A stretch of DNA of 64,000 nucleotides from Thermoplasmata archaeon. Lineage in GTDB: Archaea; Thermoplasmatota; Thermoplasmata; Thermoplasmatales; Thermoplasmataceae. The notes beneath the pieces were generated by a model. It ran no database searches. It was given only the letters and a program-made list of their open reading frames with translations, and had not been told where the DNA came from. Location: contig JAJZZE010000011.1 of assembly GCA_021797735.1 (NCBI GenBank), positions 18,573 to 82,572 of the forward strand, in the 5' to 3' direction. The translations under genes and the position numbers were made by a program. Shown here one piece after another: positions 1 through 64,000 of this stretch (its first letter is position 1; each line of letters begins with the position of its first letter).

Positions 1-1167
1 CTTACTAATGAATATAACACATCATTACTACTTGTAAAAGATGATCAGAACCCCATGACAGGAGAGATAGTAGCATCACCATCACCTGTCTATTTTTATA
101 ACTGGGTAAGGGATGCATCATTTTCTGCCATAAGTTTGGAAATGTCCGGGCATGTTAATTCGGCACTTAAATACTGGAAATTTATGGCTGGTGTTCAGGG
201 CGTTGGTACATACAACGGTACATGGCAGACCAGGTTTAATTTCTGGAATGGAAAAGTAGCCGGTTTTGTTTACCCGGAATTTGACAGTCTGGGACTATTT
301 GAAATAGGAATATATGATCTTTATCAGGCGACACATAATGCATCAATGCTTAATGAATTTAGGCCAAATATTATCAGTGACCTTAAATTCCAGGAAACGT
401 CAATTAAAAACCACGGTCTCATTCAGGAAGACCACAGCATATGGGAAATGCAATATGGTTACTGGTTCTGGACACAGAGTATGAATTACATTGGCATGAA
501 GGATATGTCTAGGATAATGCCGCAGTTGGTGTCACCACCTTCCACTCCGAACCACTCAGTTCCTCCTGCATCATCGGTGCTCAATTTAATTTCAACGTCA
601 TCCAGAGAATTAAAGCAGAACATAATCAAATATTTCTATGCCGATGGCATATTTGCCCAACATATCACGCCCATCACAAATCAGTATGGTAAAAACAATT
701 ATACCACATATTTGATGAACAACACCCCGGATTCATCACAGATACTGCCTATAGCTATGGGATTTATAAATCCATCATCGCCAGTTGCAAAATCTACAGT
801 TAATAACCTTTATTTCGAATTGTGGAACTACCGCGTAGGTGGTTTACCACGATATTATAACGATTTATATCATTATACGGAATATGGGGGATACCACCAG
901 AGCTCTGGTCCATCACCACCCTGGATAATAACAACGCTGTTCCTTGGGTTATATGATGAACGGACAGGCAATATGAGTGGTGCACTTTCATTATTAAAAT
1001 GGTCATATAATCATACACAAAGCGGGCTGCTTCCAGAGGCCATTGATCCAAACTTTGGTACAGTCATAGCATCCACATCGCCGCTTACATGGTCATCGGC
1101 CATGTATATAATCGTGGCCCTTAACTATCGTTCCCACTCAATGCCACCAGGAACGCCCTTATTATAA
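1..1167 (+). CDS. Secreted-type GH15 glucoamylase, C-terminal part
   Basis: The reading frame is open to base 1, so the gene begins before the window and the ATG at 55 is internal. About 388 codons are present. GH15 hallmarks: YNWVRDASF right after the edge (the W-x-R-D substrate block), HSIWEMQYGYWFW at about 437-475 with the probable general-acid Glu, and LLPEAIDP at about 1027-1050 followed by SPLTWSSAMYI, which should hold the catalytic base. Many Asn-x-Ser/Thr sites suggest an extracellular, glycosylated enzyme; Picrophilus is known to secrete such a glucoamylase. It would release glucose or small oligosaccharides from starch-like glucans outside the cell, next to a sugar ABC importer. 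The signal peptide cannot be seen. A T-rich stretch follows the stop. Confidence 0.85.
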   Translation, partial: LTNEYNTSLLLVKDDQNPMTGEIVASPSPVYFYNWVRDASFSAISLEMSGHVNSALKYWKFMAGVQGVGTYNGTWQTRFNFWNGKVAGFVYPEFDSLGLFEIGIYDLYQATHNASMLNEFRPNIISDLKFQETSIKNHGLIQEDHSIWEMQYGYWFWTQSMNYIGMKDMSRIMPQLVSPPSTPNHSVPPASSVLNLISTSSRELKQNIIKYFYADGIFAQHITPITNQYGKNNYTTYLMNNTPDSSQILPIAMGFINPSSPVAKSTVNNLYFELWNYRVGGLPRYYNDLYHYTEYGGYHQSSGPSPPWIITTLFLGLYDERTGNMSGALSLLKWSYNHTQSGLLPEAIDPNFGTVIASTSPLTWSSAMYIIVALNYRSHSMPPGTPLL

Positions 1168-1438
1168 TAAAAATTATTTTTTTGTAATATAAACTTTTAT
1201 TGAACTTTAATGTTAAAAATTATAATCTGTTATCATGGCAATATCATTAAAACCAGGGTCATTTTTATGGAATTGTAAATATTAAGATCTGAGTGTTCGA
1301 AACCAGTATAATATACCATATTATCAATAGTAGTCAATATTATTTTCAAATTTAGAAATATCTATAATTTTATATATAGTCTATATTGACTTAATGGATA
1401 TAAGTAAATATTAAATAATGCCATGTCTATATGTTTAT
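1168..1438. promoter_or_regulatory. Intergenic region with promoter of the first sugar-binding-protein operon
   Basis: This non-coding stretch opens with a T-rich tail that could terminate the glucoamylase gene. Near its right end is an A/T-rich TATA-like block (about 1408-1416) 25-30 bases before the ATG at 1439; the paralogous gene at 8331 has a similar block at the same distance. Two arms, AGTCAATAT (1332-1340) and ATATTGACT (1383-1391), form an inverted repeat 42 bases apart, which could be an operator. The motif AGTCTATAT (1378-1386) recurs in reverse complement upstream of the binding protein at 18134. No regulator gene lies nearby. Confidence 0.4.
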
Positions 1439-3091
1439 ATGGAAAAACCAGAAGCACCACCTACTAAAAGTGGTGGTTATAAAAAAATAATAGCCATTGT
1501 GGTTGTTATTATAGTTATAGCAGGCATTGGAATCGGGGTTTATGAGTTCACACACCCAGTAAAAAAGACCGTATACTTTTATACATGGTGGGCAACTGAA
1601 GGAAAGATTGCATTTAACAAGGAAGCAAAAGCCTTTGAAGCGGCACACCCAGGATATGTAGTTGAACCAACAATAAAAGCTGGGGCCGGTGGAACTGCGG
1701 CTAAAGGTGCAATATTGGCGTTGATAAAAGAGGGGCATCCCCCTGCTACATTCCAGACACATCTTGGTCCGGAGATATTAAGTTATATAAGTGCTGCACC
1801 GCACAAAGCAGGCTCATTTGTGAAACTGAATTCAGCGGCATCAAGTATAAATCTAACAACATCAACCGCATTTCCGCAGGTTTTATTAGCAGGTACATAT
1901 AATGGTTCGATGTATTCATTACCTGTTGATATGCATCAGGGAGCACAGTTATATTTAAATCCACAGGTACTGGCGGCCAATCATTTACCAATACCCCTGA
2001 ACTTCACCGCGTTAATGAACGATACAGCAGCATTAAAAGCGAAGGGAGTAACACCCTGGATAATACCGGGTAATGACGGTGGTTGGGATCAGATGCAGAA
2101 CTGGGAGGACACATTCCTTGCACTGGATAACGCGGCATATGGAAATGGCACCTTATACGATGAATTTATGTATGGAACCCTTAATTTAAGTAATCCTGCA
2201 GTCTCACATCTGGTAAGCAAAACTAACAGCAATTTCTTAACAATGCAAAACAACAGTTACAATGGAGAAGCTAGTATGACATGGACACAGGCTATACCCA
2301 AGGTTGTTGGTAAGAACGTTGCTTTTGAAGCGAATGGAAACTGGTATGTAAACTATGCATATGATTATCTAAACACAACAACATACCCAGCCAATTCAAC
2401 ATATGTATATATGAATAACGGCACATTAAAACCCGCTGCACATAATATAAAATTAATGTCGATGGATTTCCCGGGAACAAGCAAATATTTCGTTTTAGTG
2501 TCTGATTCGGCTGCGGTACCGTCAGGGTCAACATCAGCAAATGGTCTAACATTTGCAAAATTCTTCGCATCATACAGTGGCCAGAAAGCCTTTACAAAAT
2601 GGAAAGCAGCAACTTTCTATAACAATATAACAACGAATTATTATAACACACCATCACAATGGGCAAGTTATCAACAAGCAAAAGCTGATGCTAATACACC
2701 ATCTGACTGGTTATATCAGTTATCTGATGGAGGACTGTTTGATGGACCATTCTCAACAATGATAACTGATATGCTTTCGTTGGCTTCAACACCTACTTCT
2801 TCGGGTATACACTCATGGGATCATTCCCTGTCAGGTATACTATCAACCGAACAGGCAGAATGGAAAACCGCAAACACGCTTGGGTTAGGTTTTATGGGAA
2901 CATTATCACATCCATTTGGAGGCTATTTACCTCCATGGGCAGGCAGCAATACACCATCTACAGCTGCAGTAGATAATGCAACTCATAACAGTAATACACA
3001 GGCATTAAATAATTCATCATCCATATATTATATTGTGGCTCCTTTCATAGCACTGTTCTTAGGGTCCCTTATTATGGGTGATAAAAGGTGA
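1439..3091 (+). CDS. ABC sugar transporter, membrane-anchored solute-binding protein 1
   Basis: Extracellular sugar-binding protein of the maltose/oligosaccharide class (about 550 aa). A short N-terminal cytoplasmic stretch is followed by one hydrophobic segment (residues about 15-35), then the binding domain beginning VYFYTWWATEG. A second hydrophobic segment, YYIVAPFIALFLGSLI, lies just before the C-terminal GDKR, so it may be anchored at both ends. An in-frame ATG at 1418 would add seven residues. I prefer 1439 because the paralogue at 8331 begins with the same MEKPEAPPTKSGG and both have a TATA-like block about 25 bases upstream. The stop overlaps the GTG start of the permease, so it heads a four-gene operon. 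Substrate is unknown; maltodextrins are likely from the neighbours. Confidence 0.9.
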   Translation: MEKPEAPPTKSGGYKKIIAIVVVIIVIAGIGIGVYEFTHPVKKTVYFYTWWATEGKIAFNKEAKAFEAAHPGYVVEPTIKAGAGGTAAKGAILALIKEGHPPATFQTHLGPEILSYISAAPHKAGSFVKLNSAASSINLTTSTAFPQVLLAGTYNGSMYSLPVDMHQGAQLYLNPQVLAANHLPIPLNFTALMNDTAALKAKGVTPWIIPGNDGGWDQMQNWEDTFLALDNAAYGNGTLYDEFMYGTLNLSNPAVSHLVSKTNSNFLTMQNNSYNGEASMTWTQAIPKVVGKNVAFEANGNWYVNYAYDYLNTTTYPANSTYVYMNNGTLKPAAHNIKLMSMDFPGTSKYFVLVSDSAAVPSGSTSANGLTFAKFFASYSGQKAFTKWKAATFYNNITTNYYNTPSQWASYQQAKADANTPSDWLYQLSDGGLFDGPFSTMITDMLSLASTPTSSGIHSWDHSLSGILSTEQAEWKTANTLGLGFMGTLSHPFGGYLPPWAGSNTPSTAAVDNATHNSNTQALNNSSSIYYIVAPFIALFLGSLIMGDKR

Positions 3092-3951
3092 GCAAAAATA
3101 AATATACAATTTTTTTATTTTTAATACCAACACTTGTTTTTGGTATTTTATTATTATATTTTGTGGTTTATAACGTTTATTATTCATTTCTCAATTCCTC
3201 AGCAACCGTATTACAGGCAAAGTTTGTAGGACTTTCGACATATAAGGAATTGTTTTCTAATTCACTCGCTGTTGCATCATTGAAAAGGTCAATAATATGG
3301 GCATTTGTCTTAATAGCAGGGGCAAATATTATGGGGATACTTTTTGCAAGTCTTATCTATTTTCTTAGAAATCAAAGAACGCGTACTGTATATACATCCA
3401 TTTTTGTTTATCCACTGGCAGTCTCAATGGCTGCATCCGGTGTTATATGGACATGGCTTTTTAATATACATGATGGCGTAGATTATATTTTTGTGAGAAT
3501 AGGATTACCCAGATTTCCATGGCTTGACTCACCTGCAACAGCATTTCCAAGTTTAATACTCGTTTCTATATGGGTATTTTCAGGATTAGCATCATTATTT
3601 TATTTAGCGTCGTTTCAGAACGTAAGTAAAGATGTGGTTGAATCCGCAAAAATTGACTCCGCCTCTTCTTTTCGCATATTAAAAAAAGTATTATTGCCAG
3701 AGTCAAAAAATGCTTTTATTGTATCAACAGCAATAATATTTATATTTGCATTAAGATTCTTCAGTTTACCATACGTATCATCTCTATTAAATCCATATAC
3801 AGAAACTTCAGTTGAAAATCTGTACACATTATATACATCATTATCATTTTCAGAATCTTCTGCAGAAAGTGTTATAGTGATACTTATAGCACTGGTTGTA
3901 GTTATACCGTTTGCATTATATGGAATAAAAAGGTGGTTAGCAAATGATTAA
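3088..3951 (+). CDS. ABC sugar transporter permease, MalF-like
   Basis: Inner-membrane permease of the binding-protein-dependent sugar importer (287 aa, about six transmembrane segments). It starts with GTG at 3088, overlapping the stop of the binding protein (GTGA), which implies translational coupling. The cytoplasmic EAA-type loop, which docks the ATPase, is near residues 185-205 (VVESAKIDSASSFRILKKVLL). It should form a heterodimer with the product of 3944-4816, the first gene of which overlaps its end by eight bases. Assignment as the MalF-type partner comes from gene order and the usual size; it lacks the large periplasmic loop of bacterial MalF, as most archaeal members do. Confidence 0.9.
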   Translation: MSKNKYTIFLFLIPTLVFGILLLYFVVYNVYYSFLNSSATVLQAKFVGLSTYKELFSNSLAVASLKRSIIWAFVLIAGANIMGILFASLIYFLRNQRTRTVYTSIFVYPLAVSMAASGVIWTWLFNIHDGVDYIFVRIGLPRFPWLDSPATAFPSLILVSIWVFSGLASLFYLASFQNVSKDVVESAKIDSASSFRILKKVLLPESKNAFIVSTAIIFIFALRFFSLPYVSSLLNPYTETSVENLYTLYTSLSFSESSAESVIVILIALVVVIPFALYGIKRWLAND

Positions 3952-4816
3952 AAATAGAAATAAAAATATAAATAGCATAAAAAGCACTAAAAGCATTAAA
4001 AATATTAAAAGAGTTATCCATAATCTAATACTTGTGATATTCTCAATTCTATGGTTATTTCCCATATACGTTATGCTCGTAGATGGGTTAAAATCGGTAT
4101 CAGGCGTATTAACAACGCCAATATTATTTCCAGCAAAAAGTTCCTTAGGTCCTTTGATAACCGTTTCCGTGGCACTGGCAAGGCCTATATTTAACAGTAT
4201 AGTATATACGGTTCCTACAGCCATAATATCAACATATGTAGGCGCAATGGCAGCGTACTATTTCTATAAAAAGAGCAGGATGATAAATACATTATTATTT
4301 ACGATAATAGCTATTGCCACATTTGTTCCATATGAGATAACATTATTACCTTTAACTGGATTTATAAGTTCAATAGGGCTTTTCAATAGCTATCTTGGTA
4401 TAATAATAGCAATGCTTATATTTTATTTACCTACTGGAGCATTATTGATGTCAATATTCCTTGCTGTAATGCCTAAGGCAACTCTTGAATCTGCCAGAAT
4501 AGACGGAGCCAATGACTGGACAATTTTTAATAAGATAATTATACCATTAACAATGCCAGGATTTATATCTACATTTGTATTTATATTAATAGAGAGCTGG
4601 AACAATTTCTTCATTCCACTGGTGCTCGTAACCACTCCAGGTATGAATTCAGCATCACTGGCACTTATGAGCTATACTGGAGGATATGGAACGTTATATA
4701 ACGAAAGCTTTGCATCTGCACTTGTAGCATCATTGATACCTTTAATAATATTTGTGTTCCTAGGCAGATATTTCATAAAGGGATTTCAGGCATTCGGAAC
4801 AGGTAAAAAGGGGTGA
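3944..4816 (+). CDS. ABC sugar transporter permease, MalG-like
   Basis: Second membrane subunit of the same importer (290 aa, about six transmembrane segments). The N-terminus is a very basic, Lys/Asn-rich cytoplasmic stretch before the first helix. The ATPase-docking loop is clear at about residues 185-205 (ESARIDGANDWTIFNKIIIP), a good EAA motif with the D-G-A core. It overlaps both neighbours: eight bases with the upstream permease and four with the possible GTG start of the ATPase, so all four genes are probably one transcript. Confidence 0.92.
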   Translation: MIKNRNKNINSIKSTKSIKNIKRVIHNLILVIFSILWLFPIYVMLVDGLKSVSGVLTTPILFPAKSSLGPLITVSVALARPIFNSIVYTVPTAIISTYVGAMAAYYFYKKSRMINTLLFTIIAIATFVPYEITLLPLTGFISSIGLFNSYLGIIIAMLIFYLPTGALLMSIFLAVMPKATLESARIDGANDWTIFNKIIIPLTMPGFISTFVFILIESWNNFFIPLVLVTTPGMNSASLALMSYTGGYGTLYNESFASALVASLIPLIIFVFLGRYFIKGFQAFGTGKKG

Positions 4817-4821
4817 TTAAA

Positions 4822-5958
4822 ATGGTTAGTATAAAATTAAATAATGTATCTAAAATATTTAAAAAAGGAAAGACGGAATTTAAGGCTCTAGAAAATATAA
4901 ATCTTGAAATACCAAACAATTCATTTTTTGGCATATTAGGAGCAAGTGGGGCGGGCAAAACAACAGTAATGAGAATAATTGCAGGTCTTGAAGCACCTAC
5001 AATAGGTGAAGTATTATTTGATAACACTTTAGTTTCAAAAGATAATGTAACAATAGTTGACCCAGAAGAAAGAGATGTAGGTATGGTATTTCAAAATTGG
5101 GCACTGTATCCTCATATGAACAATTATGAAAACATAGCATTTCCATTAAAGGTTAAAAAATGGACTCAAGATGACATAGTAAAAAGGGTTTATGATCTGT
5201 CAGATATTCTTGGCATAAGGGAAGTGCTTGCAAAAAGGCCGGGTGAAATAAGTGGTGGCCAGCAACAGAGAGTTGCTGTTGCAAGAGCCCTAGCAAAAAA
5301 TCCAAAGTTTTTGTTACTGGATGAACCCTTCAGTAATCTTGATGCAAACGCGAGGGATGATGCAAGGGCGCTGGTCAAAAAGGTTAAAAACGACCTTGGA
5401 ATAACGACAATTATAGTTTCTCATGATCCTGCTGATGTATTTGCACTGGCGGAAAAAGTGGCTGTAATATTCCGCGGAAATCTTGTTCAGGTTGGAACTC
5501 CACGGGACCTTTATGATTACCCGGCTAATGAAAAAGTTGCCGGTACATTAGGCGATATAAACATTATAGACTTTGATCTGAGAGAAAAAAATGGTTATTA
5601 TGATCTTATTTTTGGAAATTTTATTATACCTGGTATAAGGTTACCTAATAATTATGATAATAATAAAATAACCGCCGGTATAAGACCGGAAGACATAATA
5701 ATTGAAAAAAATATGGAAACAAAGCAGGATGATGAAATCCAGTTGATTGGTGAATTCCAGGTATCCACCGTTAATTATAACCAGGGTTCATTCGCTGTTG
5801 TATTAAATGTATCAGAAACAAAGATAAAAGGTATAAGCAGAGAACCTGTGTTTTATGGTGAGAAGGTAAAAGCATATATAAACAAATCAAAAATAAAACT
5901 ATTTGACTATAAGTCAAAAAATGTTATGAAACCCGATGAAGAATTAGCAAAAAACTGA
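4822..5958 (+). CDS. ABC sugar transporter ATPase, MalK/UgpC-like
   Basis: Cytoplasmic ATPase of the importer. Walker A is GASGAGKTT, the Q-loop is VFQNWALYPHM, the signature is SGGQQQRVAVARAL, Walker B is FLLLDEPFSNLD and the H-loop is ISHDP-like VSHDP. A C-terminal regulatory domain of about 130 residues (IRPEDI motif) is typical of the MalK group. A GTG at 4813 overlaps the permease stop and would add three residues; I prefer ATG 4822 because GGTGA (4812-4816) lies at proper ribosome-binding distance. The last gene of the operon, it is followed by a T-rich stretch. This protein could also serve the solitary binding protein at 8331. Confidence 0.92.
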   Translation: MVSIKLNNVSKIFKKGKTEFKALENINLEIPNNSFFGILGASGAGKTTVMRIIAGLEAPTIGEVLFDNTLVSKDNVTIVDPEERDVGMVFQNWALYPHMNNYENIAFPLKVKKWTQDDIVKRVYDLSDILGIREVLAKRPGEISGGQQQRVAVARALAKNPKFLLLDEPFSNLDANARDDARALVKKVKNDLGITTIIVSHDPADVFALAEKVAVIFRGNLVQVGTPRDLYDYPANEKVAGTLGDINIIDFDLREKNGYYDLIFGNFIIPGIRLPNNYDNNKITAGIRPEDIIIEKNMETKQDDEIQLIGEFQVSTVNYNQGSFAVVLNVSETKIKGISREPVFYGEKVKAYINKSKIKLFDYKSKNVMKPDEELAKN

Positions 5959-6233
5959 ATGTAAATTATTTTTATTTTTTAATTATTGCTAACATTTAAT
6001 ATTTAATTATCAGAGTCCAGATGTAATAAGTCTAATATGTTATGGCAATTGATTTTTTAGACTGTTAATTATATGTTTATTGAATAACCCTCCACCATTG
6101 CCTGTAATTGTGCCCATATCATTTATGAATGGTATCCATTCAATACATTTTAATATACAATTATTATATTTTTAAAATTATGTTATTAACACATAATTTT
6201 CTAATCTGGACTGCAGGCATATAATATGTTAAC
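5959..6233. other. Intergenic stretch with no intact gene
   Basis: T-rich sequence after the ABC operon, then AT-rich DNA. On the minus strand about 38 codons (6030-6160) stay open and read like a protein tail (motif TITGNGGGLF), but I do not recognise it and there is no start signal. It lies just downstream of an amidohydrolase remnant on the same strand and may be further decayed coding sequence. Confidence 0.3.
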
Positions 6234-6416
6234 CTATTTACCCCTCTGATAAACGATTTCACCACCTATTATAGTCATTTCCACATTTAAGTCCTTTATT
6301 GAATTACTGGGAATAGCAACAGGGTCATCTGATAGAACAACCAGGTCTGCATACTTACATGGATTTATTGTGCCCTTAACATCATCATCCATTGCAACAT
6401 ATGCTATACTGGTGTC
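6234..6416 (-). pseudogene. C-terminal remnant of an amidohydrolase
   Basis: Reading leftward from 6416, 60 codons end in TAG at 6234-6236. The peptide contains GTINPCKYADLVVLSDDP and then MTIIGGEIVY, which matches the C-terminal signature of metal-dependent amidohydrolases of the YtcJ/imidazolonepropionase-like type ('G-x-I-x-P-G-K-x-A-D-L-V-V-L ... V-x-x-T-x-V-x-G-x-x-V-Y'). An in-frame TAG at 6417-6419 precedes it, and the rest of the 500-residue enzyme, with all metal ligands, is absent. It is therefore a broken gene, left between an ABC operon and an aldo/keto reductase. Confidence 0.7.
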
Positions 6417-6508
6417 CTAAATACCATCCTAATATAACTTAGACCTGGAGGAATTATGGGTAATGTTATGAGTGTTATGGAGTCATAGAAATACACACAC
6501 TAAAATAT

Positions 6509-7549
6509 TTAGGAAATACTGTGCTTAATTCTATTATATGGTGAATCCCAATTAATCCTGAATTCTGATGCGATCATCTCAATCTCGTGGATATCATTCT
6601 CGTTCATTTTTATATCCAGTGCTGCTATATTGTCTTCAAGATGCTCAATCTTTGTTGCACCTATTACAGGTATAATTGAAACTTTTTCTATTTCCGCTTT
6701 TTTAATCATCCATGCCAGGGACATTTGAGAAAGTGTAGCTCCTTTGTTTTTTGCATATTCATTCAGTGCATTTAAAATTGGTATGTTGCCTTCGGTAAGA
6801 TATCTCTCTTTTATCTCAGAAACAAATGATGCCCGTGAAAGTTCTGGTGTCCCATTTAAATATTTGTCCGTTAAAACTCCCTGAGCTATAGGTATATATG
6901 CCATTATGCCCATTCCATAATTCCGTGATATGGCAAATTTTTCAGGTTCTATTTCCCTTTCTAATAAGTTATATGGCTCCTGCATGGATAGCATTTTTAT
7001 TCCCATAGATTTTGAAAGTATAACGATATCTTTTACATCATCTGGATGAAAATAGCTTTCACCGAAGTACAGTGCCTTTCCCTGGTCATTTATTATCTTA
7101 AATGCATTTAGCGATTCCTCAATAGGAGTTTCAGGATCAGGGCGGTGCATATGAAGTATGTCCACATAATCTAAATTCATCCTCTTAAGGGATTCATTAA
7201 TTTGCCACATCAAATACTTCTTTGATAACCCTGATGCATTCGGAAATTTTTCCATCCTGCCCATAAACTTTGTTGATATGACAAAGGATTCTCTGTTATA
7301 ACCGTTTATGGCCTCCCCAAGTACGCGTTCTGAAAGACCAGCATTTTCTGGGTATATGGAGCCATTGTATACGTTTGCAGTATCAAAGAAATTTATACCC
7401 ATGTCATATGCCTTCCTTATGATCTTTATGGAAAGTTCCCTATCTACCCAGTATGGAATTTTTCCATGCTGTAAAACCGGAAAATGCCATGTGCCAAAAC
7501 AGAGAGATGATACAGATAAACCACTATCCCCAAATTTTTTATAATTCAT
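6509..7549 (-). CDS. Aldo/keto reductase
   Basis: NAD(P)H-dependent carbonyl reductase or sugar-aldehyde dehydrogenase fold (346 aa, usual length). The catalytic tetrad is visible: Asp and Tyr in FFDTANVYNGS (residues about 55-65), Lys in VISTKFMG, and His in HMHRPDPETP. The N-terminus MNYKKFGDSGLSVSSLCFGTWHF is the classic AKR start. A paralogue lies at 50021-51034, sharing the DTAN-x-Y, ISTK and QEPYN blocks. The substrate cannot be told from sequence. It stands alone between a decayed amidohydrolase and a TnpB remnant. The single ATG at 7549 fits the start of family homology. Confidence 0.9.
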   Translation of the reverse strand: MNYKKFGDSGLSVSSLCFGTWHFPVLQHGKIPYWVDRELSIKIIRKAYDMGINFFDTANVYNGSIYPENAGLSERVLGEAINGYNRESFVISTKFMGRMEKFPNASGLSKKYLMWQINESLKRMNLDYVDILHMHRPDPETPIEESLNAFKIINDQGKALYFGESYFHPDDVKDIVILSKSMGIKMLSMQEPYNLLEREIEPEKFAISRNYGMGIMAYIPIAQGVLTDKYLNGTPELSRASFVSEIKERYLTEGNIPILNALNEYAKNKGATLSQMSLAWMIKKAEIEKVSIIPVIGATKIEHLEDNIAALDIKMNENDIHEIEMIASEFRINWDSPYNRIKHSIS

Positions 7550-8330
7550 AAGTCGTTTTATTACATATTAATATAAAAATATTTTTAGAATCTATAACTA
7601 TAATATTTGACATAATTCTTAATTCACGTATTAATTACTCTTTTTATGGGGAAATGCAAAATGTTGATGGCTTAAGGAAGAAACAGTGAGCCCAGGTCAA
7701 TAGGAGAATTAAAGAGGAGAAGAACAAGGCATACCACTCTCACACTCATTAAATCCTTTACCACAGCAAGAGTGTAATTGAAGCAGCAAAGGATGTTGGA
7801 GTGGTGAAAATGGTTAGGTATTAGTGGTTGGAGAGAAAATGAACCATAATTAGAAAAACTCAAATCAATATTTACAGGAGGAAATCATTAAAACCTTCAG
7901 CAGAAAAGATAACTCAGGGCACTGCTTGAGGGGGAATATCTCTGATACCTTAGGGATGCGATGAAACCCATAGGGGCAAAGTCAGTGTGGAATATCTGAT
8001 AGGCAGATAAAAAATATTAACAAAATTCAATATTAGACATATAAATTCCTATAATGTAGATTACAGAAAACTTAAAGATTCTAGGAAAAACTAAAAAAAC
8101 CCGGTTTGATAAATCCTGCATATACGGTCATAGAATTTTTGACGGTGATCACACCCACATACACGTAATAATGTTTTGATTATTTATATATATTTATCCT
8201 CATAATCCAGGAATTTAAAGCAATGCATACCAATAAAAATAGTAATATAATTAAAATAAAGATAATTGTAAATATTAATATTTAAATATTAATAAGAAAT
8301 TATTAAATATCATTATCATATATATTTATT
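7550..8330. other. Decayed intergenic region with mobile-element debris and promoter of binding protein 2
   Basis: Apart from the TnpB remnant annotated separately, this stretch is full of stops in all frames. A short open run at about 8065-8178 on the plus strand (contains DGDHTHIHVIM) looks like protein but I cannot place it. The right end carries an A/T-rich TATA-like block at about 8301-8311, 25 bases before the ATG at 8331, which parallels the promoter of the paralogous gene at 1439. Confidence 0.45.
7660..7845 (+). pseudogene. Remnant of IS200/IS605-type TnpB (OrfB)
   Basis: One frame reads NVDGLRKKQ, stop, AQVNRRIKEEKNKAYHSHTH, stop, ILYHSKSVIEAAKDVGVVKM, then a one-base shift gives LVVGEK. 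The pattern (basic helix, H-x-x-S/K-x-x-I-x-x-A-x-x-x-G-V-x-x-I-V-V-G-E) is the middle of TnpB proteins just before the second catalytic region. At least two stops and one frameshift make it dead. No end structures of the element are recognisable. It sits between the two paralogous binding-protein genes, so an element may have helped the duplication. Confidence 0.6.
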
Positions 8331-9971
8331 ATGGAAAAACCGGAAGCACCACCTACTAAAAGTGGTGGTTATAAAAAAATAATAGCCATTGTGGTTGTTA
8401 TCATAGTTATAGCAGGCATTGGAATCGGGGTTTATGAGTTCACACACCCGGCAAAAAAGACCGTATACTTTTATAGTTGGTGGGCTTCTACTGGGAAAGT
8501 AGCATTAGACCACGTAATATCATCATATGAAGCATCACATCCAGGCACAAAGGTGGAACAAACATTAAAACCTGGGGCAGCGGGGGTAAATGCGATAGGT
8601 GCAATATTAACATTGATGAAAACTGGTAAGTCCCCCGATACATTTCAATCACTTTATGGTCCTCAGATATTGAGCTATGTTGAAACAGCACCGGGAGGTT
8701 CAAATTCATTTGTAAAAATGAACTCAGTAGCGAATGATATAAATTTAACCACTTCCACTGTTTTCCCTCAAGATTTATATGCAGGTACATTTAATGGAAC
8801 CATGTTCTCGTTGCCTGTAGATTTGCACCAGGGTGGTGTTTTATATTTTAATCCGCAATTATTAGCTGCCAATCATTTACCAGCACCAATAAATTACACA
8901 TTACTTTTAAGTGATACAGCAGCATTAGAAGCAAAAGGTATAACACCGTGGATAATACCGGGTAATGACGGAGGATATGATCAGGGTGAATTATGGGAAT
9001 CGTTATTTTTAAGATTTGATAATTCAACGTGTGGAAACGCTACATTATACGATAAATTTATGTATGGTACCCTGAACTTATCTAATTCAACAGCATCTAA
9101 GATAATAAATGAAACCAACGATAAATTTATCTCATTCCAAAAGGAGAGTTATACAGGTGAATCAAGTATGACATGGACACAGGCTTTACCCAAGATCCTC
9201 GATAAGAAAGCGGGATTTGAGGTAGATGTCAATTCGTACACAAATTATGCATATGATTATCTAAAGACAACAACATACCCAGTCAATTCAACATATGTAT
9301 ATATGAATAACGGTACATTGAAACCCACTGCACATAATATGACATTAATGTCGATGGATTTCCCTGGAACAAGCAAATATTTTATGATAGTAAGTGATTC
9401 AATCGCGGTACCGTCAGGATCAACATCAGCAAATGGTTTAACATTTGCAAAGTTCTTTGCATCATACAGTGATCAGAAAATTTTTACAAAATGGAAAGCA
9501 TCAAGTTATTATAACAACATAACAACAGATTATTATAACACACCATCACAATGGGCAAGTTATCAACAGGCAAAAGCAGATGCCAATACACCATCTGACT
9601 GGGTAATAGATTTGGATGCCGGTGGTCTTTTTGCAGGGCCTACAACCTCCATAGAAAGTAAGTTACTTGGTCTTGTGGGAAATCCAACATCAAGTGGGGT
9701 AAATACGTTCAATAAGCAATTACCATCGATAATAAGCAATGAAAAATCGGATTGGTTAGCGGCTAATGCTTTAGGTTATGGTTTTATGGGAACATTATCA
9801 CATCCATTTGGAGGCTATTTACCTCCATGGATAAGTAATAATACAACAACTACGGTTACAGCAGATAATACAGCCCATGGCAATAATATATTAACATTAA
9901 ATACAATCTACATCACAGCACCTTTCATATCACTGTTCCTTGAGTCTATAATAATGATAGGCAGAAAATAA
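8331..9971 (+). CDS. Solitary sugar solute-binding protein 2 (paralogue of the 1439 gene)
   Basis: A membrane-anchored extracellular binding protein (546 aa) with the same layout as the first copy: identical MEKPEAPPTKSGG start, one transmembrane segment (residues about 14-35), a binding domain beginning VYFYSWWASTG, and a hydrophobic C-terminus. The first 140 bases differ from the first copy at only about four positions, while much of the rest is clearly diverged, with further near-identical patches (for example around 9245-9500 and 9780-9832). No permease or ATPase follows; it probably feeds the importer encoded at 3088-5958 with a different substrate preference. Confidence 0.9.
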   Translation: MEKPEAPPTKSGGYKKIIAIVVVIIVIAGIGIGVYEFTHPAKKTVYFYSWWASTGKVALDHVISSYEASHPGTKVEQTLKPGAAGVNAIGAILTLMKTGKSPDTFQSLYGPQILSYVETAPGGSNSFVKMNSVANDINLTTSTVFPQDLYAGTFNGTMFSLPVDLHQGGVLYFNPQLLAANHLPAPINYTLLLSDTAALEAKGITPWIIPGNDGGYDQGELWESLFLRFDNSTCGNATLYDKFMYGTLNLSNSTASKIINETNDKFISFQKESYTGESSMTWTQALPKILDKKAGFEVDVNSYTNYAYDYLKTTTYPVNSTYVYMNNGTLKPTAHNMTLMSMDFPGTSKYFMIVSDSIAVPSGSTSANGLTFAKFFASYSDQKIFTKWKASSYYNNITTDYYNTPSQWASYQQAKADANTPSDWVIDLDAGGLFAGPTTSIESKLLGLVGNPTSSGVNTFNKQLPSIISNEKSDWLAANALGYGFMGTLSHPFGGYLPPWISNNTTTTVTADNTAHGNNILTLNTIYITAPFISLFLESIIMIGRK

Positions 9972-9981
9972 CTATTTAGTT

Positions 9982-10008
9982 AACTTATTAACTCATTAAA
10001 AATAAGTT
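9982..10008 (+). terminator. Hairpin after binding protein 2
   Basis: AACTTATT (9982-9989) and AATAAGTT (10001-10008) are perfect inverted copies around an 11-base loop, ten bases after the stop codon. The stem is all A/T except one pair, so it is weak, and the T content behind it is modest. It may mark the 3' end of the transcript, but archaeal termination depends mainly on T runs. Confidence 0.3.
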
Positions 10009-10121
10009 ATATATATTATATTTTCAAATATTAAATAATAATGAAATTAAATGTAAATGATAATAAAACAAAAAGAAGGTAAAATAGAAATAGTTAAGGA
10101 TATCACAAACTAATAATGGTT

Positions 10122-11987
10122 TTAAAAGAAAATAATTTCATAATCTAATGGATAGTTGCTGTTTATATTTTTTCCATCAAATTCTATCTTTATTTCCTTA
10201 TTATCTCTGTACATTATTAGCTCAGATTTGCCAAAAACAATTAATTTGTTGTTTATAATTAGCATCGAATTATTTTTAAGATATAATGGATACTTTTCAT
10301 CGGTTGTAATATATTTACTGCCAGAAATCACGGAGAAATCATTTATATTTAGCCATTTCCCGGAGGGAATGTACAGTTTCCTATCTTTTCCATAGATCTG
10401 TGGGGCATACAGTAAATTACCCAGAATATATTCATCATTTATATAATATGCATCCATATCTTTATAGTCATAGTAAAATAATGGTTTAACAACGGGGAAG
10501 CCATACAAATGTGATTCGTATATTATTGAGTAAATATAATCAATTAAATCATATCTTTTGTTTACCGAATCAATTATTTCATTTCTGTATAATTCTGGTA
10601 ATTTATATATTTCCTGGTCATTCGAATACTTATCCTTATGATTTCTATAAAAAGGAAATAATAATGCCATTTTATAATATTTTGATACTAATTCCGGCGA
10701 CGACTGCCCTACAAATCCACCCAAATCACATCCACACACGCTTATACCAGATAGGTTTAAAGATATCATCATGGAAATCTGTAATTTTAGGTCATCCTCA
10801 CCTGATGTATTATCTCCTGTCCAGATTGCGGCATATTTCTGAATTCCAGCATAACCGGATCTTGATACTATAAATATATCGTTTTTTTCTTCACTGATTG
10901 CCTCATATGTAGCTTTTACCTCAAAATATGCGTATGCATTGTGCAGATACTTATGTTTTACTTTACTGCCATTTATATTATGCACTGCTTCGGGGTCAAT
11001 AGTTTTAAATTCGTTGAATAATGACGGCTCATTCATATCGAGCCATATGCCATCCGTGTTATTTATAAAATTTTTTATTTCTGATTTCCACCAGTTATAG
11101 GCTTCTTCATTGAAAAAATCTGGCATTGCAGAGTTTCCCGGCCACAATTTTGATGTATATATTTCATCATTATTATTTTCCATATAATGGCATATACCAT
11201 TTTTAAACACACTATAATTCTGATCCAGTTTAACACCCGGGTCAATTATTGTTACCAGTTTTACATCTCTTTTATGTAAATTATCCAGCAACCTTTTATT
11301 ATCAGGAAATTTATTCCTGTCAAATGTAAATATTTTAAATTTATCCATATAATCTATATCCAGATATATAGCAGAAATATCTGTATATTTTTTATAATTA
11401 TCTATTACATTATAAATTTCATCCTCCGGATAATAACTATATCTTGATATCTGGTGTCCAAGTGCCCATAGAGGGGGCATAAAGGTTTTCCCGGTTAAGC
11501 CGGTATAATCTCTATATAAGTCATTAAAATTATCTGGTTCAAAAATATACACGGTTGATGATTTATTATATATTTTTACCGTTAATTTATCATATTCCTC
11601 TATCCCTATATCGATATCTATCCTTGATGTTGAATTTATAAATATGCCCTTTATATTTTCGGAAACAGAAATTAAAAATGGTATTGATAAATATAACGGG
11701 TCATCATATCTTTTATAACCCACGGGGTCCGAATTATACATTGTGAAACTATGCCTGTTTTTTAATATATCAAAAGCCTTTTCTCCCAGTCCGATAATTT
11801 TTTCGTCCTGTTTTAACTTTTTCTTTATTATTATATACTGATTTCCCCCATCATAATTAATATCTAAATCCAAATTCTGATTATTTCCCCCTAAATTAGT
11901 ATCATCAAAATTTATCAGTGGCCTATCATTATTTATTATAACCTTTTTATAATCATGCCCCGACATGATTTTTATCTCTGGCTTCAT
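10122..11987 (-). CDS. malA: GH31 alpha-glucosidase
   Basis: Cytoplasmic alpha-glucosidase (621 aa) that releases glucose from the non-reducing end of maltose and malto-oligosaccharides. The GH31 nucleophile block GIWLDMNEPSLF places Asp317 as nucleophile; the acid/base is Asp392 in IWTGDNTSG. Other family marks are WALGHQISRYSY (about 174-186), IYLDIDYMD (207-215) and the late FPFYRNH block. There is no signal peptide, so it acts on imported sugar. It is divergent from the GH15 gene at 12194 with 206 bases between them, a shared regulatory region. A GH31 MalA has been described from Picrophilus, which fits. Confidence 0.93.
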   Translation of the reverse strand: MKPEIKIMSGHDYKKVIINNDRPLINFDDTNLGGNNQNLDLDINYDGGNQYIIIKKKLKQDEKIIGLGEKAFDILKNRHSFTMYNSDPVGYKRYDDPLYLSIPFLISVSENIKGIFINSTSRIDIDIGIEEYDKLTVKIYNKSSTVYIFEPDNFNDLYRDYTGLTGKTFMPPLWALGHQISRYSYYPEDEIYNVIDNYKKYTDISAIYLDIDYMDKFKIFTFDRNKFPDNKRLLDNLHKRDVKLVTIIDPGVKLDQNYSVFKNGICHYMENNNDEIYTSKLWPGNSAMPDFFNEEAYNWWKSEIKNFINNTDGIWLDMNEPSLFNEFKTIDPEAVHNINGSKVKHKYLHNAYAYFEVKATYEAISEEKNDIFIVSRSGYAGIQKYAAIWTGDNTSGEDDLKLQISMMISLNLSGISVCGCDLGGFVGQSSPELVSKYYKMALLFPFYRNHKDKYSNDQEIYKLPELYRNEIIDSVNKRYDLIDYIYSIIYESHLYGFPVVKPLFYYDYKDMDAYYINDEYILGNLLYAPQIYGKDRKLYIPSGKWLNINDFSVISGSKYITTDEKYPLYLKNNSMLIINNKLIVFGKSELIMYRDNKEIKIEFDGKNINSNYPLDYEIIFF

Positions 11988-12193
11988 TCTGTCAAATACT
12001 TTAATATCATAAAAATTTATGCGGATAACCTAAATAATTTTCACTGCAATTAATATTTGTAGTGTAATTTCAATTATATACATGTAACCAGGTCACTGTA
12101 TTTATAAAGTTTAATAATAATTAATAGCCTGCACTTCGCTATTGTCCTTCTATGCAACAAAAAGATATTAATACAGCTTTTAATTAACGTATA
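11988..12193. promoter_or_regulatory. Divergent promoter region between malA and GH15
   Basis: The two glycosidase genes face away from each other and must both be transcribed from this 206-base stretch. It is AT-rich with several TATA-like blocks, for example around 12163-12173 for the rightward gene (about 25 bases from ATG 12194). I see no strong palindrome. Confidence 0.4.
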
Positions 12194-14035
12194 ATGGTTG
12201 CCGTCAGTAACGTCATAAGATTTCCAGAAGTTGTAAAGGATAATTACATTAAGATAGAGAATCATGGAATAATTTTTAATAACAGGACATCTGCTCTAAT
12301 AGGGAGTGATGGCACTATTGACTGGGCATGTCTCCCGGACTTTAATTCAACCCCCCTGTTTGACTCCATCCTGGATTACAGGAAGGGTGGTTATTTTATT
12401 TTAAAGCCGGTCTGTGATACAGAAATCAATCAATATTATGAGGAGTTTACAAATATATTAATTACAGAATTTATAAAGGGCGGCAATATCATTTTAAGAT
12501 TAACGGATTTTCTTCCAACATCAAAGTTTAGCACAATAAATTTCCCGGAAATACATAGATTTGTCGAGGCAGTAGATGATGTAAAATTAAAACTGTACTT
12601 TAAACCATCATTCAACTATGGCAAAGAAACCCCGGAAATAGAAAAAAGCAAAAATGGATATTTATTCCATGGAACAGAAACAAGCATAGGAATATCAACG
12701 CATTTTAAATTATATAAAAATAAAGTCATGGTTTACAATAATGATATAGAATTAAAGAAGGGGTCATATCAGTGGGTGGTAATATCAACAGGTATAAATC
12801 ATCTAAACCGTGTTGATGAATACAAATCATATGAAAGATTGGAAGAGGCAAGGGATTACTGGAAAAACTGGTCAAATAGCATCGATTACCATGGATTATA
12901 CCACAAATATATACTCAGGTCTGCATTGACATTAAAAGGATTATTTTACGATCCAACCGGCATGATGGTTGCTGCACCCACATCCAGCCTGCCAGAGTCC
13001 ATAGGCGGTGAACGTAACTGGGATTACAGATTTACATGGGCAAGGGATACTGCATATGTAATAGAAGCATTATCATTAATCGGATTAGATGATGAGGCAA
13101 CAAAATTTTTATATGATTTAATGAACAAAATCAACAAGGATAAAAAATTAAAAACAATTTATTCCATCGACGATTCAGATACTATAGATGAAAAAATAAT
13201 TGATTATTCAGGATACATGGATTCAGGTCCTGTAAGAATGGGTAATAAGGCAGCCAATCAGTTACAGCTGGATCAGTACGGTTCAATAGTCAATGCCATT
13301 TACCGGTTCAGTTTGGGCGGTGGTATGGTAACAATACAGTTATGGGATTTTATTATAGATATTTTAAATTCATTGAAATTACTATGGAAATATCCAGATT
13401 CTTCAATATGGGAATTCCGTACAGAGCCAGAACAGTATGTTTATTCAAAACTTATATCATGGGAGGCTTTCCACCATGCAATAGCAATGGGCAGAAAACT
13501 GGGTTATTCAGCACCATATGCAGAATGGAAAAATATAGAAAATGAAATAAAAGATGATGTACTGAAAAATGGATATAACAGCGATATAAATTCATTTACC
13601 CAGTATTACGGTTCAACAACTATCGATGCATCACTGTTAAGATTGCCATTAATGGATTTCCTGCCCGTAAATGATTACCGGGTACAGGGCACTATAAATA
13701 AAATAGAAGAAGTTTTAATGCATGATAACTGTCTATTTAAAAGGTATAACGAGGATGATGGCATAAAGGGCAGTGACAATGCATTTTTATTATTATCATT
13801 CTGGTATGTAGAGGATTTAATAAAAATGAATAAAATAAAGGATGCAAAGAATACATTAGAATCAATTTTAGACCTATCAAACCATTTAATGCTATTCTCG
13901 GAAGAAATAGATTTAAATACACATGACCTGTTAGGCAATTTTCCACAGGCAATTACACATTTAGGGGTAATAAGGGCTATTGTAAAACTGAATGATAAAC
14001 TGAAAAAAATCGGGAAACCTGGTATTGTCAAATAA
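12194..14035 (+). CDS. Intracellular GH15 trehalase or glucoamylase
   Basis: GH15 family hydrolase (613 aa) without signal peptide. The N-terminal beta-sandwich (residues 1-240) starts IENHGIIFNNRTSALIGSDG, followed by an alpha/alpha barrel with GGERNWDYRFTWARDTAYV (271-289). Catalytic candidates are Glu407 in IWEFR and Glu570/571 in FSEEID. Close relatives from Thermoplasma have been shown to be acid-stable trehalases, so either alpha,alpha-trehalose or malto-oligosaccharides may be the substrate; sequence alone does not decide. It is followed after 44 bases by the debranching-type enzyme and together with malA forms an intracellular glucan/disaccharide degradation cluster. Confidence 0.9.
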   Translation: MVAVSNVIRFPEVVKDNYIKIENHGIIFNNRTSALIGSDGTIDWACLPDFNSTPLFDSILDYRKGGYFILKPVCDTEINQYYEEFTNILITEFIKGGNIILRLTDFLPTSKFSTINFPEIHRFVEAVDDVKLKLYFKPSFNYGKETPEIEKSKNGYLFHGTETSIGISTHFKLYKNKVMVYNNDIELKKGSYQWVVISTGINHLNRVDEYKSYERLEEARDYWKNWSNSIDYHGLYHKYILRSALTLKGLFYDPTGMMVAAPTSSLPESIGGERNWDYRFTWARDTAYVIEALSLIGLDDEATKFLYDLMNKINKDKKLKTIYSIDDSDTIDEKIIDYSGYMDSGPVRMGNKAANQLQLDQYGSIVNAIYRFSLGGGMVTIQLWDFIIDILNSLKLLWKYPDSSIWEFRTEPEQYVYSKLISWEAFHHAIAMGRKLGYSAPYAEWKNIENEIKDDVLKNGYNSDINSFTQYYGSTTIDASLLRLPLMDFLPVNDYRVQGTINKIEEVLMHDNCLFKRYNEDDGIKGSDNAFLLLSFWYVEDLIKMNKIKDAKNTLESILDLSNHLMLFSEEIDLNTHDLLGNFPQAITHLGVIRAIVKLNDKLKKIGKPGIVK

Positions 14036-14079
14036 ACAGTAATCAGGACATTTAAATATTGAAAATATATATATAAAAC

Positions 14080-15279
14080 GTGGAAAAAGAACTGGAGAAT
14101 GTAAGAATAAAATTATTAAGTGAACTGAAAAAACTCAGGTCAGATGATGGTTATATTTATGCCGGCTTCCCGAGATTTATGGAACTGTTTGGCAGGGACT
14201 CACTGATATCATCGTTGCAGCTGTTATACTTATACCCAGATTTTTTAATGAATTCTCTGGACATATTAAGCAGATATCAGGGCAATAAATATGATGCAGA
14301 AACGGGGGAAGAACCCGGCAAAATTCTCCATGAACTTTCTAATTCAAGGACGTATCTGGAGGATCCGCACAAGGAATCATGGGTTAGATTAAATGAACCA
14401 CTATTCTTATCTATTGATAGCACCCCACTTTTTATCATTTCTGCACTTATGTTTATAAGGGGAAATTATAAAACCAATATAGACTCCCTTAAAGAAACAG
14501 TTAAAAGGTCAGTAACATGGATCCTGAAAAAATTGGAGAATACAGGTTTTGTTACATATAATGCTATGGAAATAAATGGAAAACTGGCATCAATGGGATG
14601 GATGGACGGTTCATGGGATTTGTATGGTAAATTATCCGGGGATGTTGCACTCATTGAGGTTCAGGGATATGCCTATGAGGCTTTAAAACTGTTTAATGAA
14701 ACATTTCCTGATAATAATCTATACAGAAAGATAAATGATAAAATTATCTACCTGAAAAATAATATTGATAAATATTTCTGGGTTGATGATATTAAATATT
14801 ATTCTCCCGCCATTTCCATATTTAATGGTGAAATAAATATATTAAAGAATATAACATCTGCACCGGGACATCTATTAATAACGGATATTATTGATATGGA
14901 CAGAAAGAGGTTTATTGTTGATAAATTATTTGATAAAAATATGCTGACGCCCTACGGAATAAGGACGGTTTCAACAGGTGATGATATATTTAACCCAGTA
15001 AAATATCAATCCGGAAGCATATGGCCAAATGATAACTGGATAATCATGGAGGGGCTAAAAAAATCAGGCTTTATTACAGAAGCAGAAAAATTGAGATTAA
15101 GTTTATTAAAGGCAGCAACTTACCTGAAAGAACCATATGAATATTATTCTGTGGATAAAAATAATAATATGATAGGCTATAATGACCTTCTTATTAAACC
15201 ATGTGAGCTCCAGGCATGGACGGTTGGATTATTTTTAAGCATAATGGATAATAATTTTTATGGGACCTCTTTTTTGTAA
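14080..15279 (+). CDS. Amylo-alpha-1,6-glucosidase-like (debranching-type) enzyme
   Basis: A 399-residue alpha/alpha-barrel protein with the marks of the glycogen-debranching (GDE C-terminal) family: FGRDSLISSLQLL (about 45-57), EEPGKILHELS (86-96), the W-M-D-G-S-W block near residue 178, and GSIWPNDNWIIMEGL (309-323), which supplies the usual catalytic acid residues. Many family members debranch glycogen, but others act on sucrose or mannosylglycerate-like sugars, so the exact substrate is open. Start is GTG at 14080, with an A/T-rich TATA-like run just before it. Its last 22 bases overlap the convergent ABC ATPase gene. Confidence 0.82.
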   Translation: MEKELENVRIKLLSELKKLRSDDGYIYAGFPRFMELFGRDSLISSLQLLYLYPDFLMNSLDILSRYQGNKYDAETGEEPGKILHELSNSRTYLEDPHKESWVRLNEPLFLSIDSTPLFIISALMFIRGNYKTNIDSLKETVKRSVTWILKKLENTGFVTYNAMEINGKLASMGWMDGSWDLYGKLSGDVALIEVQGYAYEALKLFNETFPDNNLYRKINDKIIYLKNNIDKYFWVDDIKYYSPAISIFNGEINILKNITSAPGHLLITDIIDMDRKRFIVDKLFDKNMLTPYGIRTVSTGDDIFNPVKYQSGSIWPNDNWIIMEGLKKSGFITEAEKLRLSLLKAATYLKEPYEYYSVDKNNNMIGYNDLLIKPCELQAWTVGLFLSIMDNNFYGTSFL

Positions 15280-16268
15280 TCCTCGATTAATTTTACATCC
15301 TCAAGTATACCATCATTGTATATATTAAATCTTGTCAGGTCAAAGGATATATCATCACCAATAGAATACTGGTCTTTTGTTTTTATAACGATATTATCAT
15401 CGCCAGAAGTGCAGTGGACATAATAGTTTCCCTCTGAATTTTCAATAAGATTTATTTTAGCCTTTATAGCATCCCCATTTGCCGTCCATACTGATCTAAA
15501 GCCGATTATTTTACCGGGATAATCAAGAACATTGCCATCAATAAAATTCATAGGATACGCTCCAATGAAATCCCCAACCCATTTTGTAGCAGGTTTTTCA
15601 TACAGATCATTATATGTGCCTATCTGCTCAACGACACCATCATGCAGTACAGCAACCCTATCCGCAAGATTTGAGGCCTCAAGCTGATCGTGGGTTACAT
15701 AAATGAATGTATAATTTAATTCCCTCTGCAGTCTTTTCAATTCCTGCCTGGAGGTATATCTTACCCTGGCATCCAAATTACTTAAAGGCTCATCAAGAAG
15801 GAATAATGCCGGTTTCCTTACCAGTGCCCTTGCTATTGCAACCCTCTGCTTCTGTCCACCACTTAATCTTGTAGCATTTTTGTTCAGTACATCCTCAATT
15901 TTTAATAACTTTGCAACATCATCAACCTTAGTTTTTATTTCGGTTCTGTTCATTCCTGCCATTTTTAATGGAAAAGCAATGTTTTCATATACAGTCATGT
16001 TTGGATACAGTGCATAATTCTGGAATACCATTGCTATATTCTTTTTATTGGGTGGTTTGTTTGTTACATCCTTTCCATCAACCATGACCTTTCCTCCGTC
16101 CAGTGGCTCTATACCCACAATTGTACGCAAAAGTGTTGATTTCCCCTCTCCTGATGGACCCAGTATTACTAAAAACTCCCCCTCATTTACATTTAAATTA
16201 AGGTTTTTTAATACCTTTACACTGTTATATGATTTTTTTAAATTAATTAATTCCATTTTATGCGTCAT
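15258..16268 (-). CDS. ABC sugar transporter ATPase, second importer
   Basis: MalK/MsmX-type ATPase (336 aa). Walker A is GPSGEGKST, Q-loop VFQNYALYPNM, signature RLSGGQKQRVAIARAL, Walker B FLLLDEPLSNLD, H-loop VTHDQ; a C-terminal regulatory domain begins near residue 235. It is the last gene of a three-gene leftward operon, overlapping the upstream permease by four bases. The cognate binding protein is probably the divergent gene at 18134. Compared with the first importer's ATPase it is a separate, not recently duplicated, lineage. Confidence 0.93.
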   Translation of the reverse strand: MTHKMELINLKKSYNSVKVLKNLNLNVNEGEFLVILGPSGEGKSTLLRTIVGIEPLDGGKVMVDGKDVTNKPPNKKNIAMVFQNYALYPNMTVYENIAFPLKMAGMNRTEIKTKVDDVAKLLKIEDVLNKNATRLSGGQKQRVAIARALVRKPALFLLDEPLSNLDARVRYTSRQELKRLQRELNYTFIYVTHDQLEASNLADRVAVLHDGVVEQIGTYNDLYEKPATKWVGDFIGAYPMNFIDGNVLDYPGKIIGFRSVWTANGDAIKAKINLIENSEGNYYVHCTSGDDNIVIKTKDQYSIGDDISFDLTRFNIYNDGILEDVKLIEDYKKEVP

Positions 16269-17089
16269 GCTTTCATTCCTCCTGTTAAATATTCTCCTTT
16301 AAGGTATTTCTGTAAAAACACCACAATTACTATCACCGGTATTGTTACTAATAGTGCAAAACTTGATGAAATAAATGGGTCGCCCCTACTCACATAGTCA
16401 TAAAGGCTTACCGGAAATGTTGGGGCAAGTGGTGAAATTATTATAGCGTATGTAAATTCATCCCACGATGTCATCCACGCAAGCAAAAATGTTATGATTA
16501 ACGGTACCCGGATTAATGGTATGATAACATACCTGAATGACGATAATAGATTTGCTCCATCTATGTTTGTCTGATTTTCAAGGTCTACAGGCAGTGCCCT
16601 GAATCCTCCCAACATTATGAATGTAGATATTGGCAATACAACAAGTTCCTGGGCCAGTGCTATTCCAAAAACATTATCATACAATCCTAATTTTATAAAG
16701 TAAACAGATATTGGTATAGCAATAACTATGGCCGGAAGCATGTTTGCAAAGAACATCAATACAATAATTTTATTGGAAAATTTTGATGATATTTTATTTA
16801 ATCCATATCCTGCTGAAGTGGAAAGCACTATAGCCAGTATAGCAACTATAAATGCAACCACTACACTCCTTAATACAGGTGCAATCAATGACAGATCTTT
16901 TATTGACGCTTTAAAATTTGCAAGTGTAAAATCAAACGGCAGCTGATACGGGTATAATCTGTCAAATGTTAGACTTACAGGTTCAAATGCTATAAGGATT
17001 AAGATATATAGTGGATATATAAATATTATCGCTAAAATAATGGCGATGATATATGATGGGATATTACTGTTTTTCATAATTTGATGCAC
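16265..17089 (-). CDS. ABC sugar transporter permease, MalG-like, second importer
   Basis: Membrane permease (274 aa, six predicted helices) with the docking loop LENQTNIDGANLLSSFRYVI at about residues 177-196. The ATG at 17089 gives a 26-base overlap with the upstream permease; the second Met (17077) would shorten the overlap to 14 bases and is equally possible. It would pair with the product of 17064-17924. Confidence 0.9.
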   Translation of the reverse strand: MHQIMKNSNIPSYIIAIILAIIFIYPLYILILIAFEPVSLTFDRLYPYQLPFDFTLANFKASIKDLSLIAPVLRSVVVAFIVAILAIVLSTSAGYGLNKISSKFSNKIIVLMFFANMLPAIVIAIPISVYFIKLGLYDNVFGIALAQELVVLPISTFIMLGGFRALPVDLENQTNIDGANLLSSFRYVIIPLIRVPLIITFLLAWMTSWDEFTYAIIISPLAPTFPVSLYDYVSRGDPFISSSFALLVTIPVIVIVVFLQKYLKGEYLTGGMKA

Positions 17090-17924
17090 CTCCTAATTTT
17101 ATTACCAGAACAGCAAAGGCAACAATTATTAAAAGAAGTATAGTTGCAGCTGCATATGAATAATCCACAGAAGATATTGAGGTGAAGTATTCATAAACCA
17201 GTGTGTTTATTAATGAGGGATGATACCCTATTAACACCAGTGGCAATGCAAATATATTAAATTCACTGACACCTCTTATTAACAACGCTATTGCAATATA
17301 CGGTGCTAAATTTGGCAGTATTATATGTATAAACCTTCTGAATGAACCGGCTCCGTCAACGCTTGCTGCCTCCATAATTGCAGGGTCAATGCTTGACAGG
17401 CCTCCTAATAAAATTAAGGCAATTAATGGTGTATTTTTCCAGAAATCAGCAAACATTACAATCCCCATCGATGTGTACTGGGTTGCATACCAGTTCACGC
17501 TGGCTATTCCAAATAAATGCAGCAAACCAAGTGAATGCAGGGTAGAATTAGCAAAGCCACCAACAGCTGAGAATATCAATGAGAATATGAATGCAGACAC
17601 AACCGTTGAAATTCCATATGGGATTATAAATATAGTAGAAAATAATTTATTGCCCTTAAGTGATTTTATTAATATATTGGCTATCAAAATCGCAAAAAAA
17701 AGCTGTATCAACAGGGCACCAAAGCTTACTATAACAGTATCAAACGTTGACTTAAGCAGACCGCTTTCTATAGCGTAATAATTGCCTAAAGAGTATGCAC
17801 CTTTTGGTGTTTTAAAGCTAAGAAAAACTACAGATGCTGCAGGAAAAAATGATAAGGCAGCAACGTATACCAATGCAGGCAATACAAATAATATATATTT
17901 ATAGTTAGTATGGTTTTTAAACAT
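17064..17924 (-). CDS. ABC sugar transporter permease, MalF-like, second importer
   Basis: First gene of the leftward transport operon (286 aa, six predicted helices). The ATPase-docking loop is AIMEAASVDGAGSFRRFIHI at about residues 183-202, an excellent EAA motif. It is divergent from the binding-protein gene at 18134, with 209 bases between. Substrate unknown; glucose, trehalose or maltose would fit the neighbouring hydrolases. Confidence 0.9.
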   Translation of the reverse strand: MFKNHTNYKYILFVLPALVYVAALSFFPAASVVFLSFKTPKGAYSLGNYYAIESGLLKSTFDTVIVSFGALLIQLFFAILIANILIKSLKGNKLFSTIFIIPYGISTVVSAFIFSLIFSAVGGFANSTLHSLGLLHLFGIASVNWYATQYTSMGIVMFADFWKNTPLIALILLGGLSSIDPAIMEAASVDGAGSFRRFIHIILPNLAPYIAIALLIRGVSEFNIFALPLVLIGYHPSLINTLVYEYFTSISSVDYSYAAATILLLIIVAFAVLVIKLGGASNYEKQ

Positions 17925-18133
17925 TATTTATTAATTTAACTGATATATATAAACATTTGTAATTTCACATTAATTTCCACCTAAATCCGCAGAATGTTAT
18001 GTAGACTCTTATATAGACTTATTTATTTACTAATGTTTATACATAAACTATTAACTAATATAATATTAATATAAATAGTATAAATTATCGTTAACTTAGG
18101 AAGTTTTATATACAATATTTAAATATATATCCT
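17925..18133. promoter_or_regulatory. Divergent promoter region of the second importer
   Basis: This stretch must drive both the permease operon (leftward) and the binding protein (rightward). It holds TAGACT twice (18002-18007 and 18014-18019), the second inside ATATAGACT, a motif that also occurs in reverse upstream of the first binding-protein operon. A TATA-like block lies at about 18103-18114, 25 bases before ATG 18134. Confidence 0.4.
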
Positions 18134-19561
18134 ATGAAAAATACAGAGGAAGAAAAAAAACCAGGCAATGGCACTACAAAGAAAATTTTAGCCATAGTTG
18201 TTGCCGTGGTAATTGTAGGAGTTGTGATTGCAGTAGAATACCCTCATCTAGCACCCAAACCTGTAAAACAGCAGTCGCTGGCAGTTTATCCGGGACCAGC
18301 TGGACCAGCCAATTCTGAACATTTACTGGGTGGTTGTGTAATAGCTGAAGCAAATACCGCAGGTCTTACTTCAAGTCAGGTTAGTGCAGAGAATCAGTTT
18401 GTGGCGTATATGCTTTCACCAGAAGTGCAGTTTACATGTGAGCAGGCTACAGGTTTTATACCAATAAGTGCACATAATACAACGGGAAAGGATGTTCCAT
18501 CAATATACTCCAGCAGCAATACAACAGTCACTATAACATATTTCACAAGCATAGGATCAGCAGATTACAAAACCACAGAAAAGCTTATTTCAAATTTTGA
18601 AAATACATATCGTAATATAAAAATTAGCGCTACTGATGAACTTGCTACAAACATAGTGACCAATGTAGAAGCTAATATACATGCAGGTAAAACAGCACCA
18701 ATTGTAGTGAGTATAGATAACCTTGATGTTGGTATACTTGCCTATGGGACTTATCATGGGGCATCATATCTTGCGAATATGACAGACTACAAACAGGTAG
18801 TACCAGCACATGTGATCGGCTCGGTAACAAGCCTGACACATACTGAGCTATCTATATTTCATGCTATACCGTTTATAACACAGATAATAAACACGCCACT
18901 GGTATGGATAGATATGACAGCATTAAACTCCATAGGAGTAACACACGAACCACAAAATTACACAGCACTTTATAATGATGCAAAAGCATTAGATAAGAAG
19001 TATGGAAGGGGAATGATAAACTTCCAGGGACATGGCGGAGCAAGCACACCTACAGAACTATACCAGTGGTTTGTCCAGTACGGTGGCAATCCTGTTGTGT
19101 TTAATGATACACATGACATACAGGCAATGTATTATATATACAACCTAAGCAAATACTTTACACCTGAATACAAAACATCATATTGGGCAACATACAAAGG
19201 TCTGGCAGCTAACAAATACTCAATGATGGATTACCAGTGGCCAGGATCAGTTAATCTAAAAACAGTAGGAATGAATACATCTGCAGTATCTGGAAATAAC
19301 TCTGTGCTTAATGTATCAATAAAGGCTATGAGTGAAGGTGTCTTTATAAGGGACCCGGTACCATGGATTTCACAATGGCAGATATTCATGGATGATGCAT
19401 GGACATCATTAATAACGAGTGGGCATGCAGAAAACTATTCAACAATTGCACATGTGTTAAGCAAAGAAAATAGTGCTATGTTTCAATATATAGAATCTAA
19501 TGATAATTACACAGTAGCACATGACTATGAGACAGGCATGTATAAACCCATAACGGCGTAA
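18134..19561 (+). CDS. Sugar solute-binding protein with apparently permuted segment order
   Basis: Extracellular binding protein (475 aa), anchored by an N-terminal helix (residues 17-34). The odd point is the order of segments. Residues 51-113 (AVYPGPAGPANSEHLLGG, LSPEVQF, ATGFIPIS) resemble the block that in ordinary sugar-binding proteins lies late, after the 'N-G-K-x-A-M-M-x-x-G-P-W' segment. The usual mature N-terminus (TVTITYFTSIGSADY, residues 131-145) only comes afterwards. The late position itself (after YSMMDYQWPGS, residues 362-372) lacks this block and runs into the C-terminal helices (PWISQWQIFMDDAW, residues 410-423). It faces the second importer operon and is its likely receptor. 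Confidence 0.85.
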   Translation: MKNTEEEKKPGNGTTKKILAIVVAVVIVGVVIAVEYPHLAPKPVKQQSLAVYPGPAGPANSEHLLGGCVIAEANTAGLTSSQVSAENQFVAYMLSPEVQFTCEQATGFIPISAHNTTGKDVPSIYSSSNTTVTITYFTSIGSADYKTTEKLISNFENTYRNIKISATDELATNIVTNVEANIHAGKTAPIVVSIDNLDVGILAYGTYHGASYLANMTDYKQVVPAHVIGSVTSLTHTELSIFHAIPFITQIINTPLVWIDMTALNSIGVTHEPQNYTALYNDAKALDKKYGRGMINFQGHGGASTPTELYQWFVQYGGNPVVFNDTHDIQAMYYIYNLSKYFTPEYKTSYWATYKGLAANKYSMMDYQWPGSVNLKTVGMNTSAVSGNNSVLNVSIKAMSEGVFIRDPVPWISQWQIFMDDAWTSLITSGHAENYSTIAHVLSKENSAMFQYIESNDNYTVAHDYETGMYKPITA

Positions 19562-19812
19562 ATAATTTTTTATTTTTTATAAAACCACATATTAATTTTT
19601 ATTGATATAATTTTAAGTAATTGTAATATTTTAAACTGTGCTTCAACACCTAAATTTTTGCAAAATATTGGATCTATGAATGCCTTCCTCAATATACTGA
19701 GAAACCTGAAATGTGAGGTCTTTGAGAGGGAAATTCCACTTCAGGAACCAACAAGGGAACAGAGAGAATTATTCAAGAATGGAGAAATCATAGTGCCTGA
19801 TACTATGGAAGT
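19562..19812. other. Intergenic region with terminator-like T runs and a possible gene remnant
   Basis: Immediately after the binding-protein stop is a T-rich run (about 19564-19580) that could end transcription. The rest contains an open frame on the plus strand that is annotated as a possible remnant. Confidence 0.4.
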
Positions 19813-19816
19813 TTAG
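19676..19816 (+). pseudogene. Possible protein remnant, unidentified
   Basis: From ATG 19676 a 46-codon frame ends in TAG at 19814-19816; the frame is open somewhat further upstream. The peptide (MNAFLNILRNLKCEVFEREI, then QEPTREQRELFKNGEI and VPDTMEV) has the composition of real protein and its base content is richer in G/C than the flanks. There is no obvious promoter or ribosome site. I do not recognise the family; the tail of a transposase is a guess. It overlaps the end of the convergent gene by four bases. Confidence 0.3.
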
Positions 19817-20286
19817 GATTTTTTTATATGTTTGTTAATAATTTTATTATATCTTTTGTACAGTTCACTATCCATCTCTGGCCTTTTATTAAAATCCTTG
19901 TGCGGCAATATAAATTTTTCATTGTTTATAGTTAATTCCGGCAACCGGTTTTTACCACCCTTTGTTAATTTAATATTTGTAATATCATCATATTTTATGG
20001 TTTTTATGTCTGTTTTATCTTTATTTTCATCCTTATAGTACTCTTCAGTTATGTAATTTATCATGCGTTTTATACTGCCATATATTTCTTCAGACTCAAG
20101 TGGATCTGTTGCCGTTGGCACATTTAAAGAATCAACATATTCCATATCTTTTTTAAACCTTAACTTTTCCTCTATATACTTACCAGAAAAAATTCTGGTC
20201 ATCTTTATCTGGTCATTGCAGAACACTATCTTATACACACCACCCCTTGATAATGGTATTAGCCAGGCATTATCTATTGTATCCAT
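19813..20286 (-). CDS. Hypothetical protein, 157 aa
   Basis: A soluble, charged protein with alternating beta-strand-like segments (WLIPLSRGGVYKIVFCNDQI at the start, DDITNIKLTKGGKNRLPELT and INNEKFILP late) and a helical middle and end. The late half resembles a PH/GRAM-like small beta domain in style, but no signature allows a call. It stands alone; the upstream 340 bases have no gene. Codon use is like that of neighbours, so it is probably real. Confidence 0.65.
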   Translation of the reverse strand: MDTIDNAWLIPLSRGGVYKIVFCNDQIKMTRIFSGKYIEEKLRFKKDMEYVDSLNVPTATDPLESEEIYGSIKRMINYITEEYYKDENKDKTDIKTIKYDDITNIKLTKGGKNRLPELTINNEKFILPHKDFNKRPEMDSELYKRYNKIINKHIKKS

Positions 20287-20634
20287 AAAAGATAAGGTTT
20301 CAATTATTTATTAATTTTATTGTAAAAATAAAATTATGCAATAACACATATAACATTTCTTTTTACATACCTGTATTTTCATTATCTGTCACAGCTTGCC
20401 TCTATATATATTTTCAACCTCTACAAATGCCGTATATAACAGCACACTGTACCATGTATAAAATTTATTTTGATTATGTTTAAAATTACCGGTTTAAAGA
20501 TTATATAAAATAATTAACACCTAATTTCAAATTATAATATATTATTTATAAAAATTGATTATTATAACATTGCAATTTTTAACGTTTTACGTCGAAAAAT
20601 ATTTATATAGATAATATATACATATATGTTTTTG
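20287..20634. promoter_or_regulatory. Divergent intergenic region with a strong TATA box
   Basis: Non-coding, AT-rich. The clear element is CGAAAAATATTTATATAG (20593-20610), an A-rich BRE-like block plus TATA box. A start point about 25 bases on falls at about 20632, which favours ATG 20635 as a leaderless start of the permease. Nothing else is recognised. Confidence 0.55.
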
Positions 20635-22011
20635 ATGCTCAGCAAATCATTGAAAAAGGATTCATTAAATGTGTACGACGTTATTTTCCAAGGTGTGGCT
20701 GGTTCAGCACCTGCTGGTGCCGCAGTTGCAACTTTAACAGGTTCAGCAGCATTTGCCTTAGGATCCCTGCCACTGTCTGCAGTTGTAGCATTTATTGTGG
20801 TTTTCATAAATGCTGTTATAATAAACAGAATATCAAAACACGTTGCCGGTGCAGGTGGTTATTATGCATACAGTAGGGAAGGTTTAGGCAACACTGTAGG
20901 CATTTTTACAGGCTGGATGTATATATTATACCAGCTTATGTCCCTGGCATTTATAGGCTTAAGCATAGCCATATTTTTACCGGACCTTTTATTCGAAATA
21001 TTCGGAATAGCAATACCATCGTATTCATGGGTTTTATTATTAGTTTTAGTTCTTGCTTTCGGTTATTTTGTGTCGTTTTCAGGTGTAAAAAATTCTGTGA
21101 GGTACGCAATGATAATGGCGACACTTGAGGTCATAGTTGTCACGGTAATAAGTTTAATAATAATATTATCAAAGCCAAGCGTTAATACAGCAACTGTTTT
21201 CACCCCGGCATATGCACCAAATGGATTTACTGGTGTAATGTTGGGTGTATTATTTATGTACACAGCATTCAGTGGATTTGGTACCGCTACACCACTGGGT
21301 AGGGAAACAAAAAATGCCAACAAGGTTATAGGAAATGGGGTTATCGCATCCGTTATTATCCTGGGTCTATTCTTTACACTGGCATCCTATGCATTTACCG
21401 TTGGCTGGGGACCATCAAATATGTTAAGTTATTCTAAAGAACTTGTTCCCGGGGTGGTATTAACAGATAATTATATAGGCATAATAGGTGCAATAATAAT
21501 AACTGTATTTTTTGTAAACAGTTTATTTACGGATTCTGTAGTTTTTACCAACTCACTGTCAAGGGTTATCTATTCAATGAGCAGGGATAATGTTTTGCCA
21601 GGTATACTATCAAATACGCACTCAAAAAGACAGACACCACACATGGCTGCAGGCCTTATAGTAATAATAGCATTTATTATAGGTGTAGTTTCAGTTTTGA
21701 GATTAGGGGGCTTCAATGCATTTCTCTACACCGGAATAGCATCGACCATGGGGGCATTAATCGTTCATATACTTGCAAACGCTTCCCTGCCTGTAATAGT
21801 GAGAAAGTTTAGGGCAAAAATGAATTTTCTACTTGATTTAATATTGCCTGCAGTATCCATACTGATATTGGCATTTGTTTTCTATGGAGGTTTTATAAGT
21901 ATAAATTATTCCATTATAGTTGCATCATATACATTCGTAGCATGGTTAATTGCAGGAATAATATATTCAATACTTGGAAGGAAAATATTACATCACGAAA
22001 GAATTCTATGA
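20635..22011 (+). CDS. APC-superfamily amino acid permease
   Basis: Integral membrane transporter (458 aa from this start, about 12 helices). The N-terminal block DVIFQGVAGSAPAGAAVATL and the GAGGYYAYSREGLGNTVGIFTGWMYI-type segment (shown here from about residue 71) are typical of APC amino acid transporters (the G-S-x-P helix and the 'G-G-x-Y' loop). The substrate is not predictable. An ATG at 20626 would add three residues; 20635 fits the TATA position better. It ends six bases inside the convergent small gene at 22006. Confidence 0.88.
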   Translation: MLSKSLKKDSLNVYDVIFQGVAGSAPAGAAVATLTGSAAFALGSLPLSAVVAFIVVFINAVIINRISKHVAGAGGYYAYSREGLGNTVGIFTGWMYILYQLMSLAFIGLSIAIFLPDLLFEIFGIAIPSYSWVLLLVLVLAFGYFVSFSGVKNSVRYAMIMATLEVIVVTVISLIIILSKPSVNTATVFTPAYAPNGFTGVMLGVLFMYTAFSGFGTATPLGRETKNANKVIGNGVIASVIILGLFFTLASYAFTVGWGPSNMLSYSKELVPGVVLTDNYIGIIGAIIITVFFVNSLFTDSVVFTNSLSRVIYSMSRDNVLPGILSNTHSKRQTPHMAAGLIVIIAFIIGVVSVLRLGGFNAFLYTGIASTMGALIVHILANASLPVIVRKFRAKMNFLLDLILPAVSILILAFVFYGGFISINYSIIVASYTFVAWLIAGIIYSILGRKILHHERIL

Positions 22012-22239
22012 CTTTTTTATTTTGCTTACTTCAGTAAATTTGATTATTTCACCATCATTATTAATGCTTAAATAAACAGTATAGTTATAACCCCTGTAAT
22101 CAAATTCTGTTGAAACATCATATTCATCACTATTATGTACTATGCTGCCAACTGTAAAATTTTCTATACTGTCCCCGTACATATCCTTTATGTTTTTCTC
22201 CGTAATTACCTTAACATCCTTCATGCTTTCAACAGACAT
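22006..22239 (-). CDS. Small conserved-looking hypothetical protein, 77 aa
   Basis: Acidic little protein, with a helical N-terminal half and a beta-hairpin-like half (YDVSTEFDYRGYNYTVYLSI, then NNDGEIIKFTEVSKI). No known motif. It overlaps the end of the APC permease by six bases and is divergent from transaldolase with 132 bases between. A shorter start at Met6 is possible. Confidence 0.6.
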   Translation of the reverse strand: MSVESMKDVKVITEKNIKDMYGDSIENFTVGSIVHNSDEYDVSTEFDYRGYNYTVYLSINNDGEIIKFTEVSKIKKS

Positions 22240-22380
22240 ACAGTGTAGTTATTATAAACTGTATATTAATTTTTTCCTAAATTTTTTACATCTGAATAAT
22301 AGCAAATATTAACAATTATCCCAATAAAAATAAAATATCAATATAATTATATATAAAAATGGTATATAATAGTGATTGTA

Positions 22381-23058
22381 ATGAAGTTATTTCTTGATAG
22401 TGCAGATATAAATGAGATAAAGGAAATTATAGATTATGGTTTTATAGATGGTGTTACAACAAATCCAGAGCTTTTAGCAAATGAGGTCCTGAAAGGGTCT
22501 GATACGGAAAGAGTTATATCGGATATAACAAAAATAGTTAACGGTGAGGTGCATATACAGGTAACATCCAATAACTACGATGATATAATTAAACAGGCAA
22601 TAAAAATACATTCAGTGGGCATGAATGTAATAGTGAAAATACCTGTTACCTACAGTGGAATAAGGGCAATGAAAACATTAACGGATAAAAATATAAAAAC
22701 AACGGCAACCGTAATATTTAATTCATTACAGGCATTGATAGCTGCAAAAAATAATGCTGAATATGTGGCACCATATATAAGTAGTATTGATGATACCGGT
22801 GCTGATGGGGTAAAAACTGTTGATATAATAAGAACCATGTTCAATAACTATGGAGTTAAAACAAAAATACTTGCAGCAGCGATAAAGGACCCTGTACAGG
22901 TAATGAGGTGCGGTTTAATCGGTGCCGATGCTGTTACGCTACCATACAGTATAATGAAAAAATTAATTAATCATCCGGAAACGGATCTGAATATCAGGCA
23001 TTTTGAAGGTAAATGGGCTGAAATTCCAGAAAGTAGCAGGACATTTTTCAATAAGTAG
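22381..23058 (+). CDS. tal: Transaldolase (Fsa/MipB-type)
   Basis: Small transaldolase of the fructose-6-phosphate aldolase-like group (225 aa). It starts MKLFLDSADINEIKEI and has GVTTNPELL (residues 24-32), HIQVTSN (58-64) and the Schiff-base Lys86 in VIVKIPVT. It interconverts sugar phosphates in the non-oxidative pentose phosphate pathway, which archaea of this order use. GTG 22372 would add three residues, but ATG 22381 matches the family and sits about 25 bases after a TATA-like block (about 22350-22357), so a leaderless mRNA is likely. The zinc dehydrogenase follows 40 bases later. Confidence 0.92.
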   Translation: MKLFLDSADINEIKEIIDYGFIDGVTTNPELLANEVLKGSDTERVISDITKIVNGEVHIQVTSNNYDDIIKQAIKIHSVGMNVIVKIPVTYSGIRAMKTLTDKNIKTTATVIFNSLQALIAAKNNAEYVAPYISSIDDTGADGVKTVDIIRTMFNNYGVKTKILAAAIKDPVQVMRCGLIGADAVTLPYSIMKKLINHPETDLNIRHFEGKWAEIPESSRTFFNK

Positions 23059-23066
23059 AGTTAAAA

Positions 23067-23076
23067 ATATTTATAA
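23067..23076 (+). promoter_or_regulatory. TATA box of the zinc dehydrogenase gene
   Basis: AATATTTATA with an A-rich BRE-like block before it (from 23063). The centre lies about 27 bases before ATG 23099, the spacing expected for a leaderless archaeal transcript, and it supports that start over the upstream in-frame ATG at 23003, which lies inside the transaldolase gene. Confidence 0.6.
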
Positions 23077-23098
23077 GGCTATTTATGTTATTTATTGG

Positions 23099-24097
23099 AT
23101 GAAAGCACTATTTTTAAACGGTGTTGAAAATATCTCAATTGAAGATGTAGGTTTAAATGACCTGGATAAAGATGAGGTAAGGGTAAAGGTTGAAGCATGC
23201 GGTGTATGTGGTTCAGATATCCATTCATATTTTGGGAAAAATCCGCTAATCAGTTATCCTGTTGTACCGGGGCATGAATTCAGCGGCATTATCGTTGAAT
23301 CAAGAAGCAAATCATTTAAAACCGGTGACCGGGTTGCTGTAGACCCAAATATAGCATGTAATAAATGCAGGTACTGTATTTCAGGCAGGAAGAATTTCTG
23401 CAGGGATTTTGTCAGTATTGGCAATAATATACATGGTGGATTTTCAGAATATGTTAATGTACCTGATTCTCAGTTATATAGAATACCTGATAATGTATCA
23501 TTTATAGAGGCATCTGTAACAGAGCCAGTGGCATGTATAATTCACGGTTTAGATATTATCCACGCAAGGGTTGGCGAATCTGCCCTGATTCTCGGTGCCG
23601 GATTTATTGGCCTGACATTTCTGCAGATATTAAAAAATATGGGTTATAACCCGTTGATGGTTTCTGAATTAAATGAGTACAGGTTAAATACTGCAAGGAG
23701 TCTGGGTGCAGATATAGTTTCTGGCAATTTATATGATTATGTTATGGAAAAAACAGATAATAACGGTGTGGACCTTATAGTTGAAACAACAGGGAATATG
23801 AAACTATTTGAAGGGTCACTGGATATTATCAGTAATACCGGTAGAATTCTTGCATTCGCCGTTTATGATCCGGATGCATATGCTAAGATAAAACCATCAG
23901 TTATTTTTAGAAAGGAGATAACCATTACAGGTGAATTTACAAATCCTTATACCATGGAAAGGGCATTAAATCTGATAGCATCAAAGGCAATTAATTTTGG
24001 AATAATGCTGAATAAAATCATAGACATAAATAATGTTGAAAATGCCTTCAGGGGGAATATTTCGGACGCAATCAAGGCGGTCATGGTAAACAAATAA
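23099..24097 (+). CDS. Zinc-dependent medium-chain alcohol/polyol dehydrogenase
   Basis: MDR-family dehydrogenase (332 aa). Catalytic zinc ligands: Cys in ACGVCGSDIHS, His-Glu in GHEFSG; the structural zinc site has four Cys in CNKCRYC and NFC. Rossmann motif is LILGAGFIGL. Likely oxidises a sugar or polyol alcohol with NAD(P); members near sugar genes include sorbitol, threonine and galactitol dehydrogenases, and I cannot choose. The frame is open back to 23003, but that would place the start in the transaldolase gene; the TATA position supports 23099. Confidence 0.88.
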   Translation: MKALFLNGVENISIEDVGLNDLDKDEVRVKVEACGVCGSDIHSYFGKNPLISYPVVPGHEFSGIIVESRSKSFKTGDRVAVDPNIACNKCRYCISGRKNFCRDFVSIGNNIHGGFSEYVNVPDSQLYRIPDNVSFIEASVTEPVACIIHGLDIIHARVGESALILGAGFIGLTFLQILKNMGYNPLMVSELNEYRLNTARSLGADIVSGNLYDYVMEKTDNNGVDLIVETTGNMKLFEGSLDIISNTGRILAFAVYDPDAYAKIKPSVIFRKEITITGEFTNPYTMERALNLIASKAINFGIMLNKIIDINNVENAFRGNISDAIKAVMVNK

Positions 24098-24137
24098 TAT
24101 ATGTAAAAATTTATTTATAATAATTATATACGCTTCT

Positions 24138-24581
24138 ATGATACATCTTGATGGAAATTTTAATGTAAAAAACGAGGTAAAAAATGCATATGATTACATT
24201 TCAAACCCGGATACACTGATAAAACTTATACCGGATTTAATAGAGTATAATAGGATAGATGACAACAATTTAAAAATAACTGCCAAGGCCGGCGTTTCTT
24301 TTATAAAGGGTAAATTCGACCTGGATCTTGGAATAGACCACAGGGTAGAGAATAAGCACATAACATTGAGGGGGAAGGGTAATGGATCAGGAGCGGCCGT
24401 GGATTTTACAGTGGATTTTGATTTCAATCAGAATAATGATAACGCTGAAGTAAGATGGAATGCATACATAAACGTTGTAGGTACCGCAGCAAGCATGGGT
24501 GGAAAAATGATGAAGAGTGCAATAAATAAATATATAACAAAGCTTGTTGATACATATAAGGAAACACTGGGAAACAATTAA
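24138..24581 (+). CDS. CoxG-like SRPBCC protein
   Basis: START/SRPBCC-fold protein (147 aa) of the carbon-monoxide-dehydrogenase subunit G group: N-terminal 'F-x-V-x-x-x-x-x-x-x-Y-D-Y-I-S-N-P-D', then LIPDLIEYNRID, the central GVSFIKGKFDLDL, and the C-terminal block GTAASMGGKMMKSAIN typical of CoxG. In bacteria CoxG recruits molybdenum hydroxylases to the membrane. No such enzyme is in the window, though MobA-like and XdhC-like maturation genes lie at 48-50 kb. A leaderless start is likely (TATA-like TTTATAAT at about 24112-24119). Confidence 0.82.
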   Translation: MIHLDGNFNVKNEVKNAYDYISNPDTLIKLIPDLIEYNRIDDNNLKITAKAGVSFIKGKFDLDLGIDHRVENKHITLRGKGNGSGAAVDFTVDFDFNQNNDNAEVRWNAYINVVGTAASMGGKMMKSAINKYITKLVDTYKETLGNN

Positions 24582-24610
24582 ATTTTTATCTATGTTATAA
24601 ATAATGCATA

Positions 24611-24868
24611 ATGTCAATTAAAAAGGAGGAGTTTGATAGGGCAGATAAAAAAGACCTGAAGGAGGATTTATATAATTTTTTATTAAAGAATAAAAACAAT
24701 GCATACACATTAAAGGAAATAAAGGAAAACTTCAGGGGCAACATCGATGATGTATTACTCCATATGGATCTAACAAGGCTAATATGGGAGGATAAAGTTT
24801 CATACCGTGATATATACGACCATGATGATAAATTAGTAAGATATTACAGAATAAATAGGGTGTTATAA
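24611..24868 (+). CDS. Small winged-helix-like protein, 85 aa
   Basis: Charged protein with a predicted helix-turn-helix pattern: LKEDLYNFLLKNKNNAYT-type helix, TLKEIKENFRGNIDDVLLHM as a second and recognition-like helix, and a wing-like strand pair at the end (KVSYRDIYDHDDKLVRYYRI). It could be a small transcription factor but lacks a family signature. It ends six bases inside the convergent RND gene. Start ATG 24611 lies 29 bases after the CoxG-like gene, so the two may be co-transcribed. Confidence 0.6.
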   Translation: MSIKKEEFDRADKKDLKEDLYNFLLKNKNNAYTLKEIKENFRGNIDDVLLHMDLTRLIWEDKVSYRDIYDHDDKLVRYYRINRVL

Positions 24869-27550
24869 TTTTGAGGGCCACCAGTTATATCTGGATAAAT
24901 ATGACATTATTACTGGCACAAAGAAGAACCAGCTTACAAATGTATCTATTAAAACCCCCATAGCCAGGCCAATACCCATCTCCTGTATTATACCTATTCC
25001 ACTGAATACTAATGATATAAATGTAAAAAATAATAATGAACCAAGAACCATTATTATTCCTCCATTTTCCTTTATTGTATTTTTAATTGCATCGTTGCTG
25101 TTATTGCCCTTTATAATTTCTTCCTTTGCCCGGGTTACCATGAATATATCATAGTCCAGGCCTATGGCAAGCAGTGTAATAAATACAAATAGCGGCATAA
25201 ATATTATTATGTTCAGTTTTAAAATATAATATAAAATAACAAACGATATCGACAGTGAAACGATTATTGATGATAACACCATTAATATCAGTCTCAATGG
25301 GGTAAATGCTGAATACAGCTGTATAAATAATAAAACAAATATGGACAATGTCAATACTGGTAATATTTTATAAAATGAATTTGATATATAACTGTATGAA
25401 TTATCTAAATATTCCGTTAATCCACCCACAGAATACGAATTTAAATATTTACTTTTATGGATTTTTAGATGGCTTATATAATACGATGATTTACTTCCCC
25501 ATGCAATATTTGATAGGTAAATTTTTATCTTAACATAATTTTTACTATGCCCCAGGTAAGATAATGTTTTGTTCAGATATTCACTTTTAAAATTATTTGA
25601 ATATAAATTATTGTATGATATATATTTTCCATAGGGGTAACCGGGTCCGCATACCATTTTAACATAATTTTTATTCGTTAAATTTTTCTCAACCCCTGAA
25701 ACATAATTATACTCTGTTTTATTTACTGTATTATTATGGTAAAGTGGAGATTTTAAATTCAGTATTACCGTAACCGGGTCAAAAAGATCGTAACCCACTG
25801 ATTTATTTGTAACCTCAATTGCCTTAAAGGAGCTGCTCTGGGGAACAAGTTTAAAAACATCAAGATTTGTGGGGGTATTTGAATACAGATATAATGATAA
25901 AAATGTTATAATTATAAATATTACAAGTATCTTTTTTCTATTATTTATTACATAATTACCGGTGGCCCTTAATTTTCCCTCGAATAAAAATTTTTTATTT
26001 TTTAATCGATCGGGATAAAATATTTTTTTGCCCCTAACTGAAATTATTGATACCAATAATGTATTTACAGCTATTATTGTTATAATGGCACCTATTGCAT
26101 TTGCCAGCCCATCCTCACTGAACAGCGGTACATTGGATAGCCACAAAACTATATACGATAATGCTAATGTTGTTCCGGATATAAATATTGCATGACCTGC
26201 CCATCTTATTGAATTTTCTATAGGTTTTTCATTTTTATTTATCTTTTCCCTTTTATACCTCGATAGTAAATATACCGAATAATCCGAGGATATGCCCAGA
26301 ATTAAAACTATCACCAGCGTTGGTGTAATAAACGACACCCTGGTTCTGAATATATATTCATATAGAATTCCATTAATGCCGGTTGTTACTATTGCAGATG
26401 TGAAGAAAATAGATACAGGCAAAAATGCCGATATTATTGATTTAAAAAATAAACCCACGATTATAATAGATATTATTATCCCTATTAATACTGCAATAAT
26501 TGATCCTGAAACCGTTTCTTTGCTTAACTGGTAATCTTCTATTACCGTGCCTGTAAGATAATATTTTTTTGCACTGAAATCATTTTTAGAAATTGTATTT
26601 AAACTGTTCACATCGTTTTTTGTTAGTTTTCCGCCGTAACTTATAAAAATTATCGATGTTGTATTATTGCTGTTTAGGAAATGATCTGATATATACTTCG
26701 ATGGCACTACGGGATATTTATTATACGGTTTATTTTTCAATATTTTTAAAGAAAAACTGGTTGTATTATCTGTTTTTATCAGTCCATTTAAATAATTTTT
26801 ATAGCCATAATTTATTTTTAATACAGGACTATTTGATAAATTAATTTTTGAAGAACTATATAAAATGTTTACAGTGTAATTATCTAAATTACTACTTATA
26901 TTTTTACTGCCTGCATTATATGCATCTTTTGCTATTGTTAATGCACTCGTATGAATAACATTATCTATAAAATTTTTTACGGTACTGTTCTTATCCAGCT
27001 GGGTGGCTATAAAATTTTCTGCAATTATTGATAATATGTTATTTCTATTGCTGAATTTTATTCCGGTAGCGCCTGTAATATTATTGTAAAACGATATTAC
27101 CTTTTTATTTACATTATATAATAATTTATATGTTAAATTCTCTTCATACCTTATTTTATCTGAATAGTTTAACAGCAATGGTTTTTCAATGGTATATATG
27201 TCATTTATACTTACATTTTTAAAACTGTTATTTTTTAAATATTCTAAAACACTGTTTATATAATTTTTAATTTTTATATTACTACTTAAATTATTTAACG
27301 ATGTCTGGTTTAACACTATTATTAATCCGGGTGATTTACTGCTGTTAAATTCCTTCCCGTTGGTAATATTTTCCTTATACGCCATTGAACTTTTTGTTAT
27401 TATTGATTTTGCTACATTATATGATGTATCTGTAAAAAAGAAATATGAAAACGGTGCCAGTAAAATTACTGCAATTATCCATATAACTATTATTTTTTTA
27501 CTGTTTTTCACGATTAGGTCTGTGAATCTTGCGGGAAAATTTCTGGGCAT
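24863..27550 (-). CDS. RND/MMPL-family membrane exporter
   Basis: Large membrane protein (895 aa) with two repeats, each made of one helix, a large extracellular domain and a bundle of about five helices. Repeat 1: helix at residues 15-35, outer domain to about 350, helices to about 510. Repeat 2: helix near 545, outer domain, then helices from about 730 to the end. The SSD-like blocks LVIVLILGISSDYSVYLLSR and LLAIGLDYDIFMVTRAKEEI carry the Asp residues used for proton relay in MMPL proteins. Likely exports lipids or hydrophobic compounds. Many Asn-x-Ser/Thr sites are on the outer domains. It is monocistronic. Confidence 0.88.
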   Translation of the reverse strand: MPRNFPARFTDLIVKNSKKIIVIWIIAVILLAPFSYFFFTDTSYNVAKSIITKSSMAYKENITNGKEFNSSKSPGLIIVLNQTSLNNLSSNIKIKNYINSVLEYLKNNSFKNVSINDIYTIEKPLLLNYSDKIRYEENLTYKLLYNVNKKVISFYNNITGATGIKFSNRNNILSIIAENFIATQLDKNSTVKNFIDNVIHTSALTIAKDAYNAGSKNISSNLDNYTVNILYSSSKINLSNSPVLKINYGYKNYLNGLIKTDNTTSFSLKILKNKPYNKYPVVPSKYISDHFLNSNNTTSIIFISYGGKLTKNDVNSLNTISKNDFSAKKYYLTGTVIEDYQLSKETVSGSIIAVLIGIIISIIIVGLFFKSIISAFLPVSIFFTSAIVTTGINGILYEYIFRTRVSFITPTLVIVLILGISSDYSVYLLSRYKREKINKNEKPIENSIRWAGHAIFISGTTLALSYIVLWLSNVPLFSEDGLANAIGAIITIIAVNTLLVSIISVRGKKIFYPDRLKNKKFLFEGKLRATGNYVINNRKKILVIFIIITFLSLYLYSNTPTNLDVFKLVPQSSSFKAIEVTNKSVGYDLFDPVTVILNLKSPLYHNNTVNKTEYNYVSGVEKNLTNKNYVKMVCGPGYPYGKYISYNNLYSNNFKSEYLNKTLSYLGHSKNYVKIKIYLSNIAWGSKSSYYISHLKIHKSKYLNSYSVGGLTEYLDNSYSYISNSFYKILPVLTLSIFVLLFIQLYSAFTPLRLILMVLSSIIVSLSISFVILYYILKLNIIIFMPLFVFITLLAIGLDYDIFMVTRAKEEIIKGNNSNDAIKNTIKENGGIIMVLGSLLFFTFISLVFSGIGIIQEMGIGLAMGVLIDTFVSWFFFVPVIMSYLSRYNWWPSKL

Positions 27551-27642
27551 TAATTAAGAATTATTATTATATTAATTACATTTTCCCCAAAAATAAGCAT
27601 CATAAATTTTCTATAAATTATATTATGAATGAATAAAAATAA

Positions 27643-28110
27643 TTAATTCAATCCTGAAACAATCCCTTCTATTTTCTTATAGTCGGGTTCCTTTCCAGCA
27701 TCCTCGCTTATCCACTCATATACGATTTTGCCGTTTTTATCAAGAACGAATACGGACCTCTTTGATGCTTTCAGATTCAGGTTCAAAAAATCATCATATA
27801 ATGCCCCATACATTTTTGATACTTCTCTGTTTGAATCACTTAATAAATCAAAGTTAAGATTATTTTTTACCTTAAATTCCTTTAATGAAAATGGTGAATC
27901 GACACTTATGCCAAGAACTTTAGCATCAACCTTATTGAAATTTGCCATTGAATCCCTGAATGTACACATCTCCTTTGTGCATACCGAAGTAAATGCCCCA
28001 GGGAAAAATGAAAGCACAACAGCGTTTCCATTAAACTCAGATAGTTTTCTCTTTTTTAAATCAGTATCCAGCAACTCAAAATCCGGTGCCTTATCTCCTT
28101 CTTTTACCAT
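27643..28110 (-). CDS. Peroxiredoxin (AhpC/TSA, Bcp/AhpE-like)
   Basis: Thiol peroxidase (155 aa) that reduces hydrogen peroxide and organic peroxides. The active-site block FFPGAFTSVCTKEMCTFRDS has the peroxidatic Cys44 preceded by the Pro and Thr of the P-x-x-x-T-x-x-C motif; Cys49 five residues later could be the resolving Cys. A conserved Arg lies in SKRSVFVLDKNG. It is monocistronic, with a 500-base gene-free region upstream that also holds the candidate structured RNA. Confidence 0.92.
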   Translation of the reverse strand: MVKEGDKAPDFELLDTDLKKRKLSEFNGNAVVLSFFPGAFTSVCTKEMCTFRDSMANFNKVDAKVLGISVDSPFSLKEFKVKNNLNFDLLSDSNREVSKMYGALYDDFLNLNLKASKRSVFVLDKNGKIVYEWISEDAGKEPDYKKIEGIVSGLN

Positions 28111-28126
28111 AAAAATGGTATATTAA

Positions 28127-28283
28127 TTCTATATAAAAATATAATGTATTTTATATAGTTACTATAATGACAAGTTTTAGAACATTTTATCAGGGCATTC
28201 TTAACTGTAAAGAATATTTATATATATTTCTACAATATACCGTATTGTCCTGTAAAAAGTATATACGATCTATGAATATATAT
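28127..28283. promoter_or_regulatory. Intergenic region upstream of peroxiredoxin and the candidate RNA
   Basis: AT-rich DNA carrying TATA-like blocks in both directions: GAATATTTATATATA (28212-28226) and AGTATATA (28258-28265) read rightward. The second lies about 26 bases before G28287, where the structured RNA candidate begins. No coding sequence is seen. Confidence 0.45.
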
Positions 28284-28286
28284 GAC

Positions 28287-28461
28287 GACCGGGATGTAAA
28301 ATAGGCTCAACCTTAAATGGGCTTCGGATACAGCTATATTGCGAGTCACATTGCCATGACCATCCGATCAGGGGTTGAATCTGGAGTTCCCTGAGGGTCA
28401 GGAAATTATGAAACGTGATTAATTTCCGTTAAACTGGGGAAAATTTTTAAAATTTTTTATC
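28287..28461 (+). ncRNA. Candidate structured RNA of unknown class
   Basis: A G/C-richer island in AT-rich DNA. Nested pairs are exact: GACC 28287-28290 with GGTC 28396-28399; GGGA 28291-28294 with TCCC 28388-28391; TCAACC 28307-28312 with GGTTGA 28373-28378; TCGGAT 28324-28329 with ATCCGA 28362-28367; GTCA 28345-28348 with TGAC 28357-28360. A second hairpin follows (GGAAATTA 28401-28408 with TAATTTCC 28420-28427), then T runs at 28444-28458. A TATA box lies 26 bases before the first pair. The bulge TGAG at 28392-28395 could form part of a kink-turn. It is not tRNA or 5S rRNA. The strand is chosen from the promoter and T run; a minus-strand leader of peroxiredoxin cannot be excluded. Confidence 0.5.
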
Positions 28462-28642
28462 AATATAATATTATATACGGCATGGTTACTGTATATGTAA
28501 CTTTTTGGCACTGGGTAAAGAGTACAGATGGCAATTCAGGGATTTGCCTGTTCAGTTCCATATTAAATGGCAGGCATAACATGGACAGCAGTGAAGCCAG
28601 AATGTATTTTAAACACATAAAAAGAATTAAAAAAATTATAAT

Positions 28643-29524
28643 CTACCATTTTAGGCCGGTAATTTTTTCATACATATTTTTGTATAAATCAGATATTTTC
28701 TTTATTAAGTCATCAGGCAGGTGTGTTATATCCGGTTCCGTCTCATTATTTTCCCTTGCCCTGTACAGTAAATCATGATAACCTGTTTCCCTGTAATGCT
28801 GTCTGACCATCTCCTTACTCAATTCTGTAATTTTCTGATTATCATAATCCTTTTTATCCCAGAATCTGTCCTCATCCAGTGTGCCGAAGGTATCTATTAT
28901 AACGGGTTTTCTTTCCAGTCCGAGAGCGAACTCCTTTTTCCCATCTGCATGGATTAATCCCCTTGATTCCACACTGTTAATTCTTTTATCTATTTTTAAT
29001 ATTAATTCCTTAATTTCATATAGCTCATGCAATTTTAATCCCGATATTTCCAGAGCTTCATCAAAATTTAATGGCCTGTCAAATTTCTCGAATTTTGTTG
29101 TTACCTCAAAGTATGGATCCGGTAATTTCTCTCCATATTCCGGGAAATTTTTAAAGCCCAGCTTATGATAATCTATAGTGTTTGATTTTATTCTATCATA
29201 TAATGAACCGGCTACATAATATCTGGTTATAAACTCTAAAGGAATCATATAATTTATAAAAAATTCTGAACCTTTGTTGAAAATATTATATTTTTTTACC
29301 CTCATTTCACTGTTGTTTACTAATTCTATTAAATCTGTATCTATCCCTATTGATTCAACAATTTTATACCAGTAATAGGAGGTCCTGCATAATGATTCTC
29401 CCTTATTCGGTATCTCATCCGGTATAATTTTGTCAAAAACCGATATCCTGTTTGAAAATTTGAATATTAAACTATCCTTATCTGAATAAACATCCTTGAC
29501 CTTACCCTTTCTTATTAATTCCAT
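28643..29524 (-). CDS. purC: Phosphoribosylaminoimidazole-succinocarboxamide synthase
   Basis: SAICAR synthetase (293 aa), step eight of purine synthesis: joins aspartate to CAIR using ATP. It starts MELIRKGKVKDVYSDKDSLIFKF, the typical beta-hairpin ATP-binding start, and has FDKIIPDEIPNKGE (30-43), the family block ETGYHDLLYR late, and SRGLIHADGKKEFALG (about 189-204) with the Asp-Gly-Lys-x-E-x-x-x-G signature. The order of blocks and length agree with archaeal PurC. No other purine genes lie in the window. Confidence 0.93.
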   Translation of the reverse strand: MELIRKGKVKDVYSDKDSLIFKFSNRISVFDKIIPDEIPNKGESLCRTSYYWYKIVESIGIDTDLIELVNNSEMRVKKYNIFNKGSEFFINYMIPLEFITRYYVAGSLYDRIKSNTIDYHKLGFKNFPEYGEKLPDPYFEVTTKFEKFDRPLNFDEALEISGLKLHELYEIKELILKIDKRINSVESRGLIHADGKKEFALGLERKPVIIDTFGTLDEDRFWDKKDYDNQKITELSKEMVRQHYRETGYHDLLYRARENNETEPDITHLPDDLIKKISDLYKNMYEKITGLKW

Positions 29525-29948
29525 GACAGGAAATATTTAATATAAATATAATTTTATTGTTTTAATCCGTTAAATTTTATATAACTATTCCAGTTATAGC
29601 TGATCACTATTTTCTTTATATCCCTATCACATATGTAATTTAAACCGGAACATTCAGGGTGATTGATAGCCAGAATCCATTATACAGGGGATAAAATGGG
29701 ACTGGAATAAATCCCAATAATGGTGTTACTGCACATGTTAAAGTCGAAGAGTCTTTAATACCAGTAATCAGCAAAATCAGAAATTATAACATCACAGTAT
29801 ACCATAATATATTTCAAATCCTTATAGATAGACTGGTATATTTACCATTATAAAAAAAGATAATTTAAACGATATTATTAATATTTTTAAGGATTGTCAT
29901 AAAAAAATTATAAACAAAATTAATTAATGCCGATGCGATGGTGGTTAT
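29525..29948. other. Intergenic region with decayed coding sequence
   Basis: Contains the divergent promoters of purC and the CoA-pathway ligase. In the middle (about 29690-29852, plus strand) an open frame reads VTAHVKVEESLIPVISKI and continues to a stop at 29850-29852, without a start signal. It looks like a degenerate gene fragment I cannot identify. A 14-base word, CCGGAACATTCAGG (29645-29658), recurs in reverse complement at 58814-58827, also in gene-free DNA. Confidence 0.35.
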
Positions 29949-30713
29949 ATGAATATACCAAATTCCCATCCAAGGTATAAATCATTAAAAACCCGTGAAA
30001 AAATTGTAAACTCCTATAAGGATGGATATGTGGCTGCAGAAGGGCTAATTGCACATGGCCGTGGTGAAGCCTTTGATTACCTTCTGGGTGAGACAATGGA
30101 TATATATTCTGCAGATGCAATCAGGGCAGCTGCCTGTTTAATGCTGAATGCTAAATATCCTGTTATATCGGTAAATGGCAATGCCGCTTCACTGGTCCCT
30201 GATGAAATTATTGAATTATCAAAAATTGTAAATGCAAAAATTGAAATAAATCTATTCTATCGCACGGAACAGAGAGAATTATCTATATATAATACCCTGA
30301 TTGAACATGGTGCAAACGAAATTCTGGGTATAGATAAGCGGAATTCCACAAAACTGCCGGAACCAGACAGTGACCGTAGAATTGTTGATAAAAATGGCAT
30401 ATTTATCTCAGATGTTGTTTTAATACCGCTGGAGGATGGTGATAGAACAGAATCCCTGATTAAAATGGGAAAAAAGGTTATTGCCATAGATCTGAACCCA
30501 TTATCAAGAACATCCATGATAGCGGATATTACCATTGTTAATAACATTATAAGGGTTATGCCAGAACTTATTAAGGAATCAAAATATTTCAGGGATAACA
30601 ATAAAAAATGCAATAGTATATTAAATGATTTTGATAATAAAAAGAATGTAGCCGGTTCTATTGAAACCATTAAAGACAATTTGCTGAAAAAATATAATGA
30701 ATTATACAGATAA
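29949..30713 (+). CDS. 4-phosphopantoate--beta-alanine ligase (archaeal phosphopantothenate synthetase)
   Basis: Archaeal COG1701 enzyme (254 aa) that joins 4-phosphopantoate and beta-alanine with ATP in coenzyme A synthesis, replacing bacterial pantothenate synthetase and kinase. Signature blocks: SHPRYKSLKTREKI at the start, AAEGLIAHGRGEAFDYLLGE (residues 30-49), VNGNAASLVP (76-85), LFYRTEQRE, GIDKRNSTKLPEPDSDRR and the late DLNPLSRTSMIADITIVNNI. Length is as in the family. It is followed 37 bases later by the GlcD-like gene, so co-transcription is possible but there is no functional link. Confidence 0.93.
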   Translation: MNIPNSHPRYKSLKTREKIVNSYKDGYVAAEGLIAHGRGEAFDYLLGETMDIYSADAIRAAACLMLNAKYPVISVNGNAASLVPDEIIELSKIVNAKIEINLFYRTEQRELSIYNTLIEHGANEILGIDKRNSTKLPEPDSDRRIVDKNGIFISDVVLIPLEDGDRTESLIKMGKKVIAIDLNPLSRTSMIADITIVNNIIRVMPELIKESKYFRDNNKKCNSILNDFDNKKNVAGSIETIKDNLLKKYNELYR

Positions 30714-30750
30714 AACAAAGATTTTTATTTAAATAAACATTTTATTAAAG

Positions 30751-32130
30751 ATGGATATACAACACGCTATTGAGGAATTAAAGAAGAATTTTAAAATTTA
30801 TGACGATAAAAACAGTTTAATAATACACAGTACCGGGTCTATCGATCGCATCAGGGCAGAGCCATATTTTGTACTGTACCCGGAAAATACCATGGATATA
30901 CAGAAAATTGTTGGAACTGCAGAAAAATATAAAATACCATTAATAATCAGGGGAGGTGGTTCAAGTCCCACAGGTGCGGTTGTACCCTCAAATGGTGGAA
31001 TAGTGGTAAATATGAAAAGGATGAATAATGTTGCTGTTTCAATAGAAAATGGCTACGTTATATGTGAACCGGGCATAACATTAAAGGAACTAAATGAAAT
31101 ATTAAAAAAATACAATTTCTTTTTCCCGCCAGACCCGTCAAGTGTAAGTGTTGCAACTGTAGGTGGTGCAATAGCTGAAAACTCCGGTGGAATGAGATGT
31201 GCGCGTTATGGCACTGTAAAGGACTGGGTTTTAAAAATAGAGGCAGTTTTACCTGATGGGGAAATAACCTATTTTGGAGAGGAAACATACAAAAATAGGG
31301 CAGGATATAATATTCTTGATTTAATAATAGGATCGGAGGGAACGCTATGTGTTGTAACCAGGGCATGGCTAAAAATTATGCCACTGCCCAGAAAGGTTGT
31401 TAGAATTGCTGCCTTTTTTAAGAATATAGATGATGCAGCCCTGTCGGTATTAAATATAAGGGAAAGTGGAATAAATCCTTTAGTTCTGGAATATGCCGAT
31501 AAATCCGGCATAGAGACCGCAAATAAAATCAGGAATTTTAATTATCCGGCTGCAGAAGGTGGCCTTGTAATTACTGATATAGATTCCTATTCAGATGAAT
31601 GCAATATGTCTGATTCATTAAAAAACGTTTATAAAATATTTGAAGATAACAATGCCGTATATATTACTGATACAGATTCTGAAATGGAAATAAATAATAT
31701 CATGGAGGTAAGAAGAATAGCCTTTACATCTCCGGGAATTTTATATAAAAATTTTATTGATGGTGATATTGTTGTTCCACTGTCAAACATAAAGGAATTA
31801 CTGATAAGATTGAATAATTTAAGAAAGAAATATAAAAATGTATTTTTATCAATATGTGGCCATGTAGGTGATGGTAATTTACACCCTCAGATAGGTTATG
31901 ATGAAAAATATAAAGACTCTGCATTTAAGGAGGTTTTGGAAATAAATAGGATAGCAATAGACTTAAATGGAACAATTTCAGGTGAGCACGGAATAGGAAA
32001 AATAAAAACTGAACTGTTGCTGGAACAATTCCATAGGAGGAATATGGATATAAATTATGAACTTATGAAAAGCATAAAAAAACTATTTGATCCAGATGAT
32101 ATTTTAAACCCCGGTAATTTCGGACTTTGA
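30751..32130 (+). CDS. FAD-linked oxidase, GlcD/D-lactate dehydrogenase family
   Basis: Flavoprotein (459 aa) with an N-terminal PCMH-type FAD domain (IIRGGGSSPTGAVVPSNGG at about 66-84; GGAIAENSGGMRCARYG at about 140-156) and a C-terminal FAD-oxidase domain (CGHVGDGNLHPQIGY and SGEHGIGKIKTELL). It oxidises a 2-hydroxyacid such as D-lactate or glycolate to the 2-oxoacid. The histidines of the H-x-G-D-G-N-x-H block are metal/substrate ligands in the family. No GlcE/GlcF partner is adjacent, as is usual for single-subunit D-lactate dehydrogenases. Confidence 0.9.
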   Translation: MDIQHAIEELKKNFKIYDDKNSLIIHSTGSIDRIRAEPYFVLYPENTMDIQKIVGTAEKYKIPLIIRGGGSSPTGAVVPSNGGIVVNMKRMNNVAVSIENGYVICEPGITLKELNEILKKYNFFFPPDPSSVSVATVGGAIAENSGGMRCARYGTVKDWVLKIEAVLPDGEITYFGEETYKNRAGYNILDLIIGSEGTLCVVTRAWLKIMPLPRKVVRIAAFFKNIDDAALSVLNIRESGINPLVLEYADKSGIETANKIRNFNYPAAEGGLVITDIDSYSDECNMSDSLKNVYKIFEDNNAVYITDTDSEMEINNIMEVRRIAFTSPGILYKNFIDGDIVVPLSNIKELLIRLNNLRKKYKNVFLSICGHVGDGNLHPQIGYDEKYKDSAFKEVLEINRIAIDLNGTISGEHGIGKIKTELLLEQFHRRNMDINYELMKSIKKLFDPDDILNPGNFGL

Positions 32131-32258
32131 TTTATTATTTATTTTATAAATATCAATGCCATTATAAGCAACATAGTTCATGAATATATTTCCAGTTTCA
32201 ATGGAATCAAAACTACAATTAAAGCCCTCTGGTAAATGTCCCTGCAAATTTTAATTAA

Positions 32259-32867
32259 TTATTCAAGATACCATAAACTTTTTAAATTATCCCTGTAATA
32301 TTTATCTTTTTTATTTTCTAAATAAACATATTTTTTCATTGGTGGTTGGCCATGTGCTACACTCATGCACATATTATCTATTTCCTTTTGTGCATCAATA
32401 AATTCCCTTACCCAGCCTTCTAAAAACAAACTTGGTGGTTCAAAATGGCTTTCCTTATTATATGCATATTCCTGCTCAACCAGAAACAATTGATGCAGTA
32501 CACCTATTATGGTTATATCATTTAAGTATAACCTAAAATTTTCATTTTTAAACTCATCCAATATTACCTCAGGATCTTTTCCATAGTATATTGAATCAAA
32601 GGTATATAGCAATCCATTTTTCATATCCGGCCTGCTCTTGACCCTTAAATTTAAATCTATTAATACTCTCAAATGGTTTGGTCTGAATTCTATGTTATTG
32701 TTACCTATCCATATCTGGAAATTCTTTGAAGAATCATAGTCCCTAAAATTCTTTGATAATTTAGATGGTCTTATAATATATATTTCCGTATTATTGCTAT
32801 AATAAACAATCTTTTTATGATCAAATTCCAATTCCTTTACAATACCATATATTTTGTTTTTATCCAT
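32259..32867 (-). CDS. Unknown protein, candidate restriction or accessory subunit beside a methyltransferase
   Basis: A 202-residue soluble protein with no motif I can name for certain. Notable blocks: NFQIWIGNNNIEFRPNHLRV (65-84), LRVKSRPDMKNGLLYTFD, and HGQPPMKKYVYLENKKDKYY near the end, followed by WYLE. It is divergent, with an 84-base gap, from a ribbon-helix-helix gene joined to a DNA methyltransferase. That is the layout of a type II restriction gene and a regulated methylase, so it may be the endonuclease. I see no convincing PD-(D/E)xK site: only RPD and E-N-K-K, unproven. Confidence 0.6.
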   Translation of the reverse strand: MDKNKIYGIVKELEFDHKKIVYYSNNTEIYIIRPSKLSKNFRDYDSSKNFQIWIGNNNIEFRPNHLRVLIDLNLRVKSRPDMKNGLLYTFDSIYYGKDPEVILDEFKNENFRLYLNDITIIGVLHQLFLVEQEYAYNKESHFEPPSLFLEGWVREFIDAQKEIDNMCMSVAHGQPPMKKYVYLENKKDKYYRDNLKSLWYLE

Positions 32868-32951
32868 AAAATTAGTTATTGTTTGTTAAATAAATAACTT
32901 TATTTATGATACATATAAGTAAATATAAATATGTATTATTGTTTATATATC
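32868..32951. promoter_or_regulatory. Divergent promoter/operator of the modification locus
   Basis: 84 bases between the unknown gene and the ribbon-helix-helix gene, almost pure A/T, with short palindromic words (TAAATAA...TTATTTA at about 32887-32906; TATAAGTAAATATAAATA). A TATA-like block lies about 25 bases before ATG 32952. It is the natural target for the ribbon-helix-helix product. Confidence 0.4.
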
Positions 32952-33095
32952 ATGATAAAAAAGAAAAAAGTTACGATAACACTGGACATAAATACATATA
33001 AAAGATTTAGGGAGAAATGTAAAAATGAAGATTTTAAAATGTCAACAAAGATAAACACGTTGATAAATCAATGGTTAAATAATGGTGTAAGATAA
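32952..33095 (+). CDS. Small ribbon-helix-helix (CopG-like) DNA-binding protein, 47 aa
   Basis: Short gene starting ATG 32952 and ending TAA 33093-33095. The protein starts MIKKKKVTITLDINTYKRFR: a basic beta strand (KKVTITLD) followed by helix 1, then a turn and helix 2 (STKINTLINQWLNN). This is the ribbon-helix-helix layout at the minimal length. Its stop overlaps the ATG of the methyltransferase by one base (TAATG), so the two are translationally coupled. By analogy with controller proteins of restriction-modification systems it probably represses or times the locus; an antitoxin role is less likely since no toxin is present. Confidence 0.8.
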   Translation: MIKKKKVTITLDINTYKRFREKCKNEDFKMSTKINTLINQWLNNGVR

Positions 33096-34003
33096 TGTAT
33101 AAAAATATGGAAAAAATAACACTTGATGATTATACTGAGTATGTAAAATTGCATAAAAATGTAACAATAGAAAAAAACATTATAAAAATAGGGGAAAAAA
33201 ATATTATAAATGAACTGGAGCCGGAAAATTTTAATCTGGGAATTGATAATGTCTGGAGCTTTCCTGATCGTGGGAAATGGTGTACACATTATTTAAATGC
33301 CAGATACAGAGGTAACTATGCACCACAGATTCCCAGGAATATAATTTTGAGATATTCAAAGGAAAATGATACTGTTCTTGATCCATTTGCCGGTTCCGGT
33401 ACAACATTAATAGAAGCAAAATTATTGAACCGGCATGGAATAGGAATAGATATAAATTTAGGATCCGTAATGATTGCAATTGATCGGCTAAAATTTAATA
33501 ATAACGATAATACTCTTGTAGACCAGGAAATTTTCCATGGTGATGCAAGGTTTTTGGATAAAATAGAAGATAATAGTATAGATTTGATAATGACACATCC
33601 ACCATATGCTAACATTATATCATACTCTGAAGAAAACATTATAGAAGATGATTTATCATCAATAAAATCTATAAATCAATACTATGAGGAAATGGATAAA
33701 GTTATTAAAGAGATATATAGGGTTCTTAAAAATGGCAAATACTGCGCAATTCTAATAGGTGATTCAAGAAAAAATGGTCATCATATCCCATTATCATTTA
33801 AAATAATGAATTTGTTTCTTAAAGAAGGATTTATTTTAAAGGAGGATATAATAAAAATACAGCATAATACCAAAACATGGAATTACTGGTCAAAAATGTC
33901 AATAAAAAATAATTTCTTGCTTCTGGCATATGAGCATTTATTTTTATTTGAGAAACCATTAAACAATGACCTGTCAAAATATAAATATAGTATGGAAAGT
34001 TAA
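33095..34003 (+). CDS. Site-specific DNA methyltransferase (N4-cytosine or N6-adenine)
   Basis: AdoMet-dependent DNA methylase (302 aa). Motif X/I region: APQIPRNIILRYSKENDT then VLDPFAGSGTTLIEAKLLNR (residues about 89-108), the AdoMet pocket. The catalytic motif is THPPYANI (about 166-173). Motif I before motif IV is the gamma/alpha-like order. The late block YCAILIGDSRKNGHHIPL is typical of this COG0863-like branch in prokaryotic restriction-modification loci. It is coupled to the ribbon-helix-helix gene and ends four bases inside the convergent Dam-like gene. The target sequence cannot be inferred. Confidence 0.88.
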   Translation: MYKNMEKITLDDYTEYVKLHKNVTIEKNIIKIGEKNIINELEPENFNLGIDNVWSFPDRGKWCTHYLNARYRGNYAPQIPRNIILRYSKENDTVLDPFAGSGTTLIEAKLLNRHGIGIDINLGSVMIAIDRLKFNNNDNTLVDQEIFHGDARFLDKIEDNSIDLIMTHPPYANIISYSEENIIEDDLSSIKSINQYYEEMDKVIKEIYRVLKNGKYCAILIGDSRKNGHHIPLSFKIMNLFLKEGFILKEDIIKIQHNTKTWNYWSKMSIKNNFLLLAYEHLFLFEKPLNNDLSKYKYSMES

Positions 34004-34851
34004 TAATTTGTTACTATTATCTCTTTTATACCGGTTCTCTTACTGGGATTGCTGTTAATAAATCTATTTACATTGACAATTGTTATATTGAATTCCTTAT
34101 ATAAATCAATTATATCATTACTATAAGAATTACTTAATATTAAATATACATTTTTATCCGCAAGTGATTTAAAAACGTTCAATAACCTTTTCTGTTCGTT
34201 ATAATCAAAACCATTTTTTGTATATCCTGTAAATGATGAGGTTTTATTTAATGGCTGATACGGCGGGTCAAAATAAACAAAGTCACCTTCTCCTGCATTT
34301 TTTACGGTTAATTCGAAATCGGAGTTTAATATCTCTATATTTTTTAGCATTATGCTGAAATCATGTATATTGTCATAATCGAACATGTTAACCGTTTTAT
34401 ATTTTCCAAATGGAACATTGAATTTGTTACTTGAATTCACACGCCATAGACCATTATATGCATGTTTATTGAAATATAAAAACAGCACAGACCTTTCTAT
34501 TTTATACTGGCCATTGCCAATAATTTCGTTATATCTATCTCTTAAACTATAATATAAATCACTATCATTTTTTAAATTATTATTCTTTATATAATCCAGA
34601 AAATCATTTAAACTACATTTTATTACCTCATAAAAATTTATCAATTCACTGTTTAAATCGGATATGGTTGCTTTATGTATTATGTTATTATTATATAAAT
34701 GAATTAAAAATGATGCCCCACCAGCAAACGGTTCATAATAATAATTGAATTTTTCTGGTATTTTTTTATATAATTCATCTATTATCTGTCTTTTCCCACC
34801 TGCCCATTTTAATAATGGCTTTACATTCCTGTATTCGTTAAGGTTAAGCAT
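34000..34851 (-). CDS. Dam/DpnM-like N6-adenine DNA methyltransferase
   Basis: D12-class N6-adenine methylase (283 aa). It starts MLNLNEYRNVKPLLKWAGGK, continues to the AdoMet motif YYEPFAGGASFLIHL (37-51) and has the catalytic FVYFDPPYQPLN (about 191-202). The D-P-P-Y tetrapeptide and K-W-A-G-G-K block are diagnostic for Dam-like enzymes, many of which methylate GATC. Convergent with the first methylase by a four-base overlap. Two different methylases side by side suggests a two-methylase restriction system, or one system plus an orphan Dam. Confidence 0.92.
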   Translation of the reverse strand: MLNLNEYRNVKPLLKWAGGKRQIIDELYKKIPEKFNYYYEPFAGGASFLIHLYNNNIIHKATISDLNSELINFYEVIKCSLNDFLDYIKNNNLKNDSDLYYSLRDRYNEIIGNGQYKIERSVLFLYFNKHAYNGLWRVNSSNKFNVPFGKYKTVNMFDYDNIHDFSIMLKNIEILNSDFELTVKNAGEGDFVYFDPPYQPLNKTSSFTGYTKNGFDYNEQKRLLNVFKSLADKNVYLILSNSYSNDIIDLYKEFNITIVNVNRFINSNPSKRTGIKEIIVTNY

Positions 34852-34981
34852 CTATAATTTATATGCTATATAAACTAATAAAAGTTTTCATGCCAATCTA
34901 AACAATAACAAATTAGGGACTTATAATTTTACCGTGCATTTATAATGGCAATCTTTTAATTCATCCTGTTAATTACATATC
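34852..34981. other. Intergenic region, promoters only
   Basis: AT-rich; serves the leftward Dam-like gene and the rightward NifX-like fragment (TATA-like block ATTTATAA at about 34938-34945). Nothing else seen. Confidence 0.3.
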
Positions 34982-35161
34982 ATGAAGGTCGCATTGCCAG
35001 TTACAGATAATCATATAACCGGTCCGGGAGAAGCTATGGAAATACACATCTATGAAATAATTAACAGCGAATATAAATTAATAGATAAATATGAAAATCC
35101 CGCTCTAAAAGCAACAATGACCAGAGGGATCTACATGTTAAAATCAATTATTATTATATAA
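34982..35161 (+). pseudogene. N-terminal fragment of a NifX/NifB-like (dinitrogenase cofactor family) protein
   Basis: Fifty-nine codons from ATG 34982 to TAA 35159-35161. The start MKVALPVTDNHITGPGEA, then KYENPALKATMTRGIYMLKS, matches small archaeal iron-molybdenum-cofactor-binding-fold proteins, which normally run to 100-130 residues. After MLKS the sequence collapses into four Ile codons and a stop, and a MITE begins 33 bases on. The C-terminal half (including the usual glycine-rich loop) is missing, so this is most likely a truncated gene. Confidence 0.6.
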
Positions 35162-35186
35162 TTTTTATAACAGGTAAAAATAAGAT

Positions 35187-35392
35187 AATTCATACTATGG
35201 CGATCATTTGGCGTTGGAAATTTGACGCCTATATGCACTGCGGACCAACAAATTCATGGGATTTCTAATTCAAATTTGCGTGTTATGTATGCCTCATTAC
35301 ACTAATTCTTTCAAAAGAAGCAGGAAGATTATGAGTCCCTATCAATTTTCTTGCAAAAGAAATAACGGTTAATGATCGCCATAGAATTCATA
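35187..35392. repeat. 8-bp target-site duplication flanking the MITE
   Basis: AATTCATA occurs at 35187-35194 and again at 35385-35392, directly abutting both ends of the 190-bp element. Together with the perfect terminal repeats this is direct evidence of transposition into this site. Confidence 0.8.
35195..35384. mobile_element. 190-bp MITE-like non-autonomous element
   Basis: Terminal inverted repeats of 14 bases are perfect: CTATGGCGATCATT at 35195-35208 and its reverse complement at 35371-35384. Inward of these a few more positions pair imperfectly (CGTT about four bases in). The element carries no open frame of note and has higher G/C than its flanks. The 8-bp duplication points to a DDE-type transposase that makes 8-bp staggered cuts (several IS families do), supplied in trans. 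No related full-length element lies in the window. Confidence 0.8.
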
Positions 35393-35584
35393 ATAAATTT
35401 TATATCATAAATAGTAATAATATTTGTGGGGTGTTTAGTCTATCTATAAGGGTTTGAAATTTAGCAATACTATAATTGTTATTAACACTCCTCTGAATGC
35501 TTTTTCAGGTTCCATATTATCCAATTAAAATATAATATTTAAGATATTTTATTAGGACATACATATCAGTATTGATAATGCATA
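35393..35584. other. Gene-free region after the MITE
   Basis: AT-rich with no frame I can support and no repeat matching elsewhere in the window. It might contain the eroded remainder of the NifX-like gene, but no similarity is readable. Confidence 0.3.
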
Positions 35585-35914
35585 TTAAAACAGGGTTTTC
35601 GGAAATGTGATATTTACCTTAAACTTCTCATTACTGAATTTATCTGCAATTTCATTTACCCTATTTTTTTCTATTCCAAGATTCTGTGAAAATGATATAT
35701 CGACAATCTTTTTGCCCTGATTAAATATTACCATTCCTATATTTGTATCACCGGATGAAATCCCATCGTTATTTTTATACTTCTCAATAAATTTTTTTAC
35801 ATCCCCTATTGAATTATACAACTCATTAAAGCTATCATAAAATTTCATTAATGGTACACACATTGTACTTTTATTAAACCCGGACCTGATATTATACATT
35901 ACGCAGAATGCCAT
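35585..35914 (-). CDS. Hypothetical protein, 109 aa
   Basis: Soluble protein with a helix-rich middle (FYDSFNELYNSIGDVKKFIE) and a beta-alpha-beta-like second half (NIGMVIFNQGKKIVDISFSQ, then NRVNEIADKFSNEKFKVNIT). The pattern resembles a small ferredoxin-like fold, without known motifs. It stands alone, divergent from the MFS gene at 36021. Codon use is normal for the window, so probably real. Confidence 0.6.
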   Translation of the reverse strand: MAFCVMYNIRSGFNKSTMCVPLMKFYDSFNELYNSIGDVKKFIEKYKNNDGISSGDTNIGMVIFNQGKKIVDISFSQNLGIEKNRVNEIADKFSNEKFKVNITFPKTLF

Positions 35915-36020
35915 AACTCATTATATATATTAAATATTATAAGTTTGTTCATTGGAAACATATAAAAACTATATAAATTTATTACTGTGAAATTATTATA
36001 TGTATTTATAATAACCCTCA

Positions 36021-37259
36021 ATGCATTTAAAAAATAAAGGTTCCAAAATTTTTTACAGTTTTATCACAAATAATGGTTTAATATCATCTGCTTCCATAAT
36101 TGCCAATGTTTCTATAGTATATTTTCTTTATTTTTATACACGGTCGGCTTTAGATGTGAGCATAGTGGCAATGATTACATCGATCTTTACCATTATTGTT
36201 TCACTTCCTGCAGGGGTATTTATAGACCATCTCAACAGGGGTTTATTGTTATCCATATCGGGTTTTCTTGGTGGTATAATCTTTATTATATTTGCTTTTT
36301 ATATAAAAGTTATAGGTTTTAATTTATATTTATTAATAATTGTTGCAATAGTCAGAATACTGGCAATGAATCTGTTCAGATCAACAAACAGTTCTATATT
36401 GCCTGATATCACATCCTCATTATCACAGGGCAATGGTATAAACCATTCATTAATGTACGGAATAAGGTCAGTGTCAAGCATAGTTGCCGGAATAATAATA
36501 CTGTATAGTATATTTTTTGCATTCCTGTACAGTTCATTAACATATTTTATTGCAGGTATTATTTCATTTTTAATTATCTATCCATTTATAAAAAATAAAA
36601 AATCAAACAGTCCAGGGAAAAAAATTAAAATTTTTAATGGCATAAGGGATGGCTTCAGGTATATAATTAAGGAAAAGGGCCTGTTTGAATTAACATTGCT
36701 ATCCGCATTTTTAAATTTATCATTTGGAATAACATTCACATATCTCGTAGTTTATATAATCTCAGGGATCCATGGCAATTCCTTAATGTACGGGGTCGTT
36801 CTTGGTGTATATCCACTGGGATATGTTGCCGGATCCATATCAGGAAAATATATTAATCTCAAATACACCGGTAAAATCTGGGTATTGCATGGGATAATAT
36901 CAGGCATATCGTTTATCATGATGGGTATTTTTCCCGGTGATTTTACCGTGGTTATATTTTATATAATTATCGGTATTTCCGTTGGTTTTTCAAATAATAT
37001 ATGGCTAACATCCGCCCAGAACATTGTACCGGACCAGATGCGTGGGCGATACTTTGCAACCGATAATTTTTTTACATCTATTTTTGGCCCATTATCAATT
37101 GTTGCCGGTATTTTATTAATTTTATTCTATGGCATTATTCAAACATTTATTATTTCTGGAGCTGTCATGGTTTTTTTCTCTTTAATATTTTTATTTATGA
37201 AAAATACATTTAATTTCAACGGGAATAAAGAATTCGATGGCCAAACCGCTATTAGATAA
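36021..37259 (+). CDS. MFS transporter (EntS/MFS_3-like exporter)
   Basis: Twelve-helix major facilitator protein (412 aa). The conserved loop 2-3 motif appears as GVFIDHLNRGLLLSISGF, and the loop 8-9 region has DQMRGRYFATDNFFTS, typical of the group that contains enterobactin exporter EntS and macrolide exporters. Likely exports a small hydrophobic compound. Start ATG 36021 precedes a basic stretch and the first helix; no ribosome site is obvious, in line with leaderless starts nearby. Confidence 0.87.
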   Translation: MHLKNKGSKIFYSFITNNGLISSASIIANVSIVYFLYFYTRSALDVSIVAMITSIFTIIVSLPAGVFIDHLNRGLLLSISGFLGGIIFIIFAFYIKVIGFNLYLLIIVAIVRILAMNLFRSTNSSILPDITSSLSQGNGINHSLMYGIRSVSSIVAGIIILYSIFFAFLYSSLTYFIAGIISFLIIYPFIKNKKSNSPGKKIKIFNGIRDGFRYIIKEKGLFELTLLSAFLNLSFGITFTYLVVYIISGIHGNSLMYGVVLGVYPLGYVAGSISGKYINLKYTGKIWVLHGIISGISFIMMGIFPGDFTVVIFYIIIGISVGFSNNIWLTSAQNIVPDQMRGRYFATDNFFTSIFGPLSIVAGILLILFYGIIQTFIISGAVMVFFSLIFLFMKNTFNFNGNKEFDGQTAIR

Positions 37260-37361
37260 TATTACTGTGTATATATTTTAAGGGCTGAAACTTATATTTA
37301 ATTAACTTTTGTCATACATAATGCAAATATAGTTTTATAAACCCTATTCATATCACCCCTC

Positions 37362-38144
37362 ATGGGCTTTCTAAAATTATATAAACAGTATAAAATTGCA
37401 TATAAAAATCCCTTTCACGTAGCTTTTGATAGGGTCAGGAATAAACAGCATATAAAAATTATAGCGAAAAATGACAAATCATCATTCTGGAATGGTGATA
37501 AGGTTGATTTATATTCACTGGCTGTAAATAACCATCTGTCAAATGATGATGTAGATTTTTTCACGTTTGAGAATTCACAGATCCAGCACTGTATAAATTT
37601 TAAGTACAGATATGCACAGTTTATAGTATGCAGTATAGACCAGAGTTCAAATTTCTTTGGCATCTTCTTCGGCAATGAGTACAAATTTTTAGAACCTGAA
37701 AATGAAAATGTAATAGATATAGGTACAAATATAGGAGATTCATCAATATATTTCACATTAAACAGGGCAGAAAATGTAATAGCCCTTGATAAAACATTTT
37801 ATGAAATAGCCTTAAAAAACATAAAGGCAAATGACCTGGAAAACAGAATAACACTGTTAAATAATTCATACGGTGAGGACATAACATTAAAGGATATAAT
37901 AAAAAAATATAAATTCGCATCATCTATTTTAAAAATGGATTCCACATCTGGAGAAAAGGCATTGCTTAATGAGGAAGAGGACACACTGAAACTGTTTAAA
38001 AGAATGCAGATATTATGCCATAACGATTATACAGAGTTAAAAAACAAACTTGAGAATTTAGGATTTACAGTAACCGTAGAGAAGGAAAAAACCTACGATA
38101 AAAATATAAACAGTAATTTATATCTATATGCAAAAATGAAATAA
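37362..38144 (+). CDS. FkbM-like methyltransferase
   Basis: AdoMet-dependent methyltransferase fold (260 aa). The AdoMet loop is VIDIGTNIGDSSIYF at about residues 125-139, followed by an acidic strand end (VIALDK) and the FkbM-family region ILKMDSTSGEKALL (about 188-201), where most members have K-M-D-C-E-G-x-E; the Cys-Glu-Gly is changed to Ser-Thr-Ser-Gly, so activity is uncertain. FkbM enzymes methylate sugar hydroxyls in glycans or polyketides. It is followed 37 bases later by a GmhB-like phosphatase, which hints at surface glycan synthesis. Confidence 0.78.
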   Translation: MGFLKLYKQYKIAYKNPFHVAFDRVRNKQHIKIIAKNDKSSFWNGDKVDLYSLAVNNHLSNDDVDFFTFENSQIQHCINFKYRYAQFIVCSIDQSSNFFGIFFGNEYKFLEPENENVIDIGTNIGDSSIYFTLNRAENVIALDKTFYEIALKNIKANDLENRITLLNNSYGEDITLKDIIKKYKFASSILKMDSTSGEKALLNEEEDTLKLFKRMQILCHNDYTELKNKLENLGFTVTVEKEKTYDKNINSNLYLYAKMK

Positions 38145-38181
38145 TAAATAGATTAATTTATAATAATATTATTTCTTACAT

Positions 38182-38640
38182 ATGGAAAAGGCAGTTTTTC
38201 TTGACCGTGACGGCACAATAAATTATGATAGTGGTTATACCCATAAAATAGAAGACCTGGAAATATATAATGATATAATACCGCTGATAAAAAAATATTA
38301 TGATGATAATTATCTGATAATAGTAATTTCAAACCAATCTGGCATAAATAGGGGATATTTCACAGTCAGTGATATGGATAAATTCAATAATGAAATAAAA
38401 AAAATATTTTTAAAAAATGGAATAGAGATAAAAGAGTTTTTTTACTGCCCGCACAGGCCAGAGGAGCATTGCCATTGCAGAAAGCCAGAAACAGGGTTAA
38501 TAGAAGAGGCTGTCAGAAAATACAACATAGATTTAAAAAACTCAGTTTTTATCGGAGATAGGGATGACATTGATGGCTTGCTCGCAAAAAAATTAAACAT
38601 AAAATTTATAAAAATACATGGTTATAACAGGTCATTTTAA
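38182..38640 (+). CDS. gmhB: HAD phosphatase, D-glycero-D-manno-heptose-1,7-bisphosphatase-like (GmhB)
   Basis: Histidinol-phosphatase/GmhB family HAD-IIIA phosphatase (152 aa). Motif I FLDRDGTIN (6-14) holds the nucleophile and acid Asp; motif II is VISNQSG; the zinc loop CPHRPEEHCHCRKP has three Cys and the His ligands; motif IV is IGDRDDIDG. It would remove a phosphate from heptose bisphosphate during nucleotide-heptose synthesis. A heptose-7-phosphate-kinase-like GHMP enzyme lies at 57763-58746, supporting a heptose pathway. A TATA-like TTTATAAT (38157-38164) is about 22 bases before the start. The end overlaps the convergent gene by nine bases. Confidence 0.85.
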   Translation: MEKAVFLDRDGTINYDSGYTHKIEDLEIYNDIIPLIKKYYDDNYLIIVISNQSGINRGYFTVSDMDKFNNEIKKIFLKNGIEIKEFFYCPHRPEEHCHCRKPETGLIEEAVRKYNIDLKNSVFIGDRDDIDGLLAKKLNIKFIKIHGYNRSF

Positions 38641-39921
38641 AACATCAAATGATATGTCATTGCCATCTGTATATGGTTTTATAATGTTATCCGCATACAG
38701 CCTTAAATTTTTATCCTCATTGTTCAGGTCATCGCAGAGCAATAATATTCCGATGCCCTTATTACCTGCATTATAATATTTGAAAAATGTGCTCCAGAAT
38801 TCATTATCATATGATAGGTTGCCGGATGCTGAAATAGGCAATATCTCATTTATATTGTATATTACCAGAAACGGATCTCTCAGATTTCCCATTTTTGTTA
38901 CTATCTCTGCCCATAATTTTTCCGCAAGTCCGGATGAATCCTCCCGTGATTCAACTATTCTTCTATTATAATAGTCTATGGATAGGTCAAATCTTGTTAT
39001 TTTATCTGTGCCCTCATTTTCTATAAAGCTTTTATACGGGTCAAATTTTATTGTTGTTAGCAGTACAATGTTTCTATTATTCCTTATGGATTCTCTCATT
39101 ATTTTTGTTGATAGCTCTATTTTACCATCTCCTTTTTTGCCTGTTATCAAAATTTTTTTTTCAGATATTGCCAGCGATATCAGTGTTTCTGATTTTGTAT
39201 CAAGCACAGCTCCATTATCGGATTCTTCCCTGTGAAATGTTATGGCCTTTTTTACCTCATTTTCACTGTTATTTTTTAATTGCCTGCTTGTATCACTTAT
39301 ACTGTAATCCATTTGAAGAAACTCAGGTATCTTTGCCTTATATGTGTACATCATATTACTGTTCTTAAATAATGGTTTTCTTATTTTTGATGAGTAAATC
39401 TTTTTCCTTTTATTTCTCATATTCTTCCATACAAGTTCGGTTTTTATGCAATCATTAAAAAGTGCACGCAAATCCTTATTTGCATTTCCATCCTTTAATT
39501 TCTTATATTTCTCATTTCTTTCCATTAGGATTATCTTTAATAAATATTTGTCCTCATTTATTTTATATATGCTTTCTTTTTCATTTTTGTTATAATACAG
39601 AAACCAGAATAATATGCCCTGGCCATTGCCTAACTTGTTTATAAAATCATGTAAGTTCTGAATTTCTATGCCGGTATCATAATAATCCTTATCCTTCTGG
39701 ATATCTGATACAGCAAAATCGGTCATTACTGGTAGGGAATCTATTGGATCGAGTTCAACAGATTTTTTTATAAACGAATATCTTGTACTTGTGCTTATAA
39801 ATATATGCAGTTTACCGTTGTCGTTAAAGTAAAATAAACCAAATTTCTGGCCTATCACGCTGGACAATCTCTGGCTATAATCCTCATCGCTTGATCCATT
39901 TACAACTTCATACCATGACAT
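38632..39921 (-). CDS. Degenerate HerA/VirB4-like P-loop protein, 429 aa
   Basis: The first 230 residues are an uncharacterised alpha/beta region (for example GLFYFNDNGKLHIFISTSTR at about 28-47). The second half resembles a HerA/FtsK-type ATPase whose active site has decayed: a Walker A-like LITGKKGDGKIELS lacks the Ser/Thr after Lys, the Walker B-like FLVIYNINE has Asn where Asp is expected, and the late GIGILLLCDDL corresponds to the sensor strand. Likely an ATPase relative that no longer hydrolyses ATP, or a very divergent one. It is divergent from the Hsp70-like gene with a 287-base gap. The function is unknown; the fold call is an inference. Confidence 0.6.
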   Translation of the reverse strand: MSWYEVVNGSSDEDYSQRLSSVIGQKFGLFYFNDNGKLHIFISTSTRYSFIKKSVELDPIDSLPVMTDFAVSDIQKDKDYYDTGIEIQNLHDFINKLGNGQGILFWFLYYNKNEKESIYKINEDKYLLKIILMERNEKYKKLKDGNANKDLRALFNDCIKTELVWKNMRNKRKKIYSSKIRKPLFKNSNMMYTYKAKIPEFLQMDYSISDTSRQLKNNSENEVKKAITFHREESDNGAVLDTKSETLISLAISEKKILITGKKGDGKIELSTKIMRESIRNNRNIVLLTTIKFDPYKSFIENEGTDKITRFDLSIDYYNRRIVESREDSSGLAEKLWAEIVTKMGNLRDPFLVIYNINEILPISASGNLSYDNEFWSTFFKYYNAGNKGIGILLLCDDLNNEDKNLRLYADNIIKPYTDGNDISFDVLK

Positions 39922-40208
39922 TTCTATACACCATTATAATATTTAGTTGTACTTAAATTTTGTCATGCAGACCGTTGTGGTCGTCAGCCGTTATTTTTTC
40001 CATGGAAAGCCAGTAAAAATCCTAAATTTTCCTGCTAACAGGAGGCGTTATGTAATGAAACCCACCCCAATCATATACACAGCAGGTTTAATGGTGGTTT
40101 ATGATCACTATAGCATTCAGAAGTCATACTAAATTGTAATTATTTGATACGATAAAATAAGCTTTTATATAGTAAAATATTATAATCATTGAATAAGCGG
40201 TGTAATAA
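39922..40208. promoter_or_regulatory. Divergent intergenic region of the Hsp70-like locus
   Basis: Holds a rightward promoter, TTTATATA (40164-40171), predicting a start near 40195 and a 15-base leader that contains GGTG (40199-40202) before ATG 40209. The middle is G/C-richer and has a 55-codon frame from ATG 39965 to 40132, which lacks homology I can recognise; it could be a small gene or residue of an older one. The leftward promoter lies near 39930-39960. Confidence 0.4.
40164..40171 (+). promoter_or_regulatory. TATA box of the Hsp70-like operon
   Basis: TTTATATA preceded by AAGC. Transcription about 26 bases downstream would start near 40194, leaving a short leader with GGTG (40199-40202) seven bases before ATG 40209. 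Unlike most genes here this operon would therefore have a leader with a ribosome site. Confidence 0.5.
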
Positions 40209-41963
40209 ATGGTTTTTTCTATAGGCATTGATATAGGTACAGAAAACTCTGCTGCAGCAGTCACAGGTGTAAATAATCATAAGTTAACCCAGATAATGCT
40301 GCCGGCGATAGAGGGCCCATCAATATACGGGAAATCCTTCCCATCCTATGTGATGATTGATAGTGAGTATAACATATATATTGGCAAAAGGGCAAAGGAT
40401 CTAAAGTTACTATACCCGGACTCTGTGTTTTCACATTTTAAAAGAAAAATGGGTACAGATTATTTATATAAAGCATATGATAAGTATTATACACCGCAGG
40501 AATTAACAGCACTTTTGCTGAAAAAAATAGGGAGTGATGCAGAATTATATATGAACGATAAAATAAAAGATGCTGTTATAACGGTTCCTGCATATTTTAA
40601 TGATAACCAGAGAAACGCAACAAAAACCGCCGCTGAAATAGCCGGCATAAAGGTAAAAAGGTTAATAAACGAGCCGACAGCTGCAGCAATAGCCTTTGGT
40701 TTTGAAAAACTTCTAAACAATGAAAATTATAGCAATAAAAGCATTCTTGTTTATGATATGGGTGCAGGAACGGTGGATGTAACAATAATAAATATAAATA
40801 AAAGGGTATTCAATGTATTATCAACGTCAGGCGACACCAATATAGGTGGAATAGATATGGATACTGCAATAAAACTGCATATAACCGAATTTTTAAAAAA
40901 TAATAACATATCTGTAAAAAATAATGATGAATATGATTCATACATTGATTCTATATCAGAAAATATAAAAATAAGATTATCCACATACGATTCCTATGAA
41001 GTTTATTTAAATGATTTATTAGGTAAGTTTTACAGGTTTAGCAATAAAATTATCTACAGGATAACAAGAAATGATTTTGAGCATTTAATAAAAGATACAG
41101 TGGATAAAACCATAAAAGCCATAAACATAGCACTGGAGAGGGCATCACTGACAAAGAAGGACATAGATGAATTAATATTAACAGGGGGTCCTACAAGGAT
41201 ACCATATGTAAGGAAAGCAATTGAAAATTATTTATCTTTAAAATCCATGAACGGCATTGACCCGATGGAAATAGTTGCCAGAGGGGCATCGATAATAGCA
41301 GCTGATAAAACATCCATAAGTGAAATAATTTCGGGCCCGATAAAATTTAATGATGTTACACCGTTAACCCTGGGCAATGTGATAATAAATGATGTTGTTG
41401 TCCCAATGATACCTGCAAATACAAAAGTGCCATGCAATGTGACAAGGCCATTTACAACAATAAAGGATTATCAAAAAGAGATAGAAATAAAAATAGTCCA
41501 GGGTGAAAGGCCCATGGGTTCGGATAATTCATTACTGGGCAATTTTATACTGCAGAATATAAAGCCGGCTCCAAGGGGGAAAGCGAGGATAGATGTTACA
41601 TATAAGGTTGACAAAAATGGCATTCTGCAAGTTTCAGCAGTTGATTCTATAACCGGTTCAAAAAAAGAAATAATTATAAAAAATTCAATAAATATAGATA
41701 AGGATAAAATAAAGAAAATAAAGGATGACCTTAAAAAGTATTCTATAGTGGATAATGAAAAGAAAAAGATGGCACTGATAATGAATTCTGCAGATGACCT
41801 GTTATACAGGTTAAAGGAACTTGCCAATAGCCAGTATAATTCCGATGTAAAATATTATAATATAAATACTGATATTTTAAATCTTGCAAAAAATATAAAG
41901 GAAAATAATATAAGTAACCTTGAAAAAATAGTAAAAAAAATAAAAAACGATTATAATATATGA
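40209..41963 (+). CDS. Divergent Hsp70 (DnaK-like) protein lacking the canonical linker
   Basis: Hsp70 homologue (584 aa). The nucleotide-binding domain is complete in outline: GIDIGTENS (6-14, where DnaK has G-T-T-N-S), HFKRKMG with Lys78 (76-82), RLINEPTAAAIAFG (151-164), DMGAGTVDVT (183-192, usually D-L-G-G-G-T-F-D) and LTGGPTRIP (324-332). The substrate domain is recognisable by VTPLTLG, VQGERPMGSDNSLLGNF and PAPRGKARIDVTY. The hydrophobic D-V-L-L-L-D linker that transmits the ATP signal is replaced by SGPIKFND (375-382). The lid is short. No DnaJ or GrpE is nearby. Its stop overlaps the start of a giant membrane protein, so it is probably a dedicated chaperone or regulator of that protein. 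Confidence 0.88.
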   Translation: MVFSIGIDIGTENSAAAVTGVNNHKLTQIMLPAIEGPSIYGKSFPSYVMIDSEYNIYIGKRAKDLKLLYPDSVFSHFKRKMGTDYLYKAYDKYYTPQELTALLLKKIGSDAELYMNDKIKDAVITVPAYFNDNQRNATKTAAEIAGIKVKRLINEPTAAAIAFGFEKLLNNENYSNKSILVYDMGAGTVDVTIININKRVFNVLSTSGDTNIGGIDMDTAIKLHITEFLKNNNISVKNNDEYDSYIDSISENIKIRLSTYDSYEVYLNDLLGKFYRFSNKIIYRITRNDFEHLIKDTVDKTIKAINIALERASLTKKDIDELILTGGPTRIPYVRKAIENYLSLKSMNGIDPMEIVARGASIIAADKTSISEIISGPIKFNDVTPLTLGNVIINDVVVPMIPANTKVPCNVTRPFTTIKDYQKEIEIKIVQGERPMGSDNSLLGNFILQNIKPAPRGKARIDVTYKVDKNGILQVSAVDSITGSKKEIIIKNSINIDKDKIKKIKDDLKKYSIVDNEKKKMALIMNSADDLLYRLKELANSQYNSDVKYYNINTDILNLAKNIKENNISNLEKIVKKIKNDYNI

Positions 41964-44900
41964 AAAGTTTTTTAATGCTTCTTTTATTCCCCAACATGAG
42001 ATACAAAATAATAGCAGCATTAATTATATTTATACTGCTATTTTCATATTTGAATCTAAATAATACTGATAATATTAATCCTGTGTATAATAATTACAGT
42101 AATTCTCCAGATTATTATATAATCAATAATAGCACCTCAACCCATATTAAATCTATAAATGGCCAGCTAAATATATTTACAGATAATTCAATACCATCAT
42201 ATTTAGGAGAGAATTTAAGTTATTATAATGAAACACTGTATTCATTTAATCTATCATGGAACTGCTATGGCAATGATGCCAGTACAGAGAATAACATTAT
42301 AATAAAACAGGGCAATCAAACATTATTAAAAATAAAATACGGCAAATCTAATAATTGTGATACATATATAACGGGCAAAAACAGTTTTAAAAATCTTATA
42401 AAAATTAATAAAATGAATCATAATTATTCATTACATTTTATTTTTGATAAAAATATTAATAACTATGCATACGTTTTTATTAAAAATAGCTCATTTGAAA
42501 TGCCATTGAAAATTGGATTGATGAATAAATACCATTACGGCAATATATCAATGCTTTTTGGAGGCAAATATTCGAATCAGACCGTATCAGAACTAAATGT
42601 GAAAAAATATAATAAAATAATAATGCCATCGAATAAAAATATAAAATTCAATTTAAGCAGGAATAATATTAAAAATAGTTTCTATAGCCCCATATCTATG
42701 AATTCATCTATGGTTATTGACCATAACCTTAATTCATTAATATATTTAAACAGTAATTATGATATTGTTATATACAATTATTATAATAATTCGTTTAAAA
42801 TTTTATATAATAACCGGCTTGGCAATGTATCATACAGATCATCAATAAAGCTGAGCAACAGCCTGATATATTATTTTTATAATGGAAATATTAGCATAAT
42901 AAAAATTAATTTATATAATTTGAGTTTAAAAACATTAGGATTAAGGTCATACAGTGAAAACCATTTACTGTACTATAGATCTAATTATGTATTATACAAT
43001 AAAAATTCAGATTTTACAGTATATCATAATAATGAGATAAAAAATATCTCACTGGGTTCGGATCTAATACAGGCAGATATAAAAAATAATATAAATATAA
43101 TAACATATAATAAATCAACAAATTCCATGTATTATTATGATATAAACAGTACATATAGATTAAAATTTATAAAAAATGAGACAGCATATGGACTTCATTT
43201 AAAATATGTTCATATCAATAATGGACTGTCTTCCACAATATATAAAAATTTCACAGAGGAAAACTATCTCAATAATATATTTTACAGTATAAAAAACGTA
43301 AACAATAATTTATTTTCTTCAGGCAAAGATCTATATATCTATAAAAATAACAAAACATACAACACATCAATAAGCCATGAGAATTACTTTGTTTCGTACA
43401 ACAACAATTCAATAATGGTTTATAATAACCATGACCTGCTTATTTATAACGTTACAGATATCTACTCGCAGTATCATATAAAAATCAATTCAGAAAAACA
43501 GAAAATATATTTTAATAAAACATTTGTATCCTTTAATATAACCTCAAAACTCGATTATAAAATAATAATAAATACTGGAAATTACACCATTAAATTAAAT
43601 AATATAAATTATACCTATATAAAAAATGTAAGTAATGCCACAGATAAATTAAATGCAACAGCAGTAAATTTAGCCGGTTATAAATATAATTATCTATACG
43701 GTTTTGCATATGATAATAAAATACCGGCAGTATCCACAAATCCTGTTAATAATTCGTTTATAAATAATAAATATAATATAAGTTTTAATGTAAATTCAGA
43801 ATTTAAGGAAATATATTTCAATTCCTCATATTTTAATTATAACTTTGATAAAAATAATACACTTAAGATAAATCTGGGCAATTTCTATGGAGCATTAAAA
43901 ATCAATGTATCACTTGTAAATATATATAGTATAAAATTTCATTACAATTTAACCTATCACATAATAAGGGTTAATTTATCATCATTAAATATAAATATAC
44001 ATAATAATGAATATTTCAATAAAAAATATGTAAATCTAACATGGAATCATATAGGCAATGCATCATCCTACGAAATAATATATAATAATACGGTGAAAAC
44101 AAAATATAATTATTATAACCTCACATTGAATAATGGTAATTATTCTATTGATTTTATTATAAATTTAATAAATGGCACATCAATAAATTATAATAAATAT
44201 GAAATACACATAGTAACATACAAACCTGCGATAAGCTATTCTATAAATTCGCTATATTTTTCATTCAATAACAATTCAAAAAATAATCATATAAATTTAA
44301 CTGTAATAACAAACATGACATCATCAATATATGTAAATATACATACTGGCAGTAAAATATTTTATAGCCATTCAGGTGAATATACAGGCACATCATTAAA
44401 AAACCTGTATCTGGGCAGCGGAATATATAATATTTCCATTATGGCGGAAAACAGTGCAGGTTTAACATCATACAGAAATATAACAATTCATGTAAACAAT
44501 ACAGTTCCAGAAAAAATACTGGTCAAAAATAGTACAGTATACACAGATAAAAATGCATCAATAAGCATTCCAAATTATAATAGCAGTTTAAAATATTATT
44601 ATATAATCAATAATAATATTACGGGCTATACAAAAAATATTACATTCAGGCACAATGGAATTTATAAAATAAAGATACTTGATGAAAATAAATATGGAAG
44701 CTTTAATTATACATATGTAAAAATATATTATTTTACCAGTAAACCGGGAATTGCATTAAATTATAAGATAATAAATAATACCGTGAACCTGAATTATACA
44801 TTTAAGGATTTTATAAATAAATTTAGCATAGTTTCAGACAATGGCTCCATTAATTATTATAATATAACATCGGATAATTTTAATTTAACAGAGAAATTCT

Positions 44901-45484
44901 CCAGGAATGGTCTTTATTATACTAATATAAGTGTTACAGATATTTTTGGCAATAATAATTATTATAATAAAACATTCAATATAAGCTATTTCACAGAGAT
45001 CCAACATGCAGATATAGTGGAAAATAATAATAATGTATATATAAAAATAAGTGGCAACAACACAAAAAATGTTACAGTAGAATGGTTTGTAAATAATAAA
45101 TTTTATAATTCTGGCAATAAACTAAACAGACCTTTACCGGCTGGCATAGACAGAATTACTGCAAAAATCGTTTATGATGGCAAAACCATTAATGTGCATA
45201 AAACAGTGGTAGTTCCCGGCAATATTCCATATTATATTTCGGCACTATTCATATCTATACTGGTTTTTATATTTCTTTTAAATACTATATATTACGATAA
45301 CAGGAGCGTTGAAAATATAATAAAAAACGCAAATGGAAAAACAGTAAAGGCCCTGATCAGGGAGTCAAAAAGGGATAGAATAAATAAGCATTACCTTATG
45401 TCAAAAATAAAACTAATGGAAAAAAATAATAAACTGTCAATAGAGAAGGACCTTGACAACAGGAAATTTATCGTTATAAAATAA
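41960..45484 (+). CDS. Giant Asn/Tyr-rich surface protein with two membrane anchors, 1174 aa
   Basis: A short N-terminal segment and one helix (YKIIAALIIFILLFSYLNL, about residues 14-32), then about 1080 extracellular residues rich in Asn, Tyr, Ser, Ile and Lys with dozens of Asn-x-Ser/Thr sites and a beta-sandwich-like pattern (for example PVNNSFINNKYNISF near 594-608 looks like the start of an Ig-like domain). A C-terminal helix (YYISALFISILVFIFLLNTI, about 1091-1110) and a basic cytoplasmic tail of about 63 residues follow. The tail, KTVKALIRESKRDRINKHYL onward, could form a small winged helix. The ATG overlaps the Hsp70 stop (ATGA), so the two are coupled. Family unknown; an adhesin or receptor is possible. 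Confidence 0.85.
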   Translation: MKSFLMLLLFPNMRYKIIAALIIFILLFSYLNLNNTDNINPVYNNYSNSPDYYIINNSTSTHIKSINGQLNIFTDNSIPSYLGENLSYYNETLYSFNLSWNCYGNDASTENNIIIKQGNQTLLKIKYGKSNNCDTYITGKNSFKNLIKINKMNHNYSLHFIFDKNINNYAYVFIKNSSFEMPLKIGLMNKYHYGNISMLFGGKYSNQTVSELNVKKYNKIIMPSNKNIKFNLSRNNIKNSFYSPISMNSSMVIDHNLNSLIYLNSNYDIVIYNYYNNSFKILYNNRLGNVSYRSSIKLSNSLIYYFYNGNISIIKINLYNLSLKTLGLRSYSENHLLYYRSNYVLYNKNSDFTVYHNNEIKNISLGSDLIQADIKNNINIITYNKSTNSMYYYDINSTYRLKFIKNETAYGLHLKYVHINNGLSSTIYKNFTEENYLNNIFYSIKNVNNNLFSSGKDLYIYKNNKTYNTSISHENYFVSYNNNSIMVYNNHDLLIYNVTDIYSQYHIKINSEKQKIYFNKTFVSFNITSKLDYKIIINTGNYTIKLNNINYTYIKNVSNATDKLNATAVNLAGYKYNYLYGFAYDNKIPAVSTNPVNNSFINNKYNISFNVNSEFKEIYFNSSYFNYNFDKNNTLKINLGNFYGALKINVSLVNIYSIKFHYNLTYHIIRVNLSSLNINIHNNEYFNKKYVNLTWNHIGNASSYEIIYNNTVKTKYNYYNLTLNNGNYSIDFIINLINGTSINYNKYEIHIVTYKPAISYSINSLYFSFNNNSKNNHINLTVITNMTSSIYVNIHTGSKIFYSHSGEYTGTSLKNLYLGSGIYNISIMAENSAGLTSYRNITIHVNNTVPEKILVKNSTVYTDKNASISIPNYNSSLKYYYIINNNITGYTKNITFRHNGIYKIKILDENKYGSFNYTYVKIYYFTSKPGIALNYKIINNTVNLNYTFKDFINKFSIVSDNGSINYYNITSDNFNLTEKFSRNGLYYTNISVTDIFGNNNYYNKTFNISYFTEIQHADIVENNNNVYIKISGNNTKNVTVEWFVNNKFYNSGNKLNRPLPAGIDRITAKIVYDGKTINVHKTVVVPGNIPYYISALFISILVFIFLLNTIYYDNRSVENIIKNANGKTVKALIRESKRDRINKHYLMSKIKLMEKNNKLSIEKDLDNRKFIVIK

Positions 45485-45541
45485 TTTGTCTCTTTATATC
45501 TACAACAAAATATTTAATAATACTATTGTATATTATGCAGC

Positions 45542-45993
45542 ATGGAAAATAAAAATTTCTTCTGTGCAGTAACCGGAAGTGAAATGGGTTATGATGAGGA
45601 TATTTTCTTATATTTTTCAATTATGAAAGAGTTAGCATCGTTGATATCTCAGATTAAAGATCTCGATAAGGAGTATAAAGATTATGATACACTGATAAAA
45701 ATAGCATATAATCTGCCTGATTCAGGATATGATAATATAGGAATTATAAGTAATCTTGAGGATTTTAACCCCGATAATTCTTACTGGGCGGATGAAATTT
45801 AGCAATATGTGATCAGGCATCAAAATTATTATACCTGGCATATTCAAAGGCATCACAGGCACTGCATTACTTTGCAAAATTATATGGTGATGAAAGGTTT
45901 AGTGGGATTTTTAATGATGAAAATTTAATCATATTAAAGGATCTAATGAAATTCTTTTTATTTAGATTCGACCAGATTAATAACTGTTTATAA
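45542..45993 (+). pseudogene. Small hypothetical gene with a frameshift
   Basis: Frame one starts ATG 45542 and runs 86 codons to TAG 45800-45802 (MENKNFFCAVTGSEMGYDED at the start). The neighbouring frame is closed up to TGA 45793 and then open to TAA 45991, reading LAICDQASKLLYLAYSKASQ and onward to a protein-like end. Joined near 45795, the two make a coherent acidic, helical protein of about 147 residues. A one-base indel or sequencing error is the simplest cause. It lies 57 bases after the giant surface protein and may belong to that locus. No motif recognised. Confidence 0.55.
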
Positions 45994-46009
45994 ATCTTAA
46001 ATTTTTATA

Positions 46010-47107
46010 TTATATTTTAAGTGAATCAAAGTATTCATTTGCTTCAGTTTCAAATTTTTTATGCATTATATTGTGTGCATCCGGATTGTGGGTGCCTTTT
46101 ATATATTTATCATCAACCATATCAATAAATTCTTTTATTAAGGAATCATCTTCTGATATTACCATTAATGAGGGGCCGGTATCGCCGGTTATGTAAATGT
46201 TATCATTTTTTTCCTTAAACTTTAAAAATTTTTTTAATAAATTTATACTTTCAGGAGTTTGTATAACACTACCCTCCGATAACAGTACAGAATTAAGGTT
46301 AAACATATCTTCCATTGACCTTTTCATTAAAATATTTAGGGGGAATTCATTATCTATTATTTCATTTATTTTATTATATTTACCCTCGACCCACCGTTCA
46401 TAAAATATTGACTCAACTGCGGTTTTATGTGCATTTGAAGTTTCGTAATCAATATTTTTTGGAAATATATAATAATTCATTTTTTTTGCATTCAATGGTA
46501 TTTCAAATGCAAATGAATCATTCTCCTTTATACCCGGGTATGATAACCACATTGATGGGCCATTTATGGATGCCCTTGTACCCGAACCGGAAACAAATCT
46601 TGCATATCTGGATACAAATGAATCATCCCTATAGGCATTATTATCATAAACATTTTTTATAATGCTTCTTGAAACCGCAGATGCCACAGCAGACGATTCG
46701 CTCATGCCCTTTGCATTTTCATATTTTTTGTATCTTTTTATGAAAAACTGAAAGCTCCCATCTATTTTTAATTCCTTTCTCAGAAAATTTATTGGCATTC
46801 TGTATCTTCCATCATTTTTATAATAATAATTATCAAGCAATACCGAATCCTTATTTTTCTCACTTATATACCTGCATGCACTGAAACATATTGAAAAGTC
46901 TGTATTGAATGATATTGAAGGATTATATGCTATTTTATTGTAATCATCGTAATAACCCAAAAATTTTTCAAATGCTTTTATTGGATAACTATAACCGGTT
47001 GTAATTTTATTATTTTCTACATTACCGTTGTATTTTCTTAGTTTTTTATATAATCCATGCTCCCTTAATTTTTCCAATATTTTTCTTCCCTCGTAGTTGT
47101 AATCCAT
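46010..47107 (-). CDS. Mevalonate-pathway GHMP decarboxylase (probably mevalonate 3,5-bisphosphate decarboxylase)
   Basis: Relative of diphosphomevalonate decarboxylase (365 aa). The N-terminal block IKAFEKFLGYYDDYNKIAYN (43-62) followed by PSISFNTD (63-70) aligns with the N-terminal K-Y-W-G-K and S-S-I-S-x-T-L-D of that family. The central GMSESSAVASAVSRSI (134-149) is the A-S-S-A region, SRYARFVSGSGTRAS (166-180) matches S-x-x-A-R-x-G-S-G-S-x-x-R-S, and TGDTGPSLMVI (307-317) is the late D-x-G-P block. Thermoplasmatales use mevalonate-3-kinase and a bisphosphate decarboxylase to reach isopentenyl phosphate; length and divergence favour the decarboxylase here, but the kinase is a possible alternative. 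Confidence 0.8.
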   Translation of the reverse strand: MDYNYEGRKILEKLREHGLYKKLRKYNGNVENNKITTGYSYPIKAFEKFLGYYDDYNKIAYNPSISFNTDFSICFSACRYISEKNKDSVLLDNYYYKNDGRYRMPINFLRKELKIDGSFQFFIKRYKKYENAKGMSESSAVASAVSRSIIKNVYDNNAYRDDSFVSRYARFVSGSGTRASINGPSMWLSYPGIKENDSFAFEIPLNAKKMNYYIFPKNIDYETSNAHKTAVESIFYERWVEGKYNKINEIIDNEFPLNILMKRSMEDMFNLNSVLLSEGSVIQTPESINLLKKFLKFKEKNDNIYITGDTGPSLMVISEDDSLIKEFIDMVDDKYIKGTHNPDAHNIMHKKFETEANEYFDSLKI

Positions 47108-47181
47108 GAAACGTTATTATAAATAATATTAATTATTTTCGCAATTGCTATAATCTGAACTGGTAACCTGTGATTGTGAGT

Positions 47182-47814
47182 TCACATAAACCCGATCCAC
47201 AGTAACAGTATGCCTATAAACTCCGCATAATAAAGGAACACAGGTACAGCAGCTATGTATAATGTTCCTGCCATTGCAACGATAATTACGCCAGCTATTA
47301 TACTCAACAGTTTTTTATTTTTAAATTTTTTATAACTTATTGCAGCTATTAAAATTATAAAAACTGCTGCGGGAAAGGTTACAAATGATGATGATATTAC
47401 TATTTCCAGCGGCAATACGCCAAAAACTATGTGTGTTTTTATGATGTTACCAGCAGGATATAATATTAACGTTATAACAAGGAATACTGTTGCCAGCACG
47501 GAATAGATATAATAATATGATAGGAATTTCCTGTTATTATACAGGGCAAATGATCCTAAAGCCAGAAACTGCACAAGAATTGCAACCAGAAATAAATATA
47601 GGTCTATTATTAACTCAGAATATATTTTATTTGCCATTAATATCTCAAGCAATACTGCTGCTGTAAACACTGTCAGGGCTATGGACCAGTATAATAAATT
47701 CAGCTTTTTTGTTTTTAAATATTTTTTTACAATAAAAAATGTTAAGCCCGCACTTAATAAAAATATTATTACCGTTGATATGGTTACGAATAATTCTGAC
47801 GTAACAGAAACCAT
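47182..47814 (-). CDS. Seven-helix membrane protein of unknown function
   Basis: A 210-residue protein that is almost entirely hydrophobic, with about seven transmembrane segments separated by short basic loops (KKYLKTKKLN near 30-39; YKKFKNKKLL near 165-174). No transport motif or catalytic residue stands out. It stands alone between the decarboxylase and a nitrilase-family gene on the same strand. Confidence 0.72.
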   Translation of the reverse strand: MVSVTSELFVTISTVIIFLLSAGLTFFIVKKYLKTKKLNLLYWSIALTVFTAAVLLEILMANKIYSELIIDLYLFLVAILVQFLALGSFALYNNRKFLSYYYIYSVLATVFLVITLILYPAGNIIKTHIVFGVLPLEIVISSSFVTFPAAVFIILIAAISYKKFKNKKLLSIIAGVIIVAMAGTLYIAAVPVFLYYAEFIGILLLWIGFM

Positions 47815-47854
47815 AACATAATAATTATAAATTAATATTAAACTTTTATTGATT

Positions 47855-48580
47855 TTACAGTTCCTGGAAATTAATTTTATTTACCGGGATTTCCTCACTC
47901 AATCTTATATTTCTCTGTTCTTTATAATCATCATTTACCGGCACACATATATCCTTATATTCCTCCGTATAATTTTTCAGTTTAACGCCATTTTCATATT
48001 TATAGGGTATGCTTATTATTGAATCGCCCCTAAAATCATCCGAAATTGAATTTACAGATATCACCGGTATTCTATTCTCCAGTGACCTTAATTCTACATA
48101 TAAATGCCATTCATCATGGAATTTCCTGTTTATCAATGATGGATTTATTATAACATCGCATTTATTATTAAATAATATTCTTGGGTACAGTGGAAAATCA
48201 AGATCGTAACATATTAATATGCCAATTCTTATGCCATTTACATTGAATATTTTTACCGTATCCCCATTTTTATACCTGTTTTTTTCAATATTATATAAAT
48301 TTATTTTATCCTGGAAACCTATGATTTTCTTATTGTTTATTAAAAATGACCTGTTATATAAATACCTATCCATATAGGATAAACTTCCTAATATTACTGT
48401 ATTATCTATGTTTAAGTTATCAATTATTTTATATAGCCCCGCCTCATCTACTGTTTCCGTTATAAATTTTTCTGGCAGTACTATTATCTCATCACCGTTA
48501 TTTTCCAGATTTTTTATATAATCCAGGGAATCACCATAATTCATTCTCTTTACCTGTATGGCTCTAATATTAAATACCAT
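47855..48580 (-). CDS. Carbon-nitrogen hydrolase (nitrilase superfamily)
   Basis: Amidase or nitrilase-fold hydrolase (241 aa). The Glu-Lys-Cys triad is visible: Glu37 in IVLPEKF, Lys in GFQDKINLY, and Cys in GILICYDLDFP. The block VIINPSL after the Cys is the usual substrate-pocket strand. Substrate not predictable (omega-amides, carbamoyl compounds and deaminated glutathione are common for this family). It is followed after 23 bases by the end of the MobA-like gene on the same strand, so they may share a transcript. Confidence 0.87.
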   Translation of the reverse strand: MVFNIRAIQVKRMNYGDSLDYIKNLENNGDEIIVLPEKFITETVDEAGLYKIIDNLNIDNTVILGSLSYMDRYLYNRSFLINNKKIIGFQDKINLYNIEKNRYKNGDTVKIFNVNGIRIGILICYDLDFPLYPRILFNNKCDVIINPSLINRKFHDEWHLYVELRSLENRIPVISVNSISDDFRGDSIISIPYKYENGVKLKNYTEEYKDICVPVNDDYKEQRNIRLSEEIPVNKINFQEL

Positions 48581-48603
48581 TATTATTGATTAATAATCAT
48601 TTA

Positions 48604-49194
48604 TTAATGTTTTTTATTTAATGCATCCTCAATAAATTTTATATCATCAATATAATCAACATCCCTTAAAATGTTTTTATCCACATCTATTCCATGAAAG
48701 TCATTTAAATGTTTTTTAATTACAGATTTGCCGCCACTATCCCCGGACAAATTTAAAAGTTCGCTGAAATATGCCCTGGAAAATATTACCGGGCTTTTTA
48801 TAATCCCCTCACCAATTAATCCAACGATGCCATAATTATTTTCATTAAAATATGCGATTAATTCATTTATTATACTGCTGCTAATCAGTGGCATATCACC
48901 GGGAATTATCATGGCAGCATCACTATTATGAATATTTTTTATGCCATTAATTATCGAACATGCCATGCCATTTAAATAATCATTGTTTACAATTATCTTA
49001 AAGGTTTCCGGTACAATATTTTTATATCTATCACGGTTATTCACCACTATAATTTTTTCATTTAAATTTGAATTATTTACACTTTCAATTATATATGATA
49101 TTATATATCTACCATTAATTCTGTACAGTAATTTATCAGTGCCAAATCTTCTTGACAGGCCAGAAGCCAGAATTATTCCGGAGAGCTTCTTCAT
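48604..49194 (-). CDS. MobA/MocA-like molybdenum-cofactor nucleotidyltransferase
   Basis: NTP transferase (196 aa) with the start SGIILASGLSRRFGTDKLLY, the L-A-x-G-x-S-x-R-x-G-x-x-K signature for nucleotide binding, and MIIPGDMPLISSSII, the Mg2+-binding G-D-M-P motif. This subgroup (MocA/CoxC) attaches CMP or GMP to molybdopterin for hydroxylases of the xanthine oxidase/CO dehydrogenase family. It is divergent from the XdhC-like gene at 49268 with 73 bases between, a typical functional pairing. Confidence 0.87.
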   Translation of the reverse strand: MKKLSGIILASGLSRRFGTDKLLYRINGRYIISYIIESVNNSNLNEKIIVVNNRDRYKNIVPETFKIIVNNDYLNGMACSIINGIKNIHNSDAAMIIPGDMPLISSSIINELIAYFNENNYGIVGLIGEGIIKSPVIFSRAYFSELLNLSGDSGGKSVIKKHLNDFHGIDVDKNILRDVDYIDDIKFIEDALNKKH

Positions 49195-49267
49195 TTATAT
49201 ATATTTAAATTAATTATTATAATCTTTCTTTTGATAATCTTTTTAATGTAATAATTATTCCATATTT

Positions 49268-49996
49268 ATGTATGAAGATTTAATAAAATTACAGGGTGAT
49301 TTAAAAAATAATAATGTGGAATATGCAATAGCATATGTAATAAATACCTCCGGATCATCTATAGCAAGACCCGGGTTCAAATTATTAATTTCCGGCGATA
49401 AAATATTATATGGAACCCTTGGAAGCCCATCTTTAGATAACGTGGTATTAAAAGAGGCCATGGCAGCAGTAAAAAATAGAAAAACGAAAACGTTGAAAAT
49501 AGCCCTTGATAAGGACAATAAGAACTGTGATTATTCAATGAACACAACATGTGGTGGAATAATAGAACTGTATATAGAGCCTTATTATTCCAGCAGGTTA
49601 GTAATTGTTACAGAATCCGATGATGATGAATTAATGAAAGCAATATCTGGCATGGAAAACTATACTGATCTAAAGGTAATAAAATACAACATCATGACAG
49701 ATAAGGACAGGATATTCAACGACAGCTTTGATGATGATTATATAATAATGTTAACTAAAAGTCCAGCAGAAACGGAATTTTTATCATATTTTCTCACTAA
49801 AAAAAATAAATATACCGGCCTTGTAGCAAGCAAAAATAGATTTAATTCGGATCTGGATGTTTTAAGGAAAAATTTCGGGGAGGATGAATTAAAAAAAATA
49901 AAATGCCCGGCTGGCATGGATATAAATGCCATAACTATAGGAGAAATAGCAATAAGTATCATATCAGAAATAATTTACATAAAAAACAAAAACTAA
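49268..49996 (+). CDS. XdhC/CoxI-family molybdo-enzyme maturation protein
   Basis: A 242-residue protein with the XdhC N-terminal domain: AYVINTSGSSIARPGFKLLI (23-42) matches A-x-V-x-x-x-x-G-S-S-x-x-x-x-G-x-x-M, and GTLGSPSLDNVVLKEA (49-64) corresponds to G-x-I-G-G-G-x-x-E-x-x-x-x-x-x-A. The Cys in NTTCGGIIELYIEP (the C-G-G-x-x-x-x-x-x-E-P block) is a conserved family feature. The C-terminal Rossmann part begins near residue 105. It inserts or sulfurates molybdenum cofactor in hydroxylases. The nearby MobA-like gene and the distant CoxG-like gene point to the same pathway. Confidence 0.83.
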   Translation: MYEDLIKLQGDLKNNNVEYAIAYVINTSGSSIARPGFKLLISGDKILYGTLGSPSLDNVVLKEAMAAVKNRKTKTLKIALDKDNKNCDYSMNTTCGGIIELYIEPYYSSRLVIVTESDDDELMKAISGMENYTDLKVIKYNIMTDKDRIFNDSFDDDYIIMLTKSPAETEFLSYFLTKKNKYTGLVASKNRFNSDLDVLRKNFGEDELKKIKCPAGMDINAITIGEIAISIISEIIYIKNKN

Positions 49997-50020
49997 ATAA
50001 TATCTATAAATATTATCAAT

Positions 50021-51034
50021 ATGAAATATGTAAATTTGGGCAATTCAGGAACAAAAGTTTCAGCGGTGGCAGTAGGAACATGGCATTTACCTGGTTCAGG
50101 GCAGGTCAATAAAAACAATGTTGAAGCAGTAAATGAGGAAGAATTTAAAAAAATTTTCGAAAAGGCGTATGATTATGGCATAAACTTCTATGACACGGCA
50201 AACATTTACCATGGAAGGGTAGAGCATAATGAGGATTGCATAGAATGCACCGGCAATTCGGAAAAAATACTTGGAAACATTATAAAGGATTATGATAGGG
50301 AATCACTGGTAATATCAACGAAGGTCAGGGGACCAATGGATCATTTTATCAACTCATCTGGTCTGTCAAGAAAACACATAATGAATCAAGTCAGGGAATC
50401 GTTAAAGAGATTAAAAACCGGTTATATAGATTTATACCAGTTTCACTGGTCAGATAATGATACGCCCTTGATAGAGACATTAAGGGCAATGAGCCATACT
50501 GTAGACCTTGATTTATCAAGATATATTGGCATGAGCAATGTTAATGCATGTGATATGCCTGAATTTATGGAGTTATCAGAGAAATATAACCTGAATTATT
50601 ATATAACAATGCAGGAACCATATAATATACTGAATAGAAAAATAGAAAACGATAAGATTGTATATGCACAGAGATATAATCTGGGTTTACTGGCATATGT
50701 ACCTCTTGATCAGGGAATACTGGCGGGCAAATATTTAAAAAATTATGATGGGAAATCAAGGATTAATTATTATCCAGAACTAAAAACCGAAATAGAAAAA
50801 ACCATGGGTACTGTAAAGAAATTAAAAGAATTTGCGGACGAAAAAGACATTACATTATCGCAGTTAGCCATAGCATGGTTATTGAAAAGGTCTGTGGAAT
50901 TAAACATAAAAATTATACCATTACTGGGAATAACCAATATAAGGTATCTCGATGATAATATAAATGCCCTGGATGTAAATTTAAAAAATGAGGATATGAA
51001 ATACATAAACCAGTTATCGGATAATTTTAAATAA
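50021..51034 (+). CDS. Aldo/keto reductase
   Basis: AKR enzyme (337 aa). Start MKYVNLGNSGTKVSAVAVGT, catalytic Asp-Tyr in FYDTANIYHGR, Lys in VISTKVRG, His in YQFHWSD, plus the late SQLAIAWLLKR. A short insert with two Cys (NEDCIECTGNSEK, about 71-83) is not usual in the family and absent from the paralogue at 6509. The insert might bind metal or form a disulfide. Oxidises or reduces a sugar-derived aldehyde or ketone with NADP(H). It follows the XdhC-like gene by 24 bases. Confidence 0.9.
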   Translation: MKYVNLGNSGTKVSAVAVGTWHLPGSGQVNKNNVEAVNEEEFKKIFEKAYDYGINFYDTANIYHGRVEHNEDCIECTGNSEKILGNIIKDYDRESLVISTKVRGPMDHFINSSGLSRKHIMNQVRESLKRLKTGYIDLYQFHWSDNDTPLIETLRAMSHTVDLDLSRYIGMSNVNACDMPEFMELSEKYNLNYYITMQEPYNILNRKIENDKIVYAQRYNLGLLAYVPLDQGILAGKYLKNYDGKSRINYYPELKTEIEKTMGTVKKLKEFADEKDITLSQLAIAWLLKRSVELNIKIIPLLGITNIRYLDDNINALDVNLKNEDMKYINQLSDNFK

Positions 51035-51063
51035 ATTTATATGTAAATAAAAAATTACTTACA

Positions 51064-52002
51064 ATGGATTTAAGGGACATAAAAAATAAAATGAATGTAA
51101 ATGTGGAAATCGGTTTAAAGCAGGATTCCCCTATGTTCTTACTTTCAAAACAGTATAATTTTAGTGGGGCTGCTGCTGCGGTAAAGTCCGGTGACGATAT
51201 GTTTATAAAAGTTTTTATGCCTAAAGGCGAACGCAATGATAATGTAAAACATTTATTTCCATTACTTGATGTAGAGGAGCGTAAGGATTATTATATAGTT
51301 ACGGAAAGGCTTAATAAAAACATTACGGATCTTATCAACAGGGTTAACCATATTGCTGGAACAAAGATCAGTGATTTTTCCCTTAATAAAGATTTATTTG
51401 TTGTCAGCTTATCGCTGCACGAGAGTGCAAAATATAGAATAAGCAGTGTAATACATAATAATATTATTAACGATTATCTAATCAATGATCTAAAAATATA
51501 TAATAACGATTTACTCAATGTATTGAAGGACAGGAATAACCGTGACTCCTTATCAGTAATTAGCCTTGGCATAGATCCTGAATTATTTCGTAATGATAAA
51601 TTGATTAATATATTAAATAACCACGAATCCATAGCTGAACTTATCGACAATTATCCAGAGAATAATAAATTCAGGGTTTTAATATACTCAAAGGACAAAA
51701 TAAATGGTGATAATATAGATACTGTTTCATCCATGGACGGGATCTACGAAACCAGAATAGAGAATGACCTGTTTAATGAATTATCTAACAGGGCAAATAG
51801 CATGTATATTTTCAGGGATTATGTTTTTATTAAGCTCGTTAATAATAAACCGGTTATAACCTTAATAATGCCAGAGTTCAGATCCATGGAGTTTTTGAAA
51901 CTGGCATATTCAACTATAACTGAACTCGGCTATGAAAAACAGATATCACTTGAAAAATTCGATAAATATAGTGATGAGCTCTCTGGTGATATATGGTCAT
52001 AA
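51064..52002 (+). CDS. Hypothetical protein, 312 aa
   Basis: Soluble alpha/beta protein. The N-terminal part (SKQYNFSGAAAAVKSGDDMF, then IKVFMPKGER and the YYIVTERLNKNITDLIN helix) is faintly like the small lobe of a kinase-like fold (a Lys strand followed by a hinge-like T-E-R-L), but no catalytic H-R-D or D-F-G is present; this could be an inactive relative or chance. The rest is unrecognised. Located 29 bases after the aldo/keto reductase on the same strand. Confidence 0.7.
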   Translation: MDLRDIKNKMNVNVEIGLKQDSPMFLLSKQYNFSGAAAAVKSGDDMFIKVFMPKGERNDNVKHLFPLLDVEERKDYYIVTERLNKNITDLINRVNHIAGTKISDFSLNKDLFVVSLSLHESAKYRISSVIHNNIINDYLINDLKIYNNDLLNVLKDRNNRDSLSVISLGIDPELFRNDKLINILNNHESIAELIDNYPENNKFRVLIYSKDKINGDNIDTVSSMDGIYETRIENDLFNELSNRANSMYIFRDYVFIKLVNNKPVITLIMPEFRSMEFLKLAYSTITELGYEKQISLEKFDKYSDELSGDIWS

Positions 52003-52021
52003 ATTTTACCAGCAGTAATAA

Positions 52022-52501
52022 TTACACGCCATAAATAGCTATATTTCCTGGCCCCTCATGTACTATTATTTCCATATTAACGTTATTATCCATTTTATTT
52101 AATTCTGTCCAGATTTCATCATAAAAATATTTTGCAAGGTACTCTGCGGAACCTACAGGATATTTAAAAACATATATCTCGTCTTTTCTCATTGTTGCCT
52201 TATATTCATTATTTACATAAATATCATAAAAACCGTTATTTTTATTCTCCTTTAAATCTATTTCAGGCACAATGAATTTATGATCCAGTCTTTCTATTAC
52301 CGGTTTTATAATGGTTTTTATAATGGTAAAATCCACAGTCATGCCATTATCTTTTAATTCCAGATTATTTAATACAATATCCATAGAATAATCATGTCCA
52401 TGCAGATTTTTACATTTTACATTATCCGGCACGAAATGGCCTGAACTCCATGTTAAATTTTTTAATGACCCTATTATCTTTATTGAGTACATATTATTCA
52501 C
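52022..52501 (-). CDS. queD: 6-pyruvoyltetrahydropterin synthase / QueD homologue
   Basis: 6-carboxytetrahydropterin synthase family (159 aa). Zinc ligands are His in WSSGHFVPD and the His pair in LHGHDY; the Cys in NVKCKNLHGH and the His-Asp in ERLDHKF complete the active site, and HEGPGNI holds the conserved Glu. Acts after GTP cyclohydrolase in synthesis of preQ0, the precursor of archaeosine in tRNA. Its start overlaps the end of folE by eight bases, and queE precedes folE, so the three form one operon. Confidence 0.9.
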   Translation of the reverse strand: MNNMYSIKIIGSLKNLTWSSGHFVPDNVKCKNLHGHDYSMDIVLNNLELKDNGMTVDFTIIKTIIKPVIERLDHKFIVPEIDLKENKNNGFYDIYVNNEYKATMRKDEIYVFKYPVGSAEYLAKYFYDEIWTELNKMDNNVNMEIIVHEGPGNIAIYGV

Positions 52502-53069
52502 CCATTGATTTTAAAGCCTCATTTTTTAATGATTCCAGTTCATTTTTTATCTTTTCATTATATTTTACTGCAGATGTAATCATTGTTGCATTTTCCTGTT
52601 TTACACCGCGCATCATCATACACATGTGCTGTCCTCTGGCTATTACCATTACGAACAGGGGATCTAAATTTTTATATAATAATTCAACTATTTCAGATGT
52701 CATATTTTCCTGTAACTGTGGTTTGCTTGCTATTTTATTTACAGACCTTACCAGTTTGCTTACACCGGCTATGTATCCCGAAGGCCCTGGCAGGTATGCA
52801 ATGCTTATTGTTCCAAAAAATGGCAATAAATGATGCGAGCACATGGAATAATACGATATATCTCTTAATATAACCATACTTTCCTTTCCATTTATCTTAA
52901 ACTTCGTAAAGTTAAACCCATTATTTTCATACCATTCCTTATAAAAATTTTCTATTCTCTCCGGGGTATTATTTAATTCTTCATTGTTAAACCATCCATA
53001 TTTTTCATGTAAATTATATATTAAATTTTTAATACTTTCCCTTAATATAATTTCATCATTTTTTTCCAT
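52494..53069 (-). CDS. folE: GTP cyclohydrolase I (type IA)
   Basis: Zinc GTP cyclohydrolase (191 aa) making dihydroneopterin triphosphate. Signature blocks: SMCSHHLLPFFGTISIAYLP (with zinc Cys and the catalytic His), GVSKLVRSVNKIASKPQLQE (G-L-S-K-x-x-R-x-V-x-x-x-x-x-x-x-Q-x-Q-E) and ARGQHMCMMMRGV with the second zinc Cys. Many archaea use MptA or FolE2 instead, so a classic bacterial-type FolE is noteworthy. Middle gene of the queE-folE-queD operon; queE ends exactly where this gene begins. Confidence 0.93.
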   Translation of the reverse strand: MEKNDEIILRESIKNLIYNLHEKYGWFNNEELNNTPERIENFYKEWYENNGFNFTKFKINGKESMVILRDISYYSMCSHHLLPFFGTISIAYLPGPSGYIAGVSKLVRSVNKIASKPQLQENMTSEIVELLYKNLDPLFVMVIARGQHMCMMMRGVKQENATMITSAVKYNEKIKNELESLKNEALKSMGE

Positions 53070-53714
53070 TTAAACACCTCTTTTATTACCATAGATATAT
53101 TTGTGTTCCTGCAGCATCAATCTTGTATTTTTAATATTATATCCCATAAATTTATCGGCCAGCCATCCAACATTTGAATCCCATACGGGCTGTATAATGA
53201 ATTGCGTTTCAATATTTATATTCTCTATCTCTTTTATGGCTGTATTAAAATCGTTTTCATCGTTTATAACGAATTTTATATAATCACCCTTCTTTAAATA
53301 TCTTAAATTATTATAATTAAATTTATTATACATACTGGATGAGGGCAATTTAAAATCTATATCCTTGTAAACCAGATTATACAGTGGTAAAAACCTTTTT
53401 ATGTTCAGACTGCCTGATGTTTCCAGCAGTATCTTATATTTTTTATATAGCTTTTTTATTAAACCATTCAGGTCTTTCTGTAACAGGGGTTCACCACCGG
53501 TTATACACAGCCAGTTAAAATTATTATTCTTTCTATAGTATTCTATTTTATTCAAAATTTCCTCTATGGTCATGGAATAACCCTCATTAAATGAATATTT
53601 TGTATCGCACCATGAACATCGTAAATTACAGTATTCAGTTCTTATGAATAGCATTTTTTCCCCGGTATATATGCCTTCTCCCTGAATACTAAAAAATATT
53701 TCGTTTATTTTCAT
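53070..53714 (-). CDS. queE: 7-carboxy-7-deazaguanine synthase (radical SAM)
   Basis: Radical SAM enzyme (214 aa) of the preQ0 pathway. Starts MKINEIFFSIQGEGIYTGEK (the I-Q-G-E-G block of QueE) and has CNLRCSWC (Cys29, Cys33, Cys36) for the 4Fe-4S cluster, spaced CxxxCxxC. The G-G-E motif WLCITGGEPLLQKDL follows. First gene of the queE-folE-queD operon. QueC, the next enzyme, is not in this window. Confidence 0.92.
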   Translation of the reverse strand: MKINEIFFSIQGEGIYTGEKMLFIRTEYCNLRCSWCDTKYSFNEGYSMTIEEILNKIEYYRKNNNFNWLCITGGEPLLQKDLNGLIKKLYKKYKILLETSGSLNIKRFLPLYNLVYKDIDFKLPSSSMYNKFNYNNLRYLKKGDYIKFVINDENDFNTAIKEIENINIETQFIIQPVWDSNVGWLADKFMGYNIKNTRLMLQEHKYIYGNKRGV

Positions 53715-53870
53715 TCCATGTATATTGCAGAATGATTTTTAATGTTTTATATTGTCCGGATTTTTATGTCAGTAGTCCATAAAAAACACTGTAACTGCAA
53801 ATGGCATGCCAGATATTAATGCAATTATGTCATATAATGTTTATAATTTCATTCAATATACTAAACATAA

Positions 53871-54461
53871 TCAGGCAGCATTTAAATTATATATTAGATG
53901 GCTATAATCCTTTATTGTGTAACCACTAATGGTAACCGACCATGAACCAAGCAATATTGCCTCTAATGTTTCAGTTACGGACAGCCCTATTTTTATATTG
54001 ATATAATGAAAATTTATCAGTATGCCGGATATTATTATAACCAGTGAAAGTATGCCTGTAATATAGCCATAAATATTTATGTACCTGTTTATCTTGAATA
54101 AACTGAAAATTATTATGCCCAGTGGCAGCATAATAAAATAGAGCAATGCAAATATTAGATGTATAATACCATAATTTTTATTAAAGATCCCCACAAAGAA
54201 AAGGCAAACACTGCCTGTGATCATAATTCCTATTGATAAAAATTTTATTGGATATATTTTATATAACGAAACTGCAAATACTGTATTCATAGTTCCATCA
54301 AACATTATAGCTGAATCAAATAAATAATAACCGTGTATGCCTAAACTGCTTAATGAGTTAATATGCCATGAAAAATATCCTGACAATGAAATATTGGTGA
54401 ATATTAATAATAATGTTATTACCGGACCTATTATGCCGGATATTAAAAAGTATCTGTTCAT
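53871..54461 (-). CDS. DUF998-type membrane protein
   Basis: A 196-residue membrane protein with six predicted helices. It begins RYFLISGIIGPVITLLLI and has SLSSLG early (the conserved 'S-x-L-S' loop) and FNKNYGIIHLIFALLYFIML in the middle, the pattern of DUF998 proteins common in archaea. The function is unknown. It is monocistronic. Confidence 0.72.
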   Translation of the reverse strand: MNRYFLISGIIGPVITLLLIFTNISLSGYFSWHINSLSSLGIHGYYLFDSAIMFDGTMNTVFAVSLYKIYPIKFLSIGIMITGSVCLFFVGIFNKNYGIIHLIFALLYFIMLPLGIIIFSLFKINRYINIYGYITGILSLVIIISGILINFHYINIKIGLSVTETLEAILLGSWSVTISGYTIKDYSHLIYNLNAA

Positions 54462-54533
54462 AAATAATATAAATTACAGTTTTATTAAAATATTTCTATT
54501 AAAACATATCTATTATATTATATAATAGAAAAG

Positions 54534-55040
54534 TTATAATTTTGACTCTTTTATCTGTTTTTTTGCTTCTTCCTTATCCTTAAAATCTGTGAAGTGCATG
54601 AACTTTCCCTTTTCTAGTTCCTTGTAATGTTCAAAGAAGTGCTTTATTTTATTTTTTAAATATTCCGGCAGGTCATCCACATCATTAAAATTCTCTGACA
54701 TTGGATCTACCTTATTAACAGGTACAGCTATAACCTTGTTATCCGATCCTTCCTCATCATCCATTTCTGCAATGCCTACCGGTTTACATTTAACAACCAT
54801 ACCGGAATTTATCGGCACTGATGAGTATACGAGGACGTCCAGGGGGTCACCGTCTTTACCCTTTGTATCCAGTATAAAACCATAGTTTGTAGGATAGTTC
54901 ATGGATGTAAACAGTACCCTATCCAGAACAACATTTTCCACATCAAAATGGTACTCATATTTACAGTTGCTTCCCTCTGGTATTTCTATAAACGCATAAA
55001 AGGATTCAGGAAAATCCTCTGTCTGTACATCTAATTTCAT
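54534..55040 (-). CDS. ppa: Inorganic pyrophosphatase, family I
   Basis: Soluble Mg2+-dependent pyrophosphatase (168 aa). Recognisable blocks: IEIPEGSNCKYEYHFD (18-33, the active-site Lys/Tyr region), YPTNYGFI, DGDPLDVLVYSSVPI (the D-x-D-P-x-D metal site), GIAEMDDEEGSDNKVIAVP and the late IKHFFEHYKELEKGK. Length and order are as in archaeal family I enzymes. It pulls biosynthetic reactions forward by removing pyrophosphate. Divergent from the cyclase gene. Confidence 0.95.
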   Translation of the reverse strand: MKLDVQTEDFPESFYAFIEIPEGSNCKYEYHFDVENVVLDRVLFTSMNYPTNYGFILDTKGKDGDPLDVLVYSSVPINSGMVVKCKPVGIAEMDDEEGSDNKVIAVPVNKVDPMSENFNDVDDLPEYLKNKIKHFFEHYKELEKGKFMHFTDFKDKEEAKKQIKESKL

Positions 55041-55109
55041 TGTTATGAATAATATAATTAAATAAAAACATTTTGATAATATATAAATATCGTTTAATAA
55101 TAAATATTT

Positions 55110-56009
55110 ATGTGGTATGATGAAAACGATGACCTGTCATCAAAATTTGGAAAGAATGATGAATCTGGCAATTTAAATTATATAGATAATGTCAAGGTAA
55201 TGAAATCATTGAAAATGGTGGATAAAGGGAAAATATATAGCATGGCCCATGAAATATATAATGGTATGGCAGATAGAATAACACATGGACCATATTTTTT
55301 CCAGATGCTGTTAAGGCCGTATGATAATAATTATTATAAGGCATATGATAATAAATATGGCCCGGGCCTTGGAAGAATAGAAATGTGTGACCATACAGGT
55401 ACACATATTGATTCCTTAAATCATATGGCATATAACAATAAATTTTTTAACAATATAGATGCATTTGATAACACAAAGAATTCCGGTTCTGATAAACTGG
55501 GAATAGAAACAGTAAAACCAATAATTACAAGGGGATTAAATATAGATATAACTGAATTATACGGAACAGATCTTCTGGATCAGGGGCATGCAGTAACTAT
55601 AAGCGAATTAAAAGAATTTCTGGACAGGCACAGTTTGAAGATAGAGCAGGGAGATGCAGTATTCTTCTATACCGGTGTATCAAAATTATTCAATAACCCT
55701 GAAAAGTATGATAAGTATTATGATTCTTCACCGGGAATAAGTTATGGCCTGGCAGAATACCTCAACGGCAAAAATATATCATTATCCGGTTCTGATACAC
55801 CCTCAAGTGAGGTAACCCCATCAGAAATAAAGAATACAAGGTTGCCAGTACACCAGTATTTAATCACAAAATGTGGAATAAGATTAATAGATAATATAAA
55901 GTTATATGAACTAAGCAATGACAATATCCACGAATTCCTGTTCATTTGTTCACCAATACCATTCAGGGGTGCAACTGCATCTCCAGTATCACCTCTGGCA
56001 ATAATTTAA
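55110..56009 (+). CDS. Cyclase-family metal hydrolase (kynurenine-formamidase-like)
   Basis: Putative cyclase/arylformamidase fold (299 aa). The diagnostic metal-binding H-x-G-T-H-x-D-x-x-x-H motif is present in CDHTGTHIDSLNHM. Further typical blocks are GDAVFFYTGVSKL and SLSGSDTPSSEV; here GLAEYLNGKNISLSG precedes it. Substrates in this family include N-formylkynurenine and other amides or lactones; none can be chosen. TATA-like ATAAATAT (about 55085-55092) precedes ATG 55110, so probably leaderless. PdxS follows 27 bases later. Confidence 0.85.
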   Translation: MWYDENDDLSSKFGKNDESGNLNYIDNVKVMKSLKMVDKGKIYSMAHEIYNGMADRITHGPYFFQMLLRPYDNNYYKAYDNKYGPGLGRIEMCDHTGTHIDSLNHMAYNNKFFNNIDAFDNTKNSGSDKLGIETVKPIITRGLNIDITELYGTDLLDQGHAVTISELKEFLDRHSLKIEQGDAVFFYTGVSKLFNNPEKYDKYYDSSPGISYGLAEYLNGKNISLSGSDTPSSEVTPSEIKNTRLPVHQYLITKCGIRLIDNIKLYELSNDNIHEFLFICSPIPFRGATASPVSPLAII

Positions 56010-56036
56010 AAAAGTGTAAATACGTAAAATTAATGT

Positions 56037-57044
56037 ATGATTACCATGTTAGATTTAAAAACGTTAAAATTTGGTGATGAATTATTAAAGCGTGGCTTCG
56101 CAAAAATGACAAAGGGTGGGGTTATAATGGATGTTACAACTGCGGAACAGGCAAAAATAGCTGAAAAGTCCGGTGCAGTTGCTGTTATGGCATTAGAAAG
56201 GGTTCCTGCTGATATAAGAAAGGAGGGTGGAGTTGCCAGAATGGCAGATCCATTAAAAATAAAAGAGATACTTGATAGTGTTTCAATACCTGTAATGGCT
56301 AAGGTAAGAATAGGCCATTTAAGTGAGGCATATGTTCTTGAATCCCTTGGTGTTGATATGCTGGATGAAAGTGAGGTTTTAACCCCCGCAGACCCATTTT
56401 ACCATATAAATAAAAAATTATATAAGGTTCCCGTTGTATGTGGTGCAAGAACCTTCCCTGAGGCGGTAAGAAGGATATTTGAAGGAGCGGCAATGATAAG
56501 GACAAAGGGTGAAGCCGGAACAGGCAATATAGTAGAGGCAATGAGGCATATCCGTGCAGTTGAGGATGGAATATACATACTGAGGGATTTAACAAATGAT
56601 GAATTATATAAGGTTGCAGAAAATATATCAAAAACCTATATAAGTTTGAGGGACATAACATCAGGTGAGCTGCTGGGAAACGAGAATAAACTGCCATATG
56701 ACAATGTATATTATGACATGGATTACAAAACAATCAATGATAATATATTCAGGGTTTTAAAGGAGATAAAAAGAATGAGGAGACTGCCACTGGTAAACTT
56801 TGCGGCAGGTGGTGTTGCAACACCATCCGATGCGGCATTGATGATGAAGATGGGCATGGATGGAGTTTTTGTTGGCAGTGGAATATTCAAGTCTAAAAAT
56901 CCAGAAAAAATGGCACGTGCAGTGGTTGAGGCAACAGAAAACTATGAGGATTACAAATCAATAGCAGATGTTTCTTCTGGTCTTGAAGGTATGGAGGGAC
57001 TTGAAATGGAAAATATAGAAAAATTGCAGGATCGCGGCAACTAA
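56037..57044 (+). CDS. pdxS: Pyridoxal 5'-phosphate synthase, lyase subunit
   Basis: PLP synthase subunit (335 aa) that condenses ribose 5-phosphate, glyceraldehyde 3-phosphate and ammonia. Highly conserved: [20 protein letters not shown] (19-38), [20 protein letters not shown] (50-69), with substrate lysines in the first block and in [25 protein letters not shown], and [17 protein letters not shown] near the end. A Met at 56046 is an alternative start. Followed 27 bases later by pdxT; the two subunits form a 12+12 complex. Confidence 0.96.
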
Positions 57045-57071
57045 ATTTAATATAATTTTTTATTGATTTTT

Positions 57072-57674
57072 ATGAATATAGGTATTTTAAACATTCAGGG
57101 AGATGTTTCCGAGCATTATGATTTTATAAAAAAGCTTGGAAAAAAATATGGTGTTTCACCCTTACTGGTTAAAAATAATAATGATCTAAACAACGTATCA
57201 GGATTAATTATACCCGGTGGTGAAAGTACAGTAATTTATAATATACTGGTCAAAAATAATATGTATGATAATATAATAAATTTAAATAAAAATGGGTTAT
57301 ATATAATGGGAACGTGTGCAGGTGCAATAATTTTATCAGAGGATACATCTGACATAAGGGTAAAAGGCATGGGTTTAATCGATATAAAAATAAAAAGGAA
57401 TGCATACGGCAGGCAAATAAATTCATTCATAGAGAACATCTATATAAAGCACATTGGCAATTTCAGCGCGGTTTTTATCAGGGCTCCAGAAATAGAGGAA
57501 TATAAAAACTCTGAATTATTATCTGAATATAATAATAAGCCGGTATTTGTCAGGAATAAAAATGTACTTGCATTAACATTTCATCCCGAACTAACAGGGG
57601 ATTCCAGTATACATGAATATTTTATAAAAAACATTTTAGAAAATGAAGCCGGCAGTAACCATGCCCAGCAATAA
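57072..57674 (+). CDS. pdxT: Pyridoxal 5'-phosphate synthase, glutaminase subunit
   Basis: Class I glutamine amidotransferase (200 aa) that feeds ammonia to PdxS. Begins MNIGILNIQGDVSEHYDFIK; the oxyanion region is LIIPGGESTVIYNIL, the nucleophile is the Cys of MGTCAGAIIL, and the His-x-Glu is in LTFHPELTGDSSIHEYF. The frame is open to TTG 57063, but ATG 57072 matches family starts. The last 39 bases are overlapped, antisense, by a possible 27-aa peptide gene. Confidence 0.94.
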   Translation: MNIGILNIQGDVSEHYDFIKKLGKKYGVSPLLVKNNNDLNNVSGLIIPGGESTVIYNILVKNNMYDNIINLNKNGLYIMGTCAGAIILSEDTSDIRVKGMGLIDIKIKRNAYGRQINSFIENIYIKHIGNFSAVFIRAPEIEEYKNSELLSEYNNKPVFVRNKNVLALTFHPELTGDSSIHEYFIKNILENEAGSNHAQQ

Positions 57675-57719
57675 AATTACCATTATAATTACCGCTATTT
57701 TTAGTGTGAGGCTTTTCAT
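57636..57719 (-). CDS. Possible 27-aa single-pass membrane peptide
   Basis: ATG at 57719 leftward to TAA at 57636-57638. The peptide starts MKSLTLKIAVIIMVILLLGM: a short basic start followed by a clean hydrophobic stretch of about 20 residues ending with GFIF, without charged residues in the helix. A TATA box (reverse of CTATAAATATTT, 57742-57753) is centred 27-28 bases before the ATG, ideal for a leaderless transcript. It overlaps the 3' end of pdxT antisense and lies downstream of the GHMP kinase on the same strand. Short length makes chance possible. Confidence 0.4.
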   Translation of the reverse strand: MKSLTLKIAVIIMVILLLGMVTAGFIF

Positions 57720-57741
57720 ATGTAATTATTATTATACTAAA

Positions 57742-57753
57742 CTATAAATATTT
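57742..57753 (-). promoter_or_regulatory. TATA box upstream of the 27-aa membrane peptide
   Basis: On the minus strand it reads AAATATTTATAG. It lies in the 43-base gap between the GHMP kinase stop and the peptide start, with no other gene it could serve on this strand. Confidence 0.45.
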
Positions 57754-57762
57754 ATCTAATTT

Positions 57763-58746
57763 TTATAATTTTACTATTCTTGTACCGGTACTGTCAAATT
57801 TTAACCTTATAACAAAATCGGATAAGCCCATCATGGATTTCTGCAGGTAATGTATATTATTATAATCTGTATATAATAAAATAAATCCCTGTGAACCACC
57901 GCCCAGAAGTTTTTCAGCCTTTGATCCGTGTTCATGTGCGTATTTTATTATTTTTTCTATGTTATCGTTTGTTACCATATTGCCCAGAGTTTTTTTAACT
58001 GCCCAGCCCTCATTTACTATACTGCAAAAATCATTTATATCATTATTTTTTACGGCATTACGCATATTATACGCCAGACCCTTTAATTTTAATAATTTAT
58101 TTATTATTTCAGTATCATCGTTTCCAGATTTTTCTGCCTGTTCACGGAGGGCATCAGAGCTTTCCCTGGTTTTTCCTGTATATACAAGCAATAATGATTT
58201 TTCTATATCATTTATAAATTCATTATCAGTATCAAACCTTTCTGCAATTTCCCCATAATTTAAAAATTCCATAAATTTAAATCCCCCAATGGATATTGCA
58301 TATGGATCCTGTTTGCCCAGAATTATTTTAAAATCATCCTTTTCCGTCTTATATGAATCATATGCCAGATCATAATTGTTAATATCAACATTTTTTATAC
58401 TGTATATGATTTTTAGTAAACCATTTAGTAGTGCTGAACTTGAACCAAGTCCGGATCCGGGAGGGGCATCACTATTCATTATCAATCTACCGGTTTTTAT
58501 GCCATTTTTTGTAAATAAGTTTATTATATTGTTCTCCATTGGACTGTTATCGGATGATATTAACGCACTTTTTAAAAAATCCCTTGATGATATTTCCAGT
58601 GGCAATTTATCGTCTATGTACCTTATCATTATTCCCCGGTCTATTGTTGTATTAAAAACTGCACCGCCATACTTCTCAAAGAATGGGCTTATATCCGTGC
58701 CTCCGCCTGCAAAACTTACTCTTAATGGGCTATATACACTGATCAT
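57763..58746 (-). CDS. GHMP kinase, D-glycero-D-manno-heptose 7-phosphate kinase-like
   Basis: GHMP-family sugar kinase (327 aa). The start MISVYSPLRVSFAGGGTDIS (with the G-G-G-T-D block) is typical of HddA/LmbP-type heptose or fucose kinases. The ATP loop is APPGSGLGSSSALLNGLLKI (about 94-113), and KLLGGGSQGFILLY near the end is motif 3. With the GmhB-like phosphatase at 38182 it suggests synthesis of a nucleotide-activated heptose for surface glycans. Fucokinase or another sugar-1-kinase is the alternative. Confidence 0.83.
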   Translation of the reverse strand: MISVYSPLRVSFAGGGTDISPFFEKYGGAVFNTTIDRGIMIRYIDDKLPLEISSRDFLKSALISSDNSPMENNIINLFTKNGIKTGRLIMNSDAPPGSGLGSSSALLNGLLKIIYSIKNVDINNYDLAYDSYKTEKDDFKIILGKQDPYAISIGGFKFMEFLNYGEIAERFDTDNEFINDIEKSLLLVYTGKTRESSDALREQAEKSGNDDTEIINKLLKLKGLAYNMRNAVKNNDINDFCSIVNEGWAVKKTLGNMVTNDNIEKIIKYAHEHGSKAEKLLGGGSQGFILLYTDYNNIHYLQKSMMGLSDFVIRLKFDSTGTRIVKL

Positions 58747-58978
58747 TTATTAATAATTATAAATAATTATTAAAAGGTATTCAAAATTAAAATATTATTG
58801 CCATATAACTGGACCTGAATGTTCCGGCACGGGAGCGTTGTCTCTGATGGTCTGGTATTAAATTTAATAGATGGTTATCCAGTGTGTGGGAATAGCCATT
58901 GCATGCCATTATGATTCATTTTAAATATGTTAAAAAAAGTACCAGCAATTTAAAATAAAGAATTGCAATGGAGCTACT
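58747..58978. other. Gene-free region between GHMP kinase and a small hypothetical gene
   Basis: The middle (about 58810-58900) is G/C-richer than its flanks and contains CCTGAATGTTCCGG (58814-58827), the exact reverse complement of a word at 29645-29658 in another gene-free stretch. No open frame is convincing. It may be debris of a repeated element. The promoter of the leftward kinase lies near 58765-58785. Confidence 0.35.
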
Positions 58979-59296
58979 GTGATATTTAATATTAATGCAG
59001 GAAAAATAGAGATATGCGATAAATTATCCAGTGACCTTAAGCATAAGGTAATTGTTCTAAAATCAAATAGGGAAACAGTAAACTGTGATTCCGGGTTATG
59101 TGAAAGGATAAATAATATTGATATAGAAATAATGGATAAATATAATGATAATTCTATGTTATATTTCCTGAATAACAATATAACAGTAGCCATAGATAGC
59201 AATATATATTATTTATTATATTCAGCTGATATAGCAATAAAAAAGGGTAAAAATATTTTTATTGAGCAGATAAACCATTATAAAATAAACAACTAA
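58979..59296 (+). CDS. Hypothetical protein, 105 aa
   Basis: Starts with GTG at 58979. Soluble, with alternating strands and helices (KVIVLKSNRETVNCDSGLCE; MLYFLNNNITVAIDSNIYYL). Two Cys flank D-S-G-L, which could form a disulfide or bind metal. No family recognised; it may be real since its base pattern is like coding DNA and no larger frame competes, but the start is uncertain. Confidence 0.5.
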   Translation: MIFNINAGKIEICDKLSSDLKHKVIVLKSNRETVNCDSGLCERINNIDIEIMDKYNDNSMLYFLNNNITVAIDSNIYYLLYSADIAIKKGKNIFIEQINHYKINN

Positions 59297-59343
59297 AATA
59301 TGTTAATAAATAAAATTCTTATAAGTTTGTATAATAATGGTAA

Positions 59344-60555
59344 ATGGTTTCATTTTCCGGTGATATTAAGAATAAACAGGTTATTATAGTTAGCCTGTCA
59401 TCCATGATGCGCTCAATTGGAATGGGGGCTTCGTGGCCATTCATGGCAATTTTTTTAAGTGTATACATTCATTTAGCCATTTATATTGTCGGGTTAATTT
59501 TCACATTATTATCCTTAATGTCAATGTTTTTCAGCATTTTAGGCGGATATTTGGCGGATTTAAAGGGAAGGAAATTTACATTGTTTCTGGGAAGCATATC
59601 CAGCATATTCATATATTTATCAATAGCAGTAACATTCATCTATAAACTATATCCATTAACTATTATTCTGTTCATATTTTCTTCATTTTCAGGTTCATTA
59701 ATATATCCATCCGCAACAGCGCTGATAGCCGATGTTACCGATACAGGCAGAAGAGAGGGTGGTTATTCCATATACAGAATATTATCCAATATAGGCTGGT
59801 CTGTGGGTCCACTAATAGGGTCTTTAATTTACTCATACGGAATAATTTATATTTTCTATGTACTGTCAATAGCCGGTATATTTGAAACCGTAATAGTACT
59901 GTTTATTAGAGAACATAATATAATGAAAACGGGGAAGGGAAATAAAAATCCTTTTTTTGTCTATGATAAACTGTTATTCGTATTTAGTATAGCAACCTTT
60001 TTTATTATATTATTATCATCACAGTTCTCGGTTTCATTACCACTGTACAGCGAATTAGTAATAAAAATAAATATTGATGACCTTGGATATATATATGCCA
60101 TCAATGGTCTGGTAGTGGTACTGGGGCAGTATCCCCTGATAAAATTCTTTTCAAGGTTTGGTGATATAAACACATTCATATTCGGTGCATTATTCTATGC
60201 CCTGGGTTATTTTATAATAGCCTTCTCATATAACATGTACGGTTTAATGTTTGACATGGTTATAATAACAGTAGGGGAAAATCTGACAACACCAACAATA
60301 AATACTGTAATATCAAAAATTGCTCCGGCAGGCAGAACAGGAAGGTACATGGGCTTTAATGCAATGTTTAACTCAATTGGAAGGGCCTTCGGGCCATCAA
60401 TAGGGACATATATCATGTATACATTCCACTACAATGGGTTGATAACGTGGTCTTTAATAGCTGTATTTGGAATATTTTCGGCATTTGTAATACTAATATT
60501 TTTAAATAATTATAAAGCTTCAAATCAGTATTTAGGGGTGGATAAAAAATTATAA
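59344..60555 (+). CDS. MFS transporter
   Basis: Twelve-helix major facilitator protein (403 aa). Loop 2-3 carries the classic motif as GGYLADLKGRKFTLFLGS (G-x-L-a-D-r-x-G-r-k), and loop 8-9 region has APAGRTGRYMGFNAMFNSIG, typical of multidrug-type exporters. It is the first of three MFS genes in 4 kb; the PadR regulator lies convergent at its 3' end (six-base overlap). A TATA-like CTTATAAG (59319-59326) precedes ATG 59344 by about 22 bases. Confidence 0.88.
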   Translation: MVSFSGDIKNKQVIIVSLSSMMRSIGMGASWPFMAIFLSVYIHLAIYIVGLIFTLLSLMSMFFSILGGYLADLKGRKFTLFLGSISSIFIYLSIAVTFIYKLYPLTIILFIFSSFSGSLIYPSATALIADVTDTGRREGGYSIYRILSNIGWSVGPLIGSLIYSYGIIYIFYVLSIAGIFETVIVLFIREHNIMKTGKGNKNPFFVYDKLLFVFSIATFFIILLSSQFSVSLPLYSELVIKINIDDLGYIYAINGLVVVLGQYPLIKFFSRFGDINTFIFGALFYALGYFIIAFSYNMYGLMFDMVIITVGENLTTPTINTVISKIAPAGRTGRYMGFNAMFNSIGRAFGPSIGTYIMYTFHYNGLITWSLIAVFGIFSAFVILIFLNNYKASNQYLGVDKKL

Positions 60556-60879
60556 TTTATTTATCTCATCTATTAAATAATCTAATACAACCCTCACGTT
60601 TGATAATGGCTCCTTATGGCTACTTAAAAATTTTAATCCCGCATCAGTTATTATATACGTTTTTGATTGCCTGCCGTTTGCATTTTTTTTATTTTTATAT
60701 TCTATATAACCCCGGCTCTCCAAACTATGTAATAATGTATATATTGTTCCCGTGGGCAGTTTTGAATTTAATCGATCATTTATCCTCTTCTCTATAGCGT
60801 AGCCATATAGTTCATTTTTTGTTAATTCAACGAGTATAAGAATATTTATTGTGCCCTTTAATATTAATTCCTTTTTCAT
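60550..60879 (-). CDS. PadR-family transcriptional regulator
   Basis: Winged-helix repressor (109 aa). The start LILKGTINILILVELTKNEL and YGYAIEKRINDRL, followed by LPTGTIYTLLHSLESRGYIE (about 41-60), is the PadR signature (recognition helix in T-G-T-I-Y-x-x-L-x-x-L-E-x-x-G), with the wing in NANGRQSKTYIITDAG. PadR proteins usually control drug exporters and respond to hydrophobic ligands. It is divergent from the MFS gene at 60937 with 57 bases between, which probably contains its operator. Confidence 0.9.
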   Translation of the reverse strand: MKKELILKGTINILILVELTKNELYGYAIEKRINDRLNSKLPTGTIYTLLHSLESRGYIEYKNKKNANGRQSKTYIITDAGLKFLSSHKEPLSNVRVVLDYLIDEINKL

Positions 60880-60936
60880 AATATGATAATAGTTGGGTAG
60901 ATAAATTATTTATAGATAATTGACTTACTATATAAT
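60880..60936. promoter_or_regulatory. PadR / MFS divergent promoter
   Basis: Fifty-seven bases between the PadR start and the MFS start. Contains AATTATTTATAGATAATT (60904-60921), a near-palindrome around a TATA-like core; its centre is about 25 bases before ATG 60937. It could be both core promoter and operator. Confidence 0.5.
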
Positions 60937-62103
60937 ATGAATAATAAGGTTGTTAGAAACACATCAATTATATACTCTGTGATTATTATAATAGTAATAA
61001 CATTTATGGTCCGTGCATCAAATAATATGATGATGACAACAGTATCATTATTTTCAAAATATAACCTATTCTTTAATCCAGTAGAAGTGGGTTTAACCGA
61101 ATCAGTTCTTGCATTTGCAACATTTATAACCACAGCATTAATAAATTCAAAATTAAGTGTAAGGCCAAGAAGATATATGTTTATATTATCAAACGTCGTA
61201 TTTACTTTAATTTTAGGTATTATGGAGTTCTCAAATTTTATTACAGTCTGGATCTTTATTTTTATTGCAGGATTTGCATTTGGTGCCATAATGCCAAATA
61301 TAATTACCTCGGCAGGCCTGATAGATGATAAAAGATTAAGGGAGAGAGTACTGGGAATATATACCCTATCATTGAGTGTGAGTTTAATTGCTGGACCGGC
61401 TTTGGAATCATATATATTAACATTTGAGCCCTTAAGGTTAATATTTTTATTTTTTGTCCCGCTCGGCATAGTATCATCCATATTATCACCACTTTTGAAA
61501 TTCCCCGATGAAAAATCAGAAATAAAAAATAAAAAAATAAATGTTTTTAGGGAACCCGGATTCCGTGTCTCGGTGTATGCAATTTTAGCGTATAATACAA
61601 TATTTGCACTGCTTATTGCCTTCGGTGGAATCTATGCAAAGAGTGTTCTAAAGCTGGATTTGCCCCAGGTATCCTTATTATTCACCGGATTTTTTATTGT
61701 TTCATTTTCGTCAAGATTGTTTATATCATATAAAGATCCAGGAAATCTATGGCACTATCTGGGTACAGCAATGTTTATAACATTAACAGGAATAATATTG
61801 ATATTCTTCAGCTACGATTATGTAATATATATAATTGCATATCTTTTACTTGGAATTCCACACGGGGTTACATATCCATTATCAATAGTTTCAATAAGCA
61901 GGTCATTTGATGTATCATATAGAAACATGGCAAATAGCTATTTCTTTTCGGTAATGATGTTAATAGGCATGATAACACCACTGCTTGGCGGAGTAATTGA
62001 AGATTTTATAGGGTTCAGAAATATGTTCATTTTTCTGGTTCCTGTAATAGGATATCTAATAATAGCATCGTATAATAATATGAAATTAATGTATAAAAAA
62101 TAG
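60937..62103 (+). CDS. MFS transporter, probable PadR target
   Basis: Twelve-helix major facilitator protein (388 aa). The N-terminal half has FMVRASNNMMMTTVSLFSKY and an altered loop 2-3 (INSKLSVRPRRYMFILSN); the second half has a G-I-P-H-G-V-T-Y-P-L block (helix 10). The acidic/glycine signature is weaker than in the neighbouring genes. Divergent from the PadR gene, so likely controlled by it. Followed 41 bases later by a 14-helix-type exporter. Confidence 0.85.
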   Translation: MNNKVVRNTSIIYSVIIIIVITFMVRASNNMMMTTVSLFSKYNLFFNPVEVGLTESVLAFATFITTALINSKLSVRPRRYMFILSNVVFTLILGIMEFSNFITVWIFIFIAGFAFGAIMPNIITSAGLIDDKRLRERVLGIYTLSLSVSLIAGPALESYILTFEPLRLIFLFFVPLGIVSSILSPLLKFPDEKSEIKNKKINVFREPGFRVSVYAILAYNTIFALLIAFGGIYAKSVLKLDLPQVSLLFTGFFIVSFSSRLFISYKDPGNLWHYLGTAMFITLTGIILIFFSYDYVIYIIAYLLLGIPHGVTYPLSIVSISRSFDVSYRNMANSYFFSVMMLIGMITPLLGGVIEDFIGFRNMFIFLVPVIGYLIIASYNNMKLMYKK

Positions 62104-62144
62104 TGTTACTATATGATTTTATATTTTCACACAATTAACCACGA

Positions 62145-63497
62145 ATGGAAAAAAAATACAGGGTGCTTGCGGTAACCACTTTAAGTGCACTGATGGCGGC
62201 ACTTGACTCAACGATAGTGTATCTGGCATTGCCTGCGATGGGCAGAACCCTTGATTCCGGAATATCATATTTAACATTGATAGTTGTATCATATATAATA
62301 TCGTCAACAATAATGCTAATTCCATCAATGGAAATAATCAAAAGATTTGGCAATAAGAATTTTTACATACTCGGTTTTACCATTTTTGTATTATCATCAT
62401 TTATTATAAGTATATCATTCAATATAACCATGGTTGTACTGTTCAGGTTTATAGAGGGGATTGGGGCAGGAATAATGGCATCCTCTGACATTCCTATAAT
62501 ACTGAATGCCTTTCCCGGTAATGAGCGTGGAAAAGCCATAGGAATAAATTCAGTAGCATGGTCTATGGGCACATTAATAGGCCCTGTAGTTGGTGGCCTG
62601 CTTGTACTTTATAGCTGGAGATATATATTCCTATTAAATGTTCCTGTTGGCATAGTGGCAATAATACTTGCAATAAAAATAATAGAAAAGGATAGAAGTA
62701 CGAAATCAGATATCAACATTACACCATCATTATCAATGGCAGCATTCCTGATACCATTAATTATAGGGATATCATTTATAAATATAAAATATATAATAAT
62801 TGCACTGATAATCTTCCCACTATTTATTTATATTCAGTATAGAAAACCATTAATAGATAGAGAACTGTTAAAAAACAGGCAGTTTATGTTTATATTAATA
62901 GCATCATTTCTTGAAGCATTTGCATTTTTCTCGGTTTTATATGCATTGAGCCTGTATTTTGAAAGTGACCTGAGAATAAATTCATTCAGTGCCGGACTCA
63001 TATTATTTACATACCCACTGGGTTCGATAATTTCATCCCCACTTGGTGGAATTTTATTTGATAGATTCAAAAAATCAGTAATAATAATGATCTCCGGTGC
63101 ACTTATGGAGGTTATTCCAATATTATTTATTGCAATTTATTTAAAATATATACCGTATTTACTGTTTATTTCTGGTTTTGGGGGATCACTGTTCTGGGCA
63201 CCGTCGACAACACTGGTCATAGATGCACTGGGAAAAAGGTACAGAAATCAGGCAAACAATTCTATGTTTATTTTAAGAGATATTGGATTAATAATGTCAA
63301 TATCATTACTGCCCTTATTTATTATGTATTATTCTAAAGTAAAGGTATCAATAGGTTCCATATTTCTGGATAACATTTCTATAAATATCAGATCAGCGGT
63401 TAGCAGTTATCTGATCTTCTCTGCACTGTTTTCACTCTCCTCCATAATATTTGTAATACTGTATTATACAAAATCAGGTATTATCAGGAAGGCCTGA
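62145..63497 (+). CDS. MFS multidrug exporter, DHA2 (QacA/EmrB-like)
   Basis: Major facilitator of the 14-helix drug:proton antiporter type (450 aa). Starts MEKKYRVLAVTTLSALMAAL and then has LDSTIVYLALPAMGRTL (motif D1, L-D-x-T-I-V-x-x-A-L-P). Loop 2-3 is KRFGNKNFYILGF, and helix 5 carries the antiporter motif C as SMGTLIGPVVGGLL. Likely exports hydrophobic toxins. Short spacing suggests co-transcription with the preceding MFS gene. Confidence 0.9.
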   Translation: MEKKYRVLAVTTLSALMAALDSTIVYLALPAMGRTLDSGISYLTLIVVSYIISSTIMLIPSMEIIKRFGNKNFYILGFTIFVLSSFIISISFNITMVVLFRFIEGIGAGIMASSDIPIILNAFPGNERGKAIGINSVAWSMGTLIGPVVGGLLVLYSWRYIFLLNVPVGIVAIILAIKIIEKDRSTKSDINITPSLSMAAFLIPLIIGISFINIKYIIIALIIFPLFIYIQYRKPLIDRELLKNRQFMFILIASFLEAFAFFSVLYALSLYFESDLRINSFSAGLILFTYPLGSIISSPLGGILFDRFKKSVIIMISGALMEVIPILFIAIYLKYIPYLLFISGFGGSLFWAPSTTLVIDALGKRYRNQANNSMFILRDIGLIMSISLLPLFIMYYSKVKVSIGSIFLDNISINIRSAVSSYLIFSALFSLSSIIFVILYYTKSGIIRKA

Positions 63498-63581
63498 TTT
63501 TTTCAGTGTAGCATATATCAATACTGCTATGAAAAATGAAATTTTAATAATGTTTTTATAAAATGTATGTATGTTAATATT

Positions 63582-64000
63582 ATGAAAGCAATGGTTCTTG
63601 ACAAAACAGCTCAGGTGGAAAATAACCCCCTGAAGTATAAAGATGTTAATATCAGGGACCCAGAGGGCTATGAGATTCTTCTGGATGTAATATCCTGTGG
63701 TGTGTGCCATTCAAATTTACACATGATTGAGGGAGACTGGGCAGAATATGGATTGCCTGGTAAGTTACCACTGATACCCGGGCATGAAATAATAGGGAAA
63801 GTATCAAAACTCGGCAATCTTGTCGATGATCTAAAAATAGGAGATGTAGTAGGCATACAGCCATTATATCAGGCATGTGGCAAATGCGAATACTGCATTA
63901 CCGGCAGGGAACATCTGTGCCCCTATGGCAAATGGGCAGGTGAAACGGTTGATGGTGGATATGCAGAGAACATAGTGGCCGATTCAAGATATGTAAATAA
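63582..64000 (+). CDS. Zinc-dependent alcohol dehydrogenase (AdhP-like), N-terminal part
   Basis: Starts ATG 63582 and runs off the window; 139 codons are seen. Catalytic zinc ligands: Cys in SCGVCHSNLHM and His-Glu in IPGHEIIGKV. Structural zinc site: CGKCEYC plus the Cys of EHLCPYG. The SNLHMIEGDW segment is typical of NAD(P)-dependent alcohol dehydrogenases of the AdhP/ADH5 class. TATA-like TTTTTATAAAA (63553-63563) lies about 24 bases before the start, so probably leaderless. Confidence 0.9.
   Translation, partial: MKAMVLDKTAQVENNPLKYKDVNIRDPEGYEILLDVISCGVCHSNLHMIEGDWAEYGLPGKLPLIPGHEIIGKVSKLGNLVDDLKIGDVVGIQPLYQACGKCEYCITGREHLCPYGKWAGETVDGGYAENIVADSRYVN

Follow-up and report, generated by a model that had tools for sequence, protein, structure and literature searches.

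A predicted sugar-binding protein with a relocated late block in one family of Thermoplasmatales

The locus and its genes

We analyzed a window of 64,000 nucleotides from a Thermoplasmata archaeon (contig JAJZZE010000011.1). The gene of interest is an open reading frame on the + strand (18134-19561) that starts with ATG and encodes 475 amino acids. The product is predicted to serve a CUT1-type ABC importer as its membrane-tethered substrate-binding protein. We refer to three blocks of the protein as A, B, and C, which is their order in normally ordered relatives; in the window protein, the order behind the N-terminal anchor is B-A-C (Table 1). Block B reads LAVYPGPAGP, then EHLLGGCVIAE, then two helices (residues 80-93 and 96-106 in the structural model), and then ATGFIPIS. 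Block A comprises the first part of the N-lobe, a crossing between the lobes near residues 256-264, and the part of the C-lobe that ends in DYQWPG. In the canonical relatives, the entire B block sits at the junction of A and C.

An earlier note on this sequence had placed a late-type block at the front of the protein (residues 51-113), the normal mature start VTITYFTS behind it at 131, and YSMMDYQWPGS at 362-372. These assignments hold, with motif positions that agree with ours within 1-5 residues: block B runs from about 48 to 118, VTITYFTS begins at 132, and YSMMDYQWPGS is at 362-372. The permuted protein does not reach any model in Pfam or NCBIfam, and the reordered chain may account for these models missing the permuted proteins. 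No RNA families were found at the locus.

Table 1. Features of the permuted gene and of its neighborhood (positions in the window)
Feature	Position	Strand	Basis
GH15 enzyme with trehalase-like N-terminal domain	12194..14035	+	Pfam PF00723, PF19291; TreH1 model 399 bits, below cut-off
GDE_C/MGH1-like glycosidase	14080..15279	+	Pfam PF06202; synteny
Importer ATPase, UgpC/MalK-like	15258..16268	-	Pfam PF00005; best NCBIfam UgpC 355 bits, below cut-off
Permease 2 of importer	16265..17089	-	Pfam PF00528; synteny
Permease 1 of cognate ABC importer (BPD_transp_1), divergent from binding-protein gene	17064..17924	-	Pfam PF00528
Residues 1-47: short cytoplasmic tail, TM anchor (about 17-37), linker	18134..18274	+	Sequence; model helix 14-39
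Residues 48-118: block B, relocated	18275..18487	+	Canonical-order profile ~301-364; GacH 276-333 (B profile); 9lff 319-386
Residues 119-131: novel B-to-A linker, weakly conserved	18488..18526	+	25-91% identity among relatives
Residues 132-371: block A, from normal mature start VTITYFTS to DYQWPG	18527..19246	+	Canonical-order profile 39-311
Residues 372-389: A-C junction, canonical site of B	19247..19300	+	18 residues, no B remnant
Residues 390-475: block C, SVLNVSIKAMSEGVFIRDPVPW ... C-terminal helices	19301..19558	+	Canonical-order profile 378-463

The gene is linked to two BPD permeases and an ATPase in the window, and permuted genes adjoin the same set in most genomes whose contig extends far enough. 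Normally ordered relatives have the same partner genes. Their binding-protein gene, however, usually comes first in a permease operon of the same orientation; permuted genes either point away from permease 1 or adjoin the ATPase, in variable order (L031-L044, L046-L059). The rearrangement of the protein may have accompanied a rearrangement of the operon. The GDE_C/MGH1-like glycosidase is a recurrent neighbor of both permuted and canonical loci, the GH15 enzyme with the trehalase-like N-terminus is found near several permuted loci, and a GH31 alpha-glucosidase is also nearby in the window. Judging from the neighboring genes alone, the substrate is probably an alpha-glucoside, with trehalose and malto-oligosaccharides as candidates. 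A CUT1 ATPase from Cuniculiplasma divulgatum S5 (CSP5_0849) was reported to be expressed in culture (PMC7285479).

The window encodes two other binding proteins (1418-3091 and 8331-9971). Both are GlcS-type (NF040930, 571 and 546 bits) and align collinearly with the glucose-binding protein of Thermus (2b3b), in agreement with the normal order stated in the earlier note. The permuted protein does not match NF040930, so it is not GlcS-type by that model. The two GlcS-type proteins have near-identical N-terminal anchors and common internal stretches (YVYMNNGTLKP, MSMDFPGTSKYF, and YNTPSQWASYQQAKADANTPSDW), which might reflect a recent duplication or gene conversion. Both also terminate in a hydrophobic, anchor-like segment.

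Sequence evidence for the block order

When the window protein was compared to the PDB with phmmer, UgpB (9lff) was matched twice and out of order: residues 133-273 align to 45-182 of UgpB, and residues 63-132 align to 319-386 (whole-sequence E = 8.7e-4). A profile of the permuted family, built from 15 homologues, again matched 9lff out of order, and 9xf5 as well. It also matched 7c14 and another structure of UgpB (4aq4), with the B part late in both chains. Overall, the hmmsearch matches include UgpB, GacH, MalE1, and TMBP, among others (E from 1.9e-9 to 0.01). A profile of block B by itself matched solved binding proteins solely in their C-terminal part: GacH at 276-333 (of 409), UgpB at 318-368, and others between about 226 and 368.

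We also built a canonical-order profile from 30 normally ordered homologues, with no permuted proteins. On this profile, all 19 permuted proteins break into three pieces, which match at ~42-305 (A), ~378-463 (C), and ~301-379 (B), and in all 19, the B stretch is absent from its own slot. If B is returned to that slot in silico, then each of the 19 becomes a single continuous match, with a gain of about 27-46 bits. For the window protein, the score rises from 337.8 to 374.5 bits. The slot behind YSMMDYQWPGS is closed up and lacks B, as the earlier note had described. That note had asked if an independent canonical block lies between residues 372 and 405; since the canonical profile has no B match in this range, there is none, and this search did not find a second B elsewhere in the window gene either. 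Across 16 sampled sequences of both orders, B has seven identical positions (Y, G, G, H, G, G, V); in other words, YxGxxG, H, and GGxV are invariant regardless of the order.

Cluster D (type II) binding proteins normally begin with N-lobe part 1, followed by C-lobe part 1, the late N-lobe block, and finally the C-terminal helices. In the window protein, the late block stands before the first part instead. By these comparisons of sequences, the window protein is a permuted derivative of the cluster D / type II proteins rather than an ordinary member.

Distribution and origin of the reordered protein

The reordered protein occurs in one branch of acid-loving archaea. Across 117 genomes of the order, we found the permuted order in 32 genomes (26 full-length genes, 5 partial genes, and 1 broken gene), all of them from 12 genera of one Thermoplasmatales family. 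Unpermuted homologues exist in the same family and in other families of the class. In this family and in another family of the order, A-B-C homologues match 124-378, then 41-99 or 41-127, and then 373-473, within a single open reading frame; genome G078 contains one permuted and one normally ordered gene. In two further families of the class, as sampled, only the normal order was found, with up to 44% identity in A. Thus, normally ordered relatives are available for comparison at 30-44% identity. Among 84,980 species, with one genome per species, relatives were found only in Thermoplasmata (just close relatives are detectable in this way), and none were found in viral contigs.

Could the order be an artefact of assembly, frame, or annotation, or could the gene be decaying? 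In one genome (G096, L082 3838-4957), the permuted gene is split over several frames, which could indicate a pseudogene or sequencing errors. On the other hand, the 26 intact full-length genes from many assemblies all have the same order, and these include the closed single-contig genomes G068 and G048 (in the latter, locus L015, C1 815859-817247), which excludes an assembly error. For pairs that could be measured, dN/dS of block B is about 0.01-0.25, which is similar to A (saturation limits the other pairs), and these low ratios argue against a decaying gene. As judged by dN/dS, purifying selection on B matches that on A. We therefore consider an artefact or a decaying gene to be extremely improbable.

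The permuted proteins form a single clade in separate trees of each block (support of 100/100 for A, 99/91 for B, and 92/85 for C) and in a tree of the rearranged whole protein (SH-aLRT of 100). Because the normal order is found class-wide and in the matched solved binding proteins, and the permuted proteins are a single clade, the trees indicate that the B-A-C order is derived and that it probably arose once. We considered the permuted order as the ancestral one, but this was ruled out, as the canonical order is class-wide and the permuted rows are one clade. A circular permutation was also rejected: C remains last, and B-A-C cannot be reached from A-B-C in that way. Within block C (window 19301-19558), identity to the relative at L031 is 80%, as compared to 93-96% in A and B, and dS to the relative at L033 is 0.48, as compared to about 1.0 elsewhere in the gene. 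This pattern suggests that the 3' end has recombined among close relatives.

The trees and dN/dS indicate a single change, from anchor-A-B-C to anchor-B-A-C, in the ancestor of a clade within this family, and that the new order has been maintained by purifying selection since. The likeliest route may be that A-B was duplicated in tandem and that the first A and the second B were then lost. This route stays an inference because there is no gene with two B blocks in the 117 genomes of the order and because traces of such a duplication at the two junctions were not significant (median shuffle p of 0.12 and 0.13, versus 0.002 and below for positive controls). The earlier note had proposed an intragenic permutation. 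The permutation itself stands, given homologues in both orders. A strictly intragenic move and passage via a tandem or paralogous copy are both conceivable.

The main rival is that B was acquired by recombination from another, related binding-protein gene and placed behind the anchor, and that the native B was lost later, which would give an end product that works in the same way. We view this as the main rival because one stretch of the permuted B differs from that of its canonical relatives: in all 19 permuted proteins it reads TGFIP or TGFLP, as opposed to LSWVAIN, LTWPVVN, or TGNPAVN in canonical relatives from the class. Also, the branch that leads to the permuted B is long (1.1), and the place and direction of the gene relative to the permeases are unlike those of canonical operons. 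However, the permuted B falls with its counterpart from the same canonical subfamily, apart from more distant paralogues (support of 100/100), the two share YPGPxGPxNxxHLLGGxV, and the trees of A, B, and C yield the same three groups. On this evidence, import of B from a second gene seems rather unlikely. It seems quite likely that the protein is a once-derived anchor-B-A-C binding protein of a CUT1-type importer, which arose from anchor-A-B-C and has been kept under purifying selection.

Predicted wiring of the lobes and comparison to known systems

We examined two AlphaFold models, one of the window protein and one of the ectodomain of the relative in L036, both of which were built from thin alignments (15 rows). 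The mean pLDDT was 50.7 and 54.3, respectively. In both models, the confident part (pLDDT mostly about 65-90) consists of B, with a strand and two helices, and the first part of A. The C-lobe has pLDDT mostly below 50, and the first 19 residues of B are not modelled confidently either. B and the first part of A align as one unit to the second lobes of type II proteins (VIA-align, 4h1x with Z = 9.4 and 9.8). The same unit aligns to OpuAC 95-251 (Z = 7.5) and to OppA-type proteins (Z of about 7); values below 8 can reflect chance arrangements, but the chain ranges are nevertheless consistent with what the sequences show. The first part of A alone aligns to the start of YcjN, GacH, MalE, and UgpB. 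Neither model had a Foldseek match in the PDB below E = 0.001, which is expected for reordered models that are half confident. Overall, there is support but no proof for the earlier note's suggestion of a retained fold: two models place B and the first part of A in one lobe, and the support does not extend to the second lobe.

Alternatively, B might lie off its old site, as a membrane-proximal spacer or exchanged in a domain-swapped dimer, with A-C adapted to do without it. The linker from B to A has a length and variability that could allow packing in trans, and the poorly modelled C-lobe leaves room for this explanation. Against it, conservation at the core positions of B is like that in canonical relatives, selection on B equals selection on A, and both models show B and the first part of A packed into a single lobe. 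A displaced B would therefore be quite improbable.

If B occupies its old site, how would the chain be wired? The alignment suggests that both cuts are in loops, one immediately ahead of the last strand of the C-lobe (VYPGP) and the other immediately ahead of the third lobe crossing. With the cuts at these positions, the N-lobe would be built from one continuous stretch, namely B and the first half of A, and the models resemble the second lobe of type II proteins in this respect. In those second lobes, the strand after the crossing comes first, and the order of strands that the permutation would give the N-lobe is the same. In the C-lobe, the second half of A would be joined straight to C.

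In a weak hhalign mapping to MBP (E = 0.36), B corresponds to about residues 243-311 of MBP. We take this range to start with the last strand of the C-lobe, to include the second crossing, and to stop just short of the third. If this mapping holds, then two of the three crossings would remain, the third would be lost, and the membrane tether would have shifted from the first strand of the N-lobe to the hinge side. The earlier note's view of the moved piece as a lobe segment fits, but by the alignment the piece would also carry a C-lobe strand and the C-to-N crossing. We had considered that a single crossing remains, and dropped this idea, because B would bring the C-to-N crossing along and two are more likely. 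Both lobes should still close on a sugar as a flytrap. On balance, we favor a single non-circular rearrangement in the ancestor that un-nested the lobes, so that the N-lobe is continuous and the C-lobe nearly so, with one hinge connection gone, the tether at the hinge, and function kept in 12 genera.

Our search of open-access papers turned up neither a permuted cluster D protein nor any permuted archaeal sugar receptor, in line with the earlier note, and no paper on the sugar-binding proteins of Ferroplasma. Duplication and the swapping of end segments are thought to have given binding proteins their interlaced lobes and hinge motion (Fukami-Kobayashi 1999, discussed in PMC9815098 and PMC10601554), and work on the ribose-binding protein considers such swapping between lobes to be central to how the fold originated (PMC9815098, PMC10601554). 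Here is an extant family in which the interlacing seems to be partly undone, with normally ordered relatives for comparison. It makes it testable whether the usual number of connections between the lobes is needed for closing. More broadly, relocation of a late piece of about 70 amino acids to the front of the protein is a natural experiment in how far the wiring of a very common fold can change.

The homologous blocks are those of cluster D / type II binding proteins of CUT1 importers (MalE, GacH, UgpB, and TMBP of Thermococcus, 1eu8): the start of the N-lobe and the late block are recognizable by sequence, and the N-lobe is recognizable by the models as well. The window protein differs from them in having B-A-C instead of A-B-C and, by the MBP alignment, in the putative loss of the third crossing.

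The nearest described natural case is TpMglB-2 (Tp0684) from Treponema pallidum, a permuted, tethered protein that binds glucose and was proposed as "Type Ic / Cluster Bc" (PMC4990184). It too is a natural membrane-tethered sugar-binding protein with a permuted order, although in our case the function is a prediction. TpMglB-2 is a bacterial protein with the type I fold. It arose by circular permutation, with the first three strands of the N-lobe at the C-terminus and a fourth crossing added, and its permuted part is only 13% identical to MglB (PMC4990184). In contrast, the window protein matches cluster D / type II proteins, its B-A-C order is not circular, and B has close homologues in the canonical order, so it does not belong to Type Ic / Cluster Bc.

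Lobes with a continuous chain are also found in RBP-CPN and RBP-CPC, which are engineered, permuted lobes of the ribose-binding protein that were made to study the evolution of the fold (PMC9815098). Those are designed single lobes of a type I protein, while ours is a natural whole protein. Finally, glucokinase and 2-dehydro-3-deoxygluconokinase likewise differ by a non-circular exchange of two segments (PMC2213659, fig. 4). That exchange was described at the level of structure and between distant proteins (PMC2213659), whereas here it can be read in the sequences of near relatives. In other words, this is a natural non-circular permutation whose ancestral order, descendant order, and probable single origin are all readable from sequence.

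Follow-up and report, generated by a model that had tools for sequence, protein, structure and literature searches.

The 64,000-nucleotide stretch of DNA analysed here (the window) encodes an Hsp70 protein directly followed by a very large surface protein, which raises the question of what this Hsp70 does and with which partner. Hsp70s are thought to need J-domain proteins, and a VLLLD linker for coupling. The original prediction was that this Hsp70 has lost its linker and is either a dedicated chaperone of the surface protein or a sensor bound to its cytoplasmic tail. The window derives from an assembly (G000) of 1.97 Mb in 57 contigs, 99% complete, in a genus that includes Ferroplasma acidarmanus. 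We surveyed 117 genomes of the order and a phylum sample of 293–390 genomes. The features discussed below are as follows.

38182..38640, + strand: HAD-family phosphatase that overlaps C0 convergently; a conserved neighbour in Ferroplasma, not in the Acidiplasma loci
38632..39921, − strand: C0, the divergent gene, 429 aa (head-to-head in 12/12; co-occurrence in 117 genomes; AF2; Foldseek)
39118..39141, − strand: degenerate Walker A of C0, GKKGDGK then I (alignment of C0 members)
39922..40208, no strand: C0/DnaK2 divergent intergenic region (window, G065 and G063 sequences)
40209..41963, + strand: DnaK2, second Hsp70, 584 aa (Pfam HSP70 E 7e-129; tree; dN/dS)
41340..41354, + strand: remodelled interdomain linker IKFN-D, at E. 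coli 389-VLLL-D-393 (DnaK alignment)
41960..45484, + strand: giant surface-protein ORF as called, 1174 aa (probable real start 41993)
45296..45481, + strand: winged-helix-like cytoplasmic domain of the giant, the 'basic tail' (AF2, Foldseek)

A second Hsp70 in two archaeal genera

The Hsp70 reading frame is genuine (PF00012), and its NBD, SBD-beta and shortened lid align with those of E. coli DnaK, as expected for the superfamily. Phylogeny sets it apart as a divergent, fast-evolving second Hsp70, which we call DnaK2, separate from the normal dnaK of the same genome. The latter encodes a 638 aa protein (DnaK1) with the linker KDIVLLD and lies between grpE and dnaJ on contig C15, so the possible objection that DnaK2 is the organism's only DnaK does not apply. 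DnaK2 is 44% identical to DnaK1 and approximately 42–46% identical to thermoplasmatal DnaKs, and scores below the cut-offs of both the DnaK equivalog model TIGR02350 (452.9 vs 822.55 bits) and the HscA model (378.4 vs 708.55 bits).

Orthologues of 565–584 aa are present in 12 of the 117 genomes of the order, all in two genera of acid-loving archaea, the Ferroplasma-type one (g1) and Acidiplasma (g2), and none was found elsewhere in the phylum among the 293–390 genomes sampled. In a DnaK tree with bacteria represented by E. coli alone, the DnaK2 proteins group together in a single clade (support 100/100) that branches from within Thermoplasmatales DnaK, with a stem of 2.5 changes per site; the exact sister of this long branch is unreliable. 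As placed by this tree, DnaK2 is a lineage-specific duplicate of Thermoplasmatales DnaK, and a horizontal origin from outside the phylum is not favoured, since DnaK2 is nested within the DnaKs of the order.

The dN/dS values are 0.083 for DnaK2 (range 0.06–0.10), 0.054 for C0 (0.05–0.10 for the two together), 0.040 for the housekeeping DnaK and 0.157 for the giant. The catalytic and switch residues D8, K70, P143, R151, E171, D194 and T199 (E. coli DnaK numbering) are invariant in all DnaK2 proteins with data. By these measures the ATPase core of DnaK2 is under purifying selection.

Linker and co-chaperone surfaces

An alignment of 13 DnaK2 proteins with 25 further DnaKs bears on the motifs from which the original prediction was drawn. 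GTENS, DMGAGT and SGPIKFND are all present in DnaK2, but GTENS is a weak sign of divergence, as DnaK1 has GTSNS and the position varies between E, Q, S and G among DnaK2 proteins. Loss of the linker proved mistaken: IKFN-D aligns with VLLL-D, with hydrophobic residues still at 389 and 391 and an invariant D393. The linker is nevertheless unusual, as had been claimed. Position 389 is I/V, 390 is K/R (12/13), 391 is hydrophobic, 392 is polar (13/13) and 393 is D (13/13), and this hydrophobic-K/R-hydrophobic-polar-D pattern replaces the VLLLD sequence in nearly all of the 13 orthologues, such that DnaK2 does not have the hydrophobic linker of housekeeping Hsp70s. In DnaK, the stimulation of the ATPase by the linker is abolished or much reduced when the linker hydrophobics or D393 are replaced (PMC8215388). 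As D393 and the alternating pattern of hydrophobic residues are kept, the alignment suggests that interdomain coupling in DnaK2 is altered rather than absent.

The surfaces that DnaK uses with its co-chaperones have changed as well. The GrpE signature GPKH (residues 290–295), near-invariant in DnaK1, is absent from 13/13 DnaK2 proteins. Residue 206 is acidic in 24/24 DnaK1 sequences and never in DnaK2, where it is neutral or basic, and E/Q at residue 217 is replaced by N, S, A, K or R. The J-domain contacts DnaK through its H33, at L391/L392, and its D35, at R167 (PMC13012618); R167 is lost in 8/13 DnaK2 proteins and N170 in 7/13. The window's own copy keeps R167, N170 and T173, and some J-domain contact may survive in it. 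Little is left of the R56-E264 bridge, I/V stands in place of the arch residue A429, and there is no disordered tail; the SBD-beta core is conserved. These changes, in the GrpE signature, J-domain contacts, bridges, arch and tail, resemble the published criteria for HscA and HscC (PMC8215388). As read from the alignment, most of the surfaces through which DnaK works with DnaJ and GrpE are missing from DnaK2, among them the GrpE signature and the acidic patch for the J-domain.

The statement that DnaJ and GrpE are lacking holds for the window but not for the genome, which has the grpE-dnaK-dnaJ cluster and, on contig C56 (L067:1492-2217, − strand), a second J-domain protein of 241 aa with a C-terminal J-domain and an intact HPD motif. 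We rejected the latter as a partner of DnaK2: every Ferroplasma has it, even G067, which lacks DnaK2, as does one further genus that has no DnaK2, and it is absent from Acidiplasma, in which DnaK2 is present and the housekeeping DnaJ is the sole J-domain protein. No dedicated J-protein for DnaK2 was found in the Ferroplasma and Acidiplasma genomes, and inspection of ORFs revealed neither HscB nor IscU among the neighbours of DnaK2 in any locus.

The giant surface protein and the divergent gene C0

The giant ORF is real and the ATGA overlap with the Hsp70 ORF is present in the window sequence. The predicted protein has the two strongly hydrophobic segments described previously (residues ~13–35 and ~1088–1112) and contains 18% Asn and 10.5% Tyr. 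The proposed translational coupling does not survive comparison with two close relatives, G065 and G063, whose Hsp70s are 97% and 86% identical to DnaK2 of G000, as the overlap is found in G000 only. In G065 one more T in a T-run just past the overlap closes the ATG frame of the giant, and G063 has no start at the ATGA position. The three genomes do share an aligned start codon (ATG in G000 and G065, GTG in G063), which corresponds to window position 41993, approximately 30 nt past the Hsp70 stop, and is the probable real start.

Relatives of the giant, mostly full length, are encoded in 60 of the 117 genomes, spanning 22 genera, and at least 48 of these genomes lack DnaK2. The survey of gene neighbourhoods found the Hsp70 and giant genes adjacent in G000, G065 and G063 and nowhere else; they are ~3.5 kb apart in G068, ~30 kb apart in G060 and G061, and on different contigs in some Ferroplasma, and no giant is detectable in Acidiplasma G042, which has DnaK2. 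In several other genera the giant adjoins genes that we take to be GAPDH- and RadA-like. We therefore rejected the pair as a conserved unit, given adjacency in three close relatives only, an overlap that is not conserved and giants that mostly occur without DnaK2. The proposal that the giant is the client of DnaK2, or that DnaK2 is a sensor bound to its tail, loses its footing with the unconserved pairing and an overlap private to G000.

The tail is basic in composition (17 K/R, 8 D/E), as had been noted, but rather than a peptide it is predicted to be a winged-helix domain, conserved across the giant family. An AF2 model (pLDDT 86.5, from only 3 sequences) has an H-H-H-E-E arrangement of three helices and a beta hairpin, and its nearest solved folds in Foldseek are MarR- and Fur-type winged helices (probability up to 0.99, TM 0.6–0.75, E > 0.05). 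The giants are a large Thermoplasmatales surface-protein family with a predicted cytoplasmic winged-helix domain (window 45296-45481), possibly membrane-bound one-component regulators. Their exteriors give weak Ig/PKD-like matches only, in some relatives.

An 86-aa ORF 3′ of the giant (45542-45802) is not matched by any relative at the syntenic loci in the sister genomes. Neither G065 nor G063 has, at its syntenic locus, homologues of two convergent DNA-methyltransferase-like genes (33095-34851), and the genes look like a recent insertion. The gene at 57763-58746 encodes a GHMP kinase, presumably resembling heptose-7-phosphate kinase. Together with the HAD phosphatase (38182-38640) it is perhaps involved in heptose glycan synthesis near the DnaK2 locus; a heptose cluster has been reported from a related archaeon (PMC3750248).

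The conserved neighbour of DnaK2 is the divergent gene upstream, C0, which the original prediction did not mention. C0 and DnaK2 are head-to-head in 12/12 genomes, with flanking genes that differ between the two genera. In the window, G065 and G063, the intergenic region (39922..40208) has a conserved TATA-like TTTTATA and a GGTG ribosome-binding-like motif before DnaK2, and a GGTG-like motif before C0 (read by eye, no statistics). A profile search for full-length C0 identified the same 12 of 117 genomes as have DnaK2 and none of the 105 others; the G062 copy is interrupted by undetermined bases. No C0 was found elsewhere in the phylum sample of 293–390 genomes or in viral contigs, and a pattern-limited search of a collection of ~85,000 species with the C0 profile returned only Ferroplasma- and Acidiplasma-type loci. 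Since C0 and DnaK2 share one locus, this co-occurrence amounts to one or a few evolutionary events. We did not count their joint absence from G067 as evidence for pairing, as the neighbouring HAD gene was also not found there and a gap or a larger deletion is possible. In a mirror-tree comparison the correlation of C0 with DnaK2 (r 0.84) is not separated from that of the C0-DnaK1 control (r 0.81).

Searches of Pfam, NCBIfam and PDB by sequence gave nothing significant for C0, and a PADLOC match to RtcR (E 2e-4) was set aside as a weak P-loop match. The C-terminal 160 residues are modelled by AF2 as a RecA-like domain (pLDDT ~72), for which Foldseek returns KaiC, Rho and RecA at probabilities of at least 0.9 but with weak E values of 0.003–0.05; the N-terminal domain gave no confident model (pLDDT mostly < 50). 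C0 may share a RecA-like fold and the P-loop position with the P-loop proteins of the KaiC/RecA superfamily, but differs from them in its Foldseek E values above 0.001 and in belonging to no Pfam family. Neither a functional Walker A (GxxxxGK[ST]) nor a clear Walker B acid is present: the GK is followed by I or L, with S/T absent in all members. C0 is for these reasons probably a pseudo-ATPase.

Domains related to C0 occur in other settings. A 900-aa protein of G000 (L107:5521-8223, − strand, contig C3), also found in G063, has an N-terminal AAA_15/OLD-type ATPase (AriA/GajA/Old-like by PADLOC) and a C-terminal domain homologous to the RecA-like domain of C0 (E 1e-24). Two further families of the order (L110:1761-4057 and L111:6095-8439) have a coiled-coil protein of 276–278 aa with a C0-like domain, whose gene directly precedes one for a membrane glycosyltransferase of family 2; the L111 domain has an intact Walker A. 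A locus of Acidiplasma G042 (L109:7236-13318, − strand) encodes a 646-aa protein with the N-terminal domain of C0 beside a GT2 glycosyltransferase; the neighbouring 845-aa protein has what we take to be a vWA-like N-terminus. This locus is possibly a second C0-related system.

A probable specialist and its relation to known Hsp70s

We favour, at a probability of roughly 0.55, a reading of these genes in which Ferroplasma and Acidiplasma use DnaK2 as a specialised Hsp70, with C0 as its co-worker or its target and away from the DnaJ/GrpE cycle. DnaK2 arose from a duplicated DnaK. The ATP-hydrolysing core and the peptide-binding domain were retained, but the linker was rebuilt, as were the peptide arch and the surfaces for co-chaperones; DnaK2 has for this reason probably left the cycle of the housekeeping DnaJ and GrpE. 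Its functional partner would most likely be the C0 product, with which it may interact physically, C0 being either a dedicated client or a regulator of the DnaK2 cycle, so that either might act on the other. The original prediction stands in part: this is a divergent second Hsp70, probably a specialised one, but the link to the giant falls away. A stronger form, for which we would give only about one chance in five, is that a dedicated RecA/KaiC-like pseudo-ATPase, in place of a J-domain protein and GrpE, controls the ATPase and allosteric cycle, with the linker re-engineered.

Comparable weight falls on a more conventional role, that of an additional general-purpose Hsp70 for stress or acid conditions, still served by the DnaJ and GrpE present in these genomes, with C0 merely co-regulated from the shared intergenic region. 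The retention of D393 in 13/13 proteins, of R167/N170/T173 in the window copy and of the SBD-beta core is consistent with such a role, but the GrpE signature is lost and residue 392 polar in 13/13, 8/13 lack R167, and neutral or basic residues now occupy the acidic J-domain patch. Somewhat less probable is that C0 is an aggregation-prone or assembly-dependent client that DnaK2 binds and releases without feedback on the ATPase cycle. The head-to-head pairing and perfect co-occurrence agree with this, and Hsp70s with a single client are known in HscA and Ssq1 (PMC9596805), but we identified no short peptide motif in C0, and the present evidence fits a regulator equally well.

Service to the giant, as its chaperone or as a sensor on its tail, is improbable. 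The genes are adjacent and co-oriented in the three close relatives, but they are apart in the other genomes, the giant is common without DnaK2, G042 has DnaK2 with no detectable giant, and the giant's exterior presumably lies outside the cell, beyond the reach of a cytoplasmic Hsp70. Least credible of all is a decaying paralogue drifting to a pseudogene; the long stem, and pairwise distances ~4.7 times those of DnaK1, could be taken that way, but dN/dS is low, the ORFs are complete and the catalytic residues are invariant across two genera.

The favoured reading, a specialist working with or on C0, has parallels among known Hsp70s. HscA, the bacterial Fe-S cluster Hsp70 that acts with HscB on the client IscU, is likewise a paralogue without GrpE-binding features or bridging salt bridges, with a changed peptide arch and no long disordered tail (PMC8215388); DnaK2 differs in falling below the HscA cut-off, in its rebuilt linker, in the lack of an HscB-like J-protein next door and in its origin inside archaeal DnaK. 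Bacterial HscC, which works with DjlB/DjlC, is similar in length (550–580 aa, vs 565–584 aa), also lacks the GrpE signature and has an altered J-domain contact loop (PMC8215388), a matter of similarity only; no dedicated J-domain protein was found for DnaK2, and the tree puts DnaK2 inside thermoplasmatal DnaK with no long-separate branch. Yeast mitochondrial Ssq1, specialised for Isu, is also a lineage-specific duplicate of a general Hsp70 turned specialist (PMC9596805), but still uses a J-protein (Hsc20), whereas the candidate partner of DnaK2 has no J-domain. On this reading DnaK2 would be convergent with HscA, HscC and Ssq1. By sequence and phylogeny it is a member of none of them and arose independently in archaea; it stands outside the HscA and DnaK families because it falls below both equivalog cut-offs and the tree places its origin in archaea. 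No specialised Hsp70 that originated in archaea is known to us as described, from a limited literature search that also yielded no useful report on Ferroplasma DnaK.

If the cycle of DnaK2 is indeed governed by C0, this would be an Hsp70 machine that needs no J-protein and has a re-engineered linker. One lineage has changed the linker and both co-chaperone interfaces of an Hsp70 with the catalytic core still under selection, and the unmodified parent gene remains in the same genome. The parent gene thus offers a clean comparison for asking which residues of the linker, and which partners, are needed by an Hsp70, and whether a protein without a J-domain can do the job of a J-protein.
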